Source of the DNA: Streptomyces sp. NRRL F-5123
GTDB taxonomy: Bacteria; Actinomycetota; Actinomycetes; Streptomycetales; Streptomycetaceae
Direction of reading: 5' to 3'
Length of the DNA: 64,000 bases
Assembly: GCF_000721495.1 (NCBI RefSeq)
Contig: NZ_JOHY01000023.1
Location: 29,075 to 93,074, forward strand
Position numbers and translations under genes: made by a program. Position 1 is the first letter of the stretch. The number at the start of each line of letters is the position of its first letter. Shown in pieces: positions 1-64,000 of the stretch. The notes under the pieces were generated by a model. It was not told the origin of the DNA. It was given only the letters and a program-made list of their open reading frames with translations, and did no database searches.

Positions 1-1640
1 ATGATCAGCGTGGTGGGTCGGCGGGTCGCGGCCCGCAGCCTGTCGTGGATCTCGGACTCCACGCGCGCGTCGATCGCCGAGGTCGCGTCGTCGAGCACCA
101 GCACGGCCGGGTCGCCGAGCAGCGCGCGGGCGAGCGCGATGCGCTGCCGCTGCCCGCCGGAGAGCGTCAGGCCCTGCTCGCCGACGACGGTGTCGTAGCC
201 CTGCGGCAGCCGCCGGACGAACTCGTCGGCCCGCGCGATCGCGGCGGCCTCGCGGATCCGCTCCTCCGGGGCGTCAGGGGCGCCGTAGGCGATGTTGGCC
301 CGCACGGTGTCGGAGAGCAGCAGGCTCTCCTCGAAGACGTAGCCGATCGCCGAGCGCAGCGAGGCCGTCCGCAGCTCGCGCACGTCCGTGCCGCCGACCC
401 GCACCGCGCCTGACCCGACGTCGTAGAAGCGCGGCAGCAGGGCCGCGGCGGTGGACTTGCCGGAGCCGGCCGGGCCGATGAGGGCGACGGTCTCGCCGGG
501 GGCGATGTCGAGGCTGAAGCCGCGCAGCAGCGGGCGGCCGCCGTCGCCGTAGCCGAAGGTGACGTCCTGCCAGCTGAGGGCGGGCGGGCCGGGCGGCAGG
601 TCGGCGGCGCCGGGGGCGTCGGTGATCACGGGGGCCTCGTCGATGACCTCCAGCACGCGCTCGGTGCCGGCGCGGGCCTGCTGCCACACCGTCAGCAGCG
701 TCGCGACCTGGCGGACCGGGGTGACGAACGAGCCGAGGTAGCTGGTGAAGGCGAGGAAGGTGCCGAGCGAGATCCGGTCGTGCAGCGCGAGCCAGCCGCC
801 GAGCGCGAGGACGGCGACCTGGCCGAGCGCGGGCACCGCCTGGAGGGCGGGCGTGTAGCGGCTGGTGTAGCGCACGACCCGCAGCCGGGAGGCGAACAGC
901 CGGCGGGCACGCCCCTCCAGCGCGGTCAGCTCGCGCCCCTCCTGCCCGAAGCCCTTGACCACCCGCACGCCGGTGACCGCGGCCTCGACGGTGGAGGCGA
1001 CCTCGGCGGCCTCCTGCTGGGCGTGCCAGTTCGCGGGGAAGAGGTGCCGGCGGCTGCTGCGCACGACGATCCACAGCAGCGGGCCGACGACCAGCGCGAC
1101 GAGCGTCAGCAGCGGTGAGAGCCACGCCATGAAGCACAGCGAGACGACGAACATCAGGGCGTTGCCCGTCATGTTCGGCAGGAACTGCAGCAGCGTCTGG
1201 ATCAGGGTGATGTCGGAGATGGACCGGCTGACGACCTGGCCGGTGCGCAGGTCGTCCTGCTGCCTGCCGCCGAGGCGCAGCAGCGCGGCGAAGGCGTCGC
1301 CCCGCAGGTCGTACTGCACCCCCAGGGACAGCCGCCCCGCCCGGTAGCGGCGGGTGAAGCCGCCCAGGAAGCGGACCGCGCCGAGCCCGGCGAGCAGGCC
1401 GATCCACCAGCCGAGCGGGCTGTCCGCGCCGGACGCGACGGCGTCCACCACGTGCCGCAGCACCAGCGGCAGGACGGCGGTGGCGGTCGCCGCGACGACC
1501 GCGCCGCCGAAGGCGGCGACGAGGTCGGTGCGGTGGCGCAGGCAGTAGCCGGCGAGCCGGCGGATCCAGCCGGGGTGCGGCGCGGCCGGGCCGGCCGCCG
1601 CGGCGGCCGGCCCGGGTGCGGCGCTCGTACAGTCGGTCAC
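1..1640 (-). CDS. ABC exporter, fused membrane and ATPase domains (3' end outside window)
   Basis: The 546 visible residues form an ABC-type exporter half. An N-terminal membrane domain with several hydrophobic spans covers about residues 40-330. A nucleotide-binding domain follows, with Walker A GPAGSGKST near 389, signature LSGGQ near 490 and Walker B VLVLDD near 512. The D-loop SAID is present and the H-loop lies beyond the left edge. It starts with GTG, and the GTG overlaps the TGA of the upstream monooxygenase (GTGA), so translation is probably coupled. An exporter at the end of an uptake and monooxygenase operon is unexpected; it may remove a toxic product or simply be co-transcribed. 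The substrate cannot be read from sequence. It may continue as a half transporter or as a double-length fusion. Confidence 0.88.
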   Translation of the reverse strand, partial: MTDCTSAAPGPAAAAAGPAAPHPGWIRRLAGYCLRHRTDLVAAFGGAVVAATATAVLPLVLRHVVDAVASGADSPLGWWIGLLAGLGAVRFLGGFTRRYRAGRLSLGVQYDLRGDAFAALLRLGGRQQDDLRTGQVVSRSISDITLIQTLLQFLPNMTGNALMFVVSLCFMAWLSPLLTLVALVVGPLLWIVVRSSRRHLFPANWHAQQEAAEVASTVEAAVTGVRVVKGFGQEGRELTALEGRARRLFASRLRVVRYTSRYTPALQAVPALGQVAVLALGGWLALHDRISLGTFLAFTSYLGSFVTPVRQVATLLTVWQQARAGTERVLEVIDEAPVITDAPGAADLPPGPPALSWQDVTFGYGDGGRPLLRGFSLDIAPGETVALIGPAGSGKSTAAALLPRFYDVGSGAVRVGGTDVRELRTASLRSAIGYVFEESLLLSDTVRANIAYGAPDAPEERIREAAAIARADEFVRRLPQGYDTVVGEQGLTLSGGQRQRIALARALLGDPAVLVLDDATSAIDARVESEIHDRLRAATRRPTTLI

Positions 1641-3031
1641 GAAACCTCCGGGAGTGCGATGCCGAGGTGCCCGGCGCCGACCGCGCCGGTGTCCGCGGGG
1701 TCGAAGAGCCGGTTGGCGGGTCGCGGCAGCCCGTAGTGCTCGCGCAGCGTGCGGCCGGTGTACTCGGTGCGGAAGAGGCCGCGCTCCTGGAGGATCGGCA
1801 CGACCCGGTCGACGAACAGCTCCAGGCCGGAGGGCAGCACGGCGGGCATGATGTTGAAGCCGTCGGCGGCGCCCGCGTCGTACCACTCCTCGATGGTGTC
1901 GGCGACCTGCTCCGCGGTGCCGGCGAAGGTGCGGTGGCCGCGGCCGCCGCCGAGCCGGCCGATGAGCTGGCGCACGGTCAGCCGCTCGCGCCGGGCCAGC
2001 TCCACGATGAGGGTGAAGCGGCTCTTGGCGCCCTCGATCTCGTCCTCGCTGGGGATGTCCGCGGGCAGTTCCCTGTCCAGCTCCAGCCGCTCGGGCTCGA
2101 TGCGCAGCGTCCTGGAGAGCTGCCGCACGGCGTACTCGGGGCGGATCAGCCGGTCCAGCTCGTCGTCGAGGGCGTGCGCCTGCTCCTCCGTGTCGCCGAT
2201 GACGGGCACGATGCCGGGCAGGATCTTGATGCCCTCGGGGTCGCGCCCGAAGGCGGCGGCGCGCTGCTTGACGTCCTTGTAGAAGGCGACGGCCTCTTCG
2301 AGGGTCTGCTGGGCAGTGAAGACCGCCTCGGCGTAGCGGGCGGCGAAGTCCTTGCCGTCCTCGCTGGAGCCCGCCTGCACCAGGAGCGGGTAGCCCTGCG
2401 GGGAGCGCTGCACGTTGAGCGGTCCGTCCACCCGGAAGTACGTACCCCGGTGGTCGACCTTGCGCACCTTGTCCGCCAGCGCGTGGACGCCGGACTCCTT
2501 GTCGGCCACGACCGCGTCGTCCGACCAGCTGTCCCACAGCTTCGTCGCGACGTCGACGAACTCGGCGGCACGCAGGTAGCGGTCGCGGTGCAGCGGGGTG
2601 TCGTCGAGGCCGAAGTTGCGGGCCGCCTCGGCGCCCGCGGTGGTCACGATGTTCCAGCCGGCCCGGCCGCCGGAGACGTGGTCCACCGAGGCGAACCGGC
2701 GGGCCAGGTTGTAGGGCTCGTTGTAGCTGGTGGAGGCCGTCGCGATGAGGCCGATGTGCTCGGTGGCCGCGGCGAGCGCGGTGAGCAGCACGGTGGGTTC
2801 CAGCTTGCTGCCGGGGCGGCGGCCGGGGTCGCCCATGAGTACGGGGCTGTCGGCGAGGAAGAGCGAGTCGAGCCGGCCGCGCTCGGCGATACGGGCGAGG
2901 TTGCGGTAGTGGTCGATGTCGGTGCCGCCGGAGGCCGGGCTCTCCGGGAGCCGCCAGGCCGCCTCGTGGTGCCCGACGGACATCAGGAAGGCGTTGAGGT
3001 GCAGCGGCTTGCGGTCAGTCCTGGGGGTCAT
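1637..3031 (-). CDS. LLM-class FMN-dependent monooxygenase (NtaA/SnaA/DszA/SoxA family)
   Basis: This 464-residue protein has the length and layout of the NtaA/SnaA/DszA/SoxA branch of the bacterial luciferase superfamily. It shows the family N-terminus with LNAFLMSVGHHEAAWR, a GRAGWNIVT segment near residue 128 and the AARNFG stretch after it. These enzymes use reduced FMN supplied by a separate reductase to oxygenate and cleave C-S or C-N bonds. The flavin reductase at the head of the operon is the likely partner. The start overlaps the end of the ATPase gene by 17 bp. Beside a sulfonate-type ABC importer the likely job is releasing sulfur from an imported organosulfur compound; the exact substrate is inferred only by context, and an aminopolycarboxylate substrate is also possible. 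Confidence 0.9.
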   Translation of the reverse strand: MTPRTDRKPLHLNAFLMSVGHHEAAWRLPESPASGGTDIDHYRNLARIAERGRLDSLFLADSPVLMGDPGRRPGSKLEPTVLLTALAAATEHIGLIATASTSYNEPYNLARRFASVDHVSGGRAGWNIVTTAGAEAARNFGLDDTPLHRDRYLRAAEFVDVATKLWDSWSDDAVVADKESGVHALADKVRKVDHRGTYFRVDGPLNVQRSPQGYPLLVQAGSSEDGKDFAARYAEAVFTAQQTLEEAVAFYKDVKQRAAAFGRDPEGIKILPGIVPVIGDTEEQAHALDDELDRLIRPEYAVRQLSRTLRIEPERLELDRELPADIPSEDEIEGAKSRFTLIVELARRERLTVRQLIGRLGGGRGHRTFAGTAEQVADTIEEWYDAGAADGFNIMPAVLPSGLELFVDRVVPILQERGLFRTEYTGRTLREHYGLPRPANRLFDPADTGAVGAGHLGIALPEVS

Positions 3032-3857
3032 GGTCCTTCTTCTCCTGGTCGTGGCCGAGCGCGCGGGCGTGGGCGGCGTGCGCGGGGGCCTCGTGCACGC
3101 CCTCCGGCAGCTCCACGCCGAGCGCGGCGAGCAGGGTGTCGCGGTACTCCTGGAAGCGCGGGTCGCGGCGGCTGCGCGGGCCGGCCAGGTCGACGGCGAT
3201 GTCCAGCGCGATCCGGCCGTCCTCCAGCACCAGGACCCGGTCGGCGAGCTCGACGGCCTCGTCCACGTCGTGCGTGACCAGCAGCACGGCAGGGCGGTGC
3301 CGCTCGTACAGCTCGCGCAGCAGGCCGTGCATCCGCAGCCGGGTCAACGCGTCGAGTGCCCCGAACGGCTCGTCGGCGAGCAGCAGTTGGGGCTCGCGGA
3401 CGAGGGCCCGGGCCAGCGCGGCGCGCTGCTGCTCGCCGCCGGACAGCTCGTGCGGCCAGGACCGCTCGCGGCCTTCGAGTCCGACCTCGGCGAGCGCGGT
3501 GCGGCCGCGCTCCCTGGCCTGCTTGCCGCGGATGCCGAGCACCACGTTGTCCAGCACCCGCAGCCAGGGCAGCAGCCGGGAGTCCTGGAAGGACAGCGAG
3601 ACCCGCTCGGGCACGCTCAGCTCGCCGGACCCGGCCACCCCGTGGTCGAGCCGGGCGACCGCCCGCAGCAGCGTGGACTTGCCGGAGCCGCTGCGGCCCA
3701 GCAGCGCGATGAACTCGCCCTGGCCCACCGTCAGGTCCAGCTCCCGCAGCACGTCCCGGTCGCCGAAGGAGCGGACCAGCCCGGCGGTGCGGACGGCGGG
3801 GGCAGCGGCGCCCGCGGCGGGGCGCTCGGCGGTCAGTCCGCCAGGGTGCGGCGCCAT
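3015..3857 (-). CDS. SsuB/TauB-type ABC transporter ATP-binding protein
   Basis: The 280-residue protein has all ABC ATPase motifs: Walker A GRSGSGKST at about 54-62, Q-loop SFQDSRLLPW at about 89-98, signature LSGGEQQ at 138-144, Walker B LLLADEP at 158-164 and H-loop VTHD. The SFQDxRLLPW Q-loop is typical of the nitrate/sulfonate/taurine importers. It powers import with the overlapping permease gene (25 bp overlap) and the Tat lipoprotein. The ATG was chosen because residues from there match the family and lie within the permease gene end. Cytoplasmic, membrane-associated. Confidence 0.92.
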   Translation of the reverse strand: MAPHPGGLTAERPAAGAAAPAVRTAGLVRSFGDRDVLRELDLTVGQGEFIALLGRSGSGKSTLLRAVARLDHGVAGSGELSVPERVSLSFQDSRLLPWLRVLDNVVLGIRGKQARERGRTALAEVGLEGRERSWPHELSGGEQQRAALARALVREPQLLLADEPFGALDALTRLRMHGLLRELYERHRPAVLLVTHDVDEAVELADRVLVLEDGRIALDIAVDLAGPRSRRDPRFQEYRDTLLAALGVELPEGVHEAPAHAAHARALGHDQEKKDHDPQD

Positions 3858-4723
3858 GACAGCACCTTCCGTTCTGCGGCACGCACGACCGCGTCGGAGA
3901 CGAAGCCGAACACCCCGTAGACCACGAGGCCCACGATGATGACGTCGGACTGGGCGTACTGCTGGGCCTGGAACATCATGTAGCCGAGGCCTTTGGTGGC
4001 GTTGACCTGCTCGACCACGACCAGGCCGAGCCAGGACGCGGTCACGGCGAGCCGCAGCCCGACGAAGAAGCCGGGCAGCGCGCCGGGCACGACGACCCGG
4101 CCGATGAACTGCGGCCGCGTCAGGTCCAGGCTCTCGGCCAGCTCGACGTACCTGCGGTCGATGCCGGTGAGCGAGGCGTAGGTGTTGATGTAGACGACCA
4201 CCGCGACGCCCACGGCGATCACGACCACCTTCATCTCCTCGCCGATGCCCAGCCACAGGATCATCAGCGGCAGCAGCGCGAGCGACGGGATGGCCCGCTT
4301 GACCTGGAGCGTGCCGTCGAGCAGGTACTCGCCGATCCGGCTGAGGCCCGCGGCGACCGCGAGCGCCACCCCGGCGAGGACGCCGAAGAGCAGCCCGAGG
4401 CCGGCGCGCTGCAGCGAGACCAGCATGTTGTCCTGCAGCCGCCCGCTCCTGACCAGGTCGACGAAGGTGGAGGCGACGGTGCCGGGGCCGGACAGGATAC
4501 GCGGGTCGAGGTAGCCGAGCGCGGACGAGGCCCACCAGACCAGCACCAGCAGCACCGGTCCGGCCAGCCGCGCGAAGGGGATCGCCCGGCCGGGCCCGAG
4601 CCGCCGGCGCCGGGCCGGGGCCTTGGCGGTTCGGACGGGTGCGGCCCGCCCGGGTACGGGGAGGCTACGGGCGCCGGCCGGGGCGGGCGGCGCCGCGACG
4701 GGCGTGGAAAGGATGTCGGTCAT
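3833..4723 (-). CDS. SsuC/TauC-type ABC transporter permease
   Basis: The 296-residue integral membrane protein has an N-terminal Pro/Ala-rich cytoplasmic tail of about 45 residues and then about six hydrophobic segments (for example PVLLVLVWWASSALGYL and GLLFGVLAGVALAVAAG). The EAA-type loop that contacts the ATPase is visible around ELAESLDLTRPQFIGRVVVP. The start codon overlaps the stop of the binding-protein gene as ATGA. This is the transmembrane channel of a sulfonate/taurine/nitrate-type importer. The GYMMFQAQQY motif near the C-terminus is typical of this family. Confidence 0.92.
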   Translation of the reverse strand: MTDILSTPVAAPPAPAGARSLPVPGRAAPVRTAKAPARRRRLGPGRAIPFARLAGPVLLVLVWWASSALGYLDPRILSGPGTVASTFVDLVRSGRLQDNMLVSLQRAGLGLLFGVLAGVALAVAAGLSRIGEYLLDGTLQVKRAIPSLALLPLMILWLGIGEEMKVVVIAVGVAVVVYINTYASLTGIDRRYVELAESLDLTRPQFIGRVVVPGALPGFFVGLRLAVTASWLGLVVVEQVNATKGLGYMMFQAQQYAQSDVIIVGLVVYGVFGFVSDAVVRAAERKVLSWRRTLAD

Positions 4724-5787
4724 GACGCCACCTGGTATTCCGCCGGTACGGCCTGCGAGGCCAGTCCCTCGAAGCGCCGGTCGAAGAGCTTCGCCGCCTC
4801 GACCTTCGGGACGAAGCCGCCGGCGGCCATCAGGTCGGCGGTCTCCTGCTCCCAGGCGATGGCCCGGTCCCAGCTGCGCGGGAAACGCGGCTGCGACTGG
4901 GAGGCGACGATGCGCTGCCCGTCCGCGGCCGTCACGCCCTGGTCCTTGACGTAGTAGCGCTGGATCCACTGGTCGGTGTGCTCCCACGCCCACACCACGC
5001 CCTGCGCCCACAGCGGGACGAAGCTGCGGATCGCGGCGACCTTGGCGTCGTCGTTGAGCACCTCGGTGGGCGCCCACAGGATCGTGAGCAGGTCGATCAC
5101 GTCGGTCTTCACGCCGCGCGCGCCGTCCTTGCCGTACTGGCCCAGGTACTTGGTGAGCGACGGCTCGCCGAGCGGGGCGACGTCCACCTGCTTGGACTGG
5201 AGGGCAGTGAGGAACTGCGTGCTGGGCAGCGGGACGAGCGAGACGTCGGAGTTCTTCAGGCCCGCCTCCTTCAGCGCGCGCAGCACCACCACGCCCTGGG
5301 CCTGCCCTTGCGAGAAGGCGATCTTCTTGCCGCGGAAGTCCGCGGCGGAGGCGATGGCGTCGCCGGAGCCGGGCGCGGTGGCGAAGGTGTAGATCGGGTG
5401 GTCGCGGGACTGCACGGCGACGATCCGGGCGCCGACCTTGATGGCCTCGGCCTGGATCGGCGGGACTCCGGCGTTGCTCGCCAGGTCGATGGAATGCGCC
5501 CGGAATCCCTGGATCACGTCGGGTCCCGCCGACAGGTTCGGCCAGCTGGACACCGTGAAGGGCAGCTGCTTGTCGAGTCCGGACTCGGCCAGTTGGAGCT
5601 GCGCGGTGTGGATGGATATCGCGAGTTTCGTGCCGGGCGGCGGCGCCCCCGAGGGAAGTGCGCGGGTCGGCACCGTGTCGATCGAGGCGGACGTGCTGCG
5701 CGAGCAGGCGGCGAGCAGCGCGGCGCCTCCGGCGAGGGCGAGGAAGGACCGGCGCGGGACGGTTCCGGCGGTGGAGCGATGAGTCAT
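4720..5787 (-). CDS. Tat-exported lipoprotein, substrate-binding protein of sulfonate-type importer
   Basis: A 355-residue protein. The chosen ATG gives a twin-arginine signal (PRRSFLALAGG, Arg12-Arg13) and a lipobox ending at Cys28 (LLAAC), so it should be folded, exported by Tat and lipid-anchored. The mature part resembles the NMT1/SsuA-like periplasmic-binding fold. An in-frame ATG nine codons upstream exists but would place the twin arginines further from the start. It overlaps the permease by 4 bp. It captures the ligand outside the cell for the importer that follows. Confidence 0.9.
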   Translation of the reverse strand: MTHRSTAGTVPRRSFLALAGGAALLAACSRSTSASIDTVPTRALPSGAPPPGTKLAISIHTAQLQLAESGLDKQLPFTVSSWPNLSAGPDVIQGFRAHSIDLASNAGVPPIQAEAIKVGARIVAVQSRDHPIYTFATAPGSGDAIASAADFRGKKIAFSQGQAQGVVVLRALKEAGLKNSDVSLVPLPSTQFLTALQSKQVDVAPLGEPSLTKYLGQYGKDGARGVKTDVIDLLTILWAPTEVLNDDAKVAAIRSFVPLWAQGVVWAWEHTDQWIQRYYVKDQGVTAADGQRIVASQSQPRFPRSWDRAIAWEQETADLMAAGGFVPKVEAAKLFDRRFEGLASQAVPAEYQVAS

Positions 5788-5852
5788 GGCGATTCCTGGG
5801 GATGGGCCGGACACGGGATCCGGTCGTGGTGTGGGCGGGAGGTGAGGGTCGG

Positions 5853-6356
5853 TCAGAGCGTGTGGTAGCGGCCGTCGTGGAAGAGCAGCGGGGAGCGGGA
5901 GCCGCCCGTCCAGGCCTCATGGACCCGGCCGATCACGACCCGGTGGTCGCCGGCCGGCACGATCTGCTCGAACTCGACGCGCAGCCAGCTGCTCACCCCG
6001 TCGAGCACCGGCTCGCCCTGCGGCAGCCGGCGCCACGCGGTGGGCGCGGCGAAGCGGTCGATGCCGCTGGTGGCGAAGGTCCTGGCGACGTCCTCCTGGT
6101 CGGCGCCCAGGAAGTTGACGACCGCGCTGCCCGCCTGCTCGACGTGCGGCCAGGACGACGCGGTGACCCCGATACCGAAGGACACCAGCGGCGGGTGCAG
6201 GGACAGCGAGGTGAGCGAGGTCGCGGTGAAGCCCGCGGGGCCGCGCCCGGCGTCGACGGTGACGACCACCACGCCTGCGGGATGGTTGCGGAATACCTGC
6301 TTGAAGCGCTCGGGGTCGATCCCCGAGGCGGGAAGTGACGGCACGGTGATGGTCAA
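5853..6356 (-). CDS. NAD(P)H:FMN flavin reductase domain protein
   Basis: The 167-residue protein is a single flavin-reductase-like domain: FRNHPAGVVVVT near residue 20, the TATSLTSLSLHPPLVSFGI segment and a C-terminal GRVHEAW. Such proteins supply reduced FMN to two-component monooxygenases, here most likely the luciferase-family enzyme encoded three genes downstream. The start is TTG, supported by GGGGGAG three bases upstream; an internal GTG four codons later has no ribosome site at a usable distance. It is the first structural gene of the operon and is preceded by an unusually long leader of about 460 nt that contains a cysteine-rich short ORF. Confidence 0.88.
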   Translation of the reverse strand: MTITVPSLPASGIDPERFKQVFRNHPAGVVVVTVDAGRGPAGFTATSLTSLSLHPPLVSFGIGVTASSWPHVEQAGSAVVNFLGADQEDVARTFATSGIDRFAAPTAWRRLPQGEPVLDGVSSWLRVEFEQIVPAGDHRVVIGRVHEAWTGGSRSPLLFHDGRYHTL

Positions 6357-6527
6357 CGTCTCCCCCAGTTCGGTCGGGAGCGGGTGCGGGAAGGGGTGCG
6401 GCGGGCGTACGCAGGCGGCGCTGCCGGCCGTACGCGCGCAGCGGACAGCCCCACGCCCGCGGGCCGCACGGCATCGGGCGGCGGGGCGCGGTGGAGCTGA
6501 CGGGGAAGGGGATTAACGGGACGGAAT

Positions 6528-6546
6528 ACGGCAACGGAATTGCCGT
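6528..6546 (-). promoter_or_regulatory. inverted repeat in the operon leader
   Basis: ACGGCAA and TTGCCGT form perfect 7-bp arms around a 5-bp loop. The repeat lies between the cysteine-rich short ORF and the flavin reductase, within the predicted 5' leader. It could be a regulator site or an RNA hairpin in an attenuation system. There is no U tract, so it is not an obvious intrinsic terminator. Confidence 0.35.
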
Positions 6547-6645
6547 GCGCCACTCACGCAAACAGCCGCGGCCATTGACGGTCGCGCAACGGCCGGTGCG
6601 GGAAATGGGCGCCGGAAGGAATTCGGTTCGCTTGCCCTAGGTGCG

Positions 6646-6816
6646 TCACACGGCGCGGCAAGCGCCGGTACAGTTCCCGTACGGGCAGCGGGAAACGGCG
6701 TCGGCCGCACATCGGCGACCCGCCCGGCCGAAGCACTCGCGGGCCGGCACGGAGGGCACACGGAAGGAGTGCGCCGCACTCGGCGCCTGCTCCGGATTCC
6801 GCTGATTGCCGTTCAT
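6646..6816 (-). CDS. candidate leaderless cysteine-rich leader ORF (56 codons)
   Basis: This short ORF has an ATG six bases downstream of a plausible -10 hexamer, so the transcript would begin at or next to the start codon. Of its 56 residues five are cysteine (positions 28, 36, 44, 49, 53), concentrated toward the end (CPYGNCTGAC). It has no ribosome site, consistent with leaderless translation. It precedes the flavin reductase by 289 bp on the same strand. I recognise no protein family. It may be a regulatory leader whose translation senses charged tRNA-Cys, as known for short upstream ORFs of sulfur genes in mycobacteria. Whether it is translated is inference. Confidence 0.4.
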   Translation of the reverse strand: MNGNQRNPEQAPSAAHSFRVPSVPARECFGRAGRRCAADAVSRCPYGNCTGACRAV

Positions 6817-6822
6817 GAATCC

Positions 6823-6851
6823 ATTCTCGCGTGCGAGTTCTGCCAGGTCAA
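6823..6851 (-). promoter_or_regulatory. predicted promoter of the sulfur-type operon
   Basis: On the minus strand TTGACC (6851-6846) and GAGAAT (6828-6823) are separated by 17 bp, a good match to the vegetative HrdB consensus. The ATG of the short ORF begins at 6816, at the expected transcription start. The surrounding sequence is clearly less GC-rich than the neighbourhood. Confidence 0.5.
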
Positions 6852-6916
6852 CAATGCAACTGCCTGAATTAAGTCGGAATTCGGGCCCGCCGCCGGGCGG
6901 CACGGAGCGCATGCGC

Positions 6917-8182
6917 TCAGCACACCGCGGGCAGCGCGGGCCAGGGTCCGAGCGGGTCGGCGTAGAGGGCGCCGAGGGCCACCGCGCCGCCCGCTACCGG
7001 CAGGACGGAGCCGGTGAAGCTGCTCGGCAGTACCGCGCTCGCCGGGTCGTCGCACACCCAGGAGCGGGCGCCGACCTCCGCGCGCATGACGTCCAGACAC
7101 TCCGGGAGCCGCCCGGCGCCCGGCTCGACGACGACCACGACCTCCGGGTCGAACACGTCGAGCAGCAGCGCCACCGCCCGGCCCACCAGCACCGCCCGGC
7201 GGCGGAAGAGCGCCACCGCCCGGGGCTCGCCGGCCAGCGCGAGGTCGAGCAGCGCGCGGAAGTCTGCGACGTCCAGGCCGCGGGCGGCGGCCTGGCGCAC
7301 CAGCGCGGGTTCGGACACCTCGGACTGCAGGCAGCCCGGGGTGCCGCAGCCGCACGGCTCGGCGGGCGGCCCGCCCGTCCCTTCCGGCCCGACAGGCAGG
7401 TGCGCGACGCTGCCCGCCGCAGAGCGCGGCCCGCGGTGCACCCCGCCGTCGGTGGCGAAGGCGGCGTCCACGACGGCGCCGACGAAGAGCAGCACCGCGC
7501 TGCTCCGGGTCGTCACCGCGCCGAACAGCTGCTCCGCGCGGGCCAGCGCCCGCGAGTGGCTGTCGACGTGCACGGGCAGTCCGGTCGCGGCGGCCAGCAC
7601 CTCACGGGCCGCCACGTCCCGCCAGCCCAGCCGCGGGTGGTCGACGATCACACCCGCGTCCGGATCGACCCACTGTCCGGTCGCCACGCCGAGGGCGAGG
7701 ACGGTACGGCCGTCCGCGTGCTCCTCGACCAGCTGCGGCAGCCGGGCGGCGAGACCGTCGAGGACCTGCCGCGGATCGGTGCCGCGGTGCGGCCGCCGGT
7801 CGTCGGCGACGATCCGGCCGCGCAGGTCCATCAGCGCGAGGGTGCTGTGGGCGACGGCGATGTGCGCGCCCGCCACCAGGTAGCGGCCGGTGTCGATCTC
7901 CAGCGGGATGTGCGGGCGGCCCAGCCCGCGCGGGCCCGGCGCCTGCGGGCGCTCGGCGACCAGCCCGCGGGCCAGGAACTGCGTACAGTGCCCACTCACC
8001 GCCGCGGGCGACAGCCCGGTGAGCCGCGCGACGGTGCTGCGCGCCACCGGCCCGTGGTCGAGGATCGCGCGCAGCACCACGGGGGCCCCTGCGGGGCGGC
8101 GCGGCTGCGCCGCGGACGCCGCAACGTCCGGACGGCGCAAAGGAGTCGGGGCGGCGGAACGGTCGGGCGGCAGGACTACCAC
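6917..8182 (-). CDS. ROK-family transcriptional regulator
   Basis: The 421-residue protein starts with GTG (GGAAGG ribosome site) and has an N-terminal winged helix-turn-helix (about residues 34-90, VARSTVARLTGLSPAAVSGH) joined to a ROK domain. The ROK zinc motif is present as CGCGTPGCLQS. The ASKHA nucleotide-binding motifs of sugar kinases are weak, so it is probably a regulator and not a kinase. It lies upstream of, and on the same strand as, the importer and monooxygenase operon and behind a canonical leader peptide, so it is the likely local regulator. Its effector is unknown; the usual sugar ligands need not apply. Confidence 0.85.
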   Translation of the reverse strand: MVVLPPDRSAAPTPLRRPDVAASAAQPRRPAGAPVVLRAILDHGPVARSTVARLTGLSPAAVSGHCTQFLARGLVAERPQAPGPRGLGRPHIPLEIDTGRYLVAGAHIAVAHSTLALMDLRGRIVADDRRPHRGTDPRQVLDGLAARLPQLVEEHADGRTVLALGVATGQWVDPDAGVIVDHPRLGWRDVAAREVLAAATGLPVHVDSHSRALARAEQLFGAVTTRSSAVLLFVGAVVDAAFATDGGVHRGPRSAAGSVAHLPVGPEGTGGPPAEPCGCGTPGCLQSEVSEPALVRQAAARGLDVADFRALLDLALAGEPRAVALFRRRAVLVGRAVALLLDVFDPEVVVVVEPGAGRLPECLDVMRAEVGARSWVCDDPASAVLPSSFTGSVLPVAGGAVALGALYADPLGPWPALPAVC

Positions 8183-8293
8183 GGTGGGCCTTCCAGGTCG
8201 TCGACGGCGGCGGGGGCGCAGCCGTGCACGCGCGCCGGCGGCGAACCGGCGGGGCGGGCACCCCCGTTGGGGCTCCGTACGGAGCTCGTGCGG

Positions 8294-8374
8294 TCAGACC
8301 TGGTGACACGCGGCGGAGCACACGCGCTTGAGGTCGACATGACCCCGCGTCGTGAGGTGTGTGGTCCGCTGCAT
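8294..8374 (-). CDS. leader peptide (26 aa, TRxHVDLxRV type), leaderless
   Basis: This 26-codon ORF encodes a peptide containing LTTRGHVDLKRVCSAAC, the recurrent short-peptide motif found in streptomycetes upstream of sulfur-metabolism and ABC-import genes and usually annotated 'putative leader peptide'. Two cysteines are at positions 19 and 23. The ATG lies seven bases after a TACGTT -10 hexamer, so the mRNA is predicted to be leaderless. The ROK regulator starts 111 bp downstream. The peptide is probably a regulatory leader and not a functional protein product; the mechanism is inferred. Confidence 0.8.
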   Translation of the reverse strand: MQRTTHLTTRGHVDLKRVCSAACHQV

Positions 8375-8381
8375 GCCGCGC

Positions 8382-8411
8382 AACGTAACCGGAACGGGTG
8401 AACGCGGTCAA
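8382..8411 (-). promoter_or_regulatory. predicted promoter of leader peptide and ROK gene
   Basis: TTGACC (8411-8406), an 18-bp spacer and TACGTT (8387-8382) on the minus strand, with the leader-peptide ATG seven bases on. The geometry is almost the same as that of the promoter at 6823-6851. Confidence 0.55.
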
Positions 8412-8570
8412 ACTCCTGACCGCATGGTGGACGCATCCCGGCCACGGAGCGGACAGCCGCGGCGCGTCCGTCGCACCCCAACTCGGCGGCTCCCGGCGCC
8501 GGTCCCGCTGCTGGCGAGAGGAGTCGGGCGGCTGCGTGTTTCGCTACAGTCGGTGACGGGCTCCGGTAGC

Positions 8571-9017
8571 TCAGGCGCGTGTACCCGCACTCGGCTGCGC
8601 TGAGGTCGTGCGGGCCCGGTTCTCACGGATCTCGTCGTGATGGGCGGCGGCCCAGCCGACCAGGGACGTGGCGATCTCGTGGAGGCCGCGGCCCAGCGGG
8701 GTCAGGGCGTACTCGACGCGCGGGGGAACCTCGGCGTAGGCGGTGCGGGTGATCAGGCCGTCCTGCTGGAGTTGGCGCAGGGTGAGCGTGAGCATGCGCT
8801 GGGAGATCCCGGGGATTTGGCGCTGCAGGTCGGTGTAGCGCAGCGGGCCGGGCTCCAGGACGGCGATCAGCAGCAGGCTCCACTTGTCGCCGACGCGGTC
8901 CAGGACCTCGCGGATGAAGGCCATGTGCTCGGCGGGGATCGCCGCGCACGGCCCGATCGCCGCAGCCCCGACCGCCTCCGCCCCACCGGCCGCCTTCGTT
9001 TCGCGGGTCTGTTCCAT
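8571..9017 (-). CDS. HxlR-family winged-helix regulator
   Basis: The 148-residue protein carries the HxlR domain (residues about 30-120): DRVGDKWSLLLIAVL, then RYTDLQRQIPGISQRMLTLT and LRQLQQDGLITR. The ATG at 9017 was preferred because AGAGGA sits nine bases upstream; an extended start at 9062 adds a non-family segment. It diverges from the DsbA-family gene with 105 bp between them, the usual layout for HxlR repressors that respond to reactive electrophiles, quinones or redox stress and control the adjacent gene. Cysteine residues that could act as sensors lie in the N-terminal arm (Cys near 22). Confidence 0.9.
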   Translation of the reverse strand: MEQTRETKAAGGAEAVGAAAIGPCAAIPAEHMAFIREVLDRVGDKWSLLLIAVLEPGPLRYTDLQRQIPGISQRMLTLTLRQLQQDGLITRTAYAEVPPRVEYALTPLGRGLHEIATSLVGWAAAHHDEIRENRARTTSAQPSAGTRA

Positions 9018-9122
9018 GACGCACATTCCTCTCCGGCACGCACACGGATGTGCCTTTTGCATCGCCTTCCATACTGGTCCACCATGGCGTTACGAACAAG
9101 TCGTAAGAATCGGAGGTGTGGG

Positions 9123-9833
9123 GTGAAGGTGGACATCTGGTCCGAGGTGACGTGCCCCTGGTGCGGGCTGGGCCATCACCGTCTGCAGCGGGCCGTCGAG
9201 CGGTTCGAGCACGCGGGCGAGGTGGAGGTGGTCCACCACTCGTTCCCGCTCAGCAGCAGCTTCCCCGAGGACCGCACCTTCTCCGTCCGCGAGGCTCTGC
9301 TGCGACGGCACGGTGTGGGCGGCGGTCAGGCCGAGGCATCGACCCGGCGGATCGAGGCACTGGCCGCGGCCGAGGGTCTGAGCCCCTACCGGGTGCTGGA
9401 CAACCAGGTCGGCAACACCGACCTGGCCCACGAGTTCCTCGCCCACGCCTCCGACCACGGCAAGAACCGCGAGGCGTGGGACGCGATCTTCGACACCTAC
9501 TTCGGCAAGGCCGAGCCCGTCTTCTCCCCGGACGACCTGCTGGCGCTGTCCGACACCCTGGGCCTGGACCGCGAACAGACCCGGCAGGCCCTCGCCCAGC
9601 GCCGCTACCGCGAGCAGGTCCGGGACGACGCGGCCCGCGCTCAGCGCCTCGGCGCGACGGGTGCCCCGTTCATCGTCATGGACGGCCGCTACGGCGTCCC
9701 CGGTGCCCAGGACAGCGACACCCTGCTGGACCTGCTCCGCACCGCTTGGGACGACACCCACCCCCTCACCCCCGCCGGTGGCGACGCCCCGGCCTGCGGC
9801 CCGGACGGCTGCGCCGTCCCCGCACACGGCTGA
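9123..9833 (+). CDS. DsbA-family oxidoreductase (FrnE-like)
   Basis: The 236-residue thioredoxin-fold protein has the FrnE/DsbA2-type active site CPWC near residue 11 (SEVTCPWCGLGHHRL) and the cis-proline region GAPFIVMDGRYGVPGAQ near 180. No signal peptide is present, so it is cytoplasmic. FrnE-type proteins act as thiol oxidoreductases or isomerases in oxidative stress or polyketide pathways. The C-terminal tail carries two further cysteines (ACGPDGCAV). GTG at 9123 has GGAGG upstream. It is the first gene of the set divergent from HxlR. Confidence 0.9.
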   Translation: MKVDIWSEVTCPWCGLGHHRLQRAVERFEHAGEVEVVHHSFPLSSSFPEDRTFSVREALLRRHGVGGGQAEASTRRIEALAAAEGLSPYRVLDNQVGNTDLAHEFLAHASDHGKNREAWDAIFDTYFGKAEPVFSPDDLLALSDTLGLDREQTRQALAQRRYREQVRDDAARAQRLGATGAPFIVMDGRYGVPGAQDSDTLLDLLRTAWDDTHPLTPAGGDAPACGPDGCAVPAHG

Positions 9834-9872
9834 TCTCCACAGAACCCCCGTGATCCAGAGACGAGGAGTCCG

Positions 9873-10039
9873 ATGAACGTCCTGCCGTGGGTGCTGCCCT
9901 CGGCCTCGCGGTGGTGACGGCGCCGGCCGGCACCTTCCACGACTGCCGCCGGGAGTACAGCGCGATCGGCATGAGCGGCGTGCTGCCGGCCCTGTCCTTC
10001 GTGGTGGCCCGGGGCCGCTTCGGCCCGTACTCCTTGTGA
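9873..10039 (+). pseudogene. DoxX-family membrane protein remnant
   Basis: An intact ribosome site (ACGAGGAG) and ATG start give MNVLPWVLP, matching a DoxX N-terminus, but this frame stops after 14 codons. From 9896 another frame reads LGLAVVTAPAGTFHDCRREY and ends in VVARGRFGPYSL, the characteristic DoxX C-terminus (RFGPYxL). The middle of the roughly 120-residue protein is missing and the two ends are out of frame, so an internal deletion has destroyed the gene. DoxX proteins often accompany redox or thiol-stress genes, which suits this cluster. Confidence 0.65.
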
Positions 10040-10109
10040 CCCTTCCGAATCCGCCCCCCGGCCGGCTCCCGCCGCCCGGCCCTCCGCCCACGAAAGGCGA
10101 CGACTCCCC

Positions 10110-10772
10110 ATGACCGACCTGCTCGTCCTCGGCGGCAGCGGCCGCACCGGCACCCACGTCCTGGCACAGGCCGCCGAACGCGGCCACCGCGTCCGCGCCC
10201 TCGTCCGCGATCCCTCCGCCGTCCACGCCCCGGCCGGTGTCGAGCTGATCCAGGGCACGCCCGCGAACATCGACGACATCCGCAAGGCCGCCCAGGGCAC
10301 CCAGGCGGTGATCAGCGTGCTGAACAACGCCCGCGCCTCCGACAACCCCTGGGCCAAGCCGATCAGCCCGCCGATGTTCATGACCGACGCCGCCCGCAAC
10401 ACCCTGACCGTCATGGCCGAACAGGGCATCCGCCGGATCGCCCTGGCCTCCTCGCAGGGCGCCGGCGACGACTGGGCCCGCCTCAACCCGCTGATGAAGG
10501 CGTTCATCAACCTGTCGAACATCAAAGCCGGGTTCACCGACCACACGGGCGTCGACCAGGTCGTGCGCGCCTCCGACACCGACTGGACCCTCGCCCGCGC
10601 CGTCGCACTCACCGACAGGCCCGCCACCGGACCCCTGCACGCCGGCGAGACCCCCACCGCCACGCCCGGGCGCTGGATCAACCGGGCCGACCTCGCCCGC
10701 TTCCTCCTCGACGCCGTCGACGAGGAGACCTGGATCCGCCGCGCCCCGCTGGTGTGGAACGCCCGCGGCTGA
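10110..10772 (+). CDS. NAD(P)-binding NmrA/SDR-like oxidoreductase
   Basis: The 220-residue protein begins with a Rossmann fold glycine motif GGSGRTGTHV and has the atypical-SDR pattern NAD(P)-binding family: acidic/basic recognition near ALVRDPSA, and IALASSQGAG in place of a classical SDR Tyr-Lys site. Such proteins may be NADPH sensors or quinone/flavin reductases. It sits between the DoxX remnant and a second reductase, in the HxlR-adjacent cluster, and an AAAGGCGACGA-like ribosome site precedes the ATG. The substrate is unknown. Confidence 0.85.
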   Translation: MTDLLVLGGSGRTGTHVLAQAAERGHRVRALVRDPSAVHAPAGVELIQGTPANIDDIRKAAQGTQAVISVLNNARASDNPWAKPISPPMFMTDAARNTLTVMAEQGIRRIALASSQGAGDDWARLNPLMKAFINLSNIKAGFTDHTGVDQVVRASDTDWTLARAVALTDRPATGPLHAGETPTATPGRWINRADLARFLLDAVDEETWIRRAPLVWNARG

Positions 10773-10822
10773 CCCACTCGACCCTGTTGAACACTCCCCC
10801 GAATTCCCGAGGAGACATCCCC

Positions 10823-11545
10823 ATGCCCGACACGTCCAAGGTCATCGCCGTCTTCGGAGCAGGCACCGGTCTCGGTGCCTCGGTCGCCCGCCGCTTCGCC
10901 CGCGAAGGCTTCCGCGTCGCCCTCGTCGCCCGCCGCAAGGACCGTCTCGACGCACTCGTCGAACAGCTCACCGGCGAGGGCATCGACGCGGCCGGATTCA
11001 CCGCCGACCTCTCCGAGCCCGCCGAGGTTCCCGCCCTCATCGACGCCGTCCGCGGACGGTTCGGCCGGATCGACGTCATCGAGTACGGGCCGATCAGCGG
11101 GGAACAGAGCTTCGTCCCCGCCACCGAGCTGGACGCCGCCACCTTGCAGAAGGACAGCCCCCTTCTCCTGCTCACCCCGGTCGAGGTGGTCCGCGCGGTA
11201 CTGCCCGAGTGGGCCGAGCGCGGCGACGGCGCGTTCCTGATGACCACCGGCCACACCGCCGTGGCGCCGCGGCCGTACCTGAGCGGCGTGGGCCCGCTGA
11301 TGTCCGCCGCCCGCAACTGGCTGTACTCCCTCAACGGCGAACTCGCCGACATCGGCGCCTACGCCGGCACCCTGTCCATCGCGGCGTTCATCGCCCGCAG
11401 CGAGATGGCAGAGATCACCGCCGCATCACTGCCGGAAGGCGTCGGCCCGCTCGTCGACCCGGACGACCTCGCCGAGCACTACTGGGACCTGTACACCAAG
11501 CGCGACCGCATCGAGCAGATCCATCCCGAGCCGACCGCCGGGTAA
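10823..11545 (+). CDS. short-chain dehydrogenase/reductase
   Basis: The 240-residue protein has the SDR cofactor motif GAGTGLGASVA near residue 12 and an Arg-rich NADP-type segment (LVARRKDRL). The usual catalytic YxxxK is not clear in the expected position, where SGVGPLMSAARNWLY is found, so it may be a non-classical or weakly active SDR. The start at 10823 has GAGGAG upstream. It ends the cluster that begins with the DsbA-family gene. The reaction is not known. Confidence 0.85.
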   Translation: MPDTSKVIAVFGAGTGLGASVARRFAREGFRVALVARRKDRLDALVEQLTGEGIDAAGFTADLSEPAEVPALIDAVRGRFGRIDVIEYGPISGEQSFVPATELDAATLQKDSPLLLLTPVEVVRAVLPEWAERGDGAFLMTTGHTAVAPRPYLSGVGPLMSAARNWLYSLNGELADIGAYAGTLSIAAFIARSEMAEITAASLPEGVGPLVDPDDLAEHYWDLYTKRDRIEQIHPEPTAG

Positions 11546-11655
11546 CCCCGGTCCGGGCCTCTGGCCACCACGGTTCGGGGCATCCCTCGGCCGCGATCAC
11601 CCCGCGGACAAGCCGGTCCTCCGGTGGGGAGTCCAACCGGCCGTCCGGACTGCAC

Positions 11656-11675
11656 ATTCGTCGCTGCGGGCGAAT
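11656..11675 (+). promoter_or_regulatory. dyad in promoter region of dehydratase operon
   Basis: ATTCG and CGAAT arms flank a 10-bp GC-rich centre, followed by AATAATGG, which is AT-rich for this genome. The element lies about 130 bp upstream of the IlvD/Edd-type gene in a 262-bp intergenic region, and could be an operator. No regulator gene is adjacent. Confidence 0.28.
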
Positions 11676-11807
11676 AATGGTGCGAAGTCTGCTGTGGCGG
11701 ACGGCCCGGGTTGTCCGCCGCTCGCCCTGAAATGGAGGAGTTCTCCGAGGCAGCAGCGGAGCCCGGCTCGCCGCAGTGCAAGCCGGACGGCCGGTGAGGA
11801 GCTCTCT

Positions 11808-13598
11808 ATGTCACAGGCGAACCGCGCGACCGAGGGGCTGCGCAGCAAGGCCTGGTGGGACAACTCGGAAAACCCGGAAATGACCGCCCTGTATCTGGAG
11901 CGGTTCCTGAATTACGGGCTCACGTCGGGAGAACTCCAGTCGGGGCGACCGATCATCGGCATCGCCCAGACGGGGAACGACCTGGTTCCCTGCAATCGAC
12001 ACCATCTGGCCCTTGCCGACCGGGTCAAGGACGGGGTGCGCGACAGTGGCGGAATTCCGTTCGAATTCCCGGTCCATCCGTTGCAGGAGACGGGAAAACG
12101 CCCCACCGCGGCGCTGGACCGCAACCTCGCCTATCTCGGGCTGGTCGAGGTGCTCTACGGCTATCCGCTCGACGGCGTCGTCCTGACGACAGGGTGCGAC
12201 AAGACCACTCCCGCCTGCCTGATGGCGGCGGCGACGGTGAACATTCCGGCGATCGTCCTGTCCGGGGGGCCGATGCTCAACGGCTACCACAAGGGCATGC
12301 GAACGGGCTCGGGCCTGGTGATCTGGCAGTCGAAGCGGCTGCTCGCCAGCGGTCAGATCGACTACGACGAGTACATGGCACGCGTGGCCGCATCCGCGCC
12401 CAGCGTCGGGCACTGCAACACGATGGGCACCGCGCTGTCGATGAACAGCCTGGCCGAAGCCCTGGGAATGTCCCTCCCGGGCTGTGCGGCGATTCCGGCG
12501 CCGTACAACGAGCGGGCGCAGATGGCCTACGAGACGGGCCGCCGGGCAGTGGACCTCGTGCGGGAGGACCTCAGCCCCCGCAGGATCATGACCCGCCAGG
12601 CCTTCGAGAACTCGATCGTCGTCGCCTCGGCCATCGCCGCGTCGACCAACGTGCCCATCCACATCAACGCCATCGCGCGCCACGCGGGGGTGGACCTGTC
12701 CAACGAGGACTGGCACCGCGTCGGTGCGGACATACCGGTGCTGGTGAACCTGGCTCCGGCCGGGGAGTTTCTCGGCGAGGACTTCTTCCGCGCCGGTGGT
12801 GTCCCGGCGGTCATGCGGTCGCTGCTGGACGCGGGGCACCTGCACGGTGAGACGCCAACGGTCTCGGGACGTACCGTGGCCGCAAATCTGGAAGCGGTTC
12901 CGGCCGCCGACGCAACAGTCATCCGCCCCTTCGACGACCCTGTCACCCCCAGGGGCGGACTGCTCGTCATGAAGGGAAACCTGTTCGACTCCGCGATCAT
13001 GAAGACATCGGTGATCACCGACGGTTTCAGGGCAGGCAGCCCGCGGAGCGACGGCGGTGAGTCGGTCTTCGACTTCCGCGCCGTCGTGTTCGACGGACCC
13101 GAGGACTACCACGCACGCATCGAGGATCCAGAACTGGGCATCGACCAGGACTGCATTCTCGTCATCCGCTACACGGGCCCGGTCGGATATCCGGGCTCGG
13201 CCGAAGTGGTGAACATGGAGCTCCCCGCCTCGTTGAGCCGGCGGGGCCTCGTCGCGCTGCCCACGCTCGGTGACGGCCGTCAGAGCGGCACGTCGGACGC
13301 GCCCTCGATCCTCAACGCCAGCCCCGAGGCCGCCGTCGGGGGCAACCTCGCCATCCTGCGCACCGGCGACACGATCCGTGTCGGCCTGGATGCGGCACGC
13401 GTCGACGTCCTCCTGTCCGACGAGGAGATTGCCGCGCGCTGGGCGCAGTACACACCCCCCGTGCTGGAAAACCAGACGCCGTGGCAGGAGATCTACCGTT
13501 CCACGGTCGGTCAGCTGGACAGCGGGGGCTGCCTGGAGCTCGCCGTGCCTTACCAGGACCTCGTCCACACCAAGGGGATTCCACGTGACTCACACTGA
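11808..13598 (+). CDS. IlvD/Edd-family dehydratase, probable sugar-acid dehydratase
   Basis: The 596-residue protein belongs to the IlvD/Edd Fe-S dehydratase family. Cys62 (LVPCN), Cys130 (TTGCDKTTP) and Cys203 (GHCNTMGTA) are in the three cluster-ligand positions, and Lys131 is in the position that is carbamylated in [2Fe-2S] members. The length and the TTGCDKTTPACLMAAATV block favour the arabonate/xylonate dehydratase branch over biosynthetic IlvD. The following gene is a 2-hydroxyacid dehydrogenase whose start overlaps by 14 bp, so the pair probably works on one hydroxy- or sugar-acid pathway. The exact substrate is not determinable. Confidence 0.88.
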   Translation: MSQANRATEGLRSKAWWDNSENPEMTALYLERFLNYGLTSGELQSGRPIIGIAQTGNDLVPCNRHHLALADRVKDGVRDSGGIPFEFPVHPLQETGKRPTAALDRNLAYLGLVEVLYGYPLDGVVLTTGCDKTTPACLMAAATVNIPAIVLSGGPMLNGYHKGMRTGSGLVIWQSKRLLASGQIDYDEYMARVAASAPSVGHCNTMGTALSMNSLAEALGMSLPGCAAIPAPYNERAQMAYETGRRAVDLVREDLSPRRIMTRQAFENSIVVASAIAASTNVPIHINAIARHAGVDLSNEDWHRVGADIPVLVNLAPAGEFLGEDFFRAGGVPAVMRSLLDAGHLHGETPTVSGRTVAANLEAVPAADATVIRPFDDPVTPRGGLLVMKGNLFDSAIMKTSVITDGFRAGSPRSDGGESVFDFRAVVFDGPEDYHARIEDPELGIDQDCILVIRYTGPVGYPGSAEVVNMELPASLSRRGLVALPTLGDGRQSGTSDAPSILNASPEAAVGGNLAILRTGDTIRVGLDAARVDVLLSDEEIAARWAQYTPPVLENQTPWQEIYRSTVGQLDSGGCLELAVPYQDLVHTKGIPRDSH

Positions 13599-14607
13599 CT
13601 CCAGCGACGTCGTTCTGATCGCCGACTCCGACTTCGGCGATGTGGACATCGAACGCGCGATCATCGAGGGCGCCGGATTCCGGCTCTCCGCCGCACAGTG
13701 CAAGAGCGAGGACGAGGTGATCGAGAGGGGCCGGGAGGCCGGCGGCGTCCTCACCCAGTACGCACATGTCGGTTCCCGTGCCATCGACGCTCTGACCCGC
13801 TGCCGGGTGATCGCCCGCTACGGCACCGGCGTGGACATCGTCGATGTCGACGCCGCGACACGACGCGGCATCCAGGTCACGAACGCGCCGAACGAGTGGT
13901 GTGCCGAAGAGGTCGCCGACCACGCCGTCGCGCTCTGGCTCGCTGCGGCCCGCAAGATCTGCCGGTACGACCGGGCGACGCGAACGGGTGAGTGGCACTG
14001 GAAGACGGGGCAGCCCGTACACAGACTGCGGGGGCAGGTCCTGGGTCTGCTGGCCTTCGGCTCCATCGCCCGGCTCATCGCCGAACGTGCGAAGGCCTTC
14101 GGTCTCGAGGTGTGGGCGCACGACCCGTACCTCGGCGAGTCCGTGATCCGGTCGAGCGGGGTCCGGCCGGTCTCCTTCGACGAACTCGTGGAAGGCGCCG
14201 ACTACGTGGTGATCCAGACCCCGCTCACCCCGCAGACGCGCCACACCTTCGACCACGCCACGCTCAGGCGGATGAAGCCGACCGCGGTCCTCGTCAACAC
14301 CGCGCGGGGGCCCATCGTCCAGGACGCGGCGCTTCACCAGGCGCTGACCGAAGGGTGGATCGCGGGTGCGGCCCTGGACGACATCGAGGAGGAGCCCGCG
14401 AAGGTGCGCGGCTGGCAGCCGACCAACCCTCTCTTCGAACTGCCCAACGTGATCGTCACGCCACACGCGGCCTACTACTCCGAGGAAGCCGTCACCACGG
14501 TACGGAGCATCGCCGCCGAGGAGGCCGTGCGGGTCCTGAGCGGGAAGCCGGCGCGCTTCCCGGTGAACGAGCCGACCGGCAACTCCCGCCCGCACCCGCA
14601 GAAGTGA
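13585..14607 (+). CDS. D-isomer-specific 2-hydroxyacid dehydrogenase (CtBP-like)
   Basis: The 340-residue protein has both D-2-hydroxyacid dehydrogenase domains. Catalytic Arg is in NTARGP, Glu in the DDIEEEP region and His in VTPHAAY. It resembles the C-terminal-binding-protein-like branch. The dinucleotide motif reads LLAFGSIARLIAERA, with alanine replacing two of the three usual GxGxxG glycines, an uncommon variant. GTG at 13585 has AAGGGG upstream and overlaps the dehydratase gene. It likely reduces the keto acid made by the dehydratase or oxidises a related hydroxyacid. Confidence 0.88.
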   Translation: MTHTDSSDVVLIADSDFGDVDIERAIIEGAGFRLSAAQCKSEDEVIERGREAGGVLTQYAHVGSRAIDALTRCRVIARYGTGVDIVDVDAATRRGIQVTNAPNEWCAEEVADHAVALWLAAARKICRYDRATRTGEWHWKTGQPVHRLRGQVLGLLAFGSIARLIAERAKAFGLEVWAHDPYLGESVIRSSGVRPVSFDELVEGADYVVIQTPLTPQTRHTFDHATLRRMKPTAVLVNTARGPIVQDAALHQALTEGWIAGAALDDIEEEPAKVRGWQPTNPLFELPNVIVTPHAAYYSEEAVTTVRSIAAEEAVRVLSGKPARFPVNEPTGNSRPHPQK

Positions 14608-14630
14608 CGGCGGCCACGGCCCCCGGGCCC

Positions 14631-15083
14631 CTACCCGTCGCCGCGGATCACCACCACCGGACAGTCCGCACGCTGCACGCAGTGCTGGGCGACCGAGCCG
14701 AGCAGCAGCCCGGAGACGCCGCCGAGCCCCCGGCTGCCGACGACCAGCAGCGACGCGCCCTTCGCCGCGTCGAGCAGGACCCGTGCGGGCGCGCCGTAGC
14801 GGACGTCGGCCTGGACCTCCACCGGACCCCGCTCTCCCACGACCTCGGCGACAGCGTCCGTCAGCCGCTTGCGGGACCGCTCCTCCAGGGTGGCCGCGTC
14901 GGTGCTGCTCGGGGGCATCCAGCGCGCGCCGTGCATCGGCGGGAAGTCCCAGGCGGTGACCGCCGTCACCACACCACCGGTGAGTCCGGCGTAGTGCACG
15001 CCCCAGCGAAGGGCCCGCTCGGCTGCGTCCGATCCGTCCACCCCGACCACGATGCGACCGGTCTTCGGGAGCTGGTCCGCCAT
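14631..15083 (-). CDS. universal stress protein, single UspA domain
   Basis: The 150-residue protein is one UspA domain with the ATP-binding signature at the C-terminal end: GSRGLGGVSGLLLGS followed by VAQHCV and CPVVVIRG. The N-terminal strand is GRIVVGVDGSDAAERAL. The ATG is preceded by AGGAGGAAGC. It is convergent with the preceding dehydrogenase and stands alone. Such proteins are induced in stress or dormancy and bind ATP; the direct function is unknown. Confidence 0.92.
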   Translation of the reverse strand: MADQLPKTGRIVVGVDGSDAAERALRWGVHYAGLTGGVVTAVTAWDFPPMHGARWMPPSSTDAATLEERSRKRLTDAVAEVVGERGPVEVQADVRYGAPARVLLDAAKGASLLVVGSRGLGGVSGLLLGSVAQHCVQRADCPVVVIRGDG

Positions 15084-15226
15084 GCTTCCTCCTCGTCGCT
15101 GCGACGGGACGGGCCCGGGCGGCGGGACTGCCTGCCCGCCGTGCGCGTCCCCGCCAGGCCTCCAGCGTCCCGCCACCCGCCCGGGTCCGCAGGTGTGCCG
15201 CGGCCGGACGAGGGATGTCCGGCGGT

Positions 15227-16660
15227 CTAGCCCCCGGTGGCCGGCGGGGCCGGGTCGTGGAGCAGGACTTCACGCCGCCGCCGGGTGTCGGCGGGGTCGA
15301 TGTGCGTGGCCGGGCCCCCGGAGCCGGCCGGGTACTCCTCCAGCGGGACGAGATCCTGTTCCCAGGCGGACAGGACGGGTTCCAGGACCCGCCAGGCCTC
15401 CTCGGCCTCATCGCCGCGGAGGGACAGGGCGGGGTCGCCCTTGAAGACGTCCAGCAGGAGGCGGCCGTAGGCGGGCAGCACAGGCGGCTCCATCTGCGCG
15501 GTCAGTGACAGCGGCGCCAGCTCGTAGGCGTGGGCGCCGATGCCCGTCAGGTCGAGGGTCAGCCCCTCGGGTTCGAGTTTGAAGCGCAGCACGTTGGGCA
15601 GCTCCTCGTTGCTGTGCCCGAACGGCAGGTGCGGCACAGCACGGAAGTGCACCGCGACCTCCTTGCGGTCCGCCCCCAACGCCTTTCCGCTGCGCAGCCG
15701 GAACCTCGTCCCGGCCCAGCGCCAGCTGTCCAGCTCCAGTTCCACCTCCGCGTAGGTCTCGGTGCGGCGCCGCGGATCGACGCCTTCCTCGTCGACGTAC
15801 GCGGGAACGTCCCGGTCGCCGATCCTGCCGGGCAGGTAGCGTGCGCGGCGTGTGCGCCGCACGACGTCCTCCTCGGTCAGCAACCGCACCGACCGCAGGA
15901 CGTCGACCTTCCGGTCGCGCAGGTCCCGCGCCCCGAGGGTGAGCGGCGGTTCCATCGCGACGAGACAGAGCAGTTGCAGGAGATGGTTCTGGAGCATGTC
16001 CTTCAGGGCGCCGACGTGGTCGTAGTAGCCGGCCCTGCCCTCCAACGCGAGGCTTTCCTCCCAGACGATCTCCACCTCGGCGATGTGCGTGCTGTTCCAC
16101 AGAGGCTCCAGCACCCGGTTGGCCAGGCGGCTGCCGAGCACGTTCTGGACGGTCGTCATGGCCAGGAAGTGATCGACACGGAACACCGCCTCCTCCGGTA
16201 CCACCTCGGCCAGCAGCCGGTTCAGTTGCCGGGCGCTCTCCAGGTCCTCGCCGAAGGGCTTCTCCAGCACGATGCTGCTGCCCGCCGGGAGGCCCGCCTC
16301 GTGCAGTGCCGATACCGCCCGCGGGAAGAGCGCCGGAGGCAGGGCGAGGTACACGGCCAGGGGGGTGTCGCCGGCGATGACGGCGGCGACGTCGGACGGG
16401 TCGCCGGCGTCGGCCCGCAGGTACCGTGCGGACGCCGTGACTGCGTCCCTGACATGTGCCGGGCACGATCCGGCGTGCCGGTGGAGCTGGGCGGCGATCC
16501 ACTGCCGGAAGTCCTCGGTGCTGCGTTCCTCCCGGCTTGCGCCGATCAGTTCGAAGTCGTCGCCGAGGTCGCCGGACTCCCGCAACGCGGCCAGCGCCGG
16601 CAACAGGTAACGCGCTGTGAGGTCTCCTGTCGCGCCGAAGACGGCGAGCCGGTTGGTCAT
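15227..16660 (-). CDS. zwf: glucose-6-phosphate dehydrogenase family protein (divergent paralogue)
   Basis: The 477-residue protein has the G6PD fold: GATGDLTARYLLPAL at the NADP site, LEKPFGEDLESA near residue 133, and the RVDHFL segment near 167. The family signature RIDHYLGKE, whose lysine contacts the sugar phosphate, is altered to RVDHFLAMT, so this is not a standard G6PD and may have altered specificity. Its ATG overlaps the stop of the upstream GH15 gene by four bases, so the two are co-translated. It could feed hexose units released by the hydrolase into oxidative metabolism. A housekeeping zwf is probably elsewhere. Confidence 0.82.
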   Translation of the reverse strand: MTNRLAVFGATGDLTARYLLPALAALRESGDLGDDFELIGASREERSTEDFRQWIAAQLHRHAGSCPAHVRDAVTASARYLRADAGDPSDVAAVIAGDTPLAVYLALPPALFPRAVSALHEAGLPAGSSIVLEKPFGEDLESARQLNRLLAEVVPEEAVFRVDHFLAMTTVQNVLGSRLANRVLEPLWNSTHIAEVEIVWEESLALEGRAGYYDHVGALKDMLQNHLLQLLCLVAMEPPLTLGARDLRDRKVDVLRSVRLLTEEDVVRRTRRARYLPGRIGDRDVPAYVDEEGVDPRRRTETYAEVELELDSWRWAGTRFRLRSGKALGADRKEVAVHFRAVPHLPFGHSNEELPNVLRFKLEPEGLTLDLTGIGAHAYELAPLSLTAQMEPPVLPAYGRLLLDVFKGDPALSLRGDEAEEAWRVLEPVLSAWEQDLVPLEEYPAGSGGPATHIDPADTRRRREVLLHDPAPPATGG

Positions 16661-18486
16661 CGTGCTCCTCCTGCCCTCGCCCGGGCCAGGTTCACGCCGC
16701 TGGCGATGATCCCGATGTGGCTGAACGCCTGGGGGAAGTTCCCCATGAACTCTCCTGTGGACGGATGGATCTGCTCCGACAGCAGCCCCAGCGGGCTCGC
16801 CCGGGCGCACAGCGACGCGTACAACTCCTCGGCCTCCTCCTGGCGTCCCTGGGCGACCAGGTTGTCCACCAGCCAGAAGCTGCACAGGACGAACGCGCCC
16901 TCGTCGCCGGGCAGGCCGTCCGGTGCCTCGGTGTGCAGGTAGCGGTGGAGCAGCCCACCGCCCGCGTCCAGGCGCTCGGCGACCGCCGTCGTCGTGGCCA
17001 CCATCCGCGGGTGGTTGGCGGGGACGACCTGACGCAGCGGAAGGGCGAGCAGGCTCGCGTCCAGGACGCCGCCGCCGTCCAGGTGTGCGCTGAGGGTCTT
17101 CGCATCCTCGTCCCAGGACTGTTCGAGGATGAGCCTGCACAGCCTGTCGGCCGAGGTACGCCAGCGCCCGATCGGAGCGGGCAGGCCGAGCCGCTCGCCG
17201 ATGGTCGCCGCGCGGTCCAGCGCCACCTGGCACAGGCCGGCCGAGTAGGTGAAGACCCGGCCCTCGCTGCGTACCTCCCAGATTCCCTGGTCGGGCTGCT
17301 GCCAGGCGCGTTCCGCGGTGTCAGCCAGCCGGGCCAGGTCCGCCCACAGGGCGGGCTGGATCTCGCCGTCGGAACGCAGCCACTGGTCCGCGCAGTCGAG
17401 GATCTCCCCGTACACGTCGTGCTGGCGCTGATCTGCCGCGCCGTTGCCCCAGCGCACTGGGGCCGAGCCCCGGTAGCCCTCCAGTCCGCCGTCCTCGACC
17501 TCGTCCGGCACAGGACCGCCCGCGACGTCGTACATGATGCGCGGCTGCCCGCTGCTCTCGAAGGCGTCGAGCACCCAGCCGAGGAAAGCGCGGGCCTCAC
17601 CGCGGAACCCGATGCGTCGCAGCGCGAAGACGGCGAAGGCCGCGTCACGGACCCAGGCGTAGCGGTAATCCCAGTTGCGGACCCCCCCGAGCGGCGCCGG
17701 CAGCGATGACGTGGGCGCCGCGATCAGCGAGCCGTTGGCCCAGTCGTCGCACATCTTGAGCGTGATCGCCGCGCGCCGGACCAGCGGCTCCTCCGGACCC
17801 GCATGGTCGAAGTGCTCCATCCAGCGCCGCCACGCCTCCACGGTCGCGCGCAGCATCGCCTCGGTGTCGAATCGGTGGTGGCGGTGGAACCGCCCCCAGG
17901 ACAGCACGAGGTCCAGCCGCTCGCCCTGCCGCAGCTCGTGGATGCCGTCCAGACCCGCCAACGGGCGGTTGGACCGCAGGTGCAGTCGTACGTCCGGGCG
18001 CCGGGACGGCCGTACCTCCAGGCCGCTGAACAGCGAGGTCACCTCCGCGCCGCCGCGTGGTCGCAACTCCGCCCGCAGACGCACTGTCCCGGCCAGCACG
18101 ACGGCGGAACGAACGAGTTGCGCCCGGCCGGCCGGAACGTCGTCGGTGAGGTCGGCACCTGAACGCAGCACCAGCGCGTCGGTGACGCGCACCGTCCCGG
18201 TGCGGCCGCGCAGCTCCGTGACCAGCACCCCGGTGTCCGGCTCGTAGCGTTGCCGGGCCTCCACCACGTCCTCGGGAGCGACGGTGAAGTGCCCGCCGCG
18301 CGCACGGTCCAGCAGGCCGCAGAAAAGGGGATCCGAGTCGAACCGGGGCAAGCACATCCACGAGATCGAGCCGTCGAGGCCGACCAGCGCAGCCGTCGTA
18401 CCGTCCCCGATCAGGCCGTGATCCTCCAGTGGAAGGTAGCCGTCCCGGCGCCGGACCGGCCGGAACGGTGGATCTGGGTCGTACAC
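16657..18486 (-). CDS. glycoside hydrolase family 15 (glucoamylase/trehalase-like)
   Basis: The 609-residue protein starts with the GH15 N-terminal signature PLEDHGLIGDGTTAALVG and SISWMCLPRFDSDPLF. The alpha/alpha toroid is seen through WDYRYAWVRDAAFAV near residue 280, and the conserved acid residues of GH15 are expected near 340-440. There is no signal peptide, so it is cytoplasmic. Many actinobacterial proteins of this type act on trehalose or short glucans. The GTG start has AAGGGG upstream. It is translationally coupled to the G6PD-like gene, which suggests a shared carbohydrate pathway. Confidence 0.88.
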   Translation of the reverse strand: MYDPDPPFRPVRRRDGYLPLEDHGLIGDGTTAALVGLDGSISWMCLPRFDSDPLFCGLLDRARGGHFTVAPEDVVEARQRYEPDTGVLVTELRGRTGTVRVTDALVLRSGADLTDDVPAGRAQLVRSAVVLAGTVRLRAELRPRGGAEVTSLFSGLEVRPSRRPDVRLHLRSNRPLAGLDGIHELRQGERLDLVLSWGRFHRHHRFDTEAMLRATVEAWRRWMEHFDHAGPEEPLVRRAAITLKMCDDWANGSLIAAPTSSLPAPLGGVRNWDYRYAWVRDAAFAVFALRRIGFRGEARAFLGWVLDAFESSGQPRIMYDVAGGPVPDEVEDGGLEGYRGSAPVRWGNGAADQRQHDVYGEILDCADQWLRSDGEIQPALWADLARLADTAERAWQQPDQGIWEVRSEGRVFTYSAGLCQVALDRAATIGERLGLPAPIGRWRTSADRLCRLILEQSWDEDAKTLSAHLDGGGVLDASLLALPLRQVVPANHPRMVATTTAVAERLDAGGGLLHRYLHTEAPDGLPGDEGAFVLCSFWLVDNLVAQGRQEEAEELYASLCARASPLGLLSEQIHPSTGEFMGNFPQAFSHIGIIASGVNLARARAGGAR

Positions 18487-18715
18487 GCGATTCCCCTTCC
18501 GAACGCCCCTTTCTCACGTTTGCACATTCCATGCCCCCAAAGCAGGATTTGTGCACCGGAGAACGGCGAGGCGGAACATCCGGCCGCCTGACGCCGGCGG
18601 TCGCCGACCCGGTCCAGGCGTTCGGCCGCCCCGCTGTGACCGCATGACCTGTGTCGAGTCTCCGTGCGTCTAGACCCTTCCGCCGCGGGGCGGTTCGGTC
18701 ACTGCTGTCCGGGCC

Positions 18716-19110
18716 TCAACGTTCCCGCAACAGCGCGGCCGGCTTGTCGAAGTGGGAGCGATCCTCGGGCGCGGACCCCCCGCCGACGACCGCGCGCCCG
18801 CGTCCGGTAACCGCCGGGCGTTGGCCGCGCCCACTCCGCCGGTGGCGACGAACTGCGCCCGCGGAAACGGCCCGTGCACCATCGTGACCCAGCCCGCGCC
18901 CAGCGCGGAGGCGGGAAACCCCTTCCGCAGGCCGAGGCGCCCGGCGGCTCGGATGTCGGAGGCGGTGGCCACGCCGGGCAGGTACGGCAGACCGGCTCCC
19001 AGGCTGACTGCCGCGACACCGGGGTCCAGCCCCGGGGCCACAGCGAACGAGGCCCCGGCGCCGGCCGCCTGCCTCACCCGCTCGACGGTGGTCACCGTGC
19101 CGGCGCCCAC
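18716..19110 (-). pseudogene. KDPG aldolase (eda) remnant
   Basis: From 19110 the minus strand reads the C-terminal two thirds of a 2-keto-3-deoxy-6-phosphogluconate aldolase: GAGTVTTVERVRQA, YLPGVATASDI, then LGLRKGFPASALGAGW (two residues shorter than the usual LxLFPA region) and GPFPRAQFVATGGVGAAN. The tail VVGGGSAPEDRSHFDKPAAL continues in another frame. About 80 N-terminal residues, including the catalytic glutamate, are missing and at least one frameshift is present. It lies upstream of the GH15/zwf genes on the same strand, suggesting that an Entner-Doudoroff-like module once stood here. Confidence 0.75.
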
Positions 19111-19147
19111 GCCACGCCCACGACCACGCCCACGCCCACGCCCACGC
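19105..19147. repeat. short tandem repeat, unit CCCACG
   Basis: Imperfect 6-bp CCCACG/GTGGGC units lie exactly at the boundary between the aldolase remnant and the transposase fragment. This simple repeat probably arose by slippage at a rearrangement joint. It is too short and regular for a CRISPR. Confidence 0.7.
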
Positions 19148-19149
19148 GA

Positions 19150-19270
19150 CCGGACCGCCCGGTGTCCTGGCCCGGACCCGGATCAGCTCCTCCTCGTCCG
19201 ACACACCGTCCACGACCAGCGGCGACAGCCCCGAAAACACCGTGCCCACAAGCTCGTTGGCATCCAGCAC
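19150..19270 (-). pseudogene. ISL3-like transposase N-terminal fragment
   Basis: A GTG at 19270 opens a frame reading VFSGLSPLVVDGVSDEEEL followed by RVRARTPGGPVA, which matches the N-terminus of ISL3-type transposases just before their zinc-binding CPxC motif. The match is from memory of the family. The frame then runs into the CCCACG repeat, so the rest of the element is lost. Confidence 0.55.
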
Positions 19271-19352
19271 GACACGTCGTCACACGCCGACGCTCTCCGT
19301 CACCACCGAATCAGCGACAGAGGCCGTCGCGCGCCGGACAGACCCCCGTCAG

Positions 19353-19514
19353 TCAGGGTCCGAGTTTCGGGCGCGTCATGGGGTCGGTGGCGCCCGAGAC
19401 CTCCCAGTCGTCAGCCCAGGCGACGACGTGCCCGCCGACAGCTTTCACCGCGTCGAGCGCGTCGTCCCGCTGTCGTTCAGGCGAGGTGGTGGCGGCGGAC
19501 ATGCGCGACAGGCG
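19353..19514 (-). pseudogene. serine recombinase N-terminal fragment
   Basis: The minus strand reads RLSRMSAATTSPERQR, then DDALDAVKAVGGHVVAWADD and VSGATDPMTRPKLGP before a stop. The RLSR plus TSPERQR block and the later SGAxDPxxxPxLGP block are typical of the catalytic domain of large serine recombinases of streptomycetes. The nucleophile-containing N-terminus region is only partial and the DNA-binding part is absent. This is a broken integrative-element remnant. Confidence 0.6.
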
Positions 19515-19602
19515 ACTGGACCCCGACCAAGCATCGACCGCATCCGTCGCAGGCTCGTTCGATCACTTCCTCCGCCGTACCACGCCCCTGCCGCTTTTGT
19601 CC

Positions 19603-21048
19603 TTATTGGCGGTAGGCCTCCAGGAGGCGGAGCCAGATCTCGCTGATGGTCGGGTAGGACGGGACGGCGTGCCACAGGCGCTCCACGGGCACCTCGGCGG
19701 CCACCGCGACCGTCGCGGAGTGCAGCAGCTCGCCGACGCCGGGGCCGACGAAGGTGACGCCCACCAGGTGGCCGCGGTCGAGGTCGACGACCATACGGGC
19801 CCGGCCGCGGTAACCGTCGCGGTAGAGGCTCGCGCCTGCGACCTGGGCGAGGTCGTAGTCGACCACCTTCGTGCGCAGGCCGGCCTGTTCGGCCTCGGCG
19901 GCGGACAGGCCCACCGCGGCCACCTCGGGGTCGGTGAAGACGACCTGCGGCACCGCCGCGTGGTCGGCGGTCGCGACGTGCCTGCCCCAGGCGGCGTCGT
20001 CGACCGGCTCGCCCTTCGCGCGGGCCGCGATGACCGCGCCCGCGATCCGCGCCTGGTACTTGCCCTCGTGGGTGAGCAGCGCCCGGTGGTTGACGTCGCC
20101 GACGGCGTAGAGCCAGCCGCCGTCCACGCCGGTGACGCGGAGCGTGTCGTCGACCGGCATCCAGCCGCCGGGCTTGAGGCCCACCGTCTCCAGGCCCACG
20201 TCGCCGGTGTGCGGGGCGCGGCCGGTGGCGAAGAGGACCTCGTCGGCGGAGACCCGCGCGCCGCCCTCCAGGCCGATCCTGACCTCGCCCGCGGCGCCGT
20301 CGCGCTCGACCGAGGCGACGTTCGCGCCGAAGCGCACGTCGACGCCCGCCTCGCGCAGCCCGTCGGCGACCATCTCGCCCGCGAAGGGCTCGACCCGGTC
20401 CAGCAGGCCGCTCCCCCGTACCAGCAGCGTCACCTGCGAACCGAGCGCCTGCCAGGCGGTCGCCATCTCGACGGCCACCACGCCGCCGCCCACGACCGCG
20501 AGCCGCCGCGGCACCTCCTTGGCGCTGGTGGCGTCCCGGCTGGTCCACGGGTTGATCTCGTCGAGCCCGGGCATCGGCGGCAGGGCCGCGGTCGTCCCCG
20601 TGCAGACGGCCACCGCGTGCCGGGCCGCCAGCCGTACCGTGCCGCCGTCGGACGTGTCGACCTCCACCCGGCGCTCGCCGGCGAGCCGGCCGTGGCCGCG
20701 TACCAGCTCGACGTCGACCGAGCGCAGCCAGTCGACCTGCCCGTCGTCCTTCCAGTGCGAGGTGAAGTCGTCGCGCCGGGCGAGCACCGCCGCCGCGTCC
20801 AGCGGGCCCTGCGCGGCGCGGCTGAGGCCCGGCAGCCTGCGCGCGTCGGCGTGCGCGAGCGCCGGGCGCAGCAGCGCCTTGCTGGGCATGCACGCCCAGT
20901 ACGAGCACTCACCGCCGACGAGTTCGCTCTCCACGACGACGGTACTGAGCCCGGCGGCGCGGGTGCGGTCGGCGACGTTCTCGCCGACCGGCCCTGCGCC
21001 GATCACGATGACGTCGTACGTGCGGGGGGCGTCGGGGGCGTCGTTCAC
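19603..21048 (-). CDS. FAD-dependent pyridine nucleotide-disulfide oxidoreductase
   Basis: The 481-residue flavoprotein has FAD motif GAGPVGENVADR near residue 15, a redox-active disulfide GGECSYWACMPSK (two cysteines separated by four residues), a second dinucleotide motif VVGGGVVAVEMA near 175 and FATGRAPHTGDVGL near 280. The C-terminal base region is HAVPSYPTISEIW. It belongs to the lipoamide dehydrogenase/mercuric reductase group. GTG at 21048 has AGGAG upstream; a longer start adds residues not seen in the family. It has no neighbouring partner enzymes, so it may be a general thiol or quinone reductase. Confidence 0.88.
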   Translation of the reverse strand: MNDAPDAPRTYDVIVIGAGPVGENVADRTRAAGLSTVVVESELVGGECSYWACMPSKALLRPALAHADARRLPGLSRAAQGPLDAAAVLARRDDFTSHWKDDGQVDWLRSVDVELVRGHGRLAGERRVEVDTSDGGTVRLAARHAVAVCTGTTAALPPMPGLDEINPWTSRDATSAKEVPRRLAVVGGGVVAVEMATAWQALGSQVTLLVRGSGLLDRVEPFAGEMVADGLREAGVDVRFGANVASVERDGAAGEVRIGLEGGARVSADEVLFATGRAPHTGDVGLETVGLKPGGWMPVDDTLRVTGVDGGWLYAVGDVNHRALLTHEGKYQARIAGAVIAARAKGEPVDDAAWGRHVATADHAAVPQVVFTDPEVAAVGLSAAEAEQAGLRTKVVDYDLAQVAGASLYRDGYRGRARMVVDLDRGHLVGVTFVGPGVGELLHSATVAVAAEVPVERLWHAVPSYPTISEIWLRLLEAYRQ

Positions 21049-21286
21049 GGCGGCTCCTGTGCTGCGGTCGGAGGGCGGGAAGGGCAGGCCGGACGGCACA
21101 GGCGTGCCGACCCGGGCGTACACCCGCGTTCGCTCCGGCGTCACGCTGATGCCGCAGCCGGGGCCGCGCGGTCATCGTACTGAGGCGAGATGACGGGGCG
21201 TCTGCCCCGTGGCCCGCGTGTCATGCGCGAGCGGGGCGGCGGGGCCGGGCGCGCGCGGGCGTGACCGGCCGCCGTTCCACGCAGCG

Positions 21287-21301
21287 ACGTATGATCATAT
21301 T
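21287..21301 (+). promoter_or_regulatory. AT-rich palindrome upstream of histidine phosphatase gene
   Basis: TATGATCATA is a perfect 10-bp palindrome 34 bp before the phosphatase ATG in an otherwise GC-rich region. It can be read as a -10 like element (TATGAT) or as an operator overlapping the promoter. Confidence 0.35.
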
Positions 21302-21333
21302 GCGGCGCCGAACGGCGTCACGGGAGGTACACC

Positions 21334-21930
21334 ATGGGCGAGCTCGTGCTGATCCGGCACGGTGAGACCGAGTGGAGCCGATCGGGACAGCACACCAGCT
21401 ACACCGATCTGCCGCTCACCGAGAAGGGCGAGGCACAGGCGCGCAGCCTCGCGCCGCTGCTGGCCTCCCGGCACGTCTCCTGCGTCCTGACCAGCCCGCT
21501 GCAGCGGGCCAGGGACACCGCGAAGCTCGCGGGCCTGGAGCACGGCATGGTGGACCCGGATCTGCACGAGTGGGACTACGGCGGCTACGAGGGCGTGACG
21601 ACCCGTGACATCCACCGCGTCCGCCCGGACTGGGATCTGTGGACCGACGGTGTGATCCCCGGCCCCGACGACCATCCGGGTGAATCCCCCGAGCAGGTCG
21701 GCGACCGCGCCGACCGGGTGCTCGCCCGCGCCGACGCGGCCTTCACGAACGGCGACGGCGGCGACGTGGTGCTCGTCGCCCACGCCCACTTCCTGCGCGT
21801 CCTGACCGCCCGCCGCCTCGGCCTCCGGCCCGCCGACGGCGCCCTCTTCCAGCTCGCCACCGGCACCGTCAGCCGCCTCGGCAACGAGCACGGCCGCCAC
21901 GTCCTGACGTCCTGGAACCGCCTGCCGTAG
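21334..21930 (+). CDS. histidine phosphatase (phosphoglycerate mutase-like)
   Basis: The 198-residue protein has the catalytic RHG motif LIRHGETEW near residue 8, TSPLQRA near 50 and the second histidine in VLVAHAHFLRVL near 145. This is the branch-1 histidine phosphatase superfamily, with broad or unknown phosphatase function rather than glycolytic mutase activity. The ATG has GGGAGG upstream. It stands alone on the plus strand. Confidence 0.92.
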   Translation: MGELVLIRHGETEWSRSGQHTSYTDLPLTEKGEAQARSLAPLLASRHVSCVLTSPLQRARDTAKLAGLEHGMVDPDLHEWDYGGYEGVTTRDIHRVRPDWDLWTDGVIPGPDDHPGESPEQVGDRADRVLARADAAFTNGDGGDVVLVAHAHFLRVLTARRLGLRPADGALFQLATGTVSRLGNEHGRHVLTSWNRLP

Positions 21931-22243
21931 GCCCGGCCCCGGGCGCACCACCCGGTACGGGCGCCCCGCCGCGGTCCCTCTCCCCGGTCCCGCGCTGCCG
22001 CGCCCGTACCTCCCGCACGCGTGCACGCCCTGGAGCAGGCACCCGTTCCCGGCGTGAGCGTTCGCCGTCCCCTTCCGTTCCCGTGCGCGCCCTCCCGCGC
22101 GTCGACACGCCGGACGCGGCGCGAGGCGGCCGACGTGTGCCGGGCGCAGGGAGCGGCGAGACTGGTCGCCCGGCCCGCCGGCCCCGTTGCGGGGGAGTCG
22201 GGGCGGGGCGGACAGGTGTGCCCGAGCGGTCGAGGGAGCGCGG
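21931..22243. other. intergenic stretch, no gene seen
   Basis: This 313-bp stretch is GC-rich and holds no supported gene. A short piece near 22216-22240 resembles a tRNA D-arm (CCGAGCGGTCGAGGGAGC), but no cloverleaf follows. It presumably contains the promoter of the N-acyltransferase gene. Confidence 0.5.
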
Positions 22244-23788
22244 ATGACGGTGACGGCCCCCGGGCTGCGGGCGAGGTCCGCCGCACCCTCGTCCAGTCGG
22301 GCGGGGTGGGTGCGCGGGGCGGGCGCGGCCGCGGCGGGGGCGCTGCCCGCGCTGGCCTTCCCCGCGCCCGCGCTGTGGTGGCTCGCGTACGTCGCGCTGG
22401 TGCCGTGGCTGCTGCTGGCGCGGTCGGCCCCGACTCCGCGCCGGGCCGCGCTGGACGGCTGGCTGGGCGGCACCGGTTTCATGCTGGCCGTGCACCACTG
22501 GCTGGCCGCGAGCCTGAACGTCTTCCTCGTCGTCCTGGCACTGCTGCTGGGCGCGCTGTGGGCGCCGTGGGGCTGGCTGGTGCGGCGGCTGCTGGGTGCG
22601 GGGGCCGGGGGTGCGGCGCCGCGGCTCGTGCCCGCGCTGGTGCTGCTGCCGTGCGGGTGGCTGATGGTCGAGCTGGCCCGCTCCTGGCAGTACCTCGGCG
22701 GCCCCTGGGGGCTGCTGGGGGCCAGCCAGTGGCAGGTGCAGCCCGCGCTGCGGCTGGTGTCGCTGGGCGGGGTGTGGCTGGTCAGCGGGCTGGTGGTGCT
22801 GGTCAACACCGCGGCCGCCGCGCTCGTCGCGCTCCCCGCGCTGCGCCGGCCGGCGGCAGCCGCGCTGCTCGCCGCCGCGCTGGGGACCGGCGCCGCCTGG
22901 CTGTGGGCACCGCGTCCGCGAACGGCGGGCGGGGCCAGGATCGCGGTCGTGCAGCCGGGCGTGGTCGTCGGCAGGACGGCGCGGCTGGCCCGCGAGGAGC
23001 AGCTGACCCGCCAGCTGGCCGGCACCCACCCGTCCCTGGTGGTGTGGGGCGAGAGCAGCGTCGGCGTGGACCTGGCCGCGCAGCCCGCGGTGACCCGCCG
23101 GCTGGCCGCGCTGTCCCGCCTGGTCGGCGCGGACCTGCTGGTCAACGTGGACGCCGAACGGGCCGACGGCAGCGGCATCTCCAAGACCTCGGTCCTGATC
23201 GGCCCGCAGGGCGTGACCGGGCCCGGGTACGACAAGATGCGGCTGGTGCCCTTCGGCGAGTACGTCCCGCTGCGCCCGCTGCTGGGCTGGGCCACCTCGG
23301 TGGGCAAGGCCGCGGGCGAGGACCGGCGGCGCGGCGCCCGCCAGGTGGTCATGGACGCGGGCGGCCTGCGCATCGGCCCGCTGGTGTGCTTCGAGTCGGC
23401 CTTCCCCGACATGAGCCGCCGTCTGGCCGGGGACGGCGCCCGGCTGCTGGTCGCACAGTCGTCCACCGCGTCCTTCCAGCACACCTGGGCGCCCGCGCAG
23501 CACGCCTCCCTCGCGGCGCTGCGCGCGGCGGAGAGCTGGCGGCCGGTGGTGCACGCGACGCTGACCGGGGTCAGCGCCGTCTACGACGCCGCCGGGCGGC
23601 CGGTCGGCCGCCGCCTCGGCACCGGCACGGCCACCGCGGCGGTCTACGACGTGCCGCTCGCCGCGGGCCGCAGCCCGTACGTCCGGTTCGGCGACTGGGT
23701 GCCGCACCTGGCGCTGCTGCTGGTGCTCTCGGCCGCCGCGTACGAGGTGACGCGCGCGGTCAGGCGGCCTGTTCCCGTAGCTCGGTGA
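22244..23788 (+). CDS. lnt: apolipoprotein N-acyltransferase
   Basis: The 514-residue protein has an N-terminal membrane domain with about six helices (residues 20-230), and a C-terminal nitrilase-like domain. The catalytic Glu is in VVWGESSVGV, Lys in DKMRLVPFGEYVP and Cys in VCFESAFPD. It acylates the N-terminal cysteine of lipoproteins at the membrane; the window encodes several Tat or Sec lipoproteins. A final hydrophobic segment anchors the C-terminus. The 3' end overlaps the convergent oxidoreductase gene by 29 bp. Confidence 0.9.
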   Translation: MTVTAPGLRARSAAPSSSRAGWVRGAGAAAAGALPALAFPAPALWWLAYVALVPWLLLARSAPTPRRAALDGWLGGTGFMLAVHHWLAASLNVFLVVLALLLGALWAPWGWLVRRLLGAGAGGAAPRLVPALVLLPCGWLMVELARSWQYLGGPWGLLGASQWQVQPALRLVSLGGVWLVSGLVVLVNTAAAALVALPALRRPAAAALLAAALGTGAAWLWAPRPRTAGGARIAVVQPGVVVGRTARLAREEQLTRQLAGTHPSLVVWGESSVGVDLAAQPAVTRRLAALSRLVGADLLVNVDAERADGSGISKTSVLIGPQGVTGPGYDKMRLVPFGEYVPLRPLLGWATSVGKAAGEDRRRGARQVVMDAGGLRIGPLVCFESAFPDMSRRLAGDGARLLVAQSSTASFQHTWAPAQHASLAALRAAESWRPVVHATLTGVSAVYDAAGRPVGRRLGTGTATAAVYDVPLAAGRSPYVRFGDWVPHLALLLVLSAAAYEVTRAVRRPVPVAR

Positions 23789-24686
23789 CGATGCGCTCGC
23801 ACAGCTCGTGGGTGGCGAGCGCGTCGCGCGCGTCCAGCGGGGAGCCGGCGCCGGCGCGCACCGCGTCGAGGAAGGCCAGGGTGATCTGCTCGATGCCGCG
23901 CTGCCGGGCGACCGGCACCCAGTCGCCGCGGCGGCGCACACTGGGCCGGCCCTTGTGGTCGACGACCTCGGCGAGGTTGAGCACCTGGCGGCGCCGGTCG
24001 TTGCCGCTGACGTCGAGGCTCTCCTCGACCGAACCGCTCATCCGGTTCATCGACCCGATCGCGGTGAAACTGTCGCCGGACAGGTGCAGCACCACGTGGT
24101 GCAGCAGGCCGCCGACGGTCTTCGCCGAGACGCGGACCTGCTCGACCGGTCCGGGGGCGAGAAAACGCAGGGTGTCGACGACGTGGATGAAGTCGTCGAA
24201 GACCACCTCGCGCGGGTCGTCGGCCAGTCCGACCCGGTTCTTCTGCATCAGGACCAGGTCGCGCGGGTGGTCCAGGCACTGCGCGTAGCCGGGCGCCCAG
24301 CGGCGGTTGAAGCCCGCGGTGAGCGGGACGCCGTGCCGTTCGGCGAGTTCGACCAGGGTGCGCGCGCCCTCCGCGTCGCGGGCGAGCGGCTTGTCGACGT
24401 AGACCGGGACGCCCGCCTCGATGACGCGGGCGGCGATGCCGACGTGGTCGGCGGTGGGCGCGTGCACGAAGGCGGCGTCCAGGCCCTGGCCGAGCAGCCC
24501 GTCCAGCGTGGTGTGCCGGTGCGGCAGCCGGTAGGTGTCACCGACCCGGTCGAGGGTGGCGCGGGTACGGGTGTGCAGATGCAGGTCGACACCCGGCTGG
24601 GCGGCGAGCACCGGGAGGTACGCCTTCTGCGCGATGTCACCGAGTCCGATGACGCCGACCTTCAGGGGGGCGTTGCCCGCTGCCAT
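23760..24686 (-). CDS. Gfo/Idh/MocA-family NAD(P)-dependent oxidoreductase
   Basis: The 308-residue protein has the Rossmann motif VGVIGLGDIAQKAYLP near residue 10 and the family lysine segment VYVDKPLARDAE near residue 98 (EKP-like motif as DKP). A C-terminal substrate domain follows. Such enzymes oxidise or reduce sugars, inositols and related compounds. The ATG has GAGGAGC upstream. It is convergent with lnt and has no sugar-uptake neighbours, so the substrate is unknown. Confidence 0.88.
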   Translation of the reverse strand: MAAGNAPLKVGVIGLGDIAQKAYLPVLAAQPGVDLHLHTRTRATLDRVGDTYRLPHRHTTLDGLLGQGLDAAFVHAPTADHVGIAARVIEAGVPVYVDKPLARDAEGARTLVELAERHGVPLTAGFNRRWAPGYAQCLDHPRDLVLMQKNRVGLADDPREVVFDDFIHVVDTLRFLAPGPVEQVRVSAKTVGGLLHHVVLHLSGDSFTAIGSMNRMSGSVEESLDVSGNDRRRQVLNLAEVVDHKGRPSVRRRGDWVPVARQRGIEQITLAFLDAVRAGAGSPLDARDALATHELCERIVTELREQAA

Positions 24687-24854
24687 GCGCTGCTCCTCGC
24701 CGTGCCGCCGCCCGCGCCCGGGCGGGAGCGGTGCCACCGCAGCATACGGGCAGGTGGGCGCCACCCGGACGGGTGACCCGGGGTGCACGGCGTACGGGCT
24801 TTTCACTCCTGCGGGGACTGCCGGACACGGGAGGAACCGGGCAGAGTAGGACAG

Positions 24855-25235
24855 GTGCGCATGCTGCCCGCTGCGGTGCTCCTGCTCACGGCGTCCGCCG
24901 TGGCCGGATGCACCACCGTCTCCCCCGCCCGGCCCGACGCGACCACGCCGCCCGGCCGCTCACCCGCCGTGGTGACCCTGACCCCGTCCCCCGGCGCGCC
25001 GCTGCTCGCAGACGTACGGCCGGATCCCGGCACACCGTCCGCCGCGGCGCCGGGCGAGGGACCCGCCTCGGCGGTACCCCGCGCCTCGCAGCCGGTACGG
25101 CACAAGTCGGCTGCGGGCGCGGGCATTCGCAGCGCCAAGCAGCTCGACGAGCTGTGCGCGATGGGCCGGGCCTACGGGCGCTGGGCCGCCGGCAGCAGCG
25201 CCGCCACCATCTGCCAGGGCGTCTACGGCCGCTGA
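24855..25235 (+). CDS. small secreted lipoprotein of unknown function
   Basis: The 126-residue protein begins with a short signal and lipobox (ASAVAGC, Cys near residue 19). A Pro/Ala/Thr-rich linker of about 55 residues leads to a conserved C-terminal segment with two cysteines (LDELCAMGRAYGRW and ATICQGVYGR) that may form a disulfide. GTG at 24855 has AGGACAG upstream. No function is known; it resembles small streptomycete cell-surface lipoproteins. Confidence 0.78.
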   Translation: MRMLPAAVLLLTASAVAGCTTVSPARPDATTPPGRSPAVVTLTPSPGAPLLADVRPDPGTPSAAAPGEGPASAVPRASQPVRHKSAAGAGIRSAKQLDELCAMGRAYGRWAAGSSAATICQGVYGR

Positions 25236-25241
25236 ACCGAG

Positions 25242-25273
25242 CCGCACCGCTCCCCACCGGGGGGGCGGTGCGG
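25242..25273. terminator. bidirectional terminator hairpin
   Basis: CCGCACCG and CGGTGCGG arms plus inner CCCC/GGGG pairs make a long GC stem between the convergent lipoprotein and ung genes. Confidence 0.7.
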
Positions 25274-25279
25274 GCCCGG

Positions 25280-25978
25280 TCAGCCCGCGGCGACCGCGCT
25301 CACGGCGAGGTTCGGAATGCGCCAGTCGATCGGCTCGTGGCCCTGCGCGGCGACCGCGGCGTCGATCTGCGTGAAGGGGCGGCTGCCGAAGAAGAGCTTC
25401 GCCGAGAGCGGCGAGGGGTGCGCGCCCTGGATGACGGTGTGCCGCCCGGTGTCGATGAGCGGCAGCTTCTTCTTCGCGTAATTCCCCCACAGCACGAAGA
25501 CCGCGGGGTCCTGGCGCCCGGCGACCGCGCGGATCACCGCGTCGGTGAACTTCTCCCAGCCCTTGCCCTTGTGCGAGTTGGCCTCGCCCTCGCGCACCGT
25601 GAGCACCGCGTTGAGCAGCAGCACGCCCTGCTCGGCCCACGGCAGCAGATAGCCGTTGTCCGGCACCGGGTGCCCGAGCTCCTCGTGCATCTCCTTGAAG
25701 ATGTTGCGCAGCGACGGGGGCGTCCTCACGCCGGGGCGGACGGAGAAGCACAGCCCGTGGCCCTGGCCCGCGCCGTGGTAGGGGTCCTGACCGAGGATCA
25801 GCACCTTGACGCGGTCGAAGGGTGTCGCCTCCAGCGCCGCGAACACCTCGTCCTCGGGCGGGAAGACGCGGTGTTCCTTCCGCTCGGCCGCCACGAAGTC
25901 GCCGAGCTGCTGGAAGTAGGGCTTGTCCAACTCCTCGCCGAGGACGGATTGCCAGGACTCGGGGAGCATGGTGGGCAC
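25280..25978 (-). CDS. ung: uracil-DNA glycosylase, family 1
   Basis: The 232-residue protein has the catalytic water-activating motif GQDPYHGAGQ near residue 64, the uracil-binding region LLNAVLTVREG and the DNA-intercalation motif HPSPLSAK near 190. It starts base-excision repair of uracil in DNA. Length and motifs are normal. It is convergent with the lipoprotein gene and separated by a hairpin. Confidence 0.96.
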   Translation of the reverse strand: MPTMLPESWQSVLGEELDKPYFQQLGDFVAAERKEHRVFPPEDEVFAALEATPFDRVKVLILGQDPYHGAGQGHGLCFSVRPGVRTPPSLRNIFKEMHEELGHPVPDNGYLLPWAEQGVLLLNAVLTVREGEANSHKGKGWEKFTDAVIRAVAGRQDPAVFVLWGNYAKKKLPLIDTGRHTVIQGAHPSPLSAKLFFGSRPFTQIDAAVAAQGHEPIDWRIPNLAVSAVAAG

Positions 25979-26059
25979 GTCGGGAACCTCCGGTACGCGA
26001 TCAGTTGCTGCGTCAGAACGTACCGGCAGCCACTGACAGTCCGCGCCCCGACGGCTGGA

Positions 26060-26097
26060 CGGCCCGCCCGGCGGCAGCGCGCCGGCCGGACGGGCCG
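26060..26097 (-). terminator. terminator hairpin after SDR gene
   Basis: CGGCCCG and CGGGCCG arms with inner CCGGC/GCCGG pairs form a strong stem just downstream of the SDR stop codon. There is no U tract. Confidence 0.5.
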
Positions 26098-26101
26098 CAG
26101 G

Positions 26102-26869
26102 TCAGACGCCGCCGGCGTGCAGGAAGAGCCCGCCGTCGATCACCAGGTTCTGCCCGGTGATCCAGCCGGCCTCCTCGCCGAGCAGGAAGGCCGCGGCGCC
26201 GCCGATGTCCTGCGGCATGCCGAGCCGCCCGAGCGGGTAGCCGGCCGCGGCCTCCTCCTCGCGCCCCTCGTAGAGCGCGGCGGCGAACTTCGTCTTGACC
26301 ACCGCGGGCGTGATCGAGTTGACCCGTACGCCCGGGGCCATCTCGGCGGCGAGCTGCACGGTCAGGTTGACCATCGCGGCCTTGCTGATGCCGTAGGCGC
26401 CGATGAAGGGCGAGGGGGCGAGGCCGGCGACCGAGGCGATGTTGAGGATCGCACCGCCGTGGTCCTTCTGCCACGCCTTCCAGGTCTGCTGCGCGAAGCC
26501 GAGCGCGGAGATCACGTTGGTCTCGTAGACCTTGCGCGCGACGCCGAGGTCGAGGTCGGCGAGCAGCCCGTAGACGGGGTTGGTGCCGGCGTTGTTGGCC
26601 AGGTAGTCGATCCGGCCGAAGGCCTCCATGGCGCGTTCGACGGCCGCGGCCTGGTGCGCCTCGTCGTGGGCCTTGCCCACGGCGTAGACGGCCCGGTCGG
26701 GGCCGAGCCGCTCGACGGCCTCCTTGAGGGTGTCCTCGGTGCGCCCGGTGATGCACACCCTGTCGCCGCGGGCGACGAGGGCCTCGGCGATGGCCAGGCC
26801 GATACCGCGGCTGGCACCGGTGACGAGCGCGGCCTTGCCGGTGTCGGGGGTTATGGGGTTCTGGGTCAT
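26102..26869 (-). CDS. SDR family oxidoreductase
   Basis: The 255-residue classical SDR has TGASRGIGLAIA near residue 18, NNAG near 92, catalytic Ser/Tyr/Lys in the IASVAGL and YGISK segment, and the C-terminal GQNLVIDGG. It lies 20 bp downstream of a second SDR gene on the same strand, so the two are probably one operon for sequential steps in fatty-acid, ketone or polyhydroxyalkanoate-type metabolism. The substrate cannot be read from sequence. Confidence 0.92.
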   Translation of the reverse strand: MTQNPITPDTGKAALVTGASRGIGLAIAEALVARGDRVCITGRTEDTLKEAVERLGPDRAVYAVGKAHDEAHQAAAVERAMEAFGRIDYLANNAGTNPVYGLLADLDLGVARKVYETNVISALGFAQQTWKAWQKDHGGAILNIASVAGLAPSPFIGAYGISKAAMVNLTVQLAAEMAPGVRVNSITPAVVKTKFAAALYEGREEEAAAGYPLGRLGMPQDIGGAAAFLLGEEAGWITGQNLVIDGGLFLHAGGV

Positions 26870-26889
26870 GGTGTGCGCCCTCCGGGCGG

Positions 26890-27651
26890 TCAGTCGAGCG
26901 GTCCGCCGGCCACGTAGAGCACCTGGCCGGAGACGAAGCCGGCGTCGTCGCCGGTGAAGAAGGCGATGGCGTTGGCCACGTCGTCGGGCCGGCCGACGCG
27001 CTGCACCGGGATCTGGGACGCGGCGGCGGCCTGGAAGTCCTCGAAGCCCATGCCGACCCGGGCGGCGGTCGCGGCGGTCATGTCGGTGGCGATGAAGCCG
27101 GGCGCGACGGCGTTGGCCGTGACGCCGAACTTGCCCAGCTCGATCGCCAGCGTCTTGGTGAAGCCCTGCAGACCGGCCTTGGCGGCGGAGTAGTTGGCCT
27201 GGCCTCGATTGCCGAGGGCGGAGGACGAGGAGAGGTTGACGATCCGGCCGAAGGCCGCGTCGACCATGTGCTTCTGCACCGTGCGGCTCATCAGGAAGGC
27301 GCCGCGCAGATGGACGCCCAGGACCGTGTCCCAGTCCGCGGTGCTCATCTTGAACAGCAGGTTGTCGCGCAGCACCCCGGCGTTGTTCACCAGCACCGTG
27401 GGCGCGCCCAGCTCGGCGGCGACCCGTTCGACGGCGGCCTGCACCTGCGCCTCGTCCGCGACGTCGGCGCCCACCGCGAGGGCCCGGCCGCCGGCAGCCG
27501 TGATCGCCTCGACGGTGTCCTTGCAGGCGGTCTCGTCGAGGTCGAGAACGGCGACGGCGCGGCCCTCCGCCGCCAGCCGGACCGCCGTGGCGGCGCCGAT
27601 ACCGCGGGCGGCGCCGGTGACGATCGCGACGCGCTGCTCGGTGCTGGACAT
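26890..27651 (-). CDS. FabG-like 3-oxoacyl-[ACP] reductase family SDR
   Basis: The 253-residue SDR has TGAARGIGAATA, NNAGVLRDNLLFKM, catalytic serine in LSSSSALG and YSAAK, and ends with GGPLD. The LRDNLLFKM segment is typical of FabG-like 3-ketoacyl or 3-hydroxyacyl-CoA/ACP reductases. It heads a two-gene operon. A TetR-type inverted repeat in its promoter region suggests lipid-related regulation, but no TetR gene is in the window next to it. Confidence 0.92.
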   Translation of the reverse strand: MSSTEQRVAIVTGAARGIGAATAVRLAAEGRAVAVLDLDETACKDTVEAITAAGGRALAVGADVADEAQVQAAVERVAAELGAPTVLVNNAGVLRDNLLFKMSTADWDTVLGVHLRGAFLMSRTVQKHMVDAAFGRIVNLSSSSALGNRGQANYSAAKAGLQGFTKTLAIELGKFGVTANAVAPGFIATDMTAATAARVGMGFEDFQAAAASQIPVQRVGRPDDVANAIAFFTGDDAGFVSGQVLYVAGGPLD

Positions 27652-27698
27652 CTGTTCTCCTCAGCCCTTGGTGCGGCCGCCCGCCGCGTGACCACGCA

Positions 27699-27712
27699 TG
27701 AGCGACCGCTTA
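27699..27712. promoter_or_regulatory. TetR-type operator candidate
   Basis: TGAGCGACCGCTTA contains AGCG and CGCT arms around AC. It resembles operators of TetR regulators of acyl-CoA or fatty-acid genes in actinobacteria and lies about 50 bp upstream of the FabG-like ATG. Confidence 0.4.
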
Positions 27713-27810
27713 GTAGGTTCCGATGCCGAAACCGTAGGAGGACAGTGACCCAGTGTCAACGCCATCACGGCCGATGTGGCTCACCGCACCGGAAGCGCGG
27801 CGCCGCTGCG

Positions 27811-28194
27811 TCAGCGGACCAGCAGCGCGAGCAGCCGGTCGGCCTCGCCCGCCGGGTCGGCGGTGAGGCCGGTGTGGATGGGTCCGGGCTGGACGACGGT
27901 GCTGCGCGGCGCCGTCAGCCAGCGGAAACGCCGGCCCGGGTCGTCGCCGCCCCCCTGGCCCGCGTCCTCACCGCCCGCGCACATCTCCTGGTAGCCGCGC
28001 AGCGCGGCCCTGACCCCCGCCACGTCGACGGCCGCGTCCAGGCAGCGCAGCCGCGTCTCGTCCAGGTGCACCCGCATGCCCACGAAGGATTTCGCCCGGC
28101 AGTAGACCAGGACCCCGGCGTTGATCATCTCGCCGCGCTCGATCCGCGGCACCACGCGCACCAGCGCGTACTCGAACACGTCCCGCCCGCCCAT
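27811..28194 (-). CDS. DUF3037 protein (HipA-like kinase partner)
   Basis: The 127-residue protein begins FEYALVRVVPRIERGE, then MINAGVLVYC, the typical DUF3037 start. Its ATG overlaps the stop of the HipA-like gene as TGATG, so translation is coupled. DUF3037 proteins occur next to HipA-like kinases in many actinobacteria. The function is not established; a regulatory or antitoxin-like role is possible but unproven. Confidence 0.82.
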   Translation of the reverse strand: MGGRDVFEYALVRVVPRIERGEMINAGVLVYCRAKSFVGMRVHLDETRLRCLDAAVDVAGVRAALRGYQEMCAGGEDAGQGGGDDPGRRFRWLTAPRSTVVQPGPIHTGLTADPAGEADRLLALLVR

Positions 28195-29096
28195 CAGGCG
28201 TGCCTCTCCTCGTTCTCCAGGTTCTCCAGGTTCTCCCGGCTGTCCCGGCCCTCGCGGCCGTCCTCCGCCGCGGCGGCCTCGGCGTTCCTGCCCTCGACCC
28301 AGGTGCGGAGCCACTCCGGCGGGGGCTGCCGCTCGCGCTGCCGCGGCGCGAGGGTGATCCGCTCGTGGATGCCGGGCGCGCGGGCTGCGAGCAGGTCGAC
28401 GTACGCGCGGCGCACGTCGTCGGGCCCGGCGAAGCCCGGCTCGTCCGCCAGCCACTCGTCCGGGACGAGCGCGGTGACCTCGGCGAGCAGGGCGGGTGTC
28501 ACCAGCGGGGCGAGTTCCGCCGCCGCGGCCGCGGGGTCGGGCGAGAAGCGGGACAGCGCGTGGTCGGAGGCGTCGTAGGGCTTGGCGGCCGAGGCCTCGG
28601 CGCTCCTCCAGCTGTGGTGCCAGATGAGCGAGGCGCCGTGGTCGATGAGCCACAGGTTGCGGTGCCAGACCAGCAGGTTGGGGTTGCGCCAGGAGCGGTC
28701 GACGTTGCCGATCAGCGCGTCGAACCACACGACGCGGCTCGCCTCGGCAGGGTCGACGCCGAAGACCAGCGGGTCGAAGCCGAGCGACCCGGGCAGGAAG
28801 TCCATGCCGAGGTTGAGCCCGCCGCTCGCCTTGAGCAGGTCCTGGATCTCCTGGTCGGGCTCGCCGAGGCCGATGACCGGGTCGAAGTCGAAGCGGACCA
28901 GCTCCGGCACCCGCAAGCCCAGCCTGCGGCCCAGCTCGCCCGCGATCACCTCGGCGACCAGCGCCTTGCGGCCCTGCGCGGCGCCGCTGAACTTGACCAC
29001 GTACGTGCCGAGGTCGTCGGCCTCCACCACGCCGGGCACCGATCCGCCCTCGCGCAGCGGCGTCACATAGCGGATGCCCGTCACTTCTCTCAGCAT
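28194..29096 (-). CDS. HipA-family kinase
   Basis: The 300-residue protein has the HipA/PI3K-like fold: YVVKFSGAAQGRKAL with the ATP lysine, FDALIGNVDRSWRNPN as the catalytic loop and IDHGASL as the metal-binding loop. The N-terminal subdomain of classical HipA is shortened. The end has a Leu/Glu/Asn-rich stretch (ENLENLE). It overlaps the DUF3037 gene. Whether it is a toxin or a housekeeping kinase is unknown; no HipB-like helix-turn-helix gene is nearby. Confidence 0.8.
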   Translation of the reverse strand: MLREVTGIRYVTPLREGGSVPGVVEADDLGTYVVKFSGAAQGRKALVAEVIAGELGRRLGLRVPELVRFDFDPVIGLGEPDQEIQDLLKASGGLNLGMDFLPGSLGFDPLVFGVDPAEASRVVWFDALIGNVDRSWRNPNLLVWHRNLWLIDHGASLIWHHSWRSAEASAAKPYDASDHALSRFSPDPAAAAAELAPLVTPALLAEVTALVPDEWLADEPGFAGPDDVRRAYVDLLAARAPGIHERITLAPRQRERQPPPEWLRTWVEGRNAEAAAAEDGREGRDSRENLENLENEERHA

Positions 29097-29289
29097 TGCC
29101 CCAGGCTATCGGGGCCGTGCGGGCGCCCCGCGGGCCGTGGTGGATGTCACCGATGTGGTGAACGAGGAATCCGCCACGCGTGTCGTTGAACGGATGGCCG
29201 TGATCGCCCGTATCAACGGTCACGTGGACAGCACGCCGCCGGACGGCCCCGCCGCCGCCCGGTCCGACCAGCGGACAGGAAACCAGCTC

Positions 29290-29814
29290 ATGCCCGAAAC
29301 GCCCGGACTCCCCCTGACCCCGACCCGCCGCGCCGTCGTCGCGGCAGCCGGCGGCACGGGGCTCGCCGCCGTACTGGCCGCGTGCGGCTCGGATTCGGGC
29401 TCGGGCTCGGCGTCCGACGCCCCGGCCTCGGACGCGCCCAGCTCGGACAGCGGCTCGTCCGCCGCCTCGTCACCGGCCGACAGCGGCTCGGCCGGGTCGG
29501 GCAGTTCGGGCGGCTCCGGCGGCGGGGGCGACGTGCTGGCCAAGACCTCGGACATCCCGGTCGGCGGCGGCAAGGTCTTCGCCGACCAGAAGGTGGTCGT
29601 CACGCAGCCGGCCGCGGGCCAGTTCAAGGGTTTCTCCGCGGTGTGCACGCACCTGGGCTGCACGGTCATCGACGTGTCGGACGGGACGATCAACTGCCCC
29701 TGCCACGGCAGCAAGTTCAAGGTCGAGGACGGATCGGTGGCGCACGGCCCGGCCACCTCGCCACTGCCCTCGAAGGCGGTCGCCGTCTCCGGGGACGGCA
29801 TCACGCTGGCCTGA
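29290..29814 (+). CDS. Tat-exported Rieske [2Fe-2S] lipoprotein
   Basis: The 174-residue protein has a twin-arginine signal (TPTRRAVVAAAGG) and lipobox LAAC, then an extended Ser/Gly/Asp linker of about 50 residues, then a small Rieske domain. The cluster ligands are CTHLGC and CPCHGS near residues 118 and 137. It should be anchored outside the membrane and carry a [2Fe-2S] cluster for electron transfer. The partner is unknown, since no cytochrome or dioxygenase gene is adjacent. The ATG has AGGA upstream; an upstream in-frame extension is possible. Confidence 0.88.
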   Translation: MPETPGLPLTPTRRAVVAAAGGTGLAAVLAACGSDSGSGSASDAPASDAPSSDSGSSAASSPADSGSAGSGSSGGSGGGGDVLAKTSDIPVGGGKVFADQKVVVTQPAAGQFKGFSAVCTHLGCTVIDVSDGTINCPCHGSKFKVEDGSVAHGPATSPLPSKAVAVSGDGITLA

Positions 29815-29820
29815 GCACCG

Positions 29821-29845
29821 TCGGGCCCGGCGGCCCCCGGCCCGA
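29821..29845. terminator. bidirectional terminator hairpin
   Basis: TCGGGCC and GGCCCGA arms between the convergent Rieske and LysR genes. Confidence 0.55.
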
Positions 29846-29851
29846 AGGCGT

Positions 29852-30793
29852 TCAGGCCCCCGGTCCGGACCGCGCCGGGCCCCCGGTGGTTCCGCCCAGC
29901 CCGGCGGCCGCCGCCCCCAGCGCGTCCACCGCCGCCCGGATCGCCGGGCGGCGGTCCGCATCCGCGCGCCAGACGGCGTAGACGTGCCGCCGCATGGTGT
30001 GCCGCACCGGCACCACCCGCACACCCTCGGGCATCGGGTCGCGGCCGAGCCGCGGGACGACGGCGACCCCGAGGCCCGCCGCGACGAGCGCGAGCACCGT
30101 CGCGTGCTCCTCCGCGTGGTGCGCGATCCGCGGCTCCACGCCTTTGCCGCGCAGCGTGAACAGCAGCCACTCGTGGCAGAAGCCGCCGTCCGGCCAGGCG
30201 ATCCAGTCGTCGTCGGCGAGCTCGCCGAGGTCGATCTCCTGGCGGTCCTCCAGCCGGTGCCCGGCCGGCAGCGCGACGTCCACGATGTCGTCGAAGAGCG
30301 GCGCCTTGGCGAGACCGCCGGGCAGTGACAGCGGCTTGTTGTACCAGTCCAGGACGACCGCGAGGTCGATGTCACCGCGGTTGAGCCGCGCCAGCGAGTC
30401 GTGCGGCTCCAGTTCGTGCACGGTCGTGCGCAGCTGCGGATGGGCGGCGCGCAGCGCCCGCAGTGCGGCCGGGAAGAGCCCGCGGACGGCGGTCGGGAAG
30501 GCGCCCGCGGCCAGGTCGCCGACCGCGGCGCCGCGGTGCGCCTCCAGGTCGGAGTGCGCCAGCTCGACGAGCGACAGGATCTGCCCGGCGTGCCCGGACA
30601 GCAGCCGCCCGGCGTCGGTGAGCCGCACCCCGCGGCCGCTGCGGGTCAGCAGCGTCTGGCCGGTCTCCCGCTCCAGCTTCGCCATCTGCTGGGAGACGGC
30701 CGAGGTCGTCACCCCGAGCACGTCGGCGGCGGCGCTCACCGAGCCGTAGGTGTCGATCGCGTGCAGGATACGCAGACGTTCCAGGCTCAACAT
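29852..30793 (-). CDS. LysR-family transcriptional regulator
   Basis: The 313-residue protein has an N-terminal LysR helix-turn-helix (AIDTYGSVSAAADVLGVTTSAVSQ) and a periplasmic-binding-like effector domain. It diverges from an EamA exporter with a 72-bp intergenic space and probably controls it. The AT-rich spacer is a likely LysR site. The effector is unknown. Confidence 0.92.
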   Translation of the reverse strand: MLSLERLRILHAIDTYGSVSAAADVLGVTTSAVSQQMAKLERETGQTLLTRSGRGVRLTDAGRLLSGHAGQILSLVELAHSDLEAHRGAAVGDLAAGAFPTAVRGLFPAALRALRAAHPQLRTTVHELEPHDSLARLNRGDIDLAVVLDWYNKPLSLPGGLAKAPLFDDIVDVALPAGHRLEDRQEIDLGELADDDWIAWPDGGFCHEWLLFTLRGKGVEPRIAHHAEEHATVLALVAAGLGVAVVPRLGRDPMPEGVRVVPVRHTMRRHVYAVWRADADRRPAIRAAVDALGAAAAGLGGTTGGPARSGPGA

Positions 30794-30865
30794 GTAAGAG
30801 ATTCTACGCGGACGATGTACGAATACTTGCTTGTTCTACGAGATCGGGCCCGTCATCGTGATGTC

Positions 30866-31879
30866 ATGACCGCACCCGCCCAGAGCCGCCCCGCCGCTGT
30901 CCCGACCGACCCGGGCCCTTCCGCAGCCGCCTCCGCCACGCCCGTCGTCCCCACCCCTCCGGGCGCTCCGGCCCGCCGGCCGCTGCTGGACTGGCGGCTG
31001 CGCTTCGCCGCGCTCGGCCTGGTGTGGGGCTTCAGCTTCCTTTTCATGAAGGTCGGCAACGAGGCCTTCGCGCCGCTCCAGGTGACGCTGGGGCGGATGG
31101 TGTTCGGTACGGCGGTGCTCGCCGCCGCGGTGGCCGTCCGGCGCGACCGGCTGCCGCGCTCGCCGCGCGTCTGGCTGCACCTGTTCGTGGCCGCCTTCCT
31201 GCTCAACTCGCTGCCGTTCACGCTCTTCGCCACCGCGGAGCAGACGATCCCCTCGATGCTGGCCGGGATATGCAACGCGGCGACACCGCTGTTCTCGATG
31301 CTGGTGTCGCTGGTCGCGCTCTCCGAGGACCGGCCGTCGCGCGAGCGCTTCGCCGGCGTGGGCGTCGGCTTCATCGGGGTGCTCACGGTGCTCGGCGCCT
31401 GGCAGGGTTTCTCCGGGCAGGATCCGAAGGGCACGCTGATGGCGCTGACCGCGGCGGTCAGCTACGCGGTGGGCTGGGCGTACGTCCGGCGGACCCTGAC
31501 CGGCACCGGCGGCTCGCACCTGGCGGTGTCCGCGAGCCAGCTGCTGGTCGGCACGCTGCAGCTGCTCGTCGTCACGCCGTTCTTCACCTCCGTGCCGGAC
31601 AGCTGGCCGGCGAAGTCGGTGCTGTCGGTGCTCGCACTCGGCGCGCTCGGCACGGGCGTGGCCTTCCTGATCCAGTACGGCCTGGTCGCCGAGAAGGGCC
31701 CGACGATCGGGGCGATGGTGACGTATCTGATCCCCATCGTCGCGACCGCCGCGGGCGTGCTGCTGCTCGGCGAGACGCTGCACTGGAACGAGCCGGTCGG
31801 CGCGGCCGTCATCCTGGCCGGGGCCGCCCTCACCCAGCGCCGCCCCCGCCGGCAGCGGCCCGACCGCCCTCAGCCGTAG
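30866..31879 (+). CDS. EamA/DMT-superfamily permease
   Basis: The 337-residue membrane protein has ten predicted hydrophobic segments in two EamA repeats. The N-terminus carries a Pro/Ala-rich tail of about 40 residues. The first repeat begins LRFAALGLVWGFSFLF. Members export amino acids or metabolites. It diverges from LysR and is probably regulated by it. The last nine bases overlap the end of the convergent MocR gene. Confidence 0.88.
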   Translation: MTAPAQSRPAAVPTDPGPSAAASATPVVPTPPGAPARRPLLDWRLRFAALGLVWGFSFLFMKVGNEAFAPLQVTLGRMVFGTAVLAAAVAVRRDRLPRSPRVWLHLFVAAFLLNSLPFTLFATAEQTIPSMLAGICNAATPLFSMLVSLVALSEDRPSRERFAGVGVGFIGVLTVLGAWQGFSGQDPKGTLMALTAAVSYAVGWAYVRRTLTGTGGSHLAVSASQLLVGTLQLLVVTPFFTSVPDSWPAKSVLSVLALGALGTGVAFLIQYGLVAEKGPTIGAMVTYLIPIVATAAGVLLLGETLHWNEPVGAAVILAGAALTQRRPRRQRPDRPQP

Positions 31880-33216
31880 CGGACCTGGCCGGCCGCGGGG
31901 CCGCGCAGCACCGCCGCGACGGCGTCGGCCAGCGGTTCGACGTCTTCCGGTGCCATCGTCGAGACGGTCAGCCGGACCGCGGGCACCGAGCGCACCCGGA
32001 AGCGGGCGCCGGGCGTGACGGCCCAGCCGTGCTGGAGCAGCCCGGCCACCGCGCCGGTCTCGTCGCTGACCGGGACCCAGACGTTCATCCCGCTGCGCCC
32101 GTGGGCGGCCACCCCGCGCTCGGCCAGGGCCCGCACCAGCCCGTCGCGCCGCCGCCCGTACGAGGCGGCGACCGCTGCGGAGTCGACGGCGCCGTCCTGC
32201 CAGAGGTGGACGACCGTGCGCTGGAGCAGGTGGCTCACCCAGCCCGCGCCGAGCCGGTGCCTGCCGCGGACCCGGTCGACGGTGGTGGGGTCGCCGGTGT
32301 AGAGCGCGAGCCGCAGGTCGGGGCCGTACGCCTTGGCGACGGAGCGGATCAGCGCCCAGTGGTCGGTGACGCCCGACAGGCTGTGCAACGGCAGGTCGAC
32401 GGCGCCGTGGATGTGGTCGTCGTCGATCACCAGCACCTCGCGGTGCCCGGCCAGCAGGGCGCGCAGCTCGGCGGCCCGGGCGGCGGAGACTGCGGCGCCG
32501 GTGGGATTCTGCCCGCGGGCGGTCACGATCAGGGCGCGGGCGCCGCCCCGCAGCGCGCGGGCCACGTCGGCGGTGACCGGCCCGTCGTCGTCCACCGCGA
32601 CCGGCACCGTCCGCAGGCCCAGCGCCGGGACCAGGTCCAGCAGGCTGCCCCAGCCCGGGTCCTCGACGGCCACCGCGTCACCCGGGCGCAAATACGCCGT
32701 GAGCACCCGCTCCATCGCGTCGAGCGACCCGGAGCTGAGGCCCACCGGCCCGTCGGGCACCCCGTCGGCGTCCAGCGCCGCGCGGGCCATCCGCTCCAGG
32801 TCGGCGTCCACGGGCGGGCCGCCGTAGAGCGCCGGGCGCAGCGCGTGCTCGGCGGCGGCCGCGGCGAGCGCGTCACCGAGCGGCGGGAGCAGGGCGACGT
32901 CCGGATTTCCCTTGGACACGTCGCGGACGCCCGCGGGCACCTCGATACGGATCTGGTCGCGCGGCGTGGTCGCGGGCCGCGCGCGCACCCGGCTGCCGCG
33001 GCGGCCTGCGGTCTCGATGACCCCGCGGTCGCGCAGCAGCCGGTAGGCGGCAGCCACCGTATTGGAGTTGACCCCCAGCTCGGCGGCCAGCTCCCGCAGC
33101 GGCGGCAGGGCGTCGCCGGGGCGCAGCGCCCCGCCGCCGACCGCCCGCTCGATGTCGGCGGCGATACCCGATGCGCCGCGACCAGTGATTCTGTACTCTC
33201 CTAGCACAAAGCTCAT
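31870..33216 (-). CDS. MocR/PdxR-like GntR-aminotransferase fusion regulator
   Basis: The 448-residue protein has an N-terminal GntR winged helix (PPLRELAAELGVNSNTVAAA) and a fold-type I aminotransferase domain. The PLP lysine is in SVAKAYGPDLRLA. It diverges from a PNPOx-family gene with 26 bp between starts, the classic layout for PdxR-type regulators of vitamin B6 salvage. Two 11-bp direct repeats in the gap are candidate binding sites. Confidence 0.9.
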   Translation of the reverse strand: MSFVLGEYRITGRGASGIAADIERAVGGGALRPGDALPPLRELAAELGVNSNTVAAAYRLLRDRGVIETAGRRGSRVRARPATTPRDQIRIEVPAGVRDVSKGNPDVALLPPLGDALAAAAAEHALRPALYGGPPVDADLERMARAALDADGVPDGPVGLSSGSLDAMERVLTAYLRPGDAVAVEDPGWGSLLDLVPALGLRTVPVAVDDDGPVTADVARALRGGARALIVTARGQNPTGAAVSAARAAELRALLAGHREVLVIDDDHIHGAVDLPLHSLSGVTDHWALIRSVAKAYGPDLRLALYTGDPTTVDRVRGRHRLGAGWVSHLLQRTVVHLWQDGAVDSAAVAASYGRRRDGLVRALAERGVAAHGRSGMNVWVPVSDETGAVAGLLQHGWAVTPGARFRVRSVPAVRLTVSTMAPEDVEPLADAVAAVLRGPAAGQVRYG

Positions 33217-33233
33217 TATGCACTAGTGCAAAG
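33201..33233. promoter_or_regulatory. paired direct repeats, candidate MocR operator
   Basis: CTAGCACAAAG (33201-33211) and CTAGTGCAAAG (33223-33233) are direct repeats 22 bp apart, two turns of the helix, in the gap between the divergent starts. The second copy lies within a perfect TGCACTAGTGCA palindrome. MocR regulators typically bind direct repeats. Confidence 0.65.
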
Positions 33234-33242
33234 GATCGCGCC

Positions 33243-33947
33243 ATGCCGACCCCGACGGCCGACACCCCCGCCGGCGAGCCCGCCGAGCAGCTCGGCACGT
33301 ACGCCGCCACCGACCGCACCGTCCCCACCCGCTCCCGGGAGCGGGCCGCCTACGACCGCGCGACCGTGCACGCGATCCTCGACGAGGGGTACGTCTGCCA
33401 TCTCGGCTTCGTCAGGGACGGCGCGCCCGTGGTGCTACCGACGCTGTACGCCCGCAGCGGCGAGCGGCTGTACGTGCACGGGTCGACCGGCTCCCGCCCG
33501 CTGCGGGGCGCGGCCGGCGGCGGCCTCCCGGTGTGCCTCACCGTGACGCACGTGGACGGCCTGGTGCTCGCCAAGTCCGCCTTCCACCACTCCGTCAACT
33601 ACCGCTCGGTGGTGGTGCACGGCACCGCGTACGAGGTCACCGACCCGGACGAGCGGGCCGCCGCGCTGGACGCGATCGTGGACCAGGCGGTGCCCGGCCG
33701 GTCCGCGGACACCCGGCGGCCGAACGCGAAGGAACTGGCGGCGACCGCGGTGATACGCCTCGACCTCGGCGAGGTCTCGGCGAAGACGCGCACCGGCGGG
33801 CCCAACGAGGAGCCCGAGGACATCGGGCTCCCCCACTGGTCGGGCGTGGTCCCGGTCGCTACGGCGTACGGCGCCCCCGAACCGGCGCGGCTGCCGGGCC
33901 GGGCGACGCCGCCGCTGCCGGACTATCTGCCACCGGTGCGGCACTGA
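33243..33947 (+). CDS. pyridoxamine 5'-phosphate oxidase-family protein
   Basis: The 234-residue protein has a split-barrel flavin-binding fold ([18 protein letters not shown], then [11 protein letters not shown]). The sequence resembles the FMN-binding PNPOx-like group (nitroimidazole-resistance type) more than PdxH. Its divergence from the MocR gene supports a role in B6 or flavin metabolism, although the substrate is not known. The 3' end overlaps the convergent EamA gene by 89 bp. Confidence 0.85.
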
Positions 33948-34929
33948 CCGCCGCTCCCCCGGCCACCGGTGCCGCCTGCCGCGGCAGGCGGCGCGCGGTG
34001 CGCGCCTCGTCCCCCGCCAGCGCGGCGACCGCGCCCAGCAGGCACAGCCCGCCCAGCACGGTCGCCCCGGTCAGCCGCTCGCCGAGCAGCGTGACGGCGA
34101 GGACCGTCGCCGACAGCGGCTCGATGAGCGCGATCACCGACACCGTCGCGGCGCGCAGCACCGCGGCGCCCGCGAAGTACAGCCCGTACGCGAGCGCGGT
34201 CGGCACCGAGTCGAGGTAGCCGAGCAGCAGCAGGGTGCGGCCGAGGTGCGCCGCGTGCGGCAGCGGGCCCTCGGCCCAGGCCGCCGGGAGCAGCAGGACG
34301 GCGCACAGCCCGAACGCCCACATCGACGTGTCGAACGGGTCGCCCGCCTCGCCCCGGCGGCCCCACCAGCGGGTCAGCACGGTGATCGCCGCATAGCCCG
34401 CGGCGGACAGCACCGCGAGCGCGATGCCCGCGGGGCGTGCGGAGGTGCCACCGCCGTCGCCCAGCACCAGCACGGCGAGCCCGCCGAGGGCGCCCGCCAC
34501 GGCCAGGGCGCCGCCGCGGCCCAGCCGCTCGCCCATCGCCAGCCGCGCAGCCAGCGCGATCAGCACCGGGCCCGAGCCGAGCGTCACGACGGTCGCGACC
34601 GCCAGGCCCGTGGAGCGCACCGCGCAGAAGTACGCGGCCTGGAAGACCGTCAGCCCGGCGCCGATGAGCAGCACCCGGCGCACCTCCCGGGCCCGCGGCC
34701 CCGCCGCCCCGCCCCGCGCCGGACGGCGCACCAGCCGGATCCCGAGCAGCAGCACGAAGCCGCCGGCGGCGCGCCAGAACGTGAGGGCCAGCGGCCCGAG
34801 CCCGCTGCGGCCGTACAGCGCGACCGCAACGGCGCCGGCCGTACCCCAGCCGGTGGCGGCGACGACGACATAGATCAGGCCCCGGGTGGCCGGGGCGGAG
34901 GCATGCCTCAAGAAGTGCCTGAAGGACAC
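33859..34929 (-). CDS. EamA/DMT-superfamily permease
   Basis: The 356-residue membrane protein has about ten hydrophobic segments in two EamA halves (for example [19 protein letters not shown] and ATGWGTA at the start). GTG at 34929 has GGGAG upstream. A 45-residue Ala/Pro/Arg-rich C-terminal tail overlaps the convergent PNPOx gene. A different EamA gene lies 600 bp upstream. Likely exports an amino acid or amphipathic metabolite. Confidence 0.86.
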
Positions 34930-35140
34930 GGATTTCTCCCGCGAAAGGGTGGGTGGTCGGATCACTCGTCCCTGCGTGCGGGCAGCACCGACCGCCCCGG
35001 CGCTCGCGCCGGACCGCGTCTACGTCGTCCTCAGACCCCTTCGCTGCCCGCGATTACGCCGCGGGCGGCGGGAGAACAGTCTTGTGCATGCGGCCACCTT
35101 AGCGTCCGCGGACTGCGCCCCGGGCTGCCCCGTGAGGTGC

Positions 35141-35388
35141 TTTGCGCGATCTTCCGCGGATGGGGGCCGTCGCGCAGTTCTCCCCCGGAGTTTCGCCGGG
35201 GAGGCTCCCACGCACCCCGCAAGAACGCTCGCCCGCACCCGAAGGTCCCGCCCCCGCGGGGAGGGCGTCCGTCCGGGCTCGCGCATGCCGCGCAGCGGGC
35301 ACGTCAGGGGCGCGTGGGGGCACCGCCCAGGCGGAGCCGGGGGAGAACTGCGCGGCCGGCAACGACGGCGAGAAGATCGCGCGAAACG
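35141..35388. repeat. long imperfect inverted repeat, streptomycete dispersed element
   Basis: The arm 35141-35190 (TTTGCGCGAT near its start and TCGCGCAGTTCTCCCC near its end) recurs in inverted orientation at 35335-35388 (GGGGGAGAACTGCGCGG then GAAGATCGCGCGAAA). Each arm is about 50 bp. The GGGCGCGGG-AACTGCGCG motif is a known frequent dispersed repeat of Streptomyces chromosomes. The gap of 34930-35469 holds no supported gene. Confidence 0.65.
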
Positions 35389-35412
35389 CCTCCGGGGGGA
35401 GCCCGGAGCGTG

Positions 35413-35462
35413 AAGGGGCGCGGGCAACTGCGCGCGCAGCCACCCACCGGCGGAAGGTCGCG
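35413..35462. repeat. third copy of the AACTGCGCG dispersed repeat
   Basis: AGGGGCGCGGGCAACTGCGC and then AAGGTCGCGCGG match the same element as the neighbouring inverted repeat. The three copies in 300 bp suggest a nested or fused set of elements. Confidence 0.55.
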
Positions 35463-35469
35463 CGGGCCA

Positions 35470-35501
35470 CCGCAGGGGGCGCCCCGGGGCGCCCCCTGCG
35501 G
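35470..35501. terminator. perfect 32-bp palindrome, terminator of EamA gene
   Basis: The element is fully self-complementary (CCGCAGGGGGCGCCCC read in both directions), so the RNA would form a very strong hairpin. It lies 14 bp after the EamA stop and closes the dispersed-repeat block. Confidence 0.6.
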
Positions 35502-35514
35502 GACATGGGAGCGC

Positions 35515-36495
35515 TCAGCGCGAAAGCTCGGGGGTCGCGGGCCGGGCCGCGGGGGGAGGCGCGGGGGTGTCGACGGGGCCCCCGGCGGGGGGAGCGGCGG
35601 ACGTCTGGGCCACGAAGGCCCCGGCCAGGACGAGCGCGCCGCCGATGATCTGCGCGGCCCCGAGATGCTCGTCGATGAGCACCCACGCGAGCACCGTGGC
35701 GACCACCGCCTCCAGCACGCCGACGACGGCCGCGACCTGCGGGCTGAGCCTGCGGACGGAGGTGACCCCGGCGAGGTAGGCGACCACCGTCGACACCAGC
35801 CCGATCCAGCCGACCAGCAGCACCGCCGGGACGTCCCGGTCGCCGAGCGCGGCCTGGTGCCCGAGCACCGACCACCGCATGGTCCAGGGGTGCGCGACGA
35901 GCGTGAGGGCGACCGTCCCGACGAGCAGCCCGTGCGCGATCACGGCCACCGGCTCGGGCGCGTCGCTCCCCTCCGTCCCGTGGTCGGCGAGCACGAAGTA
36001 CGCCACCTGGCAGCACGCGGCCCCGAACGCGTAGAGCAGCCCGAGCGCGTCGAAGGCGAGGCCGGACCAGATCTCGACGACGCACGTCATGCCGCCGGTC
36101 GCCAGCACGACGCCGACCGCGGCGGCCCGCGTGACGGGGCGGCGCTGCACGAGCCGGATCCAGCCCAGCAGCAGCGCGGGGCCGAGGAATTCGACGAGTA
36201 TGGCGACGCCGACGGGTATGCGGGCTATGGCCACGAAGTAGAGGGCCTGGCAGCCGACGATGCCGAGCAGGCCGAACCCGGCGATCAGGCCGGGCCGTTG
36301 GCGGGGCAGCGCGCGGAAGCGCAGGGCGACGGGCGCCAGCACCAGCGCGGCGACCACCACCCGCATCCACACCACCTGGAGCGGGTCGAACCCGAGATCG
36401 ATCAGCGGCTTGGCGGCCACCCCCGACCCGCCGAACGCGCACGCCGACAGCACGGCAAGCCCAAGTCCCCTGCTCCTCACACCGGATCCGCGCAT
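35515..36495 (-). CDS. EamA/DMT-superfamily permease
   Basis: The 326-residue membrane protein has ten hydrophobic segments in two EamA repeats (LGLAVLSACAFGGSGVAAK, PVGVAILVEFLGPALLLGW and others). It resembles RhtA-type threonine/homoserine exporters of actinobacteria. The C-terminal tail is Pro/Ala-rich. It is followed by a strong palindrome and dispersed repeats. Confidence 0.88.
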   Translation of the reverse strand: MRGSGVRSRGLGLAVLSACAFGGSGVAAKPLIDLGFDPLQVVWMRVVVAALVLAPVALRFRALPRQRPGLIAGFGLLGIVGCQALYFVAIARIPVGVAILVEFLGPALLLGWIRLVQRRPVTRAAAVGVVLATGGMTCVVEIWSGLAFDALGLLYAFGAACCQVAYFVLADHGTEGSDAPEPVAVIAHGLLVGTVALTLVAHPWTMRWSVLGHQAALGDRDVPAVLLVGWIGLVSTVVAYLAGVTSVRRLSPQVAAVVGVLEAVVATVLAWVLIDEHLGAAQIIGGALVLAGAFVAQTSAAPPAGGPVDTPAPPPAARPATPELSR

Positions 36496-36507
36496 CCGGC
36501 CATCATG

Positions 36508-37332
36508 TCAGCCGTCGACAGGACCGTCATCCTCAAAATCCCTGGCACCGCGCTGTCCCGGAACACCCCCGGACGCCTCGTGCGCCTCGTGCACCTCGTC
36601 GGGGTCACAGGGACGGCGTGCGGGTCTGCGCGGCGTCGTGTGCCCCGGCACGCGCGTCCTTCCCCTGCCTTCGGCGGGAGGGGCCCCCGGCGTCCTCGTC
36701 GGCCGACGACTCCCCCAGGGGCTCCGCCCTGGGGGCGCCCCCACCGCGTCGCCTCCCTCCGCCGCCGTGCTGCCGGGGGTACGGGGCAGGCGAAGCTCCG
36801 GAGGAACACCGGACCCCGGTGCTTCCTCCACGCCGACCCACACGCCACCCCCTCGCCCCGCGGCGCGCAGGACGTCGGCGGCCCGGCAGTCCGGGTCGGC
36901 GGTGAGGGCGTGCAGCAGGTCGATGCCGTCGGCCTGCTCCCGGCCGCGGAGCCGGGCCCGTTCGCCGGCGCCGCGGAGGGCAGCCGAGGCGGCGGGGCTC
37001 CAGCCGGGGGCGGTCAGGGTGAGGGTGGGTATCTCGCCGGAGTCCTCCACCGAGCCGCGCCAGCGCAGCCCGTAGCCGATGCTGCGCTGGACCAGGTAGC
37101 CGAGCACGCGCGCGGACCGGCCGGGCGGCGCGTCGCAGGCGGCGCGGGCGTGCGGGTCGTGCTCCAGCAGGGAGTGCAGCAGGTGGGCGGTGTCGGCCTG
37201 CGCGTCGCCGTCCCGGACCGCGCGGCGGCGGGCGTCGGCGAGGACGGCGCGCACCTCGGCCGTGAGGTGGGCGTCGTCCGCGGGACGGGCCGGCTCGTGC
37301 CGCGGCCCCTGGTCGCTGTACACGGCACCCAT
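36508..37332 (-). CDS. ClpN-domain protein with an atypical C-terminus
   Basis: The 274-residue protein has two Clp N-terminal repeats: LTAEVRAVLADARRRA with TAHLLHSLLEHD, and ASAALRGAGERARLRGRE with IDLLHALTADPDC. Residues up to about 175 look conserved; from about 176 to the end the sequence is Gly/Pro/Arg-rich and non-family, and it corresponds to DNA containing a dispersed hairpin (36712-36735). The original stop may have been replaced by repeat sequence. Function of stand-alone ClpN proteins is uncertain; they may be substrate adaptors. The ATG at 37332 was chosen from family N-termini. Confidence 0.72.
   Translation of the reverse strand: MGAVYSDQGPRHEPARPADDAHLTAEVRAVLADARRRAVRDGDAQADTAHLLHSLLEHDPHARAACDAPPGRSARVLGYLVQRSIGYGLRWRGSVEDSGEIPTLTLTAPGWSPAASAALRGAGERARLRGREQADGIDLLHALTADPDCRAADVLRAAGRGGGVWVGVEEAPGSGVPPELRLPRTPGSTAAEGGDAVGAPPGRSPWGSRRPTRTPGAPPAEGRGRTRVPGHTTPRRPARRPCDPDEVHEAHEASGGVPGQRGARDFEDDGPVDG
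36712..36735. repeat. dispersed streptomycete hairpin inside a gene 3' end
   Basis: CCCCCAGGG and CCCTGGGGG arms around GCTCCG form the hairpin that occurs frequently between streptomycete genes. Here it is within the open frame of the ClpN gene. Confidence 0.6.
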
Positions 37333-37431
37333 CCCAGCAGACCGCCGGTGCGCGGCGCATCGGCTCAGCGGCCCATTGCCCATCCCTCCGCGGAGGGGGG
37401 CGCCCGGCGCACCCTCCTCCCCGGGGATGAG

Positions 37432-38214
37432 TCATGGCCACAGCAAGGTGCGGGCCCAGCCGCCGTTCCCCGGGCTCTCCCGGGCCTCCCGGGTGTAGCG
37501 CAGCCGCTGGTGGCCGCGGGCCGGATCGGCCTGGAAGAACTCGGCCTCGCGGGCGCGCAGCCGGTAGACGGTGTGCCACTCGGGCACCCGGTCCGGTTCC
37601 GCGGAGACCAGCGCCTCGGCCGCGAGCCGCTCGCGCGCGTACTCCTCCGGGCTGCCGAGCGGCGCGCTGACGGTGCCGGTGAAGGCGGCGGCGCGGGAGC
37701 CAGGGCTGCGGCCGAGGAAGTCCCGCCAGGCGGCCTCGGCGTCGAGCACCGCGACCGTCCCGGCGAGCCGGATCTGCCGGCCGTGCGCGGGCCAGTAGAA
37801 GGTCGCGGCGGCGACGGGGTTGGCCGCGAGGTCGCGGCCCTTGCCGCTGCGGGCGTCACCGGCGAAGACGACGGCGCAGTCGGCGGAGTCCACCCCACGC
37901 AGCATCAGCACCCGCGCGCTCGGCGTGCCGTCGGGTGCGGCAGTGCTCAGCGTCATGACGTGCGGCTCGGGCAGCCCGTCGGCGAGGGCCGTGTCCAGCC
38001 ACCCGGCGAGCAGCGGGCCGGGCGCGGTGGGCGCCCGCTCCGGATCGAAGTGCGGCAGCCGCCCGGCGAGCACGGGCGCGGCCCTGATCCGCTCCAGCAG
38101 TGCCCGGTCCACCTCCGCCGGCTCTCCCGCCCCGCCGGAGGCGCCGCGCGGACCCGAGCCCGTACCCCCGCCCGAACCCTCCGGAGCGGGCCCCGCCTCC
38201 TCGCCGTCGCGCAT
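37432..38214 (-). CDS. PdxH/PhzG-like pyridoxamine 5'-phosphate oxidase-family protein
   Basis: The 260-residue protein has a split-barrel flavin site: ARVLMLRGVD, SGKGRDLAANPVAAATFYW, GRQIRLAGTVAVLD and the C-terminal motif EFFQADPARGHQRLRY leading to WARTLLWP. The order is that of PdxH, although several PLP-site residues differ. A Gly/Pro/Glu-rich N-terminal extension of about 40 residues is unusual. GGAGGAG lies upstream of the ATG. It may oxidise PNP/PMP or another substrate, as in PhzG. Confidence 0.82.
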   Translation of the reverse strand: MRDGEEAGPAPEGSGGGTGSGPRGASGGAGEPAEVDRALLERIRAAPVLAGRLPHFDPERAPTAPGPLLAGWLDTALADGLPEPHVMTLSTAAPDGTPSARVLMLRGVDSADCAVVFAGDARSGKGRDLAANPVAAATFYWPAHGRQIRLAGTVAVLDAEAAWRDFLGRSPGSRAAAFTGTVSAPLGSPEEYARERLAAEALVSAEPDRVPEWHTVYRLRAREAEFFQADPARGHQRLRYTREARESPGNGGWARTLLWP

Positions 38215-38295
38215 GTGCCGTCTCCTCCGTCCGCCGGGCACCGTGCCGGGCACACCCAGCCTCGCAGCCGACCCGGGGCCGGGGCACGCGGCACG

Positions 38296-38333
38296 GCGGG
38301 CCGCGCCCGGGGAAAGCCCCGTTCGCGGCCCGC
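38296..38333 (-). terminator. terminator hairpin after GH3 gene
   Basis: CGGGCCGCG and CGCGGCCCG arms enclose GGGG-AAAG-CCCC pairs. It sits 20 bp downstream of the beta-glucosidase stop. Confidence 0.65.
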
Positions 38334-38352
38334 CGGGAGCGGGAGACCGGCC

Positions 38353-40638
38353 TCAGCGCACGGTCACCGTGGTGCTCACGCCGCCCGCGGTGAAGACGTA
38401 CGCGCCGGGCGCGACCTGCTGCGGGCCCGAGCCGTCGATGTCGCCCTGGGTCACCGCGAGCCGGTTCGGCGGCACCTTGAGGGTGACCGTCGTGCTCTGG
38501 CCCGCCGCGAGGTGGACGCGGGTGAAGGCGACGAGCTTGGCGGGCGGTGCGAGGACGTCGCTCACCGGCTGCGCGACGTACACCGGCACGACGAGGTCGC
38601 CCGCGCGGTCGCCGGTGTTGGACACGCCGACCTTGAGGCTGATGGTGTCGCGGGTGCGGGCGGTCGCGGAGCCGGCCTTGAGCGAGTCGAAGGCGTAACT
38701 GGTGTAGGACAGGCCCGCGCCGAAGCGGTAGGCCGCGTCGTAGGAGGACTCGGGCCCGGCGTTGGTGCCCGGAAGCTGCTGGTAGTACAGCGGCTCGTTG
38801 CCGATGTCCTTGGGCCAGGACGCGCTGAGCCGGCCGCTCGGGTTGACCTTGCCGAACAGCACGTCGGCCACCGCGTGGCCGCCCTCGCTGCCGGGCAGCC
38901 AGGACATCAGCAGGCCCTGCGTGCCGTCGGCGTCCCCGAGCACCAGCGGGCGGCCTGCCAGCACGACGGTGACGACCGGCTTGCCGGTCGCCTTCAGGGA
39001 CTTGACCAGCGCCTGCTGGTCGGCGCTCAGTTCGGGGCGCGGTGAGTCGGCGCTGCCCTCGGCGGCGGCCTTCTCGCCGACCACCACGACGGTCAGGTCG
39101 GCGTCCTTCGCCTGCGCCACGGCGTCGTCCGCCGAGGTCGCGCGGACCACCGACGTCCCCGACGGGGCGGCCTGCTCGATGCCTTCCAGGACGGTGGTGC
39201 CGGGCAGCGTCACCCCGTCGGGCACGCCCTGCCAGCCCACGGTCCAGCCGCCGGCCTGGTCGTTGATGTCGTCGGCGTAGGAGCCTGCCACCACGATCTT
39301 CTTCGCGCCGGACGGGATCGGCAGCACGCCGCCGTCGTTGCGCAGCAGCACCTGCGACTCGTCGGCGGCCTGCCGGGCGAGCGCGGCGTCGGCGCCGATG
39401 ACGCGCGAGTCGGCCTTCGAGGCGTCCACGTAGGGGTGCTCGAAGAGGCCGAGCCGGAATTTCATGGTGAGGATGCGTGTCACGGACTCGTCGATGCGCT
39501 GGACGGAGACCAGGTGTCGCTGGACGGCGGTCCTGAGCGCGTCGGAGAAGCCCTGCGCGTCGTAGGGCTCCATCGCCATGTCCAGGCCGGCGTTGACGGC
39601 CTTGGCGACGGCCGCCGGGTAGTCGGCGGCGACGTGGTAGGACGTTTGGAGCGCGCTGACGTCCGCCCAGTCGCTGACCACGACGCCCTTGAAGCCGAAC
39701 TGCCCGCGCAGCACATCGGTGAGCAGGTAGTGCGAGCCGGTGGCCGGGATACCGTTGATTGCACCGGAGTTGACCATCACCGACATCGCGCCGGCGTCGA
39801 CGGCCTGCTTGTAGGACGGCAGCAGGGTGTCCTGGAGGTAGCGCAGGGAGACGTCGCCGGGGACGCGGTCGTGGCCGTTGCCCGGTTCGCCGTAGCCCGC
39901 GAAGTGCTTGACGGTGGCGGCGACCTTCTTCGCGCCGTCCGCGCCCTGGATGCCGGAGACAGCGGCGGCCGCGAGCGTGCCGGACAGCAGCGGGTCCTCC
40001 CCGTACGTCTCGTAGTAGCGGCCCCAGCGCTGGTCGCGGGCGATGTCGGCGACCGGGGCGAAATTCCAGTCGATGCCGGTGGCGGCGACGGCCTTGGCGG
40101 TGGCCGCGCCCGCGCCGCCCACGAGGGCCGGGTCCCAGGTGGAGCCGAGGCCGATCTCCTGCGGGAAGATCGTGGCGCCCAGCACGTTGTTGTGGCCGTG
40201 CACGGCGTCGACCCCGTAGATGACGGGGATGTGCAGGCGGGTGTTCTCGATCGCGTACTTCTGCACCGCGTTCACCATCGCGGCCCAGTTGGACGGGGTG
40301 TTGACCGCCGGTCCCGCGCCGCCGCCCGAAAGGACGGACCCGGCGGCATTGTCGACGAGGACCTTCTTCATGCACGATTCGGTGAAGGCGCCGCCGCTCC
40401 ATTCGCAGTCGCCCTGCATGCGCACCACGGAGATCTGGTCCATCTGCCCGATCTTCTCGTCGAGCGTCATGCGTTTGAGCAGGTCCTTGACCCGCACGTC
40501 GACAGGGGCGTTGGCGTTGGTGTAGGTGGGGTTGTCGCCGGCCTGGGCCGGTACGGAGGCCACCGCCGCCACGCAGGCGGCCGCGGTGGCCAGCGTCAGA
40601 AGGGTTCTCATGCGCAGTCGTCGAGCGTTCGTTGGCAT
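38353..40638 (-). CDS. secreted GH3 beta-glucosidase (BglX-like)
   Basis: The 761-residue protein has an N-terminal Sec signal (LLTLATAAACVAAVASVPAQA, cleavage near 33), the GH3 N-terminal TIM barrel, the nucleophile Asp in GVVVSDWADV near 312, the C-terminal alpha/beta sandwich with SADSPRPELS and a fibronectin-like domain with GLSYTSYAFDS and VPVYVAQPVSDVLAPP. It hydrolyses beta-glucosides outside the cell. It diverges from a LacI regulator, and an AAACGTTT site lies between them. Confidence 0.92.
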   Translation of the reverse strand: MPTNARRLRMRTLLTLATAAACVAAVASVPAQAGDNPTYTNANAPVDVRVKDLLKRMTLDEKIGQMDQISVVRMQGDCEWSGGAFTESCMKKVLVDNAAGSVLSGGGAGPAVNTPSNWAAMVNAVQKYAIENTRLHIPVIYGVDAVHGHNNVLGATIFPQEIGLGSTWDPALVGGAGAATAKAVAATGIDWNFAPVADIARDQRWGRYYETYGEDPLLSGTLAAAAVSGIQGADGAKKVAATVKHFAGYGEPGNGHDRVPGDVSLRYLQDTLLPSYKQAVDAGAMSVMVNSGAINGIPATGSHYLLTDVLRGQFGFKGVVVSDWADVSALQTSYHVAADYPAAVAKAVNAGLDMAMEPYDAQGFSDALRTAVQRHLVSVQRIDESVTRILTMKFRLGLFEHPYVDASKADSRVIGADAALARQAADESQVLLRNDGGVLPIPSGAKKIVVAGSYADDINDQAGGWTVGWQGVPDGVTLPGTTVLEGIEQAAPSGTSVVRATSADDAVAQAKDADLTVVVVGEKAAAEGSADSPRPELSADQQALVKSLKATGKPVVTVVLAGRPLVLGDADGTQGLLMSWLPGSEGGHAVADVLFGKVNPSGRLSASWPKDIGNEPLYYQQLPGTNAGPESSYDAAYRFGAGLSYTSYAFDSLKAGSATARTRDTISLKVGVSNTGDRAGDLVVPVYVAQPVSDVLAPPAKLVAFTRVHLAAGQSTTVTLKVPPNRLAVTQGDIDGSGPQQVAPGAYVFTAGGVSTTVTVR

Positions 40639-40691
40639 CGCAGGCGTCCCGTTCCTGTTGGGGATCCCCGGTGTTTCCAGGGCCGACCGAG

Positions 40692-40707
40692 CCGTAAACG
40701 TTTCCGA
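40692..40707. promoter_or_regulatory. LacI-type operator AAACGTTT
   Basis: CGTAAACGTTTCCG contains the perfect 8-bp palindrome AAACGTTT, the core of many LacI/GalR operators. It lies in the gap between the GH3 and LacI genes, about 55 bp upstream of the GH3 start. Confidence 0.65.
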
Positions 40708-40861
40708 TCGGCGGGAAGTCTGTCCTCGCGCCGACTGATCGTCAAGACTGTGCGCAGCAGGCTTTTCGCCGGGTTTTCATGTCGTTCTCATATGTCCGTC
40801 CCTGTCCCGCCCATCCCGCCCCGCACATCCGTCAATTCCTTTCGCGCAGAACGGGTCCGTC

Positions 40862-41881
40862 GTGAACATCCGTGAACTCGCCCGCCGCAGCGGGGTGTCG
40901 ACCGCCACCGTCTCCCGCGCCCTGAACGACAGGGCCGAGGTGAGCGAGGCCACCCGCGCCAAGATCCGCGCGCTCGCGAGCGAGCTGGGCTACGCCCCCA
41001 ACGAGCCCGCGCGGACCCTCGTACGGCGCCGCTCGGACACCGTCGGCCTGGTGTGGGACAGCGGCCAGGAGGCGATAGGCCTGCACAACCCGTATCTGCT
41101 GGGCCTGCTGAGCGCCGTGCGCACCGCACTGTCCGAGGCGGACTACCACCTGATGCTGCTCACCACACCGGCCGACGACGACCAGGAGACCGCGCATCTG
41201 CAGGCCGTGCGGCGGCACAACCTGGAGGGCGTGATCGTGCTGACCACCCCGCCGGACGACCGCTGCCTGCGGGTCCTCGCCGACTCGGGGGTGCCCTGCG
41301 CCGGCATCGACACCGCCTTCACCGGGCCGCGCACGGTTCGGGTCAGCTCCGACAACGCGGCGGGCGCGGAGGCGGCCGTGCAGCACCTGTACGACCTGGG
41401 CCACCGGCGGATCGCCACCGTCACCGGCCCGCTGCACCTGCCCCCGGCCGCCGAACGCCTCGCGGGCTACCGGCGGGCCTGCGCCCGGCTGGGCCTGAGC
41501 GTGCCACCGGAGTACGTGACCGAGGGCGACTTCTTCCTGGCCAGCGGGCAGAGCGCGGGCAAGCGGCTGCTGGCGCTGGCGGACCGGCCCACCGCCGTCT
41601 TCGCCGCCGGCGACCAGATGGCGATCGGCGCGATGCACGCGGCGGCCGACGAGGGCCTCTCGGTGCCGCGCGACCTGGCGGTGGTCGGCTTCGACGACAT
41701 CGACGCGGCCTCGCTGGTGCGCCCGGCGCTCAGCACCGTCGCCCAGGACCAGCGCGGCCTGGGCGAGGCGGCGGTCGCGGCGCTGCGCGGGCTGATCGAC
41801 GCGGCCCCGGTGGAGCCGGCGCAGCCGTGCATCCTCCCGACCCGGCTGGTGGTCCGCGGGTCGAGCCGCCCGGGGGTCTGA
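40862..41881 (+). CDS. LacI-family transcriptional regulator
   Basis: The 339-residue protein has a standard LacI helix-turn-helix (IRELARRSGVSTATVSRALN) and hinge, then a sugar-binding domain (VGFDDIDAASLVRP near 290). It probably represses the divergent beta-glucosidase gene through the AAACGTTT site until a beta-glucoside inducer is present. Start is GTG. A strong terminator follows. Confidence 0.92.
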   Translation: MNIRELARRSGVSTATVSRALNDRAEVSEATRAKIRALASELGYAPNEPARTLVRRRSDTVGLVWDSGQEAIGLHNPYLLGLLSAVRTALSEADYHLMLLTTPADDDQETAHLQAVRRHNLEGVIVLTTPPDDRCLRVLADSGVPCAGIDTAFTGPRTVRVSSDNAAGAEAAVQHLYDLGHRRIATVTGPLHLPPAAERLAGYRRACARLGLSVPPEYVTEGDFFLASGQSAGKRLLALADRPTAVFAAGDQMAIGAMHAAADEGLSVPRDLAVVGFDDIDAASLVRPALSTVAQDQRGLGEAAVAALRGLIDAAPVEPAQPCILPTRLVVRGSSRPGV

Positions 41882-41907
41882 CCCGGGGCCCGTCCCGCCG
41901 CAGAGCA

Positions 41908-41946
41908 GCGCAGGCCCCCGGGGGACGAACCCCCGGGGGCCTGCGC
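41908..41946. terminator. bidirectional terminator between lacI-type and padR-type genes
   Basis: The arms GCGCAGGCCCCCGGGGG and CCCCCGGGGGCCTGCGC pair perfectly around ACGAA. Confidence 0.75.
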
Positions 41947-41975
41947 TCCCCCGTGCCCGACTGCCGGGCGGCGGC

Positions 41976-42632
41976 TCACGAAGCCGGGCCGGTGTCCTTG
42001 CGGAACTTGCCGCCGTCCGTCCCGCCGTCCCTGCCGTCGTCCTCGTCGGCGAGGATGAGGTAGAGCCGCTTGCGGGCCTCGTTGACCACCGTGAGCGCCT
42101 TCTCGCGCTGCTCGGGGGTGCCGGCGACCCATACCTGGCGGAAGGCCTCGACCAGACCGCCGCCGGCCTTCCTTATCTCGTTCATGGCCTCCCAGTCGAC
42201 GCCGCGCCCGGCGTCCTCCCATGGCGCCTCGGGTCCGGCCCCGGCCTCGGTGCGGCCTTCGTCGGTGAGCGTGAAGAGCTTCTTGCCGCCCTCGCTCGTA
42301 CTGCTGATCAGGCCCTCGTCCTCCAGCAGTTGGAGCGTCGGGTAGACCGAGCCGGGGCTCGGCTTCCACGCGCCGCCGCTGCGGTCGGCGATCTCCTGGA
42401 TCATCTCGTAGCCGTGCATCGGCCGGTCCTTGAGGAGGGCCAGGATCGACGCCCGTACGTCGCCGCGCCGCGCCCGGCCGCGCGGTCCGCCGCGGCCCCG
42501 TCCACCGGGACCCCAGGGCCCGCCGCCGAAGGGCGGTCCGAACGCCCCGAAGGCCGACCTGCGCCCTTCGCGCTCTCCGGGACCGTGCTCGCCGTGCGCG
42601 CAGGGTCCGTGTCCGTGGTGATGTCCATGCAT
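41976..42632 (-). CDS. PadR-family regulator with His-rich N-terminus
   Basis: The 218-residue protein has a PadR winged helix (VRASILALLKDRPMHGYEMI, GGAWKPSPGSVYPTLQLLED, KLFTLTDEGR). It starts with a His-rich segment (MHGHHHGHGPCAHGEHGPGE) and a Gly/Arg-rich linker, together about 65 residues, which could bind metal ions. AGGAGA lies upstream of the ATG. A CGATATATCG palindrome is upstream and is a likely autoregulatory site. No efflux gene is adjacent. Confidence 0.9.
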   Translation of the reverse strand: MHGHHHGHGPCAHGEHGPGEREGRRSAFGAFGPPFGGGPWGPGGRGRGGPRGRARRGDVRASILALLKDRPMHGYEMIQEIADRSGGAWKPSPGSVYPTLQLLEDEGLISSTSEGGKKLFTLTDEGRTEAGAGPEAPWEDAGRGVDWEAMNEIRKAGGGLVEAFRQVWVAGTPEQREKALTVVNEARKRLYLILADEDDGRDGGTDGGKFRKDTGPAS

Positions 42633-42670
42633 AACGCTTTCTCCTATCGTGATCGTTCGCGATGCCTCAA

Positions 42671-42680
42671 CGATATATCG
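42671..42680. promoter_or_regulatory. PadR-type operator palindrome CGATATATCG
   Basis: The perfect 10-bp palindrome lies 39 bp upstream of the PadR-like start. The AT-rich core contrasts with the local GC content, and PadR regulators often bind TATAT-centred palindromes. Confidence 0.55.
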
Positions 42681-42785
42681 ATGACTGTCGTCCGGCAAGC
42701 CCTCCCGCCGACCGGCCGGAGCTCTGCCGGTGGCGGGGTCCACGGCGTGCCCGGCGCTGTCAGTGGGGTCGGGCACACTGAAGGC

Positions 42786-43211
42786 ATGGACAGATCGGAT
42801 CTGGTCCGGCTGCGGCGGGCCCGCGACCGCATGGACCGGGAGTACGCGCAGCCGCTGGACGTCCCGGCGCTGGCGCGCGACGCGCTGATGTCTCCTGGGC
42901 ACTTCTCGCGCAGCTTCCGCACGGCGTTCGGCGAGACGCCCTACGCCTATCTGATGACGCGCCGTATAGAGCGCGCCAAGGCGCTGCTGCGGCGCGGCGA
43001 CATGTCCGTGACCGACGTGTGCATGGCCGTGGGCTGCTCGTCGCTCGGCTCGTTCAGCACTCGCTTCACCGAGCTGGTCGGCGAGTCCCCGAGCCTGTAC
43101 CGGGCGCGCAACCACTCCGAGCTGGCGGCGCTGCCGTCCTGCGTCGCGCGGATCGTCACCCGACCGGTCAGGATCAAAGAAGTGCGGGCAGGTGGCCCTG
43201 TCGTAGCGTGA
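42786..43211 (+). CDS. AraC-family regulator, helix-turn-helix domain only
   Basis: The 141-residue protein contains the two AraC helix-turn-helix motifs (ALARDALMSPGHFSRSFR, then VTDVCMAVGCSSLGSFSTRF). It has no effector domain. A VOC protein gene follows five bases after its stop, and both may form an operon under a common regulator. Such small AraC/VOC pairs are common in streptomycetes. Confidence 0.9.
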   Translation: MDRSDLVRLRRARDRMDREYAQPLDVPALARDALMSPGHFSRSFRTAFGETPYAYLMTRRIERAKALLRRGDMSVTDVCMAVGCSSLGSFSTRFTELVGESPSLYRARNHSELAALPSCVARIVTRPVRIKEVRAGGPVVA

Positions 43212-43216
43212 TCGGC

Positions 43217-43630
43217 ATGGACATCAAGCTCTCCCACACGTTCCTGGCCGTCGACGACCACGACAAGGCCATCGAGTTCTACCGCGACATGCTCGGCCTT
43301 GAAATCCGCAACGAGGTGGGCTACAACAACATGCGCTGGGTCACGATCGGCTCGCCCACCCAGCCCGAGGTCGACATCGTCCTCGAACCCCCGGCCGTGA
43401 ACCCGAACATGACGCCCTCCGACCGCGAGGCCGTCGCCGACCTCATGGCCAAGGGCGTCTACGGCCGTGTCGTGTTCTGGTCCGACGACGTCGACGCGAC
43501 GTTCGAGAAGCTCTCGGCGGCGGGCGCGGACGTCGTGCAGGAGCCCACGGACCAGCAGTACGGCGTCCGGGACTGCGCCTTCCGCGACCCGGCGGGCAAC
43601 GAGGTCCGCTTCAACCAGACCAAGCACTGA
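43217..43630 (+). CDS. VOC-family (glyoxalase/dioxygenase-like) protein
   Basis: The 137-residue protein has the VOC fold: SHTFLAVDDHDKAIEFYRDM and RVVFWSDDVDATFEKLSAAG. Metal ligands include His7-like and Glu in the last strand (NEVRFNQ). Functions in this family range from glyoxalase to antibiotic resistance. It lies directly downstream of the AraC regulator. Its end overlaps the convergent LuxR gene by 20 bp. Confidence 0.88.
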   Translation: MDIKLSHTFLAVDDHDKAIEFYRDMLGLEIRNEVGYNNMRWVTIGSPTQPEVDIVLEPPAVNPNMTPSDREAVADLMAKGVYGRVVFWSDDVDATFEKLSAAGADVVQEPTDQQYGVRDCAFRDPAGNEVRFNQTKH

Positions 43631-44414
43631 CCCCCGGCCCGGGCCGGTCCCGGATACCGCTGCGGGCCCCCCGGGGGGGGACGGGCCCGCAGCCCTCCTG
43701 CGTTCCCCAGGCATTGGCCGCCTCGACCCGGCCGCACACGCCGAGCTTGGGGTAGGCGTGCTCCAGGTGCTTGTCGACGGTGCGCGGGCTTATGGCCAGC
43801 CGGTGGGCGATCTGCTCGTTCGTGAGACCGTGCGCGAGCAGCGTCAGCACCTCCGCCTCCCGGCGGCTGACCAGTGCCCGGGCGGGCGGGGTGCGGTGCA
43901 GCCGGCCGAAGCTGCGGCCGAGCCGCGGCCGGAGCAGGGCCGCGACCTCGAGATCGGCGTCGCCGAAGTCGCTGCCGCTTCGGTTGACGGCCACGCACAC
44001 CCGGCGCCGGACACCGTTCTCGGTCCCCGCCGGGAAGGCCATCGCGAGCTGGTCGTCGGCGCCCACCCGCCGGTAGACGTCCGCGTAGACCGGCAGCGCG
44101 TGGTAGTCGGCGCGGCTCTGCATCTGCGAGCGGCACGCCGGGGTGCCCGGGCCGGTCGTGGTGTGGGCCACCAGCGGATCGGCCGGGGCACCCCGGCGGA
44201 AGGCCGCGAGCAGCGCGGGTCCGAGCAGACCGTCCGGCAGGGTCAGCGGGGCCGCGGGCCCGGGGTTGGCGGACCACACGATGCTGTCACCGGGAAGCGC
44301 GGTGAGGAGCACCGGCAGCAGCGCCGGGACGAGTACGTCCTCGTCGTCCGCGTCGATCAGCAGGTCGACCACGGCGAGCATCCGCCGCAGGCCCGCGGCC
44401 CCGACCGCACCCAT
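43611..44414 (-). CDS. LuxR-family response-regulator-like protein (GAF-type sensor plus HTH)
   Basis: The 267-residue protein has a LuxR helix-turn-helix near 175-230 (SRREAEVLTLLAHGLTNEQIAHRLAISPRTVDKHL). The N-terminal 170 residues have no clear receiver domain and may be an atypical sensor. The C-terminal 35 residues are Gly/Pro/Arg-rich and may be a terminal extension into the convergent gene. It stands alone on the minus strand. Confidence 0.82.
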   Translation of the reverse strand: MGAVGAAGLRRMLAVVDLLIDADDEDVLVPALLPVLLTALPGDSIVWSANPGPAAPLTLPDGLLGPALLAAFRRGAPADPLVAHTTTGPGTPACRSQMQSRADYHALPVYADVYRRVGADDQLAMAFPAGTENGVRRRVCVAVNRSGSDFGDADLEVAALLRPRLGRSFGRLHRTPPARALVSRREAEVLTLLAHGLTNEQIAHRLAISPRTVDKHLEHAYPKLGVCGRVEAANAWGTQEGCGPVPPRGARSGIRDRPGPGVSAWSG

Positions 44415-44515
44415 ACATCCAGCCTGAGCAGCGCGGCCGCCCCGGTCAAGGCGCCACCGCCACCGCGCCCGGGGTCACGGGAAGGGAACGGCGGCCACGG
44501 GAACAGGCCGACGCG

Positions 44516-45631
44516 TCAGCGGGTCACCGCGTAGACCCGGTTGACCGGGCTCTCGGCGGCGAGCGTCCAGTGGTGCAGTCCGGCACCGTCCGCGATCCGC
44601 CGCATCACGTCCTCGCCCGCATGGTTTCCGAGCGCCTCCGGGCCCGGCTGGGCCAGCGCGGAGGGCAGGCAGACCGCGACCGAGGCCGCGGACATGCCGC
44701 GACCGATCGGATGGACGTTCTCCCGCACGTCCGCGGACATGTTCGGCTCGACGAGCAGGCACACGCCGCCGTCGGCGAGGGCGTGCTCGGTCTGCCGCAG
44801 CGCGCCGCCCGGATCGCTCATGTCGTGCAGGCAGTCGAAGAAGGTGACCAGGTCGTAGCCCTCGCCGGGGTAGTCCTGCGCGGTCGCCACGTCGAACTCG
44901 ACCCGGTCGGCGAGCCCGGAGCGCTCGGCCAGCGAGCGGGCCGCCTCGACCGACGGGCCGTGGAAGTCGTAGCCGTGGAAGCGCGAGGCGGGGTAGGCCT
45001 CCGCCATGAACACGGTGGAGTGCCCGTAACCGCAGCCGATGTCGGCCACCCGGCCGCCGCGCTGCAGTCGCTCCTCCATGCCGTCCACCGCGCCCAGCCA
45101 CTCGGGGACCAGGGCCGCGGCGTAGCCGGGCCGGAAGAACTTGGCCGTGCCCTCGAAGAGCGCGGGCCCGTGCTCGCCCCAGCCGACGCCCTCACCGGTG
45201 CGGAAGGCCTCCAGCAATGCGTTCTCACTGCCGTACAGCGCCTGGAGCATGGTGAACATGCCCGCGGCGTAGGTCGGCGCGTCGGGGTCGGCGAGGACGG
45301 CGGCGCGCTCGTCGGTGAGCAGGTAGCTGCCGCGGTCCGGGTCGTAGTCCAGGTACTCCCCCGCCACCTGCGCGTCCAGCCACTCGCGCAGGTAGCGCTC
45401 GTCGAGGCCGGTGCGCGCGGCCAGCTCCGCCGGGGTGAGCGGGCCCGCCCCTGCCATCGCCGTCCAGAGGCCCAGCCGGTCGCCGATCGAGGTGCACAGC
45501 CCGGCCATCGCCGCGGCGCCGTCGGCGATCACCCTCTCCAGGAACTCCCTCACGCGTGCTTCCTCGGCCGTCGGCGCGGCAGCTTCGCCCGGTGCGCCCG
45601 CCCGGGTGGATGCGGTCGGTGCGGCAGTCAT
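44516..45631 (-). CDS. class I SAM-dependent methyltransferase with N-terminal winged-helix
   Basis: The 371-residue protein starts with a winged-helix dimerisation segment (TPAELAARTGLDERYLREWL) and has a class I methyltransferase domain with SAM motif VADIGCGYGHS near 185 and FFDCLHDMSDP near 255. The layout resembles O-methyltransferases and Rv-type proteins. A Pro/Ala-rich N-terminus precedes it. GAGGAGG lies upstream of the ATG. It diverges from a DUF1059 gene with 142 bp between them. The substrate is unknown. Confidence 0.86.
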   Translation of the reverse strand: MTAAPTASTRAGAPGEAAAPTAEEARVREFLERVIADGAAAMAGLCTSIGDRLGLWTAMAGAGPLTPAELAARTGLDERYLREWLDAQVAGEYLDYDPDRGSYLLTDERAAVLADPDAPTYAAGMFTMLQALYGSENALLEAFRTGEGVGWGEHGPALFEGTAKFFRPGYAAALVPEWLGAVDGMEERLQRGGRVADIGCGYGHSTVFMAEAYPASRFHGYDFHGPSVEAARSLAERSGLADRVEFDVATAQDYPGEGYDLVTFFDCLHDMSDPGGALRQTEHALADGGVCLLVEPNMSADVRENVHPIGRGMSAASVAVCLPSALAQPGPEALGNHAGEDVMRRIADGAGLHHWTLAAESPVNRVYAVTR

Positions 45632-45773
45632 GACACTCGCCTCCTCCTCTCCCAACTGCACCGGAGGATCCACCGGCCGGGCAATACGGTCTTCCCCGTA
45701 CGGCGGCCGGAGCGGCCGCGGAAGACGGCGGGCCCGTAAACTGGGAAGGGAGAGCACAAGGAGATGATGCGCC

Positions 45774-45965
45774 ATGCGCAAGGTCGCCGACTGCCGTGAC
45801 TACCCCAGCGAGAGCAACTGCACCCTGACGATCTCCGGTGAGGAGGACGAGGTGCTGCGCGCGGCCGCCGAGCACGCGGTGTCCGTGCACGGTCACACCG
45901 ACTCGCCCGAATTCCGCGAGCAGCTGCGTTCCGTCCTCAAGGACGAGGTCCCGCAGCACGCCTGA
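45774..45965 (+). CDS. DUF1059 small protein
   Basis: The 63-residue protein has the DUF1059 pattern: VADCRDYPSESNC and a C-terminal helical segment with HAVSVHGH. Two cysteines and several histidines could bind a metal. It diverges from the methyltransferase. The function is unknown. Confidence 0.85.
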   Translation: MRKVADCRDYPSESNCTLTISGEEDEVLRAAAEHAVSVHGHTDSPEFREQLRSVLKDEVPQHA

Positions 45966-45993
45966 TCCTTTCGCGGCGGGGGCTCGGCCCTGC

Positions 45994-46791
45994 TCAGCCG
46001 GTGGGCAGCCAGCCCACCTTGCCGGCCAGCAGCGCGTAACCGACGAAGGCCACCGTGTCGATGAGGGCGTGCGCCGCGACCAGCGGGCCCACCCTGCCCC
46101 ACCGGCGGTAGAGCAGCACGAAGACCACGCCCATCGCCATGTTCCCGACGAAGCCGCCGATGCCCTGGTAGAGGTGGTACGAGCCGCGCAGCACGGCGCT
46201 CGCGGCGAGCGCGGCCATGGGCGTCCAGCCGAGCCGGTCGAGCCTGCGCAGCAGGTAGCCGACCACGATGACCTCCTCCAGCACCGCGTTCTGCACCGCC
46301 GACAGCACCAGCACCGGGATCTTCCACCACACGTCGGGCAGCGACTCCGGCACCACCGTGAGGTTGAAGCCGGCCGAGCGGGCGCCGAGGTAGAAGGCCA
46401 GTCCGGTGCCGCCGATCCCGGCGGCGACCAGCGCGCCCCGGGCCAGGTCGGGCCGCGGGCGGGTCAGGTCGAAGCCGATCGACCGCATCCCGGCGCGCTC
46501 GCGGCCCAGCAGGTGCGCGACCAGGGCGACCGGCGCGAGAGCGGTGGCGATGGAGAAGAGCTGCCAGGCCAGATCGAGCCACGGGCGGTGCGGTGCGTAG
46601 GAGCCGACCAGGGTCGCGGCCTGGTCCTTGAGCGCGCCCGGCCTGGTCACCGAGCCGATGAAGTCGATCAGGGCGGACACCCCGCTGGCGCCGAGCGAGA
46701 GCGCGAGGACGATGAGCATCTCGCTGCGCAGCGTGCGGTCGGGCAGTTCCGGTTCCGCCGCCTGGTCCGCCGGGCGGGGCTGTGTGTGCAT
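45994..46791 (-). CDS. CPBP-family intramembrane metalloprotease
   Basis: The 265-residue membrane protein has the CPBP (Abi/CAAX protease-like) motifs: NAVLEEVIVVGYLLRR with the paired glutamates near residue 180, SYHLYQG and HALIDTVAF. About seven hydrophobic segments are present. The family has proposed roles in prenyl-protein processing, bacteriocin self-immunity and signalling. GGAGGACCCGC precedes the ATG. It is convergent with the DUF1059 gene. Confidence 0.88.
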   Translation of the reverse strand: MHTQPRPADQAAEPELPDRTLRSEMLIVLALSLGASGVSALIDFIGSVTRPGALKDQAATLVGSYAPHRPWLDLAWQLFSIATALAPVALVAHLLGRERAGMRSIGFDLTRPRPDLARGALVAAGIGGTGLAFYLGARSAGFNLTVVPESLPDVWWKIPVLVLSAVQNAVLEEVIVVGYLLRRLDRLGWTPMAALAASAVLRGSYHLYQGIGGFVGNMAMGVVFVLLYRRWGRVGPLVAAHALIDTVAFVGYALLAGKVGWLPTG

Positions 46792-46873
46792 GCGGGTCCT
46801 CCAGCGGCGCGGGTGTCTGAAGGACAAGATACGAAGATCGCGGCCTCGAAGCCGACCAGGGGTGGCCGCGTCC

Positions 46874-48364
46874 TCAGACGGCGGCCCACTCGTGGACCGG
46901 CCGGCCCTCCGCCGAGTTCTCCCGGTAGCGGCGGGTCATCCCGGCCAGCGCCGCCATGCGGTCCGGGCCGCGTTCCAGCAGCCGGTGGAAGGACTCGCAC
47001 TGCCATTCCGCGCCGTTGGTACGCAGCCGGCACCGCTGCTCGATGATGCCGAGGTAGCGGTCCCGGTCGGCGGGTTCGATGCCCCACGCGTCCAGCCCGG
47101 CGGCGGCGAGCGGCAGCAGCTCGTCCCGGATCAGCTCGGCGGCCGGGATCTCGGCGAGACCTCCGCCGCGGCCGCGCGGCCAGTGCATGACCGCGCGGAT
47201 GCCGTCCCTGCAGCCCGCGTCGAAGTTGGCGGCCGCGGCGCCGAAGGGCAGCCGCTGCCACAGCGGGCGCGGCGCGTCGGCCAGCGCGCGCACCAGCCCG
47301 TAGTAGAAGGCGGCGTTGGCCAGGACGTCGGCGACGGTGGGTCCCGCGGGCAGCACCCGGTTCTCGACCCGCAGGTGCGGCACGCCGTCGACGACCGCGT
47401 AGACCGGGCGGTTCCAGCGGTAGATGGTGCCGTTGTGCAGGGTCAGTTCACGCAGCTGCGGCACTCCTCCCTCGTCCAGCACGCTCAGCGGGTCCTCGTC
47501 GTCGCAGATGGGCAGCAGGGCCGGGAAGTAGCGGACGTTCTCGGCGAAGAGGTCGAGCGGTGACTCGATCCAGCGCTCGCCGAACCACGTCAGCGGGCGC
47601 ACCCCCTGGGCGCGCAACTCCTGCGGGCGGGTGTCGGTGGACTGCTGGAAGAGCAGCGGGCGGGTCTCGCGCCACAGCTCGCGGCCGAAGAGGAAGGGCG
47701 AGTTGGCGCCGGCGGCGACCTGCGGGCCGCACACCGCCTGGGCGGCGTTCCACACCGCGGCGAAGCGCCCGGGCGTGACCTGGAGGTGCATCTGGGTGGA
47801 GGTGCAGGCCGCCTCGGGGGCGATGGACTGCGAGGCGTGCTCCAGGTGCTCGACGCCGTCGATGTCGAGGGTGATGTCCTCGCCGCGCATGGCCAGGATG
47901 CGGTCGTTGAGCAGCGTGAAGCGGTCGGCCCGCGACAGGTTGGCGGTGACCAGGTCGTCGGCCCGGAGAGTGGGCAGAATTCCCACCATGACGATGCGGG
48001 CACCGACGTCGGCAGCCATCCGGTCGGCATACGACAGGCCGGTGCGCAGTTCCTCGGCGAGGCGGTCGAAGACCGGCCCGGAAAGCCGGTGCGGGGCAAT
48101 GTTCACCTCAATGTTGAACTGAGCGAGCTCGGTCTGGAAATCGCGACTCGCGATGCGCTCCAGCACCTCTTCGTTCATCATGCGCGGCAGCCCCGTGGAA
48201 TCCGCGAGATTCAATTCGATCTCCAGGCCCATGAGATTGCGCGGCCGGTCGAACCGCTGGCCCTCCAGCAGTCGCTCGAGCCCCAGCAGGCACTGCTGGA
48301 GCTTGTGCCGGTAACGCCCGCGGTCTGCCGGTTCGAAGCCACTGGCGACGACCTTCTCGCCCAT
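46874..48364 (-). CDS. glutamate-cysteine ligase family protein (GCS2)
   Basis: The 496-residue protein resembles the GCS2 ATP-grasp-like ligase family: LMGLEIELNLADSTGLPRMM near 45 with the metal glutamates, IEVNIAPHRLSG, and CTSTQMHLQV near 190. Such enzymes make gamma-glutamyl-cysteine or related gamma-glutamyl compounds. Streptomycetes make mycothiol instead of glutathione, so this may supply gamma-glutamylcysteine for ergothioneine or another compound, or use another amine. The start has GGGAGGGA upstream. It has no pathway neighbours. Confidence 0.85.
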   Translation of the reverse strand: MGEKVVASGFEPADRGRYRHKLQQCLLGLERLLEGQRFDRPRNLMGLEIELNLADSTGLPRMMNEEVLERIASRDFQTELAQFNIEVNIAPHRLSGPVFDRLAEELRTGLSYADRMAADVGARIVMVGILPTLRADDLVTANLSRADRFTLLNDRILAMRGEDITLDIDGVEHLEHASQSIAPEAACTSTQMHLQVTPGRFAAVWNAAQAVCGPQVAAGANSPFLFGRELWRETRPLLFQQSTDTRPQELRAQGVRPLTWFGERWIESPLDLFAENVRYFPALLPICDDEDPLSVLDEGGVPQLRELTLHNGTIYRWNRPVYAVVDGVPHLRVENRVLPAGPTVADVLANAAFYYGLVRALADAPRPLWQRLPFGAAAANFDAGCRDGIRAVMHWPRGRGGGLAEIPAAELIRDELLPLAAAGLDAWGIEPADRDRYLGIIEQRCRLRTNGAEWQCESFHRLLERGPDRMAALAGMTRRYRENSAEGRPVHEWAAV

Positions 48365-48459
48365 CCGCGATCCCTCCCTCCCGTGGCCGCCGCCCGGCCA
48401 TCCATCGGAGGATGCCCACCCAAATGATCGAATAACGCCCCGCCGGGCGGGCCGCGCAC

Positions 48460-48476
48460 GCTAGGCTTGCACTAGC
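48460..48476. promoter_or_regulatory. inverted repeat GCTAG-N7-CTAGC
   Basis: A perfect 5-bp arm pair about 100 bp upstream of the glutamate-cysteine ligase start. It may be a regulator site. The surrounding intergenic region (48365-48836, 472 bp) holds no supported gene, but does have promoter-like sequence on both strands. Confidence 0.3.
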
Positions 48477-48646
48477 GGCGAAGCGCGCACTTTCCGCTGG
48501 CACATTCAGTAGCCGGGGGAGGCGCGCAAGCACAGGAAATGACCGACGGGATCCGGCCGTCCGTGGCGCGCAGAAATATGCAGCGCCCTCCCCGTACGCT
48601 GCGGGAATGCCACCGACACGTCCGCCGAAGAAGGCGAATTCTCGCC

Positions 48647-48675
48647 TTGCGCGTAATACTGGCATCAACTAGATG
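48647..48675 (+). promoter_or_regulatory. predicted promoter of hypothetical gene at 48837
   Basis: TTGCGC and TAGATG separated by 17 bp. This would start a transcript near 48682 with a 5' leader of about 155 nt. Confidence 0.4.
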
Positions 48676-48836
48676 AAACACGGAGCGAACACACGTCGTA
48701 TAAACTCCGCGAACAAGGCAATGCATCCGCCCTCGCCGGACGTGCCTGAGCAGGTCTCCCGCAGAGCATCGAACCGACCGTGCCGTCCGCGCCCGCCCTC
48801 CCCGCACCACGTGTCTCCCAGTGAGAGGCGACAACC

Positions 48837-49424
48837 ATGCCGCTGCTTGTTCCCCCAGCACCTGCCCCAGCCCTGCTGAGCGTGCTCGCCGCGCTCAGTT
48901 CGCCCACCGCGGTCCTGGAAGCCAGGACGCCGGCGCTGCGTACCGCAGAAGGGCCGCTGGCCGCCGAACACCCGCTGCCCGTCCATGTCTTCGAGCCGGC
49001 AGCCGTTCCCGGAGCACTGCCGCAGGCGCGGCTGACGGGCTGGCGGTTCCATATCAGGGCAGGAGCGCGGGTCGCCGCGGCGGGCGAGACCGTGGTGACC
49101 CCGGACGGCTGGGTGTTCTCACGGTTCTCGGAGGGGCCGTTCCTGGTGTCGATCGAGCGGGCGCTGGTCCAGGCCGAGGCGCTGCCGGCGACGTACCAGC
49201 CGCATCTGCTGTCGGTGCCGGGCCTCTACATGCTCGCGCTGTGGCTGCACCGGGAGCCGCGGGCCGAGGCGTCCACCGCGCAGCCCGACCCGGAGGACCT
49301 GCTGGTGCCGCTGGCGCCCGCGCCACCGGGCATCGCGGCGCACCGGGTGTACCGGATGACGGAGCTGGCGCCGGTACTGAGAGTGCGCCTGGCGCCGCCG
49401 CCGCTGGCGGGGTCGCCGGCCTGA
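48837..49424 (+). CDS. hypothetical protein
   Basis: The 195-residue protein has no domain that I recognise. The centre (GWRFHIRAGARVAAAGETVV, then WVFSRFSEGPFLVSIERA) looks like a folded beta-rich part and the ends are Pro/Ala-rich. No signal peptide or membrane segment is seen. Strong codon bias and GAGAGGCGACAACC upstream support it as real. A terminator follows. Confidence 0.72.
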   Translation: MPLLVPPAPAPALLSVLAALSSPTAVLEARTPALRTAEGPLAAEHPLPVHVFEPAAVPGALPQARLTGWRFHIRAGARVAAAGETVVTPDGWVFSRFSEGPFLVSIERALVQAEALPATYQPHLLSVPGLYMLALWLHREPRAEASTAQPDPEDLLVPLAPAPPGIAAHRVYRMTELAPVLRVRLAPPPLAGSPA

Positions 49425-49446
49425 CGCCGCAGCGTACGGCAGCAAG

Positions 49447-49476
49447 GGTGCCCCCGGCCGCCAGGCCGGGGGCACC
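49447..49476 (+). terminator. terminator hairpin
   Basis: GGTGCCCCCGGC and GCCGGGGGCACC arms pair perfectly around CGCCAG, 22 bp after the hypothetical protein gene. Confidence 0.75.
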
Positions 49477-49700
49477 GCCGTGCGGTCACCACTCCCCTGT
49501 CGTTGACGCTGGGTGACGGCAACCGCCCGCGCGGGTGACGCGTCTTCTCCGGAGAGCATCGCCTCGGCGAAATCCCTGCGGATTGCCGCCAGGAGGACAA
49601 CACTGGGAACGGCCTCACGCACACACGGGGGACGGACATGCACCAGGCAGACCGCACGACCGACCGCACCACTGATCACACGCAGCGAAAGACTCCATCC

Positions 49701-49907
49701 ATGTGCCAGCACCAACCGCAGTGCCCTTCCGCCGACGGCCCCGACCGTGAGGCCGCCCTCACCGTGGCCCACCACCCGGAGCAGGGCTGGAGCCTGCTGT
49801 GCAACGGTGTGCTCCTCTTCGAGGACACCGGGGAGCTGCTGCCCGACGGGCAGATCATCGCCCCGCACCGCCCGCTCGCCGGCGAGCAGGTCACGACGGC
49901 CGCCTGA
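49701..49907 (+). CDS. DUF5999 small protein
   Basis: The 68-residue protein begins MCQHQPQCPSADGPDREAA and ends with WSLLCNGVLLFEDTGELLPDG, the usual DUF5999 form. Three conserved cysteines and histidines suggest a small metal site. The family N-terminus fixes the start at 49701, though an in-frame ATG at 49638 exists. Function is unknown. A terminator follows. Confidence 0.85.
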   Translation: MCQHQPQCPSADGPDREAALTVAHHPEQGWSLLCNGVLLFEDTGELLPDGQIIAPHRPLAGEQVTTAA

Positions 49908-49954
49908 CCGGCGGGGACGCCCCGCCAGCAGGCTCGCCCGACCGCGGACACCCG

Positions 49955-49987
49955 GCCGGTTCCCCTGTCGCCGAGGGAACCGGCTTT
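49955..49987 (+). terminator. terminator hairpin with short T run
   Basis: GCCGGTTCCC and GGGAACCGGC arms are perfect inverted repeats, followed by TTT. Confidence 0.75.
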
Positions 49988-50017
49988 GCCATGTCCGGCC
50001 GCGGGTGCCCGTCGGCC

Positions 50018-52912
<2,895 letters not shown>

Positions 52913-52977
52913 CTGCGGAGGCCTCCTGGTCTGCGACGACCTTCGGGGGCACCCGGCGCGGGCGCCCGTACGGCCTC

Positions 52978-53202
52978 CCCCTCTGTCATCAGTACCTGAG
53001 AGCTTCGCCTTACCCGCGCGCGGGCAGGCTTTCACCTTCGGTGAAGATCCGTCCCCCGAACGGCGCTGCTCGGGGCGGATCCTGCTTTCCAGAGTGACCT
53101 CGCCCCTGCGGTACGGGTGCCTGAGAGATTCCGGGGAGGATTTGCTCCTTCGGCGCCTCCGGTCTGCCGCTGTGGCAGGTGCCGGAGGACTCTCCCGCAT
53201 GG
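52978..53202 (-). promoter_or_regulatory. tandem glycine riboswitch
   Basis: Reading the minus strand from 53202: GGGAGAGTCC, then the conserved CGCCGAAGGAGCAA and ATCTCTCAGGCA of aptamer one, a linker with CACTCTGGAAAG, then CACCGAAGGTGAAAGCC and GCTCTCAGGTACTGATGACA of aptamer two. The order and conserved nucleotides are those of the cooperative two-aptamer glycine riboswitch. It lies directly upstream of gcvP. Expression-platform details (terminator or ribosome-site sequestration) are not resolved here. Confidence 0.92.
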
Positions 53203-53340
53203 GGTCTACAGCCTTCTTCCAGCCTACCAGCGGGATCTGCGCGCGAACCGCCCGGAGATTCGGGTCGACAGCGCCCGTGATGTGGCTTTTGGTGGTATCC
53301 AGCAGGTGTCGCTGTTGCTGGGATGCTGGTTGGAGGACCC

Positions 53341-53766
53341 GTGCAGACCGATATCGATCCGCGAAGCCTCATCGGCCGCCGCGCTGTCGACCGCGACGGT
53401 ACGAAGATCGGCACGGTGGACGAGGTGTACCTCGACGACGCGACCGGCAGCCCGGAGTGGGCGGCGGTGCGCACCGGCTTCTTCACCCGCGACGCGTTCG
53501 TCCCGCTGGAGCCGAGCGAGCTGGTGGGCGAGGCGCTGCGGGTGCCGTACAAGAAGTCGCAGATCCGGGACGCGCCGGATTTCGGCGTGGGGCGGCATCT
53601 GTCGCCCGAGCAGGAGCTCCAGCTCTACCACCACTACGGCATGGACGTCCCCACCGAACCGCCGGACCCGCCCGGTTCCGCCGGCACCCCCGGCGGCCGG
53701 GGCTCCGGCCCCCGCGACTTCGGCGACCTGCCCTCCGGCGACGGCCGCCCGGACGACGCCGGCTGA
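53341..53766 (+). CDS. PRC-barrel domain protein
   Basis: The 141-residue protein has a PRC-barrel domain ([20 protein letters not shown] and [17 protein letters not shown]) followed by a Pro/Gly-rich tail. GTG at 53341 has GGAGG upstream. PRC-barrel proteins occur in RNA processing and photosynthetic complexes, but in streptomycetes the function is unknown. It diverges from gcvP. Confidence 0.88.
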
Positions 53767-53794
53767 ACCCCCGCCGCGCACCCGGCGCCGCACC

Positions 53795-55222
53795 TCACCC
53801 CGCGAGCAGCCCCCGGTCCGGCACGGGAGGGCCCAGGGGAAGCGGCTCGGCGTGCGCGAGAGCCGGGTCGTCCACACCGAAGGTGCGCACCCGGCCCGGC
53901 AGGGTGTCCGAGGGGACCTCGAAGCGTACGGTGACCCGGCCGACGCCGCTGCCCTGCACCCAGCCGCGGCCTTCCACGGCGTGCTCGACGTCCTGGCCGG
54001 GAAGCCAGCGGCTGCCGGGCGCGGGCTCCGGCGGCGGCGCGGCGGGCAGGTCCGTCTCGGCGGACGGTGCGGACGGCGGCCCGGCGGCGGCGCTCTCCGC
54101 CGCGTCGCCCGCCGCCGCGTCACCGGACCGGGCCTCCTGCGCCCGGTCCTCGGCCGCTTGAGCCGCCTGGGCGAACAGGTCCTCCTGCGTGAAGTCGGCC
54201 AGCCCGGACACCCCCACGCCGAGCAGCCGCACCCCGCCGGTGGTGTCGACGGCCTCGACGAGCCGGCGCGCGGTCTCCCGCACGACGCCCGGGTCGTCGG
54301 TGGGCGCCCGCAGCGTCTCCGACCGGGTGAGTGTGGAGAAGTCGTACCGCCGGATCTTCACCACGACCGTCCGCCCGGACCGGCCCGCGCCGCGCAGCCG
54401 CTGCACGCAGCGCTCCGCGAGCCGGTCGATCTCGTACCGCACCCGGGCGCGGTCGGTGAGGTCGGTGTCGAAGGTGTCCTCGACGGAGATCGACTTCACG
54501 TCGCGGTCGGCGACCACCGGGCGGTTGTCCAGGCCCGCGGCCATGGCGTGCAGCGAGCTTCCGTGCGCCTTGCCGAGCAGCCGCACCAGTTCGGGCTCCC
54601 CGGCCTGCACGATCTCGGCGACGGTGAGGATGCCGGCCCGCCGCAGATGCTCGGCGGTGGCAGGGCCCACGCCCCACAGGGTGCGCACCGGCAGCGGGTC
54701 GAGCAGCGCACGCTCGGTGCCCGGCTCGACGACCACCAGGCCGTCCGGCTTGGCCTGCTCCGAGGCGATCTTGGCGAGCAGCTTGGAGCCGGCCAGCCCC
54801 ACCGACGCCGTCAGGCCCGTGGCGGCGCGGATGTCGGCCCGCAGCCGCTCGGCGACCCTCCGGGGCTCCCCGGCCTGCTCCCCCGCCTCCAGGTCGACGA
54901 AGGCCTCGTCCAGGCTCAGTGGTTCCATCAGCGGGGACACCGCGCCCAGCAGCCCCATCACGATGTCGCTGACCGCCCGGTAGAGGGAGAAGCGCGGCAC
55001 GAGGTACGCGGCGTTCGGGCAGAGCCGGCGGGCGTGCGCGGTGGCCATCGCGGAGTGGACGCCGTGCACGCGTGCCTCGTAGGACGCGGTCGCTACGACG
55101 CCGCGGGGCCCGAGGCCGCCGACCACCACCGGCTTGCCCCGCAGGCTCGGCTTGGATGCCTGCTCGACCGCGGCGAAGAACGCGTCCATGTCCAGATGCA
55201 GGATCGTCGGCGCACTTCTCAC
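53795..55222 (-). CDS. dinB: DNA polymerase IV (Y-family)
   Basis: The 475-residue protein has the Y-family motifs: metal Asp in LDMDAFFAAVEQ near 11, YEARVHGV, SLDEAFVDL near 105 with the second metal acids, and GVGPATAEHLRRAG as the helix-hairpin-helix. A C-terminal extension of about 115 residues, Ala/Pro-rich and ending with a folded-looking segment, is longer than in E. coli DinB. GTG at 55222 has GAGGG upstream. It performs error-prone translesion synthesis. Confidence 0.95.
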   Translation of the reverse strand: MRSAPTILHLDMDAFFAAVEQASKPSLRGKPVVVGGLGPRGVVATASYEARVHGVHSAMATAHARRLCPNAAYLVPRFSLYRAVSDIVMGLLGAVSPLMEPLSLDEAFVDLEAGEQAGEPRRVAERLRADIRAATGLTASVGLAGSKLLAKIASEQAKPDGLVVVEPGTERALLDPLPVRTLWGVGPATAEHLRRAGILTVAEIVQAGEPELVRLLGKAHGSSLHAMAAGLDNRPVVADRDVKSISVEDTFDTDLTDRARVRYEIDRLAERCVQRLRGAGRSGRTVVVKIRRYDFSTLTRSETLRAPTDDPGVVRETARRLVEAVDTTGGVRLLGVGVSGLADFTQEDLFAQAAQAAEDRAQEARSGDAAAGDAAESAAAGPPSAPSAETDLPAAPPPEPAPGSRWLPGQDVEHAVEGRGWVQGSGVGRVTVRFEVPSDTLPGRVRTFGVDDPALAHAEPLPLGPPVPDRGLLAG

Positions 55223-55323
55223 ACCCTCGATCGTGCCCCATCCCACCGACAATGACCGTACACGTGTACGGCACGGCGCCCCGTGTCCCGCAGCCGCGCC
55301 GCCCGCGGGACCGCGGACCCGGG

Positions 55324-55923
55324 TCAGACCGCCCGGTTGCGCCGCCTGGCGAGCTCGTCGGCGGGGTTGTGGCCCACCAGGGTCTCCCCGGTATCCACCC
55401 GCTCGCCGTGCAGCTCGGACAGCGAGCTCTCGACGTCCCGCCACACCACGCCGACCGCGATGCCGAAGACGCCCTGCCCGCCCTGGAGCAGGTCGACGAC
55501 CTCGGCGGGCGAGGTGCATTCGTAAACGGTTGCGCCGTCGCTCATCAGCGTCATCCTCGGCAGTTCGGCCGGGCCCACGGAGCGCAGCTGGCGTACGGCC
55601 GTGCGGATGTTCTGCAGGGACACGCCCGTGTCGAGCAGCCGCTTGACGATCTTGAGCACGACCACGTCGCGGAAGCTGTAGAGCCGCTGGGTGCCCGAGC
55701 CGTAGGCCGGGCGGACACTGGGCTCGACCAGGCCCGTCCGCGCCCAGTAGTCGAGCTGGCGGTAGGTGATGCCCGCCGCCGCGCAGGCCGTGGGACCGCG
55801 GTAGCCGACCAGCTCCGGTGCGGGCTCGGCCGCGGGCACGGGCCCCGGCTCGGCCGCGCGGGCCAGCACCCCCCTGGCCGGATACGGGCCGCCGGTCGCC
55901 GAACCGTCGCCGGTGCTTCTCAC
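55324..55923 (-). CDS. MerR-family transcriptional regulator
   Basis: The 199-residue protein has a MerR helix-turn-helix (GPTACAAAGITYRQLDYWARTG near 45, YSFRDVVVLKIVKRLLDTG). The Pro/Ala-rich N-terminus before it is variable. GTG at 55923 has GGAGGG upstream; an earlier ATG at 55962 is possible. It stands 274 bp downstream of the bifunctional nuclease gene in the conserved cell-division-type cluster. No effector domain is clear. Confidence 0.9.
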   Translation of the reverse strand: MRSTGDGSATGGPYPARGVLARAAEPGPVPAAEPAPELVGYRGPTACAAAGITYRQLDYWARTGLVEPSVRPAYGSGTQRLYSFRDVVVLKIVKRLLDTGVSLQNIRTAVRQLRSVGPAELPRMTLMSDGATVYECTSPAEVVDLLQGGQGVFGIAVGVVWRDVESSLSELHGERVDTGETLVGHNPADELARRRNRAV

Positions 55924-56197
55924 GCCGCCCTCCGTCCTTCTCGTCCCCGACACCGCGCGCACGTGCCACGGGACTTTCCACTTCGACGGTAGGCAGTCAC
56001 CAGGGGTGCGTCAACGATCGCCACACTCGGCACGCCGAGTGAAAGTCACCCCAGGAGTGGTTTGATGTGACCGGACCCGGGAATTCCTCCCCGGATGGCC
56101 TCATGGTGACAACATTGCCCTGGTCACCGCACGGACACCGCGCCCGCACCGTGCCACCCGGCCGCTCGCCGGACGCCCCTCCCGCGAGCGCCTGGAG

Positions 56198-56671
56198 TCA
56201 CTGGTTGCTCGTGCCGAAATCCTCGGGCGAGATCTGGTCGAGGAACTCGCGGAACTTCTCCACCTCGTCCTCCTGCTCGTCAGGAATGGCGATCCCGGCG
56301 TCGTCCAGCACCCCGTCGCTGCCGTAGATCGGCGTACCGGTGCGCAGCGCGAGCGCTATGGCGTCGGACGGACGGGCACTGACCTCGACTCCGCTGGCGA
56401 AGACCAGCTCGGCGTAGAAGACGCCTTCCCGCAGGTCGGTGATGCGGACCTCGGTGAGCGTCTGCCCCACGGCCTCCAGCACATCCTTGAAGAGGTCATG
56501 GGTCAACGGTCGCGCAGGGGTCATGCCCTGCTGCGCGAAGGCGATGGCGGTGGCCTCGCCCGGCCCGATCCAGATGGGCAGGTACCGGTCGCCTCCCACT
56601 TCGCGCAGGAGCACGATCGGCTGATTCGAGGGCATTTCCACCCGGACACCCACAACATCGAGCTCGTTCAC
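56198..56671 (-). CDS. bifunctional nuclease domain protein (DUF151)
   Basis: The 157-residue protein is a DUF151 bifunctional nuclease-fold protein (VGVRVEMPSNQPIVLLREVG, YLPIWIGPGEATAIAF, ARPSDAIALALRTG). The acidic C-terminal tail is conserved in actinobacteria. Distant plant homologues are reported to have nuclease activity; function here is unknown. It lies between two MerR-family genes. Confidence 0.9.
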   Translation of the reverse strand: MNELDVVGVRVEMPSNQPIVLLREVGGDRYLPIWIGPGEATAIAFAQQGMTPARPLTHDLFKDVLEAVGQTLTEVRITDLREGVFYAELVFASGVEVSARPSDAIALALRTGTPIYGSDGVLDDAGIAIPDEQEDEVEKFREFLDQISPEDFGTSNQ

Positions 56672-56761
56672 ACGTCAACCCTAGGACGTGCCTGCCGGGT
56701 TTGGGTAGTCGGGCACGGCGGGCACCGCGTCCGGTTCGTACCAGGCGGCGGGAATGCCCGG

Positions 56762-57505
56762 TCAGCGCAGCCGCAGCCGCAAGGCCGAGCGCAGCATCGC
56801 GGCGTGCAGCCGGGCCGACAGCTCGGCCAGCTCCTCCGCCGTGGCCTCGGCGTGTCGCCGGGTCTGCGGATTGCGGTGCCGGCGCAGCGGCGCCACGAGC
56901 TGCTCCACCAGGCCGGCCTCCCGCTCGGCCGCGGCCTTGACCGCCCGCAGGTGCCGCGGCTCCAGCCCGTAGCGGCCCAGGTCGGCGATGAGCCGCCCGA
57001 TCATGACCGCCTCGGCCTCGTAGCCGCCCTCTCCGGCGGTCTCGACCAGCCCGTAGGACTCCCACTGGTCCAGCTCCGCCTCGCCGGCCCCGGTGGCGGC
57101 CAGGAAGTCCTCCCGAGCCAGCCGTGGCCCGTGCGCGGCTGCCAGGGCCTCCTCGGCGCCTCCAGGGGCCTCCTGGGCGGACTCGGCGGCGAGCGCCGGC
57201 AGAACCGGCTGCTCGCCGCGGTCCAGACCTTCCAGATGCTCCTTGATCACCCGCAGCGGCAGGTAGTGGTCGCGCTGCACCCGGAGCACGTACGCCAGCC
57301 GCTGGACGTCGTCCGCGGCGAACTTCCGGTAGCCGGACGGGGTCCGCCGCGGCTCGACCAGGCCCTCGGCCTCCAGGAAGCGGATCTTGGAGATCGTGAC
57401 CTCGGGGAATTCGTCCTGCAGCTGCCCCAGCACGGCGCCGATGCTCAGCAGTGCGCCGTCCGTGGCGGCGGCGCCGTCTCCGGCACCGCCCGTCGTTCGC
57501 GGCAT
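56762..57505 (-). CDS. ftsR: MerR-family regulator FtsR
   Basis: The 247-residue protein has the N-terminal MerR helix-turn-helix (LSIGAVLGQLQDEFPEVTIS and IRFLEAEGLVEPRRTPSGYR) and a helical C-terminal part, the arrangement of actinobacterial FtsR. FtsR activates ftsZ in Corynebacterium, and the location beside an FHA gene matches conserved synteny. The N-terminal Gly/Ala-rich arm is variable. Confidence 0.9.
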   Translation of the reverse strand: MPRTTGGAGDGAAATDGALLSIGAVLGQLQDEFPEVTISKIRFLEAEGLVEPRRTPSGYRKFAADDVQRLAYVLRVQRDHYLPLRVIKEHLEGLDRGEQPVLPALAAESAQEAPGGAEEALAAAHGPRLAREDFLAATGAGEAELDQWESYGLVETAGEGGYEAEAVMIGRLIADLGRYGLEPRHLRAVKAAAEREAGLVEQLVAPLRRHRNPQTRRHAEATAEELAELSARLHAAMLRSALRLRLR

Positions 57506-57553
57506 GCGCGCCCTTCCTGCGCGGGAGCGGGGGTCGGCTGGGGCAGCCGCGGG

Positions 57554-58342
57554 TCAGTAGCCCCGCTGGCTGGCGTAGAAGACCAGCCGGTACTTCCCGA
57601 TCTGGACCTCGTCCCCGTTGGACAGCGGCACCGCGTCGATCCGCTCCCGGTTGACGTAGGTGCCGTTGAGGCTGCCCACGTCGGAGACGGTGAACAGGCC
57701 GTCCGCACCGCGGCGGAACTCCACGTGCCGCCGGGAGACCGTCACGTCGTCCAGGAAGATGTCGCTCTGCGGGTGGCGTCCCGCCGTGGTCAGCTCGCCG
57801 TCCAGCAGGAAGCGGCTGCCGGAGTTCGGCCCGCGGCGCACCACGAGGAGCGCGGAGCCGGGCGGCAGAGCCTCCACGGCGGCCTGCGCCTCGGGCGACA
57901 GCGACGGCGAGAGGATCTGGCCGGTGGCCTCCGCCTCGTACGCCTCGATCCCGGAGATGGAGATCGTGGACGTCGTCTCGGACGCGCTCTGGTAGCCGGG
58001 CCCGCTGCCCGGGCGCAGCGGGGCGCCGCAGTTCGAGCAGAAGCGGGCCGCTTCCGTGTTCGTGAAACCGCACCTGCCGCAGACCGGCAAACCGAACCCT
58101 CCACCCGTGGTCGAGGCCGCTGGTTCCCCGGAACCTATGCGAGCGGCCGGAGCGGGGTCAACAGGCGCCACGCCGGGCGTGCCGGAGTACCCGCCGCCGC
58201 CGCGGCCCTGGCCGTCGTTGCGGAACAGCGGGCGCTCGGCGGACTGCTCGTCCGCCTGGCCGCGCTGGGCGCGGTGCCGTGCCGTGGCAGGGTCGGCCGA
58301 CTGCCGAGCGCTCTTGCCGAACAACTTCCCAAACAGCTTCAC
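57554..58342 (-). CDS. FHA-domain protein (GarA/OdhI-like) with zinc ribbon
   Basis: The 262-residue protein has a two-CxxC zinc ribbon (CGRCGF and CSNCGAP near 90-105), an ETTST phosphorylation motif near 125 and a C-terminal FHA domain (AGRHPQSDIFLDDVTVSRRH, GSLNGTYVNRERID). GarA/OdhI proteins are phosphorylated by Ser/Thr kinases at such a Thr and control 2-oxoglutarate metabolism. The zinc ribbon and length support the streptomycete GarA type. It is upstream of ftsR. Confidence 0.9.
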   Translation of the reverse strand: MKLFGKLFGKSARQSADPATARHRAQRGQADEQSAERPLFRNDGQGRGGGGYSGTPGVAPVDPAPAARIGSGEPAASTTGGGFGLPVCGRCGFTNTEAARFCSNCGAPLRPGSGPGYQSASETTSTISISGIEAYEAEATGQILSPSLSPEAQAAVEALPPGSALLVVRRGPNSGSRFLLDGELTTAGRHPQSDIFLDDVTVSRRHVEFRRGADGLFTVSDVGSLNGTYVNRERIDAVPLSNGDEVQIGKYRLVFYASQRGY

Positions 58343-58448
58343 GGGCGATTCCCCTCGAAAGACGCAGACCCGCCCGTAAGGCAGGACGAACTCTCACTAC
58401 ACACAGTTTCCACCACACACCAACTCAGCGACGCCCCGACCCCCCGCC

Positions 58449-59303
58449 TCACCGGGATGACGACCGAGCGTAGTCAGGCTGCTTCGATGGCCGCAAGGCG
58501 TCCACGACGATCTTCTGCGACCGCACCACATCTGCCGTGGCCTGCTCCTTCTCCAGTGTCTGCACCACCCCGCCGGGGATGTTGAGGGCCGGTTCGAGAT
58601 CCTGCGGGTTGCCGATCACCGTGAAGACGTACGGCTGGGCGACCCGGTGCCCGTCGATCAGCACACCGTCGGAGCCGTCGGTGAAGTACGTGTCGGCGAC
58701 GACCCGCACCGAGTTGATCTGGATGGCCTCCGCGCCCGCGGCCCGCAGCTCCTGCAACGTGTCCAGCAGCGAGTCCGCCTCGACGCTGCCGTGCGGGTCG
58801 GTGACGGTCAGCGTGATGCCGGGGCCCTCTGCGGCGACCGTGCCGGCCAGGATGCCGAGCTGCTGCTCCTTCTGCCGGGTCTGCTTGAGCGCCTCGGCGG
58901 CCTGGTCGGAGCTGGACTGGAGCTGGGAGCGCTGGGTCTCCAGACCGCGCTTCTCGTCCTCCAGCCGCTGCGTGCGGTTGTCGACCTCGGTGAGGATGCG
59001 CACCAGGTCCTCCTGGCGCGCGCCGCGCAGGGTGCCGCCGTTGTCGCTGGTGGTGTTCACCTGGATGGCGAGGCCGAGGCCCAGCACGAAGAGCAGCACG
59101 GCCACCGTCAGCTGCGCGCGGGAGACGCGCGGCGGCCACAGCCCGGCCACCAGCCGCTGCCGTCCCGTGAGCTGCTCCTGGGGCTCCCCTGGGCCCTCCA
59201 CCGCGTCCGGTGCCGTGCCCTCGGGCACGTCCGTGCCGTCGCCTTGCCCGTCGTGCGGGGGGCGCGCGTCGTGCTTGCCGTGCTTGCCGTGCTCGTCGCT
59301 CAT
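58449..59303 (-). CDS. DUF881 membrane-anchored protein
   Basis: The 284-residue protein has an N-terminal His/Asp/Glu-rich cytoplasmic stretch (HGKHGKHDARPPHDGQ) of about 60 residues, one transmembrane helix (LTVAVLLFVLGLGLAIQV), a coiled-coil-like segment (NRTQRLEDEKRGLETQ) and a DUF881 domain (AEGPGITLTVTDPHG, AEAIQINSVRV). It belongs to the conserved DUF881-Sbp-DUF881 operon near cell-division genes. The function is unknown. Confidence 0.9.
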   Translation of the reverse strand: MSDEHGKHGKHDARPPHDGQGDGTDVPEGTAPDAVEGPGEPQEQLTGRQRLVAGLWPPRVSRAQLTVAVLLFVLGLGLAIQVNTTSDNGGTLRGARQEDLVRILTEVDNRTQRLEDEKRGLETQRSQLQSSSDQAAEALKQTRQKEQQLGILAGTVAAEGPGITLTVTDPHGSVEADSLLDTLQELRAAGAEAIQINSVRVVADTYFTDGSDGVLIDGHRVAQPYVFTVIGNPQDLEPALNIPGGVVQTLEKEQATADVVRSQKIVVDALRPSKQPDYARSSSR

Positions 59304-59310
59304 GCCGCGG

Positions 59311-59643
59311 TCACGCCCGGAAGACGTGCCGGCGGATCGCGGCGGCGTTGGAGAAGATCCGGATACCGAGCACGACGACGACGCCGGTGGACAGCTGCGC
59401 GCCGACACCCAGCTTGTCGCCGAGGAAGACGATCAGCGCCGCCACGACCACGTTGGACAGGAACGAGACCACGAAGACCTTGTCGTCGAAGATTCCGTCG
59501 AGCATCGCCCGCAGGCCGCCGAACACGGCGTCGAGGGCCGCGACGACCGCGATGGGCAGATAGGGCTCCACCCCGGTCGGCACCACGGGACGCACCACCA
59601 GTCCCACCACGATGCCCACGACGAGGCCCAGTACGGCGATCAC
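59311..59643 (-). CDS. small basic family membrane protein (DUF1290)
   Basis: The 110-residue protein has three or four hydrophobic segments (IAVLGLVVGIVVGLVVRPVV; VFVVSFLSNVVVAALIVFLG) and the FDDKVFVVSF segment typical of Sbp proteins. It lies between two DUF881 genes and overlaps the first by the four bases ATGA. Homologues sit next to cell-division genes in many Gram-positives. Function is unknown. Confidence 0.92.
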   Translation of the reverse strand: MIAVLGLVVGIVVGLVVRPVVPTGVEPYLPIAVVAALDAVFGGLRAMLDGIFDDKVFVVSFLSNVVVAALIVFLGDKLGVGAQLSTGVVVVLGIRIFSNAAAIRRHVFRA

Positions 59644-60575
59644 GACGAACCCTTCCCTGTTGCGCCGGTTCCCGGCGGCCCGCTGCTGCCCGCGACCGGC
59701 CGGGCGTACCGCACGACGAGACTGGGTGCGGCGGCCAGGCGGACGTCCTTCTGTACGGTGACGCTCGCCCTGATCCCGTAGTTCTCCTCCAGCACGTGCA
59801 GGTACTGACCGTCCGCACTGTCCTGGAAAGCCGTGCTCAGCTTCTCCCCGTCACCGATCGCCAGCACCGTGTACGGCGGCACCAGCGGTCTGTTGTCGAC
59901 CAGTATGGCGTCTCCCGCCGCCCGGATGGCCGACAGCGCCGTCAACCGCTGCCCGTTGACGGAGATCGCCTCCGCGCCGGAGGCCCACAGGCCGTTCACC
60001 ACGCGCTGCATGTCGCGGTCGCGGACCCGCCCGGTGTCGGAGAAGCCGTCGCTCTCCCGCGGGCCGCCGGAGTCGCCGGTGGAGGCCTCCTTGGCGTCGT
60101 CCACGACGAGCTTGACCCCCGGGCCGTGCACCGGAGTCGCCCCCGCGAGCACCTCCAGCAGCTCCTCGCGGCCGTCGCCCTGGTCCTTCAGGGCCGCGCG
60201 CTGCTCGGCCGAGACCGTGTCGCGCAGCCCGTCGACCTCCTTCTGGAGTGCGTCGGCCTTCCCGGTCTGCGTCTGCACCCGGTCGATGAGCTTCTGCCGT
60301 TCCCTGGCCTCCGTGGGCGCCGCGCGGTGTGCCTGGGCCGCGCCCACGGTGATCACGACGGCGGCGAGCAGCAGCCCACCGGCGAGGCCGAGCCGGCCTG
60401 CCGTCGAGGTGGGCAGGCGCGAGCTGCCGGTCTGCCCGCGGCGGGCCGCCGCCTCCGCGTAGCCGTCGTCGAGGCTGTGCTCCATGACGCTGGTGAGCAG
60501 GAACATGGAGGCGTCGGCGCGCCGCCGGTCGGACCGGGGCGCGGAGCTGCTCCGATCGGGTTGCGGCTGCGGCAT
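59640..60575 (-). CDS. DUF881 membrane-anchored protein
   Basis: The 311-residue protein has an N-terminal cytoplasmic region, one transmembrane helix (LGLAGGLLLAAVVITVGAAQ), a short coiled-coil stretch (KADALQKEVDGLRDTVS) and a DUF881 domain (VHGPGVKLVVDDAKE, GAEAISVNGQRL). The start is uncertain: ATG 60575 and ATG 60584 are both possible and neither has a clear ribosome site. The gene is followed by Sbp and a second DUF881 gene in one operon. Confidence 0.88.
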   Translation of the reverse strand: MPQPQPDRSSSAPRSDRRRADASMFLLTSVMEHSLDDGYAEAAARRGQTGSSRLPTSTAGRLGLAGGLLLAAVVITVGAAQAHRAAPTEARERQKLIDRVQTQTGKADALQKEVDGLRDTVSAEQRAALKDQGDGREELLEVLAGATPVHGPGVKLVVDDAKEASTGDSGGPRESDGFSDTGRVRDRDMQRVVNGLWASGAEAISVNGQRLTALSAIRAAGDAILVDNRPLVPPYTVLAIGDGEKLSTAFQDSADGQYLHVLEENYGIRASVTVQKDVRLAAAPSLVVRYARPVAGSSGPPGTGATGKGSS

Positions 60576-60670
60576 GCCGCACATCGTCGCACGTCGTGAC
60601 CGCTGCACTCGAACGGCCCCCTCGCGGCGCGCCGTTCAGGGCGGACGCGCCGCGGGGGCCGAGATGCGCG

Positions 60671-63166
60671 CTACTGCCCCGCGCTCTCCACGATCTGCGA
60701 CCACTCGTCCAGCAGGGCCTGCGCGGACGCGTCGTCCGGTCCCTCGGCCCACAGGTGCGTGACCGCTTCCGCCGGGTCGGGCAGCACCATGACCCACCGC
60801 CCGTCGGACTCCACGACCCGCACGCCGTCGGTGGTGTCGACCGACCGGTCGCCGGCCTCCTCGACGACCCGCCGCATGACCGAGCCCTTGACCGCCCACG
60901 GGGTCGGGACGTCCCGCTTGAGCACGTGCGCCTGCGGGATGCGGGCGTCGATCTGGCTCAGGGTGAGCTGCGTGCGCGCCACCAGGCCGATCAGCCGCAC
61001 GAAGGCCGCCGACCCGTCGAAGACGCTGCTGAACTCGGGCACGATGAAGCCGCCTCCGGCGTCGCCGCCGAAGATCGTGCCCTCCTCGCGGCTGACCCGC
61101 GTCAGGTCGTCCGGTGACGTCGTCGTCCACGTGACCTGCGTGCCGTGGTAGGCCGCGACCTGCTCGGCGATGCGGGTGGTGGTGACCGGCAGCGCCACCC
61201 GCCCGCTGCGCCGCTCGGCGGCCACCAGGTCCAGCAGTACCAGCAGCGCCCGGTGGTCCTCGACGATGCGCCCGCGCTCGTCCACCAGCGACAGCCGCTC
61301 ACCGACCGGGTCGAAGCGCACCCCGAAGGCCGCCCGCGCCGACGACACGATCTCCCCGAGCCGTACGAGGCCGGCCCGGCGGGTCTCCTCGGTCTCGGTG
61401 GGGCGCGCCTCGTCGAGACCCGGGTTGACCATCAGCGAGTCCACGCCGAGCCGGCCGAGCAGCGAGGGAAGGACGAGCCCCGCGCTGCCGTTGGCGGCGT
61501 CCACGACGACCTTCAGGCCCGACTCGGCGATGCCGGAGATGTCGACGGCACGCAGCAGCGCGCCGGTGTAGGAGTCGAAGACGGTCGACGGGAAGCGCAG
61601 GTCGCCGATCTCGCCGGGGAAGGCCCGGCGGTACTCCTGGCGGGCGAAGACCCGGTCCAGCTTGCGCTGCCCGGCCGCCGACAGGTCGGCGCCGCGCTCG
61701 TCGAAGAACATGATGTCGAGCGAGTCCGGCCGCCCCGGCGACGTGCGGATCATGATGCCGCCGGCGCTGCCGCGGGCCGTCTGCTGGCGCGCGACGGGCA
61801 TGGGTACGTTCTCCAGGTCGCGCACCTCGATCGCGCTCGCCTGGAGCGCCGAGATGACCGCCCGTTTGAGTGCACGCGCACCACGGGAGTGGTCACGCGC
61901 GGTGGTGACGGTGGCGCCCTTCTTGAGGGTCGTCGCGTACGCGCCGGCCAGCCGCACGGCGAGCTCGGGCGTGATCTCGACGTTGAGGATGCCGGACACG
62001 CCCCGGGCGCCGAACAGGTGCGCCTGACCGCGCGACTCCCAGATGACCGACGTGTTGACGAACGCGCCGGCCTCGATGGTCTTGAAGGGGTAGACGCGGA
62101 CATTGCCGGAGAGAATCGATTCCTCGCCGATCAGGCACTCGTCGCCGATCACCGCGCCCTCGTCGATCCGGGCGGCGCGCATCACGTCGGTGTTCTTGCC
62201 GATGACGCAGCCGCGCAGGTTCGTCTGCGGGCCGACGTAGACGTTGTCGTGCACCACCGCCTTGTGGACGAAGGCGCCGGTCTTCACGACGACGTTGGAG
62301 CCGATGACGCTGTGCTCGCGGATCTCCGCGCCGGCCTCGACCTTCGCGTAGTCGCCGATGTACAGCGGCCCGCGCAGTACGGCGTCCGGGTGCACCTCGG
62401 CGCCCTCGGCCACCCAGACGCCCGGCGAGATCTCGAAGCCGTCGATGTCGACGTCGACCTTGCCTTCGAGGACGTCCGCCTGGGCCTTCACGTAACTCTC
62501 GTGGGTGCCGACGTCCTCCCAGTAGCCCTCGGCGATGTAGCCGTAGATCGGCTTGCCTTCCTTCATCAGCTGCGGGAAGACGTCACCCGACCAGTCGACG
62601 GGCACATCGGCCTCGACGTAGTTGAAGACCTCGGGCTCCATGACGTAGATGCCGGTGTTCACCGTGTCGGAGAACACCTGGCCCCAGGTCGGCTTCTCCA
62701 GGAAGCGCTCGACGCGGCCCTCGTCGTCCACGATCGTGATGCCGAACTCCAGCGGGTTGGGCACCCGCGTGAGGCATACGGTGACGAGGCCGCCCTTCTG
62801 CTTGTGGAACGCGATGAGCTCACCGAGGTCGAAATCGGTGAGCGCGTCGCCCGAGATCACCAGGAAGGAGTCGTCCTTGAGCGCGTCCTCGGCATTCTTG
62901 ACGCTGCCCGCGGTGCCGAGCGGTTTCTCCTCGTTCGCGTACGTCAGCTCCATCCCGAATTCTTCGCCGTCCCCGAAATAATTCTTCACCAGGGACGCGA
63001 GAAACTGGACGGTGACGACGGTCTCAGTGAGCCCGTGCCGTTTGAGCAGCGTCAGGACATGCTGCATGATCGGCCGATTCACCACTGGGAGCAGAGGTTT
63101 GGGCATGCTTGAGGTCATTGGACGAAGGCGGGTACCTTCGCCTCCGGCCATAACAACCGCTTTCAT
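60671..63166 (-). CDS. nucleotidyltransferase fused to degenerate phosphohexomutase domain (mannose-1-phosphate guanyltransferase type)
   Basis: The 831-residue protein has an N-terminal sugar-nucleotidyltransferase domain ([20 protein letters not shown] at 7-26), a left-handed hexapeptide repeat region (residues 250-370) and a C-terminal phosphomannomutase-like domain. The TASHNP loop that carries the catalytic serine is replaced by IRTSPGRPD and the DGDGDR metal loop is replaced by FDPVGERLS, so the C-terminal domain is probably catalytically dead and regulatory. It likely makes GDP-mannose for protein or lipid glycosylation. ATG 63166 is used; ATG 63178 also follows GAGGAGG. Confidence 0.9.
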
Positions 63167-63191
63167 GTCGGAAAACATCCTCCTCGTGACG

Positions 63192-63800
63192 TCAGTCAGC
63201 CGTGGTGTCCGCCCTCACAAGACGCCGGACCTGCACCACGTAGAGGATCCCTGCCCACCAGTACAGGGTTGTACCCCAACCTGTGAAGGCCCAGCCGAAA
63301 ACAGCCGCCAGTGTCGCAAGCCAACCGCTGCCGTCGCTCAGCAGCAGCAGCGGAAAGGCGTACATGAGATTGAAGGTAGCCGCTTTCCCGATGAAGTTCA
63401 CCTGGGGTGGGCCGTAGCGGTGTCTCCGGAGAATCAGGAGCATCACCGCCATCATCGCCTCACGCGCGAGCAGCAGGACGGTGACCCACAGCGGCAGGAT
63501 GCCGCGCCAGGTGAGGCCCACAAGGGTGGACAGCACGAACAGCCGGTCGGCGGCCGGGTCCAGGATCCGGCCGAGACTGCTGATCTGATTCCACCGCCGT
63601 GCCAGCTTGCCGTCGAGGTAGTCACTCACCCCGCTGAACGCCAGCACCAGGAGTGCCCACCCGTCGGCCTTCGGGCCGTCGAACTCCGGCCACAGAATCA
63701 GCCACAGGAACACCGGCACAGCCACGAGGCGAGCCATACTGAGGATGTTCGGGATCGTGAAGATCCGATCCGTCTGCACCCGTGTCTCCTGGACCTCCAC
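63192..63800 (-). CDS. CDP-alcohol phosphatidyltransferase (cardiolipin-synthase or PgsA-like)
   Basis: The 202-residue membrane protein has the CAPT motif [14 protein letters not shown] with [10 protein letters not shown] (DG-x2-AR-x8-G-x3-D-x3-D), and four or five transmembrane helices. It transfers phosphatidyl groups to an alcohol; the gene next to the mannose-1-phosphate guanyltransferase in Streptomyces coelicolor is a reported eukaryotic-type cardiolipin synthase, which this probably matches by position and size (from memory). PgsA function is the alternative. It is the first gene after the rRNA operon. Confidence 0.87.
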
Positions 63801-63859
63801 CAGGTCCCCTCCTGTGCCGTTCCATGTATGTACGTCTGCGCGCCGACTCTACCCCAGGC

Positions 63860-63905
63860 ACAAAAAGGGCCTGGCCCCGGATCAGGGATCCGAGGCCAGG
63901 CCTCA
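63860..63905 (-). terminator. rRNA operon terminator
   Basis: GAGGCCTGGCCTCGGATC pairs with GATCCGGGGCCAGGCC and is followed by TTTTTGTG on the minus strand, directly downstream of 5S rRNA. Confidence 0.9.
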
Positions 63906-63911
63906 ATATTT

Positions 63912-64000
63912 GTTCGGCGGTGTCCTACTCTCCCACAGGGTCCCCCCTGCAGTACCATCGGCGCTGAAAGGCTTAGCTTCCGGGTTCGGAATGTAACCGG
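63912..64000 (-). rRNA. 5S ribosomal RNA (5' part outside window)
   Basis: The minus strand reads the middle and 3' parts of streptomycete 5S rRNA, including CCGGTTACATTCCGAACCC, AGCTAAGCC, GTACTGCAGGGGGG and AGTAGGACACCGCCGAAC. About 30 nt of the 5' end and the rest of the rrn operon lie beyond the right edge. Confidence 0.95.

Follow-up and report, generated by a model that had tools for sequence, protein, structure and literature searches.

A putative leaderless cysteine leader before an organosulfur importer operon beside a ROK-family regulator gene in Streptomyces

Described cysteine leaders and the locus in Streptomyces

The polycysteine leaderless short ORFs of mycobacteria are reportedly the subject of Canestrari et al. 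2020. According to the accessible portions of three reports, such frames act by attenuation (PMC9094748, PMC9031893, PMC13236596). Candidate cysteine leaders of the cys and cbs operons were described by Seliverstov et al. 2005, and the available part of that work places them in Mycobacterium, Propionibacterium and Bifidobacterium, with Streptomyces not among the genera reported there (PMC1262725). Like the leader described here, these candidates have runs of Cys codons near the stop, no conserved terminator and a pyrimidine-rich spacer. The same excerpt also covers the tna operon of E. coli, in which the Rho entry site is shielded by a ribosome that has stalled where the leader ORF ends (PMC1262725).

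Within Streptomyces itself, the accessible text of a re-annotation of S. lividans TK24 gives eight leader peptides for Leu, Trp, Ala, Ile, Met and Thr (PMC8079986). Several of them are leaderless and some are without a clear intrinsic terminator, like the ORF considered here, whereas none is called cysteine-dependent in that text, unlike our reading of this ORF. One of them, the leader called metL (MSTTSDRTPATEATTTPGARCMCRRMCAF), has three Cys codons near its end and could be a leader through which the metNIQ importer responds to cysteine. The available part of another report states that Rhodococcus qingshengii IGTS8 has a ROK protein, encoded close to sulfur genes, whose abundance is higher on dibenzothiophene (PMC8557817). 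A literature search, with most subscription papers outside it, listed no report on the present leader, nor any in which a ROK protein controls an operon of this kind in Streptomyces.

The features discussed below lie on the minus strand of the window, by which we mean the whole 64,000-nucleotide stretch of Streptomyces sp. NRRL F-5123 that was analysed. A leaderless-type, Cys-rich short ORF of 56 codons plus stop (6646..6816, TGA at 6646) is separated by a leader spacer (6367..6645) from the ribosome binding site (RBS) of a flavin reductase gene, which has a TTG start and GGGGGAG at 6366-6360 (5853..6356; PF01613, 127.6 bits). This gene is followed by that of an SsuA-like ABC substrate-binding protein (4720..5814; TIGR01728, 94.4 bits, below the cut-off of 163.5), for which a later ATG start at 5787 is possible, by frames for an ABC permease (3833..4723) and an ABC ATPase (3015..3857), both named by eye from the sequence, and by the gene of an FMN-dependent monooxygenase of the NtaA/DmoA family (1637..3031; TIGR03860, 570 bits, cut-off 279.7). 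A ROK-family regulator gene (6917..8182; PF00480, 103.2 bits) lies upstream of the short ORF. The preliminary description had seen a long leader of a flavin-reductase/importer operon for organosulfur scavenging; the long leader is supported, and the organosulfur assignment fits both the SsuA-like protein (below its cut-off) and the monooxygenase (above its cut-off).

As far as the mycobacterial polycysteine sORFs are covered by the accessible text, the window family shares with them a leaderless-type start, a short frame, Cys codons towards the stop and sulfur genes downstream, and protein-like selection is needed in neither case. The window family differs from them in its unrelated peptide, in belonging to another order of Actinobacteria, and in its organosulfur importer/monooxygenase operon, its ROK neighbour and its nearly invariant upstream element; furthermore, a cysteine response and an unmasking of the RBS are predictions for the window family. 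The leaders modelled by NF042936 (Ms4527A family) and NF042934 (HVDLxRV type) are likewise leaderless-type and Cys-containing, but the window ORF matches neither model and is without the HVDL motif. A leader of that type stands instead on the neighbouring ROK gene, and the motif occurs under a related promoter in some paralogous loci. We regard the window leader as most likely a new example of the kind of switch known from mycobacteria, widely conserved in relatives.

The promoter, the short frame and their conservation

Direct reading of the minus strand bears out the earlier claim of a TTGACC-17-GAGAAT-6-ATG geometry: TTGACC (6851-6846) is followed by a spacer of 17 nt, GAGAAT (6828-6823), GGATTC and the ATG (6816-6814). 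The -10 hexamer thus lies 6 nt before the ATG, a geometry that fits an ATG at the 5' end of the transcript. The promoter assignment (6823..6851) rests on this reading, on a promoter scan, in which 6851-6823 was the only sigma-70-like site in 6300..8600 (dinucleotide shuffles: mean 0.1, sd 0.2), and on the alignment of relatives. Directly upstream, abutting the -35, lies a conserved 22-bp element, CTTAATTCAGGCAGTTGCATTG (6852..6873), which is a candidate regulator site, with the ROK protein as the suspected binder.

The 28-bp motif composed of this element and TTGACC (6846-6873) occurs as a single copy in its own genome at up to 3 mismatches and is present in 24 of 391 genomes of the order, with none for a reversed-pattern control. 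An exact scan of a named collection placed it on 50 contigs, all named Streptomyces, Actinacidiphila or Peterkaempfera. A query made of the promoter and frame start matched 13 of 35 genomes of the genus, weak matches included; these are exactly the genomes with a ROK relative of at least 75% identity, while seven others have a relative of only 50-54%, a co-occurrence that is partly trivial because the leader adjoins the ROK gene.

The list of sites held 85 rows, from which 23 duplicates (identical over the 250 nt behind the promoter) were removed. All 62 remaining loci have an ATG 29-30 nt after TTGACC, and 60 of them carry a separate short frame behind the promoter, across which the 22-bp element is nearly invariant. 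The two loci omitted from the frame counts are L045 and L112, in which the flavin reductase frame runs on from the leaderless-type ATG with the promoter element kept; a further frame is incomplete (L068), leaving 59 with a stop. One locus outside the regular expression (L089) was read separately as MTSPQRNAPRTPGPTSCRRVIPAPASARRCCPRRCPGN. Another (L144), outside the 62-locus list and likewise read separately, has ACG where the others have ATG. L045, from Streptomyces sp. NRRL F-5126 and identical to L093, may be viewed together with L112 from S. montanisoli as a case of natural loss of the presumed attenuator.

The gene neighbourhood is kept as well. A ROK relative adjoins 58 of the 60 separate-frame loci, and a flavin reductase gene stands behind 56 of them, the exceptions being L008, L014, L017 and L068, the last of which is cut by the locus end. 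In L014 (S. acidipaludis) and L017 (A. rubida), the same promoter and Cys frame precede an alkanesulfonate-monooxygenase-like gene (TIGR03565, 238.8 and 239.9 bits, below the cut-off of 518.2), and both genomes additionally hold the ROK locus; the Cys ORF thus stands before sulfur-metabolism genes in the window and, below model cut-offs, in these two loci. At L008 and L078 (Actinacidiphila bryophytorum), the ROK gene and the Cys leader are kept, and no flavin reductase or binding-protein gene is found within about 1.6 kb behind the leader, the operon having apparently been lost or moved.

Sequence conservation is highest in the promoter region: in an alignment of eleven loci, the best-kept parts run from CGACTTAATTCA to TTGACC and from the -10 to the ATG. 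Within the spacer, a block at 6417-6483 finds matches in five relatives of the same genus (G026, G020, G031, G006 and G012). That the promoter is the best-kept part would also be expected if only promoter and operator were functional and the open frame were a by-product of GC-rich DNA, an explanation further favoured by the two loci without a separate frame and by a second frame that is likewise open in 15 of 21 cluster representatives. The Cys codons argue against it. When the 59 frames with a stop were grouped into 21 clusters at 50% peptide identity, Cys made up 73 of 861 in-frame codons, and the two alternative frames gave 23 and 16 of 840. Two or more Cys among the final 14 codons occurred in 15 of the 21 clusters and not in the remaining six, whereas 300 nucleotide shuffles averaged 1.2 such clusters and never exceeded 6; enrichment and 3'-end clustering both exceed every one of these shuffles. 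Since short frames ending in Cys-Cys are also found at the same place in a paralogous locus (see below), we hold the promoter-only explanation to be improbable.

In the window ORF itself, the Cys codons are numbers 28, 36, 44, 49 and 53, and the earlier description of a 56-codon frame with five Cys codons late in it (within the last 29 codons) is therefore correct. This copy is without the adjacent Cys pair that most relatives of the same genus have. Among all leaders pooled, Cys accounts for 213 of 2395 residues (8.9%), 172 of the 213 lying in the C-terminal half. While the reading frame and its 3'-end Cys cluster are kept in relatives, the spacing of the Cys codons, named earlier as a point to check, is not. 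The leaders use TGT 166 times and TGC 47 times for Cys, and the neighbouring genes TGT 63 times and TGC 312 times (of 375); a P-value for this contrast would not be independent, because the leader sequences are related.

A conserved frame could also encode a functional small Cys-rich protein, as might be suggested by an N-terminal stretch that is alike across clades and by M-Q-R columns that are invariant in nine aligned frames. Against such a role, only 73 of 243 substitutions fall at third positions, which is no excess; this codon-position test covered 26 pairs, several of them cross-clade and poorly aligned, with 57 out-of-register substitutions outside the 243. Frame lengths range from 18 to 74 codons, with 8-12 codons in most paralogous loci, and no separate frame exists at two loci. 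Furthermore, a database search of 5.8 billion proteins gave 396 candidates, none at E 0.01 or better, and NCBIfam and Pfam profiles held no family for the window frame (NCBIfam: none at E up to 0.01), in line with the earlier remark that it does not match the standard leader peptide. A protein role appears very improbable to us, and the lack of third-position excess, the variable length and the missing database match fit a frame that acts in cis. In three clade alignments (A1-A3), the first 21 nt of the leader frames (ATGACCAGCCGACAGCGG...) are nearly invariant within clades, third positions included.

The paralogous locus was recognized in L133, L135 and L137, where a ROK relative of about 50-53% identity precedes a variant of the element (TTAATTCAGAAA..., with GAATGTTGACA at its end). 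This is followed by a leaderless-type frame and then by the gene of a binding protein, which in L133 is SsuA-like below the model cut-off; L134, L136, L138 and L139 are ROK loci of the same kind without the variant element. A pattern covering both promoter classes matched 133 of 391 genomes of the order (control: none), namely 25 of class I, about 106 of class II (the paralogous locus) and 2 intermediate, as counted by hand and with one site per genome in the rows read. Class II leaders were examined in 22 of 30 fetched loci and in L133, L135 and L137. All 25 have two to three Cys, a ROK relative before the leader and a binding protein behind it; 21 are frames of 8-12 codons such as MSPLTSCRTLCC, the short frames ending in Cys-Cys, and four are longer and carry the standard motif, such as LTKCRVIDLMRVGRTLCC. 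The two intermediate loci encode MDRHxVNLVKRRVIDLMRVGRSSCRR with one Cys. Class II Cys leaders at the same position indicate that the place behind the promoter is a leader-peptide place, of which the window family is a divergent occupant. The ROK relatives of L134, L136 and L138 (52-53%) represent a third type. Behind them, GAGAAT-6-ATG opens a short, nearly invariant frame that contains a single Cys, and the TTAATTCA element is missing.

A possible mechanism and the RNA structure of the leader

We consider it likely that the window ORF is a leaderless cysteine-sensing regulatory leader, which lets the operon be expressed in cysteine shortage. This reading draws on the promoter geometry, the recurring frame with its Cys cluster, the locus context, the second leader on the ROK gene and the paralogous locus. 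Points that weigh against it are the two loci lacking a frame of their own, the ACG start of L144, the six clusters with fewer than two late Cys, the missing Cys pair of the window copy and the RNA folding results given below. Transcription would start at or beside the ATG, as the position of the -10 suggests, and ribosomes would translate the short frame at once. When charged tRNA-Cys is scarce, they would stall at the Cys codons in the later part of the frame, and the stall would lift a block on the flavin reductase/importer/monooxygenase operon, so that organosulfur uptake and desulfurisation would be switched on; with ample cysteine, the ribosome would run through and the block would form. 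The conserved upstream element would probably serve a regulator that sets transcription itself, for which the product of the neighbouring ROK gene is the likeliest candidate. As to the block, occlusion of the RBS, and hence a translational effect, is most likely, the main alternative being Rho-dependent termination in the C-rich spacer.

Alternative hairpins in the leader, as envisaged in the preliminary description, did not emerge as a conserved fold or terminator from RNAalifold, pairing or folding tests. No intrinsic terminator (a GC-rich hairpin with a T run) was found in 6300..8600, which is weak evidence because shuffles average just 0.6, and an Rfam 15 search of 5800..8700 gave no match at E up to 0.5. 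Of the 56 leaders that precede a flavin reductase gene, 13, 7 and 8 were aligned by clade and analysed with RNAalifold. Covariation terms of -1.07, +1.5 and -0.23 kcal/mol gave no support, although 6 of 53, 7 of 80 and 4 of 58 predicted pairs are changed on both sides in some sequence. The window leader folds like its shuffles (z -0.34). A local hairpin at the Shine-Dalgarno sequence, attractive by eye, was rejected, its mean pairing being 0.72 as compared with 0.75 for flank shuffles (55 loci, 60 shuffles each; the set omits L010, the start of which was not recognised).

Occlusion of the RBS by the leader found no general support in two further models, which are a weak test of RBS hiding opened by a stalled ribosome. 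Leader:RBS pairing was no stronger in general in matched loci (-27.1 kcal/mol) than in mismatched ones (-27.3 kcal/mol), and ribosome stalls modelled on 53 leaders below 520 nt had no general RBS-opening effect; for the window leader, placing a ribosome on the Cys codons in the model leaves the RBS closed (mean 12.8 vs 12.3 kcal/mol free). The pairing is conspicuous in a few single loci and in one clade of eight related loci, in which 0-4 of 60 codon shuffles reach it. The leaders of this clade carry an anti-RBS (UUCUCCCGG against CCGGGAGAG) immediately ahead of their Cys codons, and in seven of the eight the RBS is opened most when the ribosome is modelled at codons 31-33.

These results bear directly on the alternative in which the sensor is the same cysteine leader with a transcriptional readout, Rho terminating transcription in the spacer unless a stalled ribosome shields its entry site. 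The spacers of the 55 loci are indeed C-rich (42% C vs 25% G), but C-rich sequence is common before Streptomyces RBSs in general. Whereas the missing general signal in the pairing and stall models favours Rho, the clade with an anti-RBS has it precisely where the translational model predicts. Rho termination of this sort has been put forward for the terminator-less mycobacterial cys leaders, in the available part of that work (PMC1262725). On balance, a Rho readout seems to us rather unlikely, and we regard translational occlusion as somewhat likelier.

Other local structures were seen. The CPG-type leaders (25 distinct) can form a small hairpin in which the Cys codons pair with the stop codon (paired fraction 0.81); support is weak, given that 9 of 1000 dealt-arm shuffles reach 0.81 and a slide of -3 still yields 0.73. 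A similar Cys/stop hairpin appears in many single folds of 23 paralogous leaders, which says little because their sequence hardly varies. Spacer folding lies modestly below that of shuffles (mean z -1.24, 11 of 55 below -2, the loci not being independent).

The ROK gene, its own leader and a possible two-tier gate

The ROK gene is preceded by a leader peptide of its own, of the standard Cys type, MQRTTHLTTRGHVDLKRVCSAACHQV (8294..8374), which scores 32.2 bits with NF042936 (cut-off 45) and 24.2 bits with NF042934 (cut-off 27), below the cut-off in both cases. The earlier statement that the promoter geometry recurs upstream of the ROK gene holds in similar form: TTGACC is followed by 18 nt, TACGTT, 7 nt and the ATG of MQRTTHLTTRGHVDLKRVCSAACHQV. 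Where 578 nt or more were available ahead of the ROK gene, 34 of 35 loci proved to have a leader of the LTTRGHVDLKRVCSAAC type, the single miss being L070; with only 311-368 nt available, one of eight did. A DNA pattern for the standard leader motif matches six times in the own genome. Further standard-type Cys leaders stand there at L114, L116, L117 and L118, that of L114 preceding a frame which resembles, by eye, an alkanesulfonate monooxygenase.

The preliminary description had proposed that the two units form a paired attenuation circuit. The pairing of the two leaders is real and the arrangement unusual; the regulatory circuit that they may form, and its function, is what we infer from it. 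Under this proposal, the standard-type leader of the ROK gene would mean that one signal gates the regulator and, independently, its target. Three further class I loci have the leader on the regulator gene, as compared with 2 of 12 class II loci (L174 gave no site); in the other 10 it was not found.

More tentatively, and at less than even odds in our estimation, the locus may represent a two-tier cysteine gate, in which the ROK regulator and the target operon each have a leaderless Cys leader, drawn from two sequence families, so that regulator and target would both be metered by ribosomes. The target leader would have been rebuilt several times, as the standard motif, as frames of 8-12 codons and as frames of 18-74 codons, under one old, nearly fixed, ROK-linked promoter, and in the window family the gate would act as a feed-forward switch, responding only to a genuine lack of cysteine.

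The locus offers a defined candidate site at which a ROK protein regulating sulfur metabolism may bind, and the natural variants, which are without a separate frame or have 8-codon and 74-codon leaders behind related promoters, constitute a test bed for the proposed control. If the reading of the window ORF as a cysteine-sensing leader is true, the leader family involved is one that was not found annotated in the protein search, and cysteine control read by the ribosome would extend from mycobacteria to the Streptomycetaceae and to organosulfur scavenging.
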